Positions 1 through 26,011 of a stretch of 26,011 bases of DNA are shown here, in pieces. Both the position numbers and the translations under genes were made by a program. Every line of letters begins with the position of its first letter. Position 1 is the first letter of the stretch. Source of the stretch: a virus. The notes under the pieces were generated by a model. That model saw only the letters and a program-made list of their open reading frames with translations, made no database searches and was not told where the DNA came from. The stretch covers positions 1 through 26,011 of the IMG/VR virus record IMGVR_UViG_3300025889_000840; one strand, 5' to 3'.

Positions 1-1635
1 GATGACTTCGTACTTACTGCGATGTCAACCCAATCAAACAATAGTGGATTCATCGAGAAATCACAAAAGGAACGTAAGGAGTTGCTCGCACAATTCCTCG
101 ATATGGATGTCTTCGAGAATCTTTACCAAATTGCAAGTGAGGAGATTAAAGAACTATCAGCTCTTTTAAAAGATTATAAAAATCAAGATTTCCCAACCCA
201 ACTTGCAGAAGCACAAGATAGTCTCACATCTATTACAGGGTCACTAACTACTTTACAAGATAGAAAGAGTGAGTTAGAAACAAAGAGAGACAACACCAAT
301 ACCAAGATTGAGTTTGAGATGGGTAGTCTCAAGCCGGTAGAAGATTTGGGTGATGTATCTGATTTGGAATCCGAATTGGAAATACAGCAGGAGATTATCA
401 AAAAGCAACAAATATCTTGTGACTCAAACTTAACCCAAATCAAAAAGGTTAAGACTGAAATCAAAAATATCGAAAAGAAGTTGTCTAAGTACGACGCTGA
501 TAAATTGTATGAGACTGAGAGGGAATACAACCGATTAGACAAAAAGTTTAACCAATTAGGTATTGAATTAGACAAACTTGAAACCGAGATGGTTCATTCA
601 AAAAAACACTTGGATGGTATTGGGTCTTTGTCATTCGACTCCAATTGTAGTCATTGTGTTAATAACAAGAACACCCCATTTGCGCAACAAGCAGAGACTT
701 TGGAGAGAGAACTGCAAAAGTTGGGAGACAAATATTCAAGTATCGTTTCGGAGAGAATGTCCGTAATGGATGAAAGAAACAAATCGGATGTAAGTTCTCA
801 GATTGAAGAATACGAAGAGTTGGTATTGGAGTCTAAGGACGCATATCAAGATATCAAAGAGTATAAGTCTAACTATGAGGGGTGTATTCTTCTTGTAGAA
901 AAGATGACCCTTGAAATGGAGTCACTTAGAGAGAAAGTTCAGAGAGCAAAAGACCAAGAAGAGGCTGTAATTCATAATGCTAAAATCCAAGAAAAGATAA
1001 AATCTTTTAAAGTCACACGAGATAATATCAAAGAAGAGATTGATACGATTACAAACGAGATTATGAATGTAAACTCTAATATCAAACTTGCTGAGAATAC
1101 TATTGAGAGTGTAAACAAGGCAATTGAAAAGTTGGAAGATATGGAAGTTCGTTTCGATGGGTATGAATATTATCTCAAATGTGTAAAGAGGGATGGTATC
1201 CCATACAATCTTATTTCAGATGTACTACCTAAGTTGGAAGTTGAGATTAACAATATATTATCTCCAATCGTAGATTTCCAAATTATGTTGAATACTGATG
1301 GTAAAAATATCAACTCCTACATTGCGTATGGTACTGAAGAATATTGGCCATTAGAACTTACAAGTGGTATGGAGAAATTTATATCATCAATTGCAATCAG
1401 AACCGCACTAATTAACGTATCCAACCTACCAAGACCAAACTTTATCGCAATAGATGAGGGCTTTGGTTCATTAGACACGGATAACTTTAATTCTTTATAT
1501 TTATTATTTGATTACTTAAAGACACAATTCGACTTTATTATTACGATATCACACATTGACAAGACGCGAGATATGGTAGACCAGATAATTGATATCAATA
1601 AAGTTCGTGGGTTCTCTAAAGTATCATATTTATAG
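1..1635 (+). CDS. Rad50/SbcC-like recombination nuclease subunit (T4 gp46-like), 5' end missing
   Basis: This is the C-terminal part of an SMC-like ATPase that, with a gp47/Mre11-type nuclease, processes DNA ends for phage recombination and replication in the host cytoplasm. The frame is open from base 1 (it begins DDFVLTAMSTQ), so the ATG at 22 is internal and the Walker A half lies upstream. Counting from base 1, a long coiled coil is broken by a CxxC zinc hook (C216-S-H-C219). An ABC signature LTSGMEKF lies at 453-460 and Walker B IAIDEGFGSLD at 482-492, followed by a switch-like His in ITISHID. Coiled coil, hook, signature and Walker B in this order are diagnostic of the Rad50/SbcC/gp46 family. 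The short arms fit the phage version. The gene stops 16 bases before the tail fibre start. Confidence 0.93.
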   Translation, partial: DDFVLTAMSTQSNNSGFIEKSQKERKELLAQFLDMDVFENLYQIASEEIKELSALLKDYKNQDFPTQLAEAQDSLTSITGSLTTLQDRKSELETKRDNTNTKIEFEMGSLKPVEDLGDVSDLESELEIQQEIIKKQQISCDSNLTQIKKVKTEIKNIEKKLSKYDADKLYETEREYNRLDKKFNQLGIELDKLETEMVHSKKHLDGIGSLSFDSNCSHCVNNKNTPFAQQAETLERELQKLGDKYSSIVSERMSVMDERNKSDVSSQIEEYEELVLESKDAYQDIKEYKSNYEGCILLVEKMTLEMESLREKVQRAKDQEEAVIHNAKIQEKIKSFKVTRDNIKEEIDTITNEIMNVNSNIKLAENTIESVNKAIEKLEDMEVRFDGYEYYLKCVKRDGIPYNLISDVLPKLEVEINNILSPIVDFQIMLNTDGKNINSYIAYGTEEYWPLELTSGMEKFISSIAIRTALINVSNLPRPNFIAIDEGFGSLDTDNFNSLYLLFDYLKTQFDFIITISHIDKTRDMVDQIIDINKVRGFSKVSYL

Positions 1636-1651
1636 TATAGGGAGTCAATGA

Positions 1652-4600
1652 ATGGCATTAGAACTTAGAAGAAAATCAAAGATATATCTTAAATCAGAAA
1701 AAGTTGCGATAGAGGACACTTCTCCGCTATCCGAAGAGTTTTTTGGTTTAAACGACTTTCCTAAATACTTTGGTGAGGGTAAAAATTCATTTAGAATCCG
1801 ACCACGACCTGATTCACTAAAACCAAACACTAAAATTGATGTAGAGGTTATTGATGTAAATGGTAATGTTGTATATTGGGAAATACCATCGTATAAAGAT
1901 AATGACCAATCACGACTAATCTCGGTTTGGGTGTATGATATTGCTGATAGAAAATACAACACACCAGACGGTCCGTGTGAAGTAATTATTGTTGGTACTT
2001 TACCAGATGGCCAAAAAATTAGATGGTCACGTGTCGTAGACGTTGTAAAAAACAAAAAATCAATTTCTGAGGTTGTTTTTAAAGAAATACCAAAGGGAAA
2101 TGTATCTGCTTCGATAGAAGTATTCTCAGATGTACCACAATCCGGTGGTTCATTAACTCGCACAATTCAACCCGGACAATTTACATATAAGAAATCGATA
2201 TATGGTGATGATGTTTCATTTGAAGCATCTACCGCTATAATTAATGGTGAGATGATAAGTGGTAGTCTTGAATTGGATTTATCATCAACGATATTGTTCC
2301 CACGATTAACAGGTCAGTCTCAACCAACACACGTTACCGCAAGTATTACCGAGATTGTATCTGATACCATATTTAGAGTATCATTACCAATTACTGCAAG
2401 TGATAATAGGAATCGAGGGTCAATACACACATACGAATATTCAGATGGTACACTTAGTGGTGATATAAAGTATCTATCTACTGGCTCGCTGGTAACTACA
2501 CAAAACCAAGCTGCTATTGCAAATATTACATTAAGTAATGTAAATCCAGTATCGGGCCGCGTTAGTTCTGTAAACACTCTTATCAAATCACAAGGTTTGC
2601 CAAATGCAGATTTTGAATTATTAGCAAATACTGATGTACCTAATGTAAGAGAAATATCTTATAAGGTTGCAATACCAACCGAACAACTAAATGACCCAAA
2701 GACTTTAAAGATACAGTTCTTAAATAAAAATGGCGATGTATCAATTACTGAAATACTTATCGAGGATGTTGTATTTAAGGGGGGTAACGTATACATTGGT
2801 GGTAATCAATCTATTGTAACAGGTTCATTGTTTATTGCAAATGCAATTGGTAGTGGTCTTGAGATAGGTGGACACTCTTCTGGTTTTATGAAGTCCGTTG
2901 GATATGAAGGACAAATATCAGCATCCGAAGGAAAAGGTCCTGGTGGGTTTATTATATATAGTGGTAGTAATGCATTACAAATGGGTGCAGATGTTCTCAC
3001 TGGAGTTGGTATGCAATTCGTTGGTGATAACGATGATAGACACCTTATATTCTCTACTGCTAATGGTGGTGTATTGGATGTTAAAACTGATAAGTTCTTT
3101 ATAGGTAATACCAACTCACAATTTATAAGTGGGTCTGACTCAAACATTGAAATCAGTTCATCACTATTTCACTTAGACCCCAAAAATCAAATATTAATTA
3201 TCGGGTCCGATGCAGTTATCGAGGGTGGTCTTAGTGCTGATAGAATATTCACACCAGCAACAATAGGTGGGTCCCCATCAAATATTACAAACGCAAGTTC
3301 ATCGATAACACAAGATGGGTTTGCTAAGTTTGTATCTGCAAGTATCGCAGGGTTTACAATAAACACCGAAGAAATCAAATCATCGGATGAGTCTTTGAGA
3401 TTAAAATCAAATGGTCAAATGACTGGTTCTGCAATTCTACTTGGTGATAAAGTAGGTGGTAACTTTGTACAATTTGCAGACTCTACATTAACAGTTAGAG
3501 GTGACCTTGCAGTTGACCAAATCACGACTCCTGCCACAATTGGTGGGTCTCCTTCAAACCTAACCAATGCAAGTTCATCCATCACTTCAGATGGGTTTGC
3601 TAAGTTTGTATCAGCAAGTATTGGTGGTTGGGATATTACGACTGATTCAATTGAGGGTGGTAATCTTATAATGAAACCTGAAGGTATACTACAAACAAGA
3701 GACTTTGCAAGTGGTGTAAAAGGTTGGAAGATATCAAGTGAATTGAATGGATATGCTGAATTTGAAAATGTAAAGATTAGAGGTACACTCGCAACAACTA
3801 CATTTGAAAAGGAAAGTGTAAACGCAGTTGGTGGTCAATTGTATGTTGCCAATTCCACTACGATAAGTGGTTCTATTAGTTCGAGTCTTAGTTCAGTAAC
3901 AACTGATGTAACCAACTCATTTGCAGTAAATACAACACTTATAGGTGGTGAGACTGAAATTCTTTTAGATGATTATACCTCAGTAAGACCACCAAACCAA
4001 CCAACTATGTCAGTTAATGATATAGTTACATTACAATTCGTTGGAACAAACCCAAATCCTGACCCATCTGCAACATTCTTCACAAATGGCTCGGATTTGG
4101 TATCAGCAACTCTTACCACGTTATCGGCTGGGGTGTTTAGATTTGGTTTAAACGGTGGAATTGAAGTTGGTGAACTTGGTGGTGCTGAAATTAGAAATAC
4201 AGATGCAGCAGGTGATAACTTTATTGTACACTATTCATCCGCATCTTTAAGTTCGAGTATAGATGAAGTCTACACAAATGTATCACCATCTGCAAGTTCA
4301 TTCATTGTAGACAACGTTACTGGATTTGCAAGTGGTGAAATCCTAACAATGAAGAAGGTAACTAATACTGGATTTTCAACCGAATATGTAAAAGTAGATT
4401 CCGCAGAACGAATTAGTGGTGGTAGTGAATCTGATTTATCGGGTTACCTACACGTTACACGTTCATATGGTAGTGGTACTACTGGCGATTCTGGCTCACT
4501 TGGTGATATCGCATCAACTGCACAATCATACGAAGAAGGTCAAGTAATTGTATCTACTGGTAAGATAGGTAGTGGTTACATAAGACTAAATGCAAATCCA

Positions 4601-6238
4601 AATGACCCATCAACACCATATATGGATATTGTTGAAAGAACTGGTAGTGGATTATATGATATCGAGTTAAAAGCAAGATTGGGTGATTTGAGTGGACTTG
4701 CAAATACACCTATGGTATTTAGTAAAGCAAATCCAGGGTTTGGATTAGCAACTGATAATGTATATCTACAAGGGGGTATCATTGCAACCTTTGGTGAGAT
4801 AGGTGGGTTTGGTATAAATGCAACTACGATTTCATCATCAAATAATAATCTTATTTTAAGAAGCAATGGTCAGATAACTGGGTCTGCTGCATTATTAAGT
4901 GGAAGTGATGTAGTCATAGATGTAGAGGATTTTACATTAAATTCAACAAACTTTAAAGTAAATTCGGCAGGTGATATTACTGGGTCTAATGTATTATTTA
5001 ATGGTGGGACTATTGGTGGATTCGATTTAACATCGAGTCAAATAAATTCTACAAATGATTTATTGATTCTAAAATCAAACGGGCACATCACTGCGTCAGC
5101 AGCACTTATTAGTGGTAGTAATATTCAAGTAGATACTCCAAACTTTGGAATAACATCCGATGGTGAGGTAAGTGCTAATAAGATAATACTTGAAGATACC
5201 GCACGAGCAGATTCATTTACATACACTTACACTGGTATTAGTGCTGGAAATAGAACAAGTTACATAGGAACATATAGTGGTTCTGATGGTAATCTTTACT
5301 CGTACATTGATTTATCTGGTATTGAAAGTAAATTGGATAATACAAAATCAGGTGCATCTTTTATAAGAATTGCTACTGCACCGACATATCCAATTGGTGC
5401 TATTATTCATCCGTTTGCATATGGTGATACTGCTCCGTATAGTACTGGTAATACCGGTATGCAAGTTACTATTGAATGTGCAACTAGTAACATTAGATTT
5501 GCATTTGGAATCCAACCAAAATCGATTGGTGGTAATGCCGAACAATATGATTACACTGGTAGTCTTGTGTTTACTGACACCAAAGGTACAACAACCTTAG
5601 AGCGAAGTTATTTAAATACTGTAACTGGATTTTATACTCGTGAATACAACCCATCGAGTGTGACTATTGGTGCATATACATATACGGATAAAGTATGGAC
5701 TGTACCAAGCGCTACTGCAATTTCACTATCTCGTGGATTCTTTGCTTGGCAAGTTTTGTATACATCGAGAAATACCAATATGACAATTGGTAACCTAAAA
5801 CCATTTACAGATAATCTATATGACATAGGTGATACTAACTATCGTTTTGATGACATTTATGCAACAAATGCTACAATTCAAACTTCCGATGAAAGTATAA
5901 AGTCAAACATCTCGGATTCGGATTTGGGATTGTCATTTGTAAATGCATTGAGGCCTGTGAGTTATAGATTTAATAATGTACCCGCTGAAGTTGATGATTC
6001 TGGTAGTATATTATCTTACAAGACTGGTTCAAGAACACATTATGGTTTGGTTGCACAAGAGGTAAGTTCATCTCTTGGTACACTTGGAAAAACCACAAGT
6101 GACTTCGCAGGGATTACTACTGGGTCTCTTATGGGACTTAGATATGGTGAACTAATCTCACCAATGATTAAAGCGATACAAGAACTTTCTGATGAAGTAA
6201 ATCAACTAAAACTTCAGTTAAGTCAAAGTCAAGGATAA
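1652..6238 (+). CDS. Large tail fibre/virion adhesin with C-terminal S74 intramolecular chaperone
   Basis: A 1528-residue virion protein, probably a trimeric host-recognition fibre. The start at 1652 follows GGGAG (1640-1644); the ATG at 1648 is out of frame and soon closed. Most of the chain is Ser/Thr/Gly/Asn-rich, low in Cys and beta-rich, with repeated modules (see repeat entries). The C-terminal ~117 residues are a peptidase S74 domain: S1412-D-E-S-I-K1417 matches the Ser-Asp-x-x-x-Lys cleavage motif of endosialidase-type chaperones. It is followed by the conserved LRPVSYRF and HYGLVAQEV (1463-1471) segments and a terminal coiled coil. In this family the chaperone drives trimerisation and then cuts itself off before the Asp, so the mature fibre probably ends near 1412. 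The receptor is not predictable. Confidence 0.9.
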   Translation: MALELRRKSKIYLKSEKVAIEDTSPLSEEFFGLNDFPKYFGEGKNSFRIRPRPDSLKPNTKIDVEVIDVNGNVVYWEIPSYKDNDQSRLISVWVYDIADRKYNTPDGPCEVIIVGTLPDGQKIRWSRVVDVVKNKKSISEVVFKEIPKGNVSASIEVFSDVPQSGGSLTRTIQPGQFTYKKSIYGDDVSFEASTAIINGEMISGSLELDLSSTILFPRLTGQSQPTHVTASITEIVSDTIFRVSLPITASDNRNRGSIHTYEYSDGTLSGDIKYLSTGSLVTTQNQAAIANITLSNVNPVSGRVSSVNTLIKSQGLPNADFELLANTDVPNVREISYKVAIPTEQLNDPKTLKIQFLNKNGDVSITEILIEDVVFKGGNVYIGGNQSIVTGSLFIANAIGSGLEIGGHSSGFMKSVGYEGQISASEGKGPGGFIIYSGSNALQMGADVLTGVGMQFVGDNDDRHLIFSTANGGVLDVKTDKFFIGNTNSQFISGSDSNIEISSSLFHLDPKNQILIIGSDAVIEGGLSADRIFTPATIGGSPSNITNASSSITQDGFAKFVSASIAGFTINTEEIKSSDESLRLKSNGQMTGSAILLGDKVGGNFVQFADSTLTVRGDLAVDQITTPATIGGSPSNLTNASSSITSDGFAKFVSASIGGWDITTDSIEGGNLIMKPEGILQTRDFASGVKGWKISSELNGYAEFENVKIRGTLATTTFEKESVNAVGGQLYVANSTTISGSISSSLSSVTTDVTNSFAVNTTLIGGETEILLDDYTSVRPPNQPTMSVNDIVTLQFVGTNPNPDPSATFFTNGSDLVSATLTTLSAGVFRFGLNGGIEVGELGGAEIRNTDAAGDNFIVHYSSASLSSSIDEVYTNVSPSASSFIVDNVTGFASGEILTMKKVTNTGFSTEYVKVDSAERISGGSESDLSGYLHVTRSYGSGTTGDSGSLGDIASTAQSYEEGQVIVSTGKIGSGYIRLNANPNDPSTPYMDIVERTGSGLYDIELKARLGDLSGLANTPMVFSKANPGFGLATDNVYLQGGIIATFGEIGGFGINATTISSSNNNLILRSNGQITGSAALLSGSDVVIDVEDFTLNSTNFKVNSAGDITGSNVLFNGGTIGGFDLTSSQINSTNDLLILKSNGHITASAALISGSNIQVDTPNFGITSDGEVSANKIILEDTARADSFTYTYTGISAGNRTSYIGTYSGSDGNLYSYIDLSGIESKLDNTKSGASFIRIATAPTYPIGAIIHPFAYGDTAPYSTGNTGMQVTIECATSNIRFAFGIQPKSIGGNAEQYDYTGSLVFTDTKGTTTLERSYLNTVTGFYTREYNPSSVTIGAYTYTDKVWTVPSATAISLSRGFFAWQVLYTSRNTNMTIGNLKPFTDNLYDIGDTNYRFDDIYATNATIQTSDESIKSNISDSDLGLSFVNALRPVSYRFNNVPAEVDDSGSILSYKTGSRTHYGLVAQEVSSSLGTLGKTTSDFAGITTGSLMGLRYGELISPMIKAIQELSDEVNQLKLQLSQSQG
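3251..3628 (+). repeat. Two-copy ~34-residue repeat inside the tail fibre
   Basis: Copies at 3251-3352 and 3527-3628, offset by 92 residues, encode nearly the same segment: TPATIGGSPSN, then TNASSSIT, then DGFAKFVSASI. The DNA differs at many third positions, so the duplication is not recent or synonymous drift is fast. In phage fibres such blocks are repeated shaft modules. Confidence 0.85.
3350..5122 (+). repeat. Three-copy shaft module in the tail fibre (LKSNGQ-TGSA type)
   Basis: Three diverged copies begin near 3350, 4802 and 5015. Each runs Gly-Phe, then a stretch with Ile and Ser/Asn, then a core like LILRSNGQITGSAALL (second copy) or LILKSNGHITASAALI (third copy). The second and third are 71 residues apart; the first overlaps the end of the neighbouring 34-residue repeat. 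This is protein-level modularity of a fibre shaft, not a DNA array. Confidence 0.75.
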
Positions 6239-6246
6239 TTATTATT

Positions 6247-8544
6247 ATGGGAAAACTAATAAACGAATGGGTAAAGGAATCAATCCTTACCGAAGACATC
6301 AAGAAAACAGTCGTAACCTACGTAGGCAGGTTTCATCCATTCCATTCTGGTCATAACGCTACATACCAACATTTGGTAAAAAAGTTTGGTAAAGATAATG
6401 TATACATTGGTACGTCCGATAAGGTACAATTACCAAAGTCACCATTCCAATTCAAAGAGAAGGTTCAGATAATGACTACTATGTTTGGTATTCCCAAAAA
6501 CAAAATAGTAAAAGTAAAGAACCCATATTCACCAAAAGAGATTCTACAATCATTTTCAGAAGAGACTACTGCATTTATCACAGTAGTTGGTGAGAAGGAC
6601 AAGAGTAGATTGGGTGGTAAATACTTTGAACCATATAAGGGTAAGGTCGAAAAGGGTTATGCTGATACTGGTTATGTTTATGTAGCCCCATCACAAGGAA
6701 GTGGAATATCTGGTACTCAAGTTCGTAAAGGTATGTCTGACTCAGATGAGAAATCCCGTACTAAGTTTTTCAAATCAGTATATCCAAAGTTCAACCAAAA
6801 GATTTTTGATTTAGTATCTTCTAAGATTCTACGTTCTGAAGAGGTAATGGAGTCGTTCTTACAATCGATTAACCTCAACTCAATCTTAAATGAGAACTCA
6901 ACTGCTGCTGGTATCGGTGGTAACTCACAAGGTGTTGATGATGGTCCAGGTGCTTTCTATGGTAATATGAAAACCTTTAAGAAAGAAATGGAAGATGTAG
7001 TTGGTACATTGGGGTGGAACATCGTGACCTATCTTATGGATGAAGATGATATGGAATCATTCACGGACACCGAGTATCCAACTGGACCTGGTAGATATCC
7101 AGTATCATTCTTTCCAAGTGGTAAAGCAGGTCTTGATGCATTGGCAGTGAGATATGGTGATGACCTTCAAGGTAATAAAGCATATAAGAAATGGTCAACC
7201 CATATTAAGAAAGTTGCTTTACAAATGGGATATGAGTTCCTAAACTTCTTAGAACCAAAAGATATTGAAAATGTATTATCAAATGAACCTAAGAAAGAAA
7301 AAGAAACTACCGGAGACTTAAAAGAAAGTTTCCTCATGGAAGGTGGTGCATATGGTCATATGAATCACCCATTCGATACTGAGTTGGGATTGACCTTTGG
7401 TGATTTAAGAATAATCATAGATGGTGCACTTAATGGTAAGTTAGAATTTACAAGAGAAAAAACCGATGGACAAGCACTTGCTATTTCATATAGAAAAGAT
7501 AAAGGTATCATCGCTGCAAGAAATAAATCACATCTAAAAGATAGAGGACTTAACGCATTAGACATCAAAGGTGTTTCAGATAAGTTTGCTAATAGAGGTG
7601 GATTGACCGATGCGTATAATTTCGCAATGAGAGATTTGGAGTCTGCGATTTCAAAACTATCAGATGCACAAAAAGAAAAAGTCTTCAAAAGTGGTTCAAA
7701 GTTTATGAACATTGAAGTCATCTGGCCGGAGTCAGTAAACGTAATACCATATGGTCAACCTCTATTAGTATTCCACGGAACTATGGAGTATAATGAAAAG
7801 GGTGAAGCAATTGGAGCAGACACTTCTGATGCAAGAATACTTGCTGGAATGATTAAACAGGTAAATGCCGATGTTCAAGATAAGTACACAATCCAAGGTC
7901 CACCGGTTGTAAAACTACCTAAGAGTCAAGAGTTATCCAAACTAAAATCAAAATTCTTTGGTGAATTGTCAAAAGTACAAAAAGAGTTTAAACTAAAAGA
8001 TACTGATGGTGTTGCCGAATATCACCAAAGATGGTGGGAAGCGTATGTTGATAAGAACTCACCATCCACTTTGGATAACAAAGTTAAAATGGGATTGGTA
8101 AAGAGATGGGCATTCTACGATAAGGGATTCCGTTTGGATAGTAAAAACATTACTGATTCTAAAACACTGGATTGGGCTAAAAAGACTGACAAACAAGACC
8201 AAGCTAAGATAGCAAAAGAAAACACACGTAAGTTTGAAGATATCTTCTTAGGTGTGGGTGCTGAGGTTCTATCATTTATGTCTTCAGCATTAACGGTCAA
8301 TCCAGATAAGGCATTGAGAGATATGCAAAAGAGGCTTGACCAAACAATCAAAGATGTTAAGAAGTCGGGTGACCCCAAGAAGATTGCAAAATTAAAAATG
8401 GAATTAGAAAGACTGAACGCAGTTGGTGGTAGAAATAAGATTGTACCAAATGAGGGATTGGTATTCGCATATAAAGGATATACAATGAAGCTTACAGGTA
8501 CGTTTGCATCACTAAACCAAATCTTGGGTTTAATGTATTTCTAA
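6247..8544 (+). CDS. Fusion of HIGH-type nucleotidyltransferase and KxDG ligase-like nucleotidyltransferase
   Basis: A 765-residue two-enzyme protein. Residues ~20-200 look like a cytidylyl/adenylyltransferase of the HIGH superfamily (NMN or pantetheine-phosphate adenylyltransferase type): VGRFHPFHSGH at 26-36 holds the HxGH site, and ISGTQVRKGM at 154-163 resembles the ISSTxIR motif. Residues ~366-765 look like a covalent nucleotidyltransferase (RNA/DNA ligase): motif I K405-T-D-G408, a motif III-like NIEVIW at 488-493, motif IV EGLVF at 736-740 and motif V MKLTG at 747-751. About 245 residues separate motifs III and IV, unusually many. The middle (~217-360) is unrecognised. [LI]xE sites at INE7, LTE16, LNE216 and LME365 fall at the N-terminus and the domain borders. 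It starts 8 bases after the fibre with AAGGA inside the fibre's last codons. Substrates are unknown; the ligase call rests on motifs only. Confidence 0.7.
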   Translation: MGKLINEWVKESILTEDIKKTVVTYVGRFHPFHSGHNATYQHLVKKFGKDNVYIGTSDKVQLPKSPFQFKEKVQIMTTMFGIPKNKIVKVKNPYSPKEILQSFSEETTAFITVVGEKDKSRLGGKYFEPYKGKVEKGYADTGYVYVAPSQGSGISGTQVRKGMSDSDEKSRTKFFKSVYPKFNQKIFDLVSSKILRSEEVMESFLQSINLNSILNENSTAAGIGGNSQGVDDGPGAFYGNMKTFKKEMEDVVGTLGWNIVTYLMDEDDMESFTDTEYPTGPGRYPVSFFPSGKAGLDALAVRYGDDLQGNKAYKKWSTHIKKVALQMGYEFLNFLEPKDIENVLSNEPKKEKETTGDLKESFLMEGGAYGHMNHPFDTELGLTFGDLRIIIDGALNGKLEFTREKTDGQALAISYRKDKGIIAARNKSHLKDRGLNALDIKGVSDKFANRGGLTDAYNFAMRDLESAISKLSDAQKEKVFKSGSKFMNIEVIWPESVNVIPYGQPLLVFHGTMEYNEKGEAIGADTSDARILAGMIKQVNADVQDKYTIQGPPVVKLPKSQELSKLKSKFFGELSKVQKEFKLKDTDGVAEYHQRWWEAYVDKNSPSTLDNKVKMGLVKRWAFYDKGFRLDSKNITDSKTLDWAKKTDKQDQAKIAKENTRKFEDIFLGVGAEVLSFMSSALTVNPDKALRDMQKRLDQTIKDVKKSGDPKKIAKLKMELERLNAVGGRNKIVPNEGLVFAYKGYTMKLTGTFASLNQILGLMYF

Positions 8545-8553
8545 CATACTTAT

Positions 8554-8561
8554 TATATAGA
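8554..8561 (+). promoter_or_regulatory. Weak late-promoter-like AT box
   Basis: TATATAGA lies 25 bases before the start at 8579, in the context ATACTTATTATATAG. The lead-in resembles ATACTTATATAA before 12645 and 23793. The match to the T4 late box TATAAATA is poor, so this is tentative. Confidence 0.25.
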
Positions 8562-8578
8562 AACAACAAACAAGTTAT

Positions 8579-9172
8579 ATGTCAAAATTAAATAACATCA
8601 AAGCAGTCAAAGAAATGATTGCTGGAAACCACCGAACACAAACAAAGAACACGGTGGCATTTGATGCAGAAAAGGAATTTATCAAACGTGAAGTTGGTGA
8701 CCAATGGAACGATGATGATGGGAACGTTTGGGAGCAGAAAGCGGGATACAAGATTAAACTTGGAAAACTTTCAGAGTTGAGAAGTGAAATCAATACATTT
8801 CCTAAATGTTCAAAAGAAGTTTGTACTTGCATGACACCAAATCGTAACGACCTCAAAATGAAGTCTATTCACGGTATGTGTTTTGATTGTGTTATTAACA
8901 TGGAACATCAAATGAAAATTGATGGTACATATAAAACGTATGAACGTAACAAAAAATTAGAAAATGCAAAGGCTTGGTTAAAGCAAGCTGAACTTGAAAA
9001 GGAAGTTATTAAATCTGCTCTAAAAGCTAGATTTGTAAATGAAGATGGTTCACTTGAAGATTGGGATGGTACTTCTTGGGAAGATACCGAACAAAAGATA
9101 GAAAAAGAGTTTCAAGATTTTAGAGAAAACTTTATCCAAAAATTGGAGACTGACAGTGAAGAAATTCATTAA
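8579..9172 (+). CDS. Conserved-looking phage protein with a five-Cys putative zinc site
   Basis: A 197-residue soluble protein of unknown function. Residues 77-104 hold C77-x4-C82-x-C84 and, after GM, C101-x2-C104, with nearby His 98 and His 110; this is compatible with a zinc-binding knuckle. The second half (~112-190) is charged and probably helical or coiled coil, rich in Lys/Glu/Trp. No Shine-Dalgarno is visible before the ATG; the upstream bases are A-rich. The gene overlaps the next one by 17 bases, so the two are probably translationally coupled. It sits in the accessory cluster between the fibre and the terminase. A structural or DNA-contacting role is possible but nothing shows it. 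Confidence 0.7.
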   Translation: MSKLNNIKAVKEMIAGNHRTQTKNTVAFDAEKEFIKREVGDQWNDDDGNVWEQKAGYKIKLGKLSELRSEINTFPKCSKEVCTCMTPNRNDLKMKSIHGMCFDCVINMEHQMKIDGTYKTYERNKKLENAKAWLKQAELEKEVIKSALKARFVNEDGSLEDWDGTSWEDTEQKIEKEFQDFRENFIQKLETDSEEIH

Positions 9173-9566
9173 AGAAACTTACAAACTATATACTGAAGAT
9201 GGTATACCTCATACATTAGCTATGGAGTATACCATTTCCGATGTCTACGAACGACTATGTTCTGATGGTGTAATGACCGAGGATTTACGTAAGTGGTTTG
9301 GTAAAGGTAAGACTGGTTCAACCGATGGTGGGGGTTGGGATAGATATAGTTCCGATGGTAAGAAGTTAGGTAAGTGTGGTGATGGTAAAGATGGCGGTGC
9401 ATACGCTGCATGTTTATCAAAAGAAAAAGCTGCAAAACTTGGACCAAAGGGTAGAGCGTCTTTCGTAAATAGAAAAAGAACCGCACAAAAGAAAAGTGGT
9501 GACTCTAAACGTGGTGGAAATAGTAGTAAAGGAAAAAAACCAACATACTCAAAAACTGGGGCATAG
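9156..9566 (+). CDS. Small basic Gly/Lys-rich accessory protein (GTG start)
   Basis: 136 residues, strongly basic. The start is GTG at 9156, supported by GGAG at 9144-9147 and by the 17-base overlap with the upstream gene. The N-terminal segment MKKFIKETYKLY resembles the short basic-hydrophobic leaders of neighbouring genes and of T4 capsid-targeting peptides. The core ~41-112 is compact: DLRKWFGKG, GGGWDRY, then KKLGKCG, AYAACLS and KGRASFVNRKR, with two Cys (C74, C86). A Lys/Ser/Gly tail follows. I recognise the core as a type that recurs in marine phage proteins, but its function is unknown. The charge suggests contact with DNA, consistent with an internal head protein; this is inference. 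Confidence 0.72.
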   Translation: MKKFIKETYKLYTEDGIPHTLAMEYTISDVYERLCSDGVMTEDLRKWFGKGKTGSTDGGGWDRYSSDGKKLGKCGDGKDGGAYAACLSKEKAAKLGPKGRASFVNRKRTAQKKSGDSKRGGNSSKGKKPTYSKTGA

Positions 9567-9569
9567 CAT

Positions 9570-9869
9570 ATGATTAAGTTAAAAGAATTATTAAACGAGA
9601 GTGACTACAAAGTATATCACAAGTCATTTACTGAAGCATCTGAAGAAGCAAGAAAGCTTGCTGAAAAACGTGGATTCGAAATCGATGAAGATGATTGGCA
9701 GTCTCAGATTGTAATGGGTGGTCGTAACAAACGTTCAAGACCAAGTGAAGGTAAAACTACTGAATTTACAATCGGATTACTAAAGAATGGTAAACCACAA
9801 CGTAAGTCTCTTCAAATCCAAGTATATGGTATGAAGAAGGGTTACGAACTAAACGCATACATCAACTAA
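9570..9869 (+). CDS. Small accessory protein with capsid-targeting-like N-terminus
   Basis: 99 residues, function unknown. It opens MIKLKELLNESDY, almost the same as the N-terminus at 19266 (MKLKNILNES) and an internal segment at 19830 (MKLKDLLNET). L8-N9-E10 followed by Ser fits a T4 gp21-type [LI]xE cleavage site, so the first 10 residues may be a removable capsid-targeting peptide. The remainder is a small alpha/beta domain: a helix rich in Glu/Ala (~20-35), a DEDDWQSQIVMGG stretch, then basic NKRSRPSEGK and two beta strands ending YELNAYIN. It starts 3 bases after the upstream stop and ends 8 bases before the next start. Confidence 0.72.
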   Translation: MIKLKELLNESDYKVYHKSFTEASEEARKLAEKRGFEIDEDDWQSQIVMGGRNKRSRPSEGKTTEFTIGLLKNGKPQRKSLQIQVYGMKKGYELNAYIN

Positions 9870-9877
9870 GGAGTATT

Positions 9878-11578
9878 ATGAATCCTCAACTCAATAAAAA
9901 AGTTAAGAAGTATTTAGACTCGTATTTTAAAGATACTAAGGCCAATTCACCAGAGCATCAAGAGGCAGTGATGTTGATTTTGAAAGGTGCTCTTACTGAT
10001 GCTAACTTTCATAGTGAAGCAAAACAATTGGGTAAGTACTTCCCAAAAGCAAGTAAGAAATACATCGGAACACCAATGGAAGGTGTAATTGAAGACAAGG
10101 GTGTAGACATTGCTAAAATGGCAAAATGGGATGGTCACGATATTATTGATGCATTTGCATTTTATCTAAGTATGTCAATTGGTGGGTCTTTCGGAAATAG
10201 ATTGATGTCACTAAAAGAGTCAATTGAAGAGTCATTGGTTAAAGAGGGTGAACAATTGGACGAGAAGAATGTACCAACTAACCCATCTAAATGGTCTTAC
10301 TATAAAGCACAAGCAAAGAAGAAGTTTGATGTATACCCATCAGCATACGCAAATGGTTGGGCTGCAAAACAATACAAAAAAGCAGGTGGTGGTTGGAAAA
10401 GTGAATCGGTAAACGAAGGTTATGGTGAGTTCATCAAAGCTAAAAACCTTACTGATATTGTAAACTTATCTAAGAAAAAGAAAAACGCAGTATTCTATGT
10501 AACTGATGATAACAATTCTCGTATCGGTGCATTCTACTTAAAGAATGGTAAGTTTGCAAAAGCAACTTCTGCAAATCCTAACTACGATTTACAAAATAGT
10601 AAAACTACATTAAGAGATAGAAGTGATGTAATCTACAAATACAAAGTAGATGAATCAGTAAACGAAGGTAGAGTTGAAAAAGAAGTATTACAAAAAATAT
10701 CTAAATTTGAAACTTTATTAGGATATATTACAAATGATGACCAATATAAACCATTAGTTTCTAAAGTAAAAAGAGAAATTGATAAGTTAAAAAAACAAAT
10801 TGAGAAAAATGAATCAGTAGTAAATGAAGGTAAATTTGATAGAGATGTTGAAAAATTGTATGACGCAAAAGAATTCGATAAATTTATCAAAAGATATAAA
10901 TCTAAGTTTGATAAAAAAGACTACAAACAACTTTTAGACTACGCAAAGTCGCTTAATAACGAAGAGAGGGATTTTGAACGTGAAGATTTCGATGACCCAT
11001 TCGATGAACAAAATGCTGAAATGCAATTAGATACTTCTCGTGAGGATTTGAGAGAACTTATATTGAAATCATTGAATGAATCAGTAAACGAAGCAGCAAG
11101 TAGAACTGCAATGGAAATTGGTGGTTTGACTGGAATGAACAAAGATGCTATCCAAAAGTTTGTTGATGATAACAACTTAGACATTGAAAAAGTATACCAA
11201 TTCGTTAAGAAAGGTAAACTTGCTGATAGAATGAAGTTAGTATCTGCAATCGCAGGAAAACCTAATAACCCAGTTCAAAAGAAAATGGTTAAGCAATTCG
11301 GTGAAGGTATCATTAGAGAAGCAAAAGTAAGATTGGGTAAAGACTCTGTAAACTTCAAAGTGTTGGGCGACTCAAAAGGATTGACTCTAATCGCTGCAAG
11401 TGGTAATGACTTAGATGGTCTTCAAGACGCAATTGATAATGATGTTGATGTTAAAGGTGAATTGAGAAAGACACTCGAAAAGCAACTAAAAGTACCAGTA
11501 GAAATCGATGGTGGTTATGATGGTGCTGGATTTAGATTTAACATTGACTTTTACTCATTAGCTAAAAAGGTAAAATAA
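9878..11578 (+). CDS. Modular accessory protein with repeated ESVNE-type junctions (possible head polyprotein)
   Basis: 566 residues behind a strong Shine-Dalgarno (AAGGAG, 9869-9874). Small unrelated-looking modules are joined by the same short linker. Module 1, ~1-117, is helical. A short module follows with SKWSYYKAQAKKKF and YPSAYANGWAAKQYKKAGGGW (136-173). ESVNEG occurs at 176-181 and 259-264, ESVVNEG at 312-318, LNESVNEA at 399-406, and IIREAK at 478-483. Between them lie a ~75-residue beta-rich module, a ~50-residue coiled coil, an acidic helical module (319-398), a helical module (407-476) and a C-terminal alpha/beta module (483-566). Each linker has an [LIV]xE site. I infer processing by the prohead protease into several internal head proteins. 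No module has an assigned function. Confidence 0.75.
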   Translation: MNPQLNKKVKKYLDSYFKDTKANSPEHQEAVMLILKGALTDANFHSEAKQLGKYFPKASKKYIGTPMEGVIEDKGVDIAKMAKWDGHDIIDAFAFYLSMSIGGSFGNRLMSLKESIEESLVKEGEQLDEKNVPTNPSKWSYYKAQAKKKFDVYPSAYANGWAAKQYKKAGGGWKSESVNEGYGEFIKAKNLTDIVNLSKKKKNAVFYVTDDNNSRIGAFYLKNGKFAKATSANPNYDLQNSKTTLRDRSDVIYKYKVDESVNEGRVEKEVLQKISKFETLLGYITNDDQYKPLVSKVKREIDKLKKQIEKNESVVNEGKFDRDVEKLYDAKEFDKFIKRYKSKFDKKDYKQLLDYAKSLNNEERDFEREDFDDPFDEQNAEMQLDTSREDLRELILKSLNESVNEAASRTAMEIGGLTGMNKDAIQKFVDDNNLDIEKVYQFVKKGKLADRMKLVSAIAGKPNNPVQKKMVKQFGEGIIREAKVRLGKDSVNFKVLGDSKGLTLIAASGNDLDGLQDAIDNDVDVKGELRKTLEKQLKVPVEIDGGYDGAGFRFNIDFYSLAKKVK

Positions 11579-11579
11579 C

Positions 11580-12584
11580 ATGACTAAAAACCAACTCAAA
11601 GAATTAATCAGAGAAGAATACCATAATGTAAAAAACTTTATGGAAGATAAGTATGGTTTTACTCCTGAGTTGGGTAAAGTTATCGACAACCCCTATGTAT
11701 CCTCATTTAAAAATGAAGCAACCTATTCAAGTGGATTATATATGATACTTGATAAAGATGGTAAAGTCGTTGATAAGGGTCTTAAAAATAATATGTGGTA
11801 TTCCTTTGAAAAGTTTAAAAGTAAGGGAACACATTACATCGTATCAAAGAAAAACCTAAGTAAAGCACAATCACTTATCAAAAAGTATCAGTCAGACCTT
11901 AGTAATAATAAGTTCAGAGACTCGATGTTTAAACTATATAGTGAATCGGTATCAACCGAAGCATTATCGGATTACGAAAAAGATGATGTTGACTACGAAG
12001 AACTATACAAAGATTACCTCTACTCTAAGAAGAGAAGAAATGAGGGTGGTGAATCCGATTCTGATATGGCAGTAGACCAATTGGAAACTTCAGTAAGAAG
12101 AGCACAAGAACTAATTGCTAAACTTCGTGGTAAGGGTGATTTAGAACCTTGGGTTCAGTCTTTGATTACAAAAGCAGAAGATTACATTTCAACAGTATCA
12201 GATTATGGTGAGGTTGAAGAGTATGATGTTGAAACAATTGAAGAAACCAAAGACTTCATCAACTTTATGAAGGAATACTCTCAAATGTTAAATCTACATA
12301 AAGAGCAAAATAGTGACATCTACGCATTAAATCCGACTCTTAACGAAGCTGAGTATCAAGGTAGAACAGTTAAACTTGGTAAGATTATGCAAGGTGATGT
12401 TAAGAAGTTTAAAGTATATGTAAACAACGACAAAGGTAATGTTGTTAAAGTAAACTTTGGCCAAAAAGGTATGAACATTAAAAAAGACAATCCAGGTGCT
12501 CGTAAATCATTTAGAGCAAGAATGAATTGTGACTCTCCAGGTCCAAGATGGAAAGCAAGATATTGGTCGTGTCGTAAGTGGTAA
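11580..12584 (+). CDS. Modular accessory protein with a Trp/Cys-rich C-terminal domain
   Basis: 334 residues. The start is 1 base after the upstream stop. The N-terminus MTKNQLKELIREEYHNV resembles that of the terminase (KTLIREEW) and carries IRE12. Residues ~30-110 form an uncharacterised module. Residues ~166-210 (QLETSVRRAQELIAKL, LEPWVQSLITKAEDYI) are a helical module I recognise as recurring in marine phage proteins. T-L254-N-E256 followed by Ala precedes the last ~78 residues. That last block is YQGRTVKLGKIM, KKFKVYVNNDKGNVVKVNFG, then an Arg-rich end with NCDSPGPRWKARYWSCRKW. This compact terminal domain is also a recurrent phage module of unknown function; its two Cys and four aromatic residues suggest a bound metal or a tight fold. 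Confidence 0.72.
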   Translation: MTKNQLKELIREEYHNVKNFMEDKYGFTPELGKVIDNPYVSSFKNEATYSSGLYMILDKDGKVVDKGLKNNMWYSFEKFKSKGTHYIVSKKNLSKAQSLIKKYQSDLSNNKFRDSMFKLYSESVSTEALSDYEKDDVDYEELYKDYLYSKKRRNEGGESDSDMAVDQLETSVRRAQELIAKLRGKGDLEPWVQSLITKAEDYISTVSDYGEVEEYDVETIEETKDFINFMKEYSQMLNLHKEQNSDIYALNPTLNEAEYQGRTVKLGKIMQGDVKKFKVYVNNDKGNVVKVNFGQKGMNIKKDNPGARKSFRARMNCDSPGPRWKARYWSCRKW

Positions 12585-12611
12585 CTTAATTAACTCCGAG
12601 TTACATACTTA

Positions 12612-12619
12612 TATAAACA
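12612..12619 (+). promoter_or_regulatory. Late-promoter-like box TATAAACA
   Basis: TATAAACA differs by one base from the T4 late consensus TATAAATA and sits 33 bases before the ATG at 12645. It lies in one of the few intergenic gaps here, in the context ATACTTATATAAACA. The same lead-in recurs before 23793. Confidence 0.45.
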
Positions 12620-12644
12620 AGTAAGTTTAACAAAAGAGAAAATT

Positions 12645-12962
12645 ATGACAAGACTTAAAATTTGGTTCATCAATCTATGGAATAGATTATTGAACAAGAC
12701 AACCATCGATGAACAAATCATGGAAACAGTAGCAGATGCAAAGGAAAAGCTACAATCAGTTAAAGAAGAGTTTGCAGACGTAGCAGAAGAACTTAAAGAC
12801 GTAATGTCGGCTGTCAAAGGAAAAGTTACTAAAAGTAAACTCCGTTCTATGACAAAAGCACAATTATTTGAAGCTGCTGTAAAAGACCACGGCGTTCAAT
12901 TAGATTCTACGCTTAACAAAACGAACCTTATTAACAAAGTTTACGAACTTTACAACAAGTAA
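12645..12962 (+). CDS. Small helical protein with SAP/Rho-N-like C-terminus
   Basis: 105 residues. An amphipathic, Trp-rich N-terminal helix (LKIWFINLWNRLL, 4-16) could lie on a membrane. A Glu/Lys/Ala coiled-coil-like segment follows (~20-58). Residues ~66-104 (LRSMTKAQLFEAAVKDHG, then NKTNLINKVYELY) fit a helix-extended-helix fold like SAP, LEM or Rho N-terminal domains, which often bind nucleic acid. The ATG follows AGAGA at a normal distance. The fold call comes from the residue pattern only. It stands just before the membrane protein at 12966, so the two may be co-expressed. Confidence 0.65.
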   Translation: MTRLKIWFINLWNRLLNKTTIDEQIMETVADAKEKLQSVKEEFADVAEELKDVMSAVKGKVTKSKLRSMTKAQLFEAAVKDHGVQLDSTLNKTNLINKVYELYNK

Positions 12963-12965
12963 TTT

Positions 12966-13547
12966 GTGAGAAAGTATTTCGGAGATATCAAGACCCTTCT
13001 GATAGTAGTATTAGGAGTTATTATATTTTTGACACGGAGTTGTCAGAACGGGTCTGATATTACCGAACCTCAAGTAATTACTGAAGTAGTTACAAAGTGG
13101 GATACTGTAGAAGTTGAAAAAACTAAATACATTCCCAAGATTGTAGAAAAGGTAGTAATCAATATTGACACATTCTCAGTTCCAATTGACACGGTTTCAG
13201 TTTTAAAAGATTATTACGCAAAGTATTTCTATACAGACACAATCCTAATAGACACACTTGGTTCTATTGTAGTAAACGATACAATCACACGAAACTTAAT
13301 TTCGTTTAGGGATGTTCAATCCAATATTCTAATTCCAACAACTACAATTACAAATACTGTTTACCTTAACAAAAGAGAATTCTTTGGGGGTATTTCGGTA
13401 GGTGGGACTCCATCTCAATTGGATTATATAAATGGTGAACTCCTATACAAAGGTAAGAAACGAAATGCATATGGTATTGGGGTTGGGGTTAATAACCAAT
13501 TTGAACCCATCTATACATTTAAGATGTATTGGAAATTAAGTAAGTAA
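12966..13547 (+). CDS. Membrane-anchored protein, possibly inner-membrane spanin-like (GTG start)
   Basis: 193 residues. The start is GTG, 3 bases after the upstream stop, with no clear Shine-Dalgarno. One N-terminal membrane segment (LLIVVLGVIIFL, 11-22) is followed by TRSC26, a poor lipobox-like site. The rest should be extracytoplasmic. It has a strand-rich middle with repeated Asp-Thr pairs (WDTVEV, IDTFSV, IDTVSV, TDTILIDTLGS, NDTITR) and a C-terminal GGISVGG, YGIGVGV, YTFKMYWKL pattern like outer-membrane beta strands. I have an impression that similar Asp-Thr-rich single-pass proteins occur in Bacteroidota phages; a lysis (spanin) or envelope role is possible. Unlike a classic Rz it is not mainly coiled coil, so the function stays open. 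Confidence 0.65.
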   Translation: MRKYFGDIKTLLIVVLGVIIFLTRSCQNGSDITEPQVITEVVTKWDTVEVEKTKYIPKIVEKVVINIDTFSVPIDTVSVLKDYYAKYFYTDTILIDTLGSIVVNDTITRNLISFRDVQSNILIPTTTITNTVYLNKREFFGGISVGGTPSQLDYINGELLYKGKKRNAYGIGVGVNNQFEPIYTFKMYWKLSK

Positions 13548-13548
13548 T

Positions 13549-15120
13549 ATGCCAGATATAAAAACACTTATCAGAGAAGAGTGGATAAAGTGCGCTAAAG
13601 ACCCAGTTTACTTCTTTAAAAAATATTGTTATATCCAACATCCGCACCGAGGTAAGATTTTGTTTAATCTATACCCATTCCAAGAGGATTTGATGAGTAA
13701 TGTGAACGATAATCGATTCAATGTTATTCTAAAGTCGAGGCAGTTGGGTATCTCAACCTTATCAGCAGGGTACTCACTTTGGTTGATGTTGTTTCACGAA
13801 GATAAGAATATTCTTGTAATCGCAACCAAACAAGAGGTCGCTAAGAACCTTGTAACAAAGGTTCGTTTTATGCACGATAACTTACCATCGTGGTTAAAAG
13901 GTCAAACGGAAGAAGATAACAAACTATCATTACGATTGAGAAATGGTTCTCAAATAAAAGCAACATCAGCAGCAGGTGACGCGGGTCGTTCTGAAGCATT
14001 ATCGATGTTGATTATTGATGAGGCTGCATTTATTAACAATGTGGAAGAGATTTGGACTTCGGCACAATCTACACTTTCTACTGGTGGGGGCGCAATCGTA
14101 TTATCTACTCCAAATGGTGTTGGTAATTGGTTTCACAAGATTTGGCAACAAGGTCAGCAAGGTGACCAATGGTATCCAACAGAACTGCATTGGAGTGTAC
14201 ATCCTGAACGAGACCAATCTTGGAGAGATGAACAAGAAACACTATTAGGAGCCAAAGGTGCTGCTCAAGAGTGTGATTGTGACTTTATTTCATCTGGTCA
14301 TACTGTTGTTGAGGGTGCTACATTACAATGGTATGAGGAAACATATGTCAAAGACCCGTTGGAAAAACGAGGTTTCGATGGTAACTACTGGTTATGGGAT
14401 TATCCAAATTATTCTCGTGATTATGTTGTCGTAGCTGATGTCGCACGAGGTGACTCATCGGATTATTCAGCATTCCACGTTTTTGATGTAGAGACTGTTG
14501 AACAAGTCGCAGAATACAAAGGTAAGTTAGACACCAAACAATATGGTGCTATGTTAGCATCGGTGGCAACTGATTGGAACAATGCAATGTTGGTTATTGA
14601 AAACGCAAATATTGGATGGGCTGTAATTCAAGAAGTAATCGATAGAAGTTACAATAACCTATATTATTCGTATAGAGATTTAGGTTATGTTGATGATGAC
14701 ATACATCTAAGAAAAGGGTTTGACCTTAAACGAAAAGAGGATATGGTTCCTGGATTTACAATGTCATCAAGAACACGTCCTTTGGTAATATCTAAGTTAG
14801 ATATGTATATGAGAGAAAGAACCCCTATAATCCATTCTAAGAGACTTATAGATGAATTGTTTGTATTCATATGGAATGGTAGTAGAGCTGAAGCACAACG
14901 AGGTTATAATGATGACTTGGTAATGTCCTTCTCAACCGGATTGTGGGTTCGTGACACCGCATTAAAATTAAGACAACAGGGTATGGATTTGACCCGTACC
15001 ACATTAAGTCATATGGGTAAATCGAGTACTGGTGTATACTCACAACGAAACCTTGGCCAAGACCCTTGGAAGCAAAAAGACCAACGTGGAAATGACAACG
15101 ATTTAACTTGGTTACTATAA
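13549..15120 (+). CDS. Large terminase subunit (T4 gp17-like)
   Basis: 523 residues. This motor packages DNA into the prohead and cuts concatemers. The ATPase domain has a Walker A-like S63-R-Q-L-G-I-S-T70 in which the usual Lys is Ile, Walker B LIIDEAAF at 154-161 (D157, E158), and a coupling segment LSTPNGVGNWF at 185-195. The nuclease domain has the three expected acidic sites: VVADVARGDSSD (D297), MLVIENAN (E351) and GYNDDLVMS (D455/D456), as in the RNase H-like terminase nuclease. The C-terminal tail (~490-523) is polar. The start is 1 base after the upstream stop. No small terminase gene is seen nearby, although one of the unassigned genes could fill that role. Confidence 0.95.
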   Translation: MPDIKTLIREEWIKCAKDPVYFFKKYCYIQHPHRGKILFNLYPFQEDLMSNVNDNRFNVILKSRQLGISTLSAGYSLWLMLFHEDKNILVIATKQEVAKNLVTKVRFMHDNLPSWLKGQTEEDNKLSLRLRNGSQIKATSAAGDAGRSEALSMLIIDEAAFINNVEEIWTSAQSTLSTGGGAIVLSTPNGVGNWFHKIWQQGQQGDQWYPTELHWSVHPERDQSWRDEQETLLGAKGAAQECDCDFISSGHTVVEGATLQWYEETYVKDPLEKRGFDGNYWLWDYPNYSRDYVVVADVARGDSSDYSAFHVFDVETVEQVAEYKGKLDTKQYGAMLASVATDWNNAMLVIENANIGWAVIQEVIDRSYNNLYYSYRDLGYVDDDIHLRKGFDLKRKEDMVPGFTMSSRTRPLVISKLDMYMRERTPIIHSKRLIDELFVFIWNGSRAEAQRGYNDDLVMSFSTGLWVRDTALKLRQQGMDLTRTTLSHMGKSSTGVYSQRNLGQDPWKQKDQRGNDNDLTWLL

Positions 15121-15147
15121 ATTTGGTAGTTAAGTTTATTTTTTGTA

Positions 15148-15166
15148 TATTTATAGTTTATAAGAG
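15148..15166 (+). promoter_or_regulatory. Late-promoter-like AT boxes before the portal gene
   Basis: TATTTATA (15148-15155) and TATAAGAG (15159-15166) lie 28-46 bases before the portal ATG, in the 73-base gap after the terminase. The first octamer is the reverse complement of the T4 late box. Position and recurrence before other gene groups support a promoter here. Confidence 0.35.
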
Positions 15167-15193
15167 TATACACTTTTAGTTAGAGACAGTATT

Positions 15194-17065
15194 ATGGCAA
15201 ATAAATCGCTATTTAGTAGGTTAGGTAGATTGTTCAACACTCAAGTTGTTGTTCGTAGAATTGGTAAAGGTAAAACTCAAGCAATTGATACACAAAGATT
15301 ACAATCTCAAGGTAACCTTCGTGGTTCATCATATTATGATAGGTTTGGTAGATTACATACCAGTCGTAGAAACTGGGAGACCTATAATAATCAATTCAAC
15401 TATCATTCAAACAAGTTAGAATTGTATACTGATTACGAAGCGATGGATAAGGATTCTATCATCTCATCAGTTCTTGATATTTACGCAGATGAATGTACTC
15501 TAAAAAATGATGTAGGTGATGTTATCCGTATTAAGACCAATAACGAGGATGTGAAGAAAATTCTTCATAACTTATTTTACGATGTTTTAAATATCGAGTT
15601 TAATCTTTGGGCTTGGATTCGTGGTATGAGTAAGTATGGTGACTACTACTTACACTTGGATATTGAAGAAGGTGTTGGTGTCGTGAATGTATCACCAATG
15701 TCTGCATATGAAGTTGAAAGAGAAGAAGGATTTAATCCTGAGAATCCATATGAAGTAAGATTTAAGTTGGGTTCTATGGGTGCAGCTCACGGAGCAAGTG
15801 TAAATAAGAATGCAGAATTCTTTGAGTTCTACCAAATTGCTCACTTTCGTTTAATGGCGGATACAAACTTCCTACCTTATGGCCGTTCACTATTAGAGGG
15901 GGCAAGAAAGACTTGGAAGCAATTAACTCTTATGGAAGATGCGATGATGATTCATAGAATTATGAGAGCACCTGAAAGAAGAATCTTTAAGATTGATGTA
16001 GGTAACATTCCACCAAGTGAGGTGGATAACCATATGAGAGGTATTATCGACCAAATGAAGAAGATTCCATATCTCGACCAAAACACTGGTGACTATAACC
16101 TCAAGTTTAACTTGATGAATATGTTGGATGACTATTACCTACCAGTTCGTGGTGGACAAAGTGGTACTGAGATTGATTCATTAAGCGGTATGGAGTTTGG
16201 TGGTATTGATGATATCGAATACCTAAGAAATAGAATGATGGCAGCACTTAAAGTGCCAAAAGCATTTATAGGATATGATGAGTCGGTAGAAGGTAAGGCT
16301 ACATTAGCACAAGAAGATATTAGATTCGCTCGTTCAGTCGAACGTGTTCAGAAGATTGTTCTTTCAGAGTTAACTAAAATTGCAATCATTCACTTATACT
16401 CACAGGGTTACGAAAACGAAGACCTTGTAAACTTTGACTTGGAATTGACTACACCATCCATCATCTACGAACAAGAAAAAGCAAACTTGTGGTCTGAGAA
16501 GGTATCATTGGTTAGCGATATGAAAGACCTAAAGATGGTATCTCAAGAGTGGATGTACAAGAATGTATTTAATATGTCTGATGATGAGTGGAAAGTTGAA
16601 CAAGCAAAGGTTATTAACGACCTTAAACTTGGATTTAGACACACACAAATCGAAGATGAGGGTAACGACCCAGTAAAAACCGGCCAATCATTTGGTACTG
16701 CGCATGATATCGCCGCTATGCAACAAGATGGTGGTCCAGAATCTAAATTAAGTGATGACGGTGGTTCACCTGAAGGTGGATTTGATGGGGCCGGCCGCCC
16801 ACCTGAAGGTGGTGGAGATTACAAAACGGATGACAACCCATTTGGTAGAGACCCTCTTGGGCAAAAAACGGATATAAAACCAGCCGCAACATATCATAAA
16901 TACAAAAACTCACCACTAGCATATGAACAATCAGAAGCTTTAAAGTTATCCTTAAAATCCGTAAAAACAAAATCACGAGAGATTTTAAAAGAGTCGCTAT
17001 CAGAGGAAAAAAAAGAAGAATCAGGTCTATTAGATGAGAGAAATCTTATTGATGACACGATTTGA
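15194..17065 (+). CDS. Portal vertex protein (T4 gp20-like)
   Basis: 623 residues. It should form the dodecameric portal at one capsid vertex, through which the terminase packages DNA and to which the neck attaches. Family features include YHSNKLELYTDYEAMDKDSI (70-89), ALDIYADEC-like SVLDIYADEC (92-101), a central MIHRIMRAPERRIFKIDVGN segment (252-271), and KVPKAFIGYDESVEGKATLAQEDIRFAR (353-380). These are the characteristic T4-type portal blocks. After ~500 the chain becomes a low-complexity Gly/Pro/Asp linker (DGAGRPPEGGG), then a Lys/Ser/Glu tail with REILKESLSEE, which may hold [LI]xE protease sites. It follows the terminase after 73 bases and is the only gene here ending in TGA among its neighbours. 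Confidence 0.95.
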   Translation: MANKSLFSRLGRLFNTQVVVRRIGKGKTQAIDTQRLQSQGNLRGSSYYDRFGRLHTSRRNWETYNNQFNYHSNKLELYTDYEAMDKDSIISSVLDIYADECTLKNDVGDVIRIKTNNEDVKKILHNLFYDVLNIEFNLWAWIRGMSKYGDYYLHLDIEEGVGVVNVSPMSAYEVEREEGFNPENPYEVRFKLGSMGAAHGASVNKNAEFFEFYQIAHFRLMADTNFLPYGRSLLEGARKTWKQLTLMEDAMMIHRIMRAPERRIFKIDVGNIPPSEVDNHMRGIIDQMKKIPYLDQNTGDYNLKFNLMNMLDDYYLPVRGGQSGTEIDSLSGMEFGGIDDIEYLRNRMMAALKVPKAFIGYDESVEGKATLAQEDIRFARSVERVQKIVLSELTKIAIIHLYSQGYENEDLVNFDLELTTPSIIYEQEKANLWSEKVSLVSDMKDLKMVSQEWMYKNVFNMSDDEWKVEQAKVINDLKLGFRHTQIEDEGNDPVKTGQSFGTAHDIAAMQQDGGPESKLSDDGGSPEGGFDGAGRPPEGGGDYKTDDNPFGRDPLGQKTDIKPAATYHKYKNSPLAYEQSEALKLSLKSVKTKSREILKESLSEEKKEESGLLDERNLIDDTI

Positions 17066-17077
17066 TGAGTTTTTACA

Positions 17078-17089
17078 TATTTATAAATT
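17078..17089 (+). promoter_or_regulatory. Late-promoter-like box TATAAATT
   Basis: TATTTATAAATT contains TATAAATT (17082-17089), one base from the T4 late box, 33 bases before the ATG at 17115. It fills the short gap after the portal gene. Confidence 0.45.
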
Positions 17090-17114
17090 GGAATAGTAAT
17101 AGATAAGGTTTACA

Positions 17115-17960
17115 ATGGCTAAACTAAAACATAGCAAGTTTAAGAATACAGGAATTCTATTTGAATTACTCGTAAGACAAATCGCATCAGATACTCTTGC
17201 GGATAAAGATTCACTTGCGCTCGAAATTATTAAAAAACATTTTAAAAAAGGTACGGAGTTAACTAAAGAATTAAAACTCTATCAATCTTTGACAAAAGAA
17301 AACTTTGATAAACAATATCAAGCACAAGAGTTTATTGACATCGTACTAAATGAGCGTAATAAGTTAAACGAAGGAATTCTCCGTAGACAAAAGTATAATT
17401 TGATTAAGTCAGTCAAAGAATCTTTTGTAATGGAAGACTTCTTTAAGTATCGTGTAACTAACTACCGAGAAATGGCCTCAGTATATAAATTATTCGAACA
17501 TACCCCATCATCATCTCCAAAAGAGTATGTAACTTGTAAAACTACTATTCTGGAAACAATTACAAGAGATGGTGTCGAAGTTGTAACTGAATCTACAAAC
17601 ACCGATTACAACAACCAGCCAAAAGAGGTTCGTATGTTGGCTTACAAATTCTTGGTAGATTCATTTAATTCAAAATACACTAACCTCTCAGAAACTCAAA
17701 AGAAGATTCTTCGTACCTACATCAACAATGTTGATAATTCAGGCAAGTTAAGAACATTTGTGATGTCTGAGGTTAAGAAGTTAAAAACTGAATTTTCTAA
17801 AGTAAACGTGTCCGATAAAGTAGCAAAAATTAAATTGACTGAAACTGTAAATCTTATTGATAACATTACTACTTCCAAAGTAATCAACGAAAATCAAATT
17901 CTTTCAATTTTAAGATACCACGAATTATTACAAGAATTGCGGAGATTATCCAATGTCTAA
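17115..17960 (+). CDS. Head-cluster protein of unknown function
   Basis: 281 residues, mainly helical, basic. The N-terminus KLKHSKFKNTGILFELLVRQIASDTL is of a kind I associate with a gene that follows the portal in marine T4-like phages; no function is known to me. [LI]NE sites occur at L78-N-E80, L84-N-E86 before Gly, and in KVINENQ near 257. The order portal, this gene, next gene, protease parallels T4 20-67-68-21, but there is no visible likeness to T4 gp67 or gp68, which are much shorter. The gene ends inside the start of the next gene (8-base overlap), implying coupled translation. Confidence 0.7.
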   Translation: MAKLKHSKFKNTGILFELLVRQIASDTLADKDSLALEIIKKHFKKGTELTKELKLYQSLTKENFDKQYQAQEFIDIVLNERNKLNEGILRRQKYNLIKSVKESFVMEDFFKYRVTNYREMASVYKLFEHTPSSSPKEYVTCKTTILETITRDGVEVVTESTNTDYNNQPKEVRMLAYKFLVDSFNSKYTNLSETQKKILRTYINNVDNSGKLRTFVMSEVKKLKTEFSKVNVSDKVAKIKLTETVNLIDNITTSKVINENQILSILRYHELLQELRRLSNV

Positions 17961-18483
17961 ATTTTTCTTAGAACAATTAGACCAACGATTTGAAGAGATG
18001 GAGTCGAAGGAAGCTCTTATTGAAGAGGAAGATATCGATGAAGCAAACGTAACTGGTAACATGGACGGTGGCGCGGGCCCACCTAAAACCCCTAATGCAT
18101 TTGCTAAGAGTAAAGATGAGGGTGATTTGGATACTGACCACATCGAAGTTCTTGGTTACAAGAAAGCAAAGAAATCTAAAATAAATACGGAGTCCAAGAC
18201 AATGAAGAAATTGGAAGACAAACTCGAAAGAATAATTGAAGCAACTTATAGAGACTACAAAAACGATGACTCTATGAAAGCACATCAAAAGGTTAATAAG
18301 TCTATTAAAGAGATTAACCGAATGATGTATGAAGTTGAAAAGATTGTAAATCAAAACACTAAGTTAAAAAGTGAAATGGGTGTATCTAACGAACAATATT
18401 GGAAGTCTACACAAAAAAGATTTACTAAGATTTCAGAAAGAATGTTGAAAGTTGCTCGTAATCTAAAAGAATTGAGTGCATAG
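17953..18483 (+). CDS. Head-cluster protein with acidic leader and coiled coil
   Basis: 176 residues. The start overlaps the upstream gene by 8 bases and follows GCGGAG. An acidic N-terminal part contains ALIEEEDIDEANV (21-33), with LIE24 and IDE30 before Ala as possible prohead-protease sites. A short GC-rich DNA stretch encodes GNMDGGAGPPKTPNAF (35-50), a Gly/Pro linker followed by an aromatic. The C-terminal half (~80-175) is a long charged coiled coil (KLEDKLERIIEATY, KEINRMMYEVEKIV, KISERMLKVARNLKEL). Coiled coil plus location between portal and protease suggest a prohead core component analogous to T4 gp67/gp68, which is inference from position and composition only. Confidence 0.7.
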   Translation: MSKFFLEQLDQRFEEMESKEALIEEEDIDEANVTGNMDGGAGPPKTPNAFAKSKDEGDLDTDHIEVLGYKKAKKSKINTESKTMKKLEDKLERIIEATYRDYKNDDSMKAHQKVNKSIKEINRMMYEVEKIVNQNTKLKSEMGVSNEQYWKSTQKRFTKISERMLKVARNLKELSA

Positions 18484-18484
18484 T

Positions 18485-18625
18485 ATGTCGTGTGGGTGTA
18501 ACAATAATAAAATAAACGAAGAACTCGAAGTACAAGACCTCGAAGATATCAGATTGATGATACGTAGAGAGCTTGCTAGAGTTTTCTTTGACTTATACCG
18601 TAAGAAAAAAGTGTGGGAAAACTAA
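18485..18625 (+). CDS. 46-residue small protein with CGC motif
   Basis: A short reading frame that fits exactly between its neighbours: ATG one base after the upstream TAG, and its TAA shares an A with the protease ATG (TAATG, 18623-18627). The product begins MSCGCNNNKINEELEVQDLE and continues as a basic amphipathic helix (IRLMIRRELARVFFDLYRKKK). The Cys-Gly-Cys pair is distinctive, and I10-N-E12 is an [LI]xE site that would split the Cys leader from the helix. Size and position recall the small core proteins (gp67/gp68) next to T4 gene 21, but there is no sequence match I can claim. It is probably real because of the tight coupling and the codon use resembling its neighbours. Confidence 0.62.
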   Translation: MSCGCNNNKINEELEVQDLEDIRLMIRRELARVFFDLYRKKKVWEN

Positions 18626-19266
18626 TGAAACAACTTCTCGTAGATACAATGATTTTCAAAGTAACACCAGCAATGTTACAGGAAGCAAAGGAGCAAACTG
18701 GTCGGTTTCTGGTTAGTGGTGTGCTGCAAAGAGCAAATGCTAAAAACCAAAATGGTCGTGTATACCCAAAAGAAATATTAGAAAGAGAAGTTGAAAAATA
18801 CAAAGGTCGTGAAATCAAAGAGAGCCGAGCATATGGTGAACTTGACCATCCAGAATCTTCAGTTGTTGAACTAAAGAATACATCACACATTGTAAGAGAT
18901 GTGTCTTGGAAGGGTGATGATGTTGTGGGGAGTGTTGAAATACTTAATACGCCAGCTGGTAATATTCTTAAAGAACTTATCAAAGCCGGGTGTACAGTTG
19001 GTATTTCATCAAGAGGTATGGGTTCAGTAAAACAAATCGGTGAAGATACTGTTGCAGTAGAAAACGACTTTGATTTGATTTGTTGGGACTTTGTTTCTAA
19101 CCCATCAACTCACGGAGCGTTCTTATCTCCAAAAAATGAGGGCACACTAAACGAATCGATTACTAATAAAAATAATACTTATAAATATACCAAAGCTAAT
19201 AACCTTATGAGAGACATTATGTGTGAGGTTGGTGGTTATTGTGAATGTGATTTTGGAGTAGAATAA
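18625..19266 (+). CDS. Prohead core protease (T4 gp21-like, family S77)
   Basis: 213 residues from the ATG at 18625, preferred over an in-frame GTG at 18613 because it forms a TAATG coupling with the upstream stop. It is the serine protease that degrades the scaffold and trims capsid and core proteins before DNA packaging. Signature segments are SGVLQRANAKNQNGRVYP (31-48), AYGELDHPESS (69-79) with catalytic His75, and GISSRGMGSV (126-135) with the nucleophile Ser128 or Ser129. D155 in WDFVSNPS may complete the site. T-L175-N-E177 before Ser, after the catalytic domain, is a candidate self-cleavage site. It is followed by a ~35-residue tail with three Cys (MCEVGGYCECDF). The stop overlaps the next ATG by one base. 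Confidence 0.93.
   Translation: MKQLLVDTMIFKVTPAMLQEAKEQTGRFLVSGVLQRANAKNQNGRVYPKEILEREVEKYKGREIKESRAYGELDHPESSVVELKNTSHIVRDVSWKGDDVVGSVEILNTPAGNILKELIKAGCTVGISSRGMGSVKQIGEDTVAVENDFDLICWDFVSNPSTHGAFLSPKNEGTLNESITNKNNTYKYTKANNLMRDIMCEVGGYCECDFGVE
19180..19187 (+). promoter_or_regulatory. Perfect TATAAATA octamer inside the protease gene
   Basis: TATAAATA matches the T4 late box exactly and lies 79 bases before the start at 19266. It is inside coding sequence (TYKYTK), so it may be chance in AT-rich DNA; a promoter for the 19266 gene is possible. Confidence 0.3.
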
Positions 19267-20348
19267 TGAAGCTAAAAAATATACTAAATGAATCTCAACA
19301 TCTTTCTTATAAAAGAATGAATGTTGGTGAAGAAAAAGAAGAAAAGGGAATGACCAATGAGGAAAAAAGAGAATTCCTCAAGGCAGTTTCTGAATACAAA
19401 AAATTTGGCGAGTCTATCTATCGCTCGGGCAACTTGGCTGAAGTATACGAGTCAGTTAAAGGTATCGTAGAGACTGCACACAAGGTAACTCTTGAAGAAA
19501 CTGGTGATTGGTTTGACAAGGTAACTGTAAATAGACATATGAAGTCTATGAACGAATCATTCAAAGTATTCTCCAATACAATCAAAGAAGTAAATACCCT
19601 ACAACAACGACTTGAATCAGCATATGATGAAATGGGTGAGGTTCTTGGTAAATACTACGAAATCAAAGAAGGTAACGAGTTTGGTGCTGCTAGAACAAAG
19701 GCAATTGCAAATGGTGATAGTGAATTTGAAGTAGATGGAAAAAAATATCCTGTTAAAGATGTTTCTAAAGATGATAAAGAAAACGCTAAAGAATTCGCTA
19801 AAGAATCGGTAGTAACTGAGGAAGCTAGTATGAAACTAAAAGATTTACTTAATGAAACGTTTTTAGGTGGTGGTGAATTACCATCTTCTAAGTTAATTAA
19901 AATGAAGCAAACATTGGCTGAGACTATGGCTGACGAAGGTGACATTGAAATCAACGAAAACAAATACTCAATCATCGACCCAAAGGGAAACCAAAAGGGT
20001 GTAGGTCCTAAAGACGCTGCAAATAAAATGCAAAAGAAATTGGGTGGTTCTAAAAAAGGATACTTTGTAGTTCCTGCTAAATTTGCATTGAAAGCAAGAA
20101 GAGCAATGGAAAAATACAAGTTTGACTTTAAAAATCCTAAACTTCAAGATATGATGTCTGACCTTTACTTTGAAGGTGTTGAAGAATCAGTAAACGAAGG
20201 TGCATCATCTGAAGAAAAAAGAATTGTAATGTTGGCAGTTAGAAAGATTGCTAAGTATAGAGGTGTTCCAATCGACCAATCAGTAGTAGATGTTCAAAGA
20301 GCCGCGAACGAATTGGAAAGAGAAATTGAAAAGGGTAAGGTAAAGTAA
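19266..20348 (+). CDS. Head-cluster modular protein with two capsid-targeting-like segments
   Basis: 360 residues, GGAG Shine-Dalgarno at 19255-19258, ATG overlapping the protease stop. The N-terminus MKLKNILNES (LNE9 before Ser) looks like a capsid-targeting peptide. The first half (~30-135) is helical (WFDKVTVNRHMKSMNESF, then TLQQRLESAYDEMGEVLGKYY). A short module follows: FGAARTKAIANGDSEFEVDG with KYPVKDV (139-166), and then VVTEEAS. A second leader, MKLKDLLNET (189-198), begins at an internal ATG, 19830. The second half contains a basic alpha/beta module (IEINENKYSIIDPKGNQKG, YFVVPAKFALKARRAMEKY). ESVNEG at 307-312 is followed by a ~48-residue helical module. It looks like two or three genes joined end to end. 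The function is unknown; internal head or scaffold-associated roles fit the context. Confidence 0.75.
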   Translation: MKLKNILNESQHLSYKRMNVGEEKEEKGMTNEEKREFLKAVSEYKKFGESIYRSGNLAEVYESVKGIVETAHKVTLEETGDWFDKVTVNRHMKSMNESFKVFSNTIKEVNTLQQRLESAYDEMGEVLGKYYEIKEGNEFGAARTKAIANGDSEFEVDGKKYPVKDVSKDDKENAKEFAKESVVTEEASMKLKDLLNETFLGGGELPSSKLIKMKQTLAETMADEGDIEINENKYSIIDPKGNQKGVGPKDAANKMQKKLGGSKKGYFVVPAKFALKARRAMEKYKFDFKNPKLQDMMSDLYFEGVEESVNEGASSEEKRIVMLAVRKIAKYRGVPIDQSVVDVQRAANELEREIEKGKVK

Positions 20349-20503
20349 TGGATAAGATGCAAATTTTACAAAACTTTTCAGTCGATGTTTCAAAGGTAAT
20401 CAAACAACACATCAAAGACATCAAAAAACTTGACCCTAAGACTCAGAGAGCATTGGGAAATTTAATTGGTGATTTTAAAGAAGGTTTAGATAACTTATCT
20501 TAA
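20348..20503 (+). CDS. 51-residue small helical protein
   Basis: A short frame whose ATG overlaps the upstream TAA (TAATG, 20346-20350) and whose stop comes just before the terminator hairpin at 20528. The product is basic and amphipathic: MDKMQILQNFSVDVSKVIKQ, then HIKDIKKLDPKTQRALGNLI, then GDFKEGLDNLS, consistent with two helices around LDP. No membrane segment or Cys. It closes the group that starts at the portal. Tight coupling and codon use support it as a real gene. The function is unknown. Confidence 0.6.
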   Translation: MDKMQILQNFSVDVSKVIKQHIKDIKKLDPKTQRALGNLIGDFKEGLDNLS

Positions 20504-20519
20504 TTAAATTCCTACAAAC

Positions 20520-20531
20520 TATTTATAAACA
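20520..20531 (+). promoter_or_regulatory. Late-promoter-like box abutting a hairpin
   Basis: TATTTATAAACA contains TATAAACA (20524-20531), the same octamer as at 12612, 53 bases before the bS21 start. It runs directly into the terminator stem at 20528, so if it is used the RNA would start inside the hairpin. Confidence 0.35.
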
Positions 20532-20560
20532 CCTATCGTTAGTTCGGTAGGTGTTTTGTT
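20528..20560 (+). terminator. Rho-independent terminator before the bS21 gene
   Basis: AACACCTATCG (20528-20538) pairs with CGGTAGGTGTT (20545-20555) over 11 positions with one wobble, with a 6-base loop TTAGTT, followed by TTGTTTT. It would end the transcript that carries the protease cluster, though read-through into bS21 cannot be excluded. Confidence 0.8.
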
Positions 20561-20576
20561 TTATAAAAAAATACAT

Positions 20577-20828
20577 ATGGCAGAAAACAAGTTTAAGAAA
20601 CCAAGAGAAGAACAATTCCTCTATGGTCACGCAAATGGTGTGAAAGTAATCAATGGTAATGTAGAAGCCGCACTCCGTAAATGGAAACGGCATATGAAAG
20701 ATACTGGTATCATTGATTGGGTTAAGCAAAATAGGCAACATACCAAACCAACCACAGCTCGTAGAAAAAAAATGAATGACGCTAAACGTGCTGATTGGGT
20801 TAGAAGAAGGAGGGAAGAGGATTATTAG
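20577..20828 (+). CDS. Phage-encoded ribosomal protein bS21
   Basis: 83 residues from ATG 20577. A TTG at 20556 is in frame but lies in the T tract of the terminator and is unlikely. After a 20-residue extension the chain matches bacterial bS21: VKVINGNVEAALRKWKRHMK (22-41) corresponds to the beta strand and first helix, DTGIIDWVKQNRQHTKPTTARRKK (42-65) has the hallmark KPTT-x-RRK, and a basic Arg-rich helix ends RADWVRRRREEDY. bS21 binds the 30S platform near the 16S rRNA 3' end and takes part in initiation; phage bS21 genes are known in marine phages and could change which mRNAs the host ribosome favours. No Shine-Dalgarno is visible. Its own transcription unit, between two hairpins, suggests separate control. 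Confidence 0.9.
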   Translation: MAENKFKKPREEQFLYGHANGVKVINGNVEAALRKWKRHMKDTGIIDWVKQNRQHTKPTTARRKKMNDAKRADWVRRRREEDY

Positions 20829-20831
20829 TAG

Positions 20832-20848
20832 ACACTTTTAGTGTTTTT
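20832..20848 (+). terminator. Short hairpin with T tract after bS21
   Basis: ACACT (20832-20836), loop TTT, AGTGT (20840-20844), then TTTT. The 5-bp AT-rich stem is weak, but the position 4 bases after the bS21 stop fits a terminator. Confidence 0.45.
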
Positions 20849-20978
20849 ATCCTAACCCCACTATTTATTGTAAATCAATACTACCCCACATCTAATGGGT
20901 AGTCAATATTATTATATTATATTCTATTAAGATTACCAATAATCTTATTATCCAAAAGTTTAATTTAGGAGACAACAA
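20849..20978 (+). promoter_or_regulatory. Leader of the scaffold-capsid unit with two hairpins
   Basis: An AT-rich non-coding stretch. It contains CTATTTATTG near 20862 (like the AT boxes elsewhere) and a hairpin ACTACCC/GGGTAGT (20880-20886 with 20897-20903, 10-base loop). An 8-bp perfect hairpin TAAGATTA/TAATCTTA follows (20928-20935 with 20940-20947, loop CCAA), then a strong ribosome site AGGAGA (20967-20972). A long structured leader before the most highly expressed virion genes may stabilise or control the mRNA. Confidence 0.45.
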
Positions 20979-22025
20979 ATGAAATCAGATTTGTTAAAAG
21001 AAGCAATTGCTGACGCAAAAGCCGTAAAGGAAACTGCATTAGCAAACGCAAAAATGGCTCTCGAAGAGGCATTTACTCCAAAACTTCAATCAATGCTTTC
21101 TCATAAACTCGCTGAAGAGTTAGATGATGAAGAAATCGAAGAAGATGAAATGGAAGAAACTATGCATAACGAAGAAGATGATGCAGAAGTTTCTGAAATG
21201 GAAGATGAGATGTCTGAAGAAGAAGAAGCAGAGATGGAAGAAGAGTTAGAATCAGATGAAGAAGAAGAGGTAGCTGATATCGCTTCTGACGAAATCGATT
21301 CTCACGAAGAGGAAATGCACTCTGACGAAGAGGGTGAAGAAGATTCAGAAGAAGCTGAAGAAGAAGCTGAAGAGGAAATGGAAGAGATGATGGATGAAGA
21401 GGAAGAAGATGAACTCGACCTTGAATCAGTAATCGCTGAACTCGAAGCATCAATGTCTAAAGAAGATGAAGAAGTTGAAGAAACTTACGAATCAGAAGAT
21501 GTGGATGAAGAAGAAGATTTAGATGAAGAACTTGACTCATCAGAAATCGAGAACGATGATGAACTTTCTTTGGAAGAAATCATTGAAACTTTGAAAGAAA
21601 TGTCTGAAGAGGAAGAAGAATCTAAAGAAGAAGTAAACGAAGAAGAAGTTGAAGAAGAAGAAGAATCAAAAGAGTTAGAAGAAGCATACGCTACTATCGA
21701 GTCTTTGAGAGGCACTATCAATGAGGTAAACTTGTTGAACGCTAAACTTCTTTACACTAACAAGTTGTTCAGAACATTCGACTTGAACGAAGGTCAGAAG
21801 ATGAAAGTCATTGAAAACTTCGATAGAGCTGAATCTTTAAGAGAAGTAAAATTGGTATTCGCTACATTGGGTGAAAACTTAAATGTTGCAAGAAAACCTA
21901 AAAGAGTTGTTAAAGAATCGCTAGCGTCTAAACCTATGAAGTCATCTGCACCATCTAAAGAGATTATCTCTGAAGGTAATGTAGTTGCTGATAGATTTAA
22001 GAAACTAGCTGGCTTAATTAAATAA
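20979..22025 (+). CDS. Prohead scaffold core protein (T4 gp22-like)
   Basis: 348 residues with a strong Shine-Dalgarno (AGGAGA). It should form the internal core on which the capsid assembles and then be digested by the prohead protease. The N-terminal helix (MKSDLLKEAIADAKAVKETA) and FTPKLQSMLSHKLAEEL precede a very long acidic block (~48-235) made largely of Glu/Asp. A helical C-terminal domain follows, containing TINEVNLLNAKLLYTNKLFR (246-265), the stretch most like gp22 scaffolds. Candidate [LI]xE sites include LNE271 before Gly and ISE332 before Gly near the end (EIISEGNVVADRF), so several small peptides could remain. The GAA/GAG-rich DNA at ~21120-21700 is a consequence of the acidic block. 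Directly upstream of the capsid gene, as in T4. Confidence 0.88.
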   Translation: MKSDLLKEAIADAKAVKETALANAKMALEEAFTPKLQSMLSHKLAEELDDEEIEEDEMEETMHNEEDDAEVSEMEDEMSEEEEAEMEEELESDEEEEVADIASDEIDSHEEEMHSDEEGEEDSEEAEEEAEEEMEEMMDEEEEDELDLESVIAELEASMSKEDEEVEETYESEDVDEEEDLDEELDSSEIENDDELSLEEIIETLKEMSEEEEESKEEVNEEEVEEEEESKELEEAYATIESLRGTINEVNLLNAKLLYTNKLFRTFDLNEGQKMKVIENFDRAESLREVKLVFATLGENLNVARKPKRVVKESLASKPMKSSAPSKEIISEGNVVADRFKKLAGLIK

Positions 22026-22055
22026 TTAAAAAACTAAAAGAAAAGGATTAATAAG

Positions 22056-23687
22056 ATGAATACAAATTCTCTATTAAACGAATCTGCTGGTTTCAACAAA
22101 AAAATGAGCGAAGAGGCTAAAGGCCTTGTAGCTAAGTGGGAAAAGACTGGTCTACTTGAAGGAATCGACGCTGATTTCGAAAGAGCATCTATCGCTACTT
22201 TGTTGGAAAACCAAGCAAAACAATTGGTATCTGAAGCATCAAGCACAGGTACTCAAGCAAACTCTGAAGAGTGGGCCGGTGTCGCTCTTCCATTAGTAAG
22301 ACGTATCTTCAGCGAAATCGCTGCAAAAGAATTCGTCTCAGTACAACCAATGAACTTGCCATCTGGTCTTGTATTCTACTTGGACTTCAAGTATGGTACT
22401 GCTCAACCAGGTTTCGAAACTGGTGCTGGTAAAGATTCTCAAACTGACTCAGTATTCGGTATCACCGAAGTTGCTGGTGCTGCTTCTGAAGGTCTTTATG
22501 GTGCTGGTCGTTTCGGTTACACAATCAACGACGCATCATCTGCAACACTTTCTGCTCCAACATCTGCATCAGTAGACTTGGGTTCGGCTGCAGGTTTCGG
22601 TATCGTAAACTACGATTCAGCATTCTCTGCTTCAGCTGCAACTGCTGACACTAACCTTGCAACTGTAACAATTGCAACTTCATCTATCGCAGGCTTCGAC
22701 TCAGAAGGTATTCGTGCATTTGAAATATCTGGTTCAGGTATCTCTAACTACTACCCTGCTTACACAGTATTGAGTGGTACAAACATCCGTTTCGTTGTAG
22801 AAGTTCCTGGTTCAATTGGTGCTAATTTCACTATCGTTAACGCAGTAGTTAAGTACCAAAAACAACCAACTGACATCACTCGTGGTGACTTCGAACAATC
22901 TAAAGCTGGTTTCGGTGCGGAGCCTGAAACTGATTTGGGTATTCCAGAATTGAACGTAGAGCTACGCTCTGTGCCAATCGTTGCTAAGACTCGTAAGTTG
23001 AAAGCACAATGGACTCCTGAGTTCGCTCAAGATTTGAACGCTTACCACTCAATTGATGCTGAAGCAGAATTGACTTCAATGTTGTCTGAGTACGTATCTC
23101 AAGAAATCGACCTCGAAATCTTAGATATGTTGATGTCAAACGCATTGACTGAAGGTCGCTGGTCTGCTAAAGTAGGTGATGAGTGGAATGGTTCAGCATT
23201 TGTTGCTGGCGGTACTGCTGCACGTTACACTCAACAACAATGGTTCCAGACTCTTGGTACTGTTCTTCAGAGAGTGTCTAACCAAATTCACGCTAAGACT
23301 ATGAGAGGTGGAGCTAACTTTATGGTTGTTTCTCCTGATGTAGCTACTATCCTTGAGTCTATTCCAGGATTTGCTGCTAATGGAACTGGTGATGCAATGC
23401 AATTCGCAATGGGTGTATCTCAAGTAGGTTCATTCGCTAATCGTTACCAAGTATACAAAAACCCATATATGACTGAAAATGTCATCCTAATGGGCTTCAA
23501 GGGTGGTCAATTCTTGGAAACTGGTGCTGTTTACGCTCCATACATTCCATTAATTATGACTCCTTTGGTATATGACCCGAAAAACTTCACGCCAAGAAAA
23601 GGTGTAATGACACGTTACGCTAAACAAATGGTACGTGGTGAATTCTACGGTAAAGTATACGTAAGTGCTTTGAATACAATTGGATAA
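22056..23687 (+). CDS. Major capsid protein (T4 gp23-like)
   Basis: 543 residues, HK97-fold hexamer subunit of the head. AAGGA precedes the ATG. The N-terminal ~60 residues (MNTNSLLNESAGF, GLLEGI, LLENQAKQLVSE) form a propeptide-like region; by analogy with T4, where gp21 cuts gp23 after LTE65, V58-S-E60 before Ala61 is the likely maturation site. The conserved block ALPLVRRIFSEIAAKEFVSVQPMN (77-100) has the same context as T4 gp23. A Ser/Ala/Thr-rich insertion (~130-265) carries a possible surface domain. Then come DFEQSKAGFGAEPETDLGIPELNVEL, SVPIVAKTRKLKAQWTPEFAQDL, and the C-terminal YKNPYMTENVILMGFKGG. No separate vertex protein (gp24) is seen downstream. Closed by the terminator at 23711. 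Confidence 0.95.
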   Translation: MNTNSLLNESAGFNKKMSEEAKGLVAKWEKTGLLEGIDADFERASIATLLENQAKQLVSEASSTGTQANSEEWAGVALPLVRRIFSEIAAKEFVSVQPMNLPSGLVFYLDFKYGTAQPGFETGAGKDSQTDSVFGITEVAGAASEGLYGAGRFGYTINDASSATLSAPTSASVDLGSAAGFGIVNYDSAFSASAATADTNLATVTIATSSIAGFDSEGIRAFEISGSGISNYYPAYTVLSGTNIRFVVEVPGSIGANFTIVNAVVKYQKQPTDITRGDFEQSKAGFGAEPETDLGIPELNVELRSVPIVAKTRKLKAQWTPEFAQDLNAYHSIDAEAELTSMLSEYVSQEIDLEILDMLMSNALTEGRWSAKVGDEWNGSAFVAGGTAARYTQQQWFQTLGTVLQRVSNQIHAKTMRGGANFMVVSPDVATILESIPGFAANGTGDAMQFAMGVSQVGSFANRYQVYKNPYMTENVILMGFKGGQFLETGAVYAPYIPLIMTPLVYDPKNFTPRKGVMTRYAKQMVRGEFYGKVYVSALNTIG

Positions 23688-23710
23688 TTAATATCTCAAT
23701 TTATATAATT

Positions 23711-23736
23711 AAGGGGAGCTTCGGCTCCCCTTTTTT
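23711..23736 (+). terminator. Strong terminator after the capsid gene
   Basis: AAGGGGAGC (23711-23719) and GCTCCCCTT (23724-23732) form a perfect 9-bp stem closed by a UUCG tetraloop (C-UUCG-G), followed by a T run. It ends the scaffold-capsid unit. Confidence 0.93.
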
Positions 23737-23755
23737 ATTGCCCAGATGATACTTA

Positions 23756-23763
23756 TATAAAAG
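23756..23763 (+). promoter_or_regulatory. Late-promoter-like box TATAAAAG before phoH
   Basis: TATAAAAG in the context ATACTTATATAAAAG, 37 bases before the ATG at 23793. The lead-in matches the box at 12612, and a strong terminator lies just upstream, so a new promoter is needed here. Confidence 0.45.
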
Positions 23764-23792
23764 ATTGTTACACAATACAAAGGACATCAAGT

Positions 23793-24455
23793 ATGCCAGA
23801 TAATGTAGAAAAACGAGTTCCAAAAGGAAATATTAAATTTTCAATATGTTTATCCGAAGAGCAAAAGGACGCCAAGTCAAATATTCTTAATCATCCGTTT
23901 AGTTTTATTTTAGGAAAAGCCGGTAGTGGTAAGACGTTAGTAGCAGTTCAGATTGCATTGGATTTATTTTTTAAAAGAGAAGTAAATAAAATCGTTATAA
24001 CAAGACCTACGGTTTCGAATGAAGATAATGGATTTCTACCGGGGTCATTAGAAGAAAAGATGGAGCCGTGGTTAGTTCCAATCCGTTCTAATATGAGAAA
24101 GGTTTACAACAAACCTATGATATTGGAAAAAATGGAAAAGGAAGAGTCAATTGAGTTAGTATCGTTATCTCACTTTAGAGGAAGAACATTTGATAATGCA
24201 GTTGTAATCGTTGATGAGTTTCAAAATTTAACTAAACAACAACTTGGAATGGTGCTGGGTAGATTGGGAAAAAACTCTCGAATGATACTATGTGGTGATG
24301 GCCAACAAATTGATTTAAAATTTAATAATGACTCCGCAATTCACGATGTTCCAAAATTAAGAGAGTCTGAGTATGTCTATACAATAACATTAAAAGACAA
24401 CCACAGACACGAGTCTTTGGATGAAGTTTTAAGATTGTTATACTCAATTCAATAA
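23793..24455 (+). CDS. phoH: PhoH-like ATPase
   Basis: 220 residues, close to the length of the PhoH ATPase core. Walker A G41-K-A-G-S-G-K-T48 and Walker B VVIVDEFQN at 137-145 (D141, E142) are intact, as are the family segments IVITRPTVSNEDNGFLPGSLEEKM (67-90), HFRGRTFDNA (127-136) and ILCGDGQQID (165-174). PhoH proteins are cytoplasmic P-loop ATPases, some linked to RNA handling and phosphate stress; the gene is very common in marine phages but its role in infection is unresolved. AAGGA lies 9 bases before the ATG. It has its own promoter-like box and sits alone between the capsid terminator and the next fibre gene. Confidence 0.93.
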   Translation: MPDNVEKRVPKGNIKFSICLSEEQKDAKSNILNHPFSFILGKAGSGKTLVAVQIALDLFFKREVNKIVITRPTVSNEDNGFLPGSLEEKMEPWLVPIRSNMRKVYNKPMILEKMEKEESIELVSLSHFRGRTFDNAVVIVDEFQNLTKQQLGMVLGRLGKNSRMILCGDGQQIDLKFNNDSAIHDVPKLRESEYVYTITLKDNHRHESLDEVLRLLYSIQ

Positions 24456-24474
24456 GTTATGTAGAAATCTTGAC

Positions 24475-24482
24475 TATTTATT
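24475..24482 (+). promoter_or_regulatory. AT box before the second fibre gene
   Basis: TATTTATT in CTATTTATT, 42 bases before the ATG at 24517. It repeats the CTATTTAT seen at 20519 and 20862. It does not match the TATAAATA box well, so confidence is low. Confidence 0.3.
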
Positions 24483-24516
24483 ACGAGAGAAAGTAAGATA
24501 ATTATCGGAGATATAT

Positions 24517-26011
24517 ATGTCATTTGACTACACAGGTTCATTTAGTGGTTCATTTAGTGGTGAAGTAGTTGCGTCTAATGGTGTAATTTCGGCATCGAAT
24601 CAGGTAAATTTTAGAGAGGTTCAAAATAAGCCTACGACTATTTCTGCATTTCAAAAAAACTCGATAATAGCCAACACCAACTTTAGAGAAAACACATATC
24701 CAACAGATTCTGCATCATTCGATAGTAGAATTAACGGATTGGGTAGTAGAATAAGTACATTAGAAACTGCACCCGATGAAACTGGGTCTGACTCTCAAAC
24801 ACTATCATTTAACTCGGTAAATAATAACCTTACCATTTCCGATGGTAATAGTGTTGACCTTTCATCACTTGCCGGTGGTGGTGGTGGTGGTGGTTCATCT
24901 ATTTGGTCTACTGGGTCTGACTACTATTATGTAAGTTCAAACCTACAAGTAACTGGCTCATTTAAAGTATCTCAAAATGTAATTGCAGATTCGTTTACGG
25001 GCTCATTACAAGGAACTGCTGATACTGCTTCATTTATATCTGACACATTCATATCAGCATCAGCTGTAAGAAGTGGATTTGGTACAGGTGGTGGAACAAG
25101 TGACTTCAATAGTCTAATCAATGTGCCAAGTGGTCTCGTATCAAGTTCAGACCAAATACTTCCAATCGCAACTTCAAGTATTACTGACTTTGATACCGAG
25201 GTATCTCGTTCAGCAGCTGAAGCAGGATTTGGTGCTGGTGGTGGTACTGGTGATATCACATCGGTAATCGCAGGTCTTGGTATTGGTGGTGGTGCTAATA
25301 GTGGTGATGCTACTGTATTCTTAGACACATCATCCGCACACTTTAGAATCGCAGTATCTCAATCGGCTGCCTCTTATGGATTTGGCTCTGGTGGTGGTGG
25401 TGGTTCATTCGGTGACCCACCTGTAATTACATCCCACGGATTTACAATCCCTGAGTTCACTGGTAGTAATGCACTTATTGGTCAGCTTGTAGCAACGGAT
25501 GTTACTCCTGGTGATACACAAACTTGGGCAATTCAAGATTCATATACTGATGGGTTCTTTGAGGTGTCTACTACTGGCGTGGTAAGGGCTTCAGTTTCTT
25601 CAAGTAGAGCTATGAATACTGACAACACTCCTGGTTCGGGGTCACACCCATTCCTAATTAAGGTAACGGATGGTCAGAACAACGTAGTTGAAAAGACCAT
25701 ATATATTCGTGTAACTCCAAACTCAGCACCTGTTTTTAGAGTTGGGGGTGTTAGTGGAAACACAATTACATCATTCACTGCATCTTTGGATGAATCATCA
25801 TCTGCTGAAACTAAAACTCAATATAGAGTCTATGTTACGGATGCTGATAGTGATGCACTAACAATTAGAACTGGTAGTTTAGGAACTGACCACTTCTCAT
25901 TCACAATTGGTACAACTGGGGTATCAAAATATGTAGACCTTGTTCAAGTAACAAGTTCTTTAGATTATGAAAGTTTAACATCATACTCATTTGTAATCAC
26001 TGCATCAGATG
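24517..26011 (+). CDS. Fibre/adhesin with poly-Gly linkers and cadherin-like repeats, 3' end missing
   Basis: An open frame from ATG 24517 (CGGAG at 24506-24510) to the window end, 498 codons so far. The N-terminus MSFDYTGSFSGSFSGEVVAS and later ADSFTGSLQGTADTASFISD (158-176) are in the Ser/Gly/Thr style of marine phage fibres. A short helical stretch (70-85, RINGLGSRISTLE) may trimerise. Glycine runs at ~120-126, 190-193, 240-243, 257-259 and 292-296 separate small modules. From ~302 the chain has Ig/cadherin-like domains: PPVITSHGFTIPEF to YIRVTPNSAPVF (301-407), then a second with TDADSDALTI and SLDYESLTSYSFVITASD (481-498), matching the LDYE...Y.F.I.A.D cadherin signature. A virion surface adhesin or baseplate-associated fibre is likely; the C-terminus is outside the window. 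Confidence 0.85.
   Translation, partial: MSFDYTGSFSGSFSGEVVASNGVISASNQVNFREVQNKPTTISAFQKNSIIANTNFRENTYPTDSASFDSRINGLGSRISTLETAPDETGSDSQTLSFNSVNNNLTISDGNSVDLSSLAGGGGGGGSSIWSTGSDYYYVSSNLQVTGSFKVSQNVIADSFTGSLQGTADTASFISDTFISASAVRSGFGTGGGTSDFNSLINVPSGLVSSSDQILPIATSSITDFDTEVSRSAAEAGFGAGGGTGDITSVIAGLGIGGGANSGDATVFLDTSSAHFRIAVSQSAASYGFGSGGGGGSFGDPPVITSHGFTIPEFTGSNALIGQLVATDVTPGDTQTWAIQDSYTDGFFEVSTTGVVRASVSSSRAMNTDNTPGSGSHPFLIKVTDGQNNVVEKTIYIRVTPNSAPVFRVGGVSGNTITSFTASLDESSSAETKTQYRVYVTDADSDALTIRTGSLGTDHFSFTIGTTGVSKYVDLVQVTSSLDYESLTSYSFVITASD

Follow-up and report, generated by a model that had tools for sequence, protein, structure and literature searches.

A predicted head-protease-cleaved cargo precursor pairing NMN-adenylyltransferase-type and RNA-ligase-like domains in a T4-like aquatic phage

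Among the closest described systems are the internal head proteins of phage T4 (IPI, IPII, IPIII, and Alt). The leaders of such proteins, known as capsid targeting sequences (CTS), are removed by the protease gp21, which cuts at L/I-X-E (PMC9026906, PMC9958956, PMC5694885). A leader of this kind is 10-20 residues long (PMC5694885), and the CTS alone is enough for the packaging and delivery of foreign proteins (PMC9026906). Polyvalent proteins (Iyer et al. 2017, PMC5512222) offer a second comparison, as they are large, combine several unlike domains, undergo modular exchange, and have been proposed to be injected and to be processed by zincin peptidases embedded within them. To counter anticodon nucleases, phages also repair RNA, using ligases and CCA-adding enzymes (PMC7824862). 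Finally, in cyanophages the gene for an NMNAT-like 'cytitidyltransferase' (T4-GC190) adjoins a gene encoding DUF6267 (PF19782; T4-GC71), and T4-GC190 has been detected by mass spectrometry in purified virions of S-SM1 (PMC3037559). CTS cargo, polyvalent proteins (PMC5512222), phage NMNATs, and RNA ligases are all known ingredients. What is new here is the pairing of an NMNAT-type with a ligase-like domain, the several arrangements of that pair, the probable assignment of DUF6267, and a precursor with exchangeable modules that is predicted to be cleaved by the head protease.

The gene considered here lies in an IMG/VR record, a virus fragment of 26,011 bases (the window, meaning the whole stretch of DNA that was analyzed), which holds a block of head and packaging genes from a T4-like phage. 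It begins with ATG and runs without internal stop from 6247 to 8544 on the + strand, encoding 765 amino acids. Upstream is a tail fiber gene (1652-6238), and downstream are genes for the terminase (13549-15120), the portal (15194-17065), the head maturation (prohead) protease (18613-19266, + strand; PHROG 207, 4.9e-52), the major capsid protein (22056-23687, + strand; PHROG 138), and PhoH (23793-24455). The phage that carries the precursor gene also carries, in this PHROG 207 gene, a gp21-like protease, the enzyme expected to cut the precursor. The N-terminal region of the capsid protein has [LI]xE sites of its own (LNE9, LLE35, and LLE51), as well as VSE60 followed by ASS.

The reading that we favor, with a probability of roughly 70%, is that the 765-residue protein is a cleavable cargo precursor of a T4-like aquatic phage, delivering NAD- and RNA-repair-type enzymes at infection. 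It would resemble the T4 internal proteins in its short leader, in L/I-x-E cutting of the gp21 type, and in packaging and delivery, although no sequence relation to the IPs or to Alt was found. In T4, however, there is one leader for each mature protein, whereas this precursor would hold two enzymes along with exchangeable modules. Like polyvalent proteins, it has at least two unlike domains in one phage polypeptide; their processing is proposed to rely on embedded zincin peptidases, while that of the window protein is predicted to rely on the prohead protease acting at sites in linkers. A word search of the polyvalent-protein paper (PMC5512222) for NMN, adenylyltransferase, and CCA found none of these terms. 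The cyanophage pair appears to comprise the same two enzyme types, with CTS-like NMNAT starts, but there they are encoded by separate, adjoining genes in the replication region, in contrast to the single gene between tail-fiber and terminase genes in the window.

The N-terminal domain (residues 18-205; 6298-6861, + strand) had been recognized in an earlier note, made from the sequence alone, by the motifs HSGH (33-36) and ISGTQVR (154-160). Both lie where the note had placed them, and conservation argues that neither is there by chance: in 31 aligned relatives, G27, R28, F29, P31, H33, G35, and H36 are invariant, as are S155, G156, T157, and R160, and the fuller motifs GRFxPxHxGH and SGTxxR vary little or not at all. 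The Pfam model CTP_transf_like (PF01467) covers residues 25-161 with a score of 21.2 bits, just above the cut-off of 21, and searching the PDB with a profile of the 31 relatives finds NadM, the archaeal NMN adenylyltransferase, at 7e-8. The AlphaFold model of the domain (pLDDT mostly 70-94) has a Rossmann-like nucleotidyltransferase fold, and a Foldseek search with it puts NMN/NaMN adenylyltransferases first. The domain thus appears to be of the NMN-adenylyltransferase type, within the NMNAT/PPAT class that the note had proposed. Phage NadM (NMNAT-Nudix) and NadR have the same HIGH-type adenylyltransferase fold and motifs, but their partner domain is a Nudix domain or a kinase, whereas here the partner is ligase-like.

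That partner, the C-terminal domain (residues 366-765; 7342-8541, + strand), has the marks of an RNA-ligase-like covalent nucleotidyltransferase, with motif I at K405, Ia at R425, III at E490, IV at E736, and V at K748. The note had pointed to KTDG (405-408), EGLVF (736-740), and MKLTG (747-751), all of them present at those positions, and had missed the motif III glutamate. Across 35 aligned C-terminal domains, reaching down to 35% identity, the invariant residues include E404, K405, D407, G408, R425, N426, and E490 and, further on, E736, G737, V739, K748, L749, T750, and G751. K405 and R425 are 20 residues apart, which we take to be the spacing of the motif I lysine and motif Ia arginine in T4 Rnl2 as well. 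Modeled alone by AlphaFold (mean pLDDT 78), the domain shows the strand order of the nucleotidyltransferase core, interrupted between motifs IIIa and IV by a helical insertion of about 200 residues (~530-735).

Standard searches with this domain gave no support: the model gave no significant Foldseek match in the PDB, the sequence profile found nothing meaningful there, and Pfam RNA_ligase (PF09414) matched neither the whole protein nor the C-terminal domain. Re-ranking with VIA-align, however, put RNA ligases in all of the first nine places, if with low Z-scores: 5.6-4.6 for fungal Trl1 and 4.5-3.8 for archaeal RNA ligases. The aligned ranges begin three residues past K405 in the model and three past the catalytic lysines of the matched chains. 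For the Palaeococcus ligase this lysine is K92, according to the title of its PDB entry; for the others we take it to be K148 in Trl1 and K97 and K95 in two archaeal enzymes. Trl1 and the archaeal ligases differ from the C-terminal domain in the helical insertion and in their C-terminal accessory domain; the window protein has no OB-fold or other C-terminal ligase accessory domain. The Z-scores (3.8-5.6) would not suffice alone, but the list of matches, the register of the lysines, and the motifs agree, and together they support membership in the ligase superfamily. Structure prediction, on which the note had staked its reading of both domains, did not refute that reading: it gives a HIGH fold at the N-terminus and what looks like a ligase fold around K405 and E736, the latter with Z-scores too low to stand alone.

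Two relatives have irregular C-terminal domains. One of them (L053:5591-9083) has a naturally split intein whose insertion point in KTDG falls exactly between K405 and T406; an endonuclease-like open reading frame (7172-7906) separates the two halves. An intron was considered in its place, but the interruption has no match in Rfam. Inteins typically persist at active-site motifs. In the other (L056), the part of the domain around motif I is missing, which was taken as a deletion or an assembly fault.

A first search of IMG/VR found 77 loci related to the window gene, and a profile search raised the number to at least 592. In these relatives the N- and C-terminal domains are constant, the middle varies, and the open reading frames range from 767 to 2003 amino acids, with middles of up to about 1400 amino acids between the two domains. 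The middle of the window protein (residues 217-360; 6895-7326, + strand) is a module beginning VDDGP that is widely shared among relatives and replaced by other modules in some. It has no match in Pfam or PHROG, and its model is of low pLDDT. In five relatives (L025, L036, L040, L124, and L199) there is a CCA-adding tRNA nucleotidyltransferase (PF01743, 1e-28 to 1e-31), and other modules include HD (L040 and L124), GNAT (L157), DUF5661, and one with a zincin-like HELVH/HELTH motif. In two large records (G006 and G008), the sole CCA match sits inside the precursor. Modules may be added at the front as well: the 1909-residue precursor at L199:829-6555 carries the CCA-adding and other modules ahead of the NMNAT domain.

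The case for cleavage comes from the distribution of the motif [LI]xE, the strict form of the T4 site. In the window protein it occurs only at residues 7, 16, 216, 360, and 365, that is, after E7 and E16 in a CTS-like leader (residues 1-16, MGKLINEWVKESILTE; 6247-6294, + strand), at LNE216 (6886-6894, + strand), and in tandem at LKE360 and LME365 (7318-7341, + strand), directly before the ligase-like domain. At 16 residues the leader falls within the range of T4 leaders. The note had named LNE216 and LME365, both confirmed in position, and its list was right but short, lacking the two leader sites and the tandem nature of the 360/365 site. The two catalytic cores (583 residues) have no [LI]xE, where shuffling predicts 4.1 (P = 0.0075). 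Family-wide, with expectations from shuffling confined to each region, the motif is depleted in the cores (N-terminal 2 against 19.6 expected, C-terminal 43 against 106) and enriched in the middles (291 against 182, z about 10), counts that come from related sequences, hence are not independent, and are descriptive rather than proof. Of the control motifs, [LI]xD and VxE go the other way in the middles (z -2.5 and -3.8), and E.[LI] deviates too (z 11.8 in C cores and 5.2 in middles).

Where the N-terminus of a relative is resolved, a hydrophobic-x-E site almost always precedes the NMNAT domain, one exception being L052, which starts MIKKTIVVYS. Directly before the ligase domain (GGAYGH), 48 of 49 distinct sequences have [LI]xE, 47 with a second site at most 12 residues away. 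The middle residue of the pre-ligase site varies freely (LME, LLE, LNE, ITE, IME, and others), which is how a protease site looks. In addition, the ends of shared middle segments fall near sites 84 times against 60 (D=15), exceeding all of 1000 random shifts. These figures, too, come from related sequences and are descriptive.

Under the favored reading, residues 1-16 would act as a capsid-targeting leader and carry the chain into the prohead core. Then the gp21-like protease would cut after L/I-x-E, taking off the leader and setting apart the NMNAT-type enzyme, the middle module, and the ligase-like nucleotidyltransferase. The mature pieces would remain in the head and pass into the host along with the DNA. 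Inside, the NMNAT-type enzyme may make or restore NAD+ or a related dinucleotide, and the ligase-like enzyme would most likely seal RNA by way of Lys405-AMP, its probable target being tRNA that anticodon nucleases of the host have cut. In some relatives, a CCA-adding enzyme and an HD domain would join the same cargo. Packaging, cleavage, and delivery with the DNA are predicted for this phage; catalysis, the RNA substrate, and the timing of action are likewise inferred.

The strongest outside support for packaging comes, by analogy, from T4-GC190 in S-SM1 virions, identified as an NMNAT by the record of P-SSM4. The cyanophage NMNATs begin MKKFSAFLSEA (Syn9), MKKFSAFLKEA (P-SSM4), and MKKFSTFISEA (S-RIM14); MINFSKYITED and MMKFTQFLAES open two of the DUF6267 proteins, and all of these starts are presumably close to the leaders of T4 internal proteins. 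DUF6267 itself, matched in 468 phage records, has the motifs KxDGAP, QGD, NTIxY, VFHTxY, and EG(F/Y)V, with a conserved K after them, in the same order as the C-terminal domain of the window protein; common to both is the series HxxHxxD, KxDG, NxIxY, VFHxT, EG(L/F)V, K, the first of these standing as HLEHxED in DUF6267 and GHMNHPFD in the window protein. The window protein does not match the DUF6267 family model (PF19782). Profile-profile comparison of the trimmed cores gave 29.3, against 22.9 for the best of 60 shuffles; over the full length the motifs aligned in order but the score (24.0) was not above the best of 100 shuffles (24.3). DUF6267 is therefore a probable rather than a proven divergent homolog of the C-terminal domain. 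One profile, PHROG 455, joins DUF6267 and the cyanophage NMNAT. The literature search found no text naming DUF6267, and nothing beyond the T4 review linking capsid targeting sequences to cyanophage cargo.

It is tempting to go further and regard the NMNAT and an unrecognized RNA-ligase-like family (the C-terminal domain and DUF6267 together) as a packaged pair, conserved across T4-like aquatic phages and acting as a single early counter-defense pathway, the dinucleotide from the NMNAT being used by the ligase-like enzyme or replenished for it, with a cleavable precursor serving, in part of these phages, as an exchange platform for RNA-repair modules such as the CCA-adding enzyme and HD. We hold this larger proposal only tentatively and would sooner bet against it than for it. 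Complete NAD salvage by the phage (NadV with NMNAT) was considered and is not apparent, a point against the favored reading: NadV was not found in any of the ten large IMG/VR relatives or in 12 of 13 large records, the one exception being LR756500. In nine of the ten IMG/VR relatives Pfam likewise gave no match to an RNA ligase or a DNA ligase. Relatives carry a few tRNA genes, five in G001 and three in G006.

The choice of RNA as substrate is suggested by the nearest folds, which are RNA ligases, and by the cargo of some relatives, there being no pointer to it within the window itself. Perhaps the ligase-like domain acts instead on DNA, for example on nicks in the phage genome as it enters, which it would seal. 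An enzyme delivered together with that genome would be well placed for such repair, and there would be a gap to fill, in that nine of ten large IMG/VR relatives have no match to a Pfam DNA ligase of the ATP or NAD type, though lack of a Pfam match does not prove lack of a DNA ligase. However, only RNA ligases appear among the nearest folds, no OB-fold domain is present, and in some relatives a CCA-adding enzyme shares the precursor. We consider action on DNA unlikely.

Somewhat less probable still is that the protein remains uncut, a bifunctional enzyme made during infection whose ligase-like domain uses the NMNAT product (NAD+ or another adenylylated cofactor), the sites being incidental. The arrangements of the pair bear on this in both directions. 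In Mel-JY01, within the same terminase/protease/capsid neighborhood, almost no middle separates the two domains, as might be the case in an uncut enzyme. The order is reversed, ligase-like domain first, in two loci (L201, BLASTP 2e-27, and L202). That the pair recurs with either domain first, and in neighboring genes in cyanophages, argues for linked roles, whether or not the chain is cut. Elsewhere, however, the ligase domain is a separate gene that has gained its own leader: MIRLQKILNE, then VLLKE, then GGAYGH in L045, and MKFLKSYEEFLNE followed by NLILE and GGSYGH in the 421-residue protein of L081/LR756500, a 462-kb phage where a gene with an NMNAT domain comes next. These leaders, the virion homolog T4-GC190, the nearly constant pre-ligase site, the depletion of sites in both cores, and the long middles that part the domains in some relatives all argue against an uncut enzyme. 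If the precursor is cleaved, the NMNAT and ligase-like parts would not form one bifunctional enzyme.

With these arrangements in hand, the pair appears to occur in hundreds of aquatic phages, in at least four arrangements, and to have gone unrecognized. The earlier note had suggested two enzymes separated by the prohead protease and delivered as T4 Alt is, in an arrangement without characterized precedent. The two enzyme-type domains gain support from motifs and fold comparisons, and cleavage and delivery from site statistics, the leader, and the virion data on the cyanophage homolog; what does not stand is the singularity of the arrangement, which is one of several for a widespread pair. The note's idea that the pair could jointly make and use a nucleotide cofactor, or cap or repair RNA, stays hypothetical. 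Two reversed or split loci deserve mention in themselves. The reverse fusion at L202:5956-8403 is on a 2.8-Mb WOR-3 chromosome record (a MAG) with cellular-looking genes nearby, and may be a provirus or a binning artifact. The gene adjoining the stand-alone ligase of L081 (11256-13226) encodes 657 amino acids with a C-terminal NMNAT domain and, toward the N-terminus, SENLDGS, possibly from a degenerate ligase-like domain.

About as doubtful as an uncut enzyme is the idea that the pair transfers an adenylyl group, or one derived from NAD, to RNA or protein as a cap or other modification (NAD-capping, say, or adenylylation of host proteins) and ligates nothing. The C-terminal domain keeps the residues for covalent nucleotidyl transfer while lacking extra C-terminal ligase domains, its constant partner is of a dinucleotide-making type, and packaged NAD-using enzymes are known, T4 Alt among them (PMC9503650). 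Against this, the closest structures are those of ligases. Finally, a structural or scaffold role with no enzymatic activity, suggested by the location in a head and packaging block, is very improbable given the invariance of the catalytic motif residues of both folds across highly diverged relatives and the split intein exactly between K405 and T406.

The favored reading would give a testable function to DUF6267, a widespread family of unknown function, and to a cyanophage virion protein that since 2010 has gone under no other label than putative cytidylyltransferase. It also suggests that these phages bring NAD- and RNA-repair-type enzymes along rather than wait for their expression, and release by the head protease of exchangeable cargo enzymes would extend the CTS idea from single proteins to strings of cargo.

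Other genes of the window have features of the same kind. A 566-residue protein (9878-11578) has ten [LIMV]xE[GASN] sites against 2.4 expected, with none of 1000 shuffles having as many; four of the ten are VNE followed by G or A and lie between segments. Judging by these sites, it is probably a second precursor cleaved by the head protease. The product of 19266-20348 starts MKLKNILNE and has a near-copy, MKLKDLLNE, inside, which would fit a fusion of two head proteins, each with its own leader. Lastly, a 99-residue protein (9570-9869) starts with MIKLKELLNE followed by SD, resembling the leader of the separate ligase of L045, and is a candidate small internal head protein.
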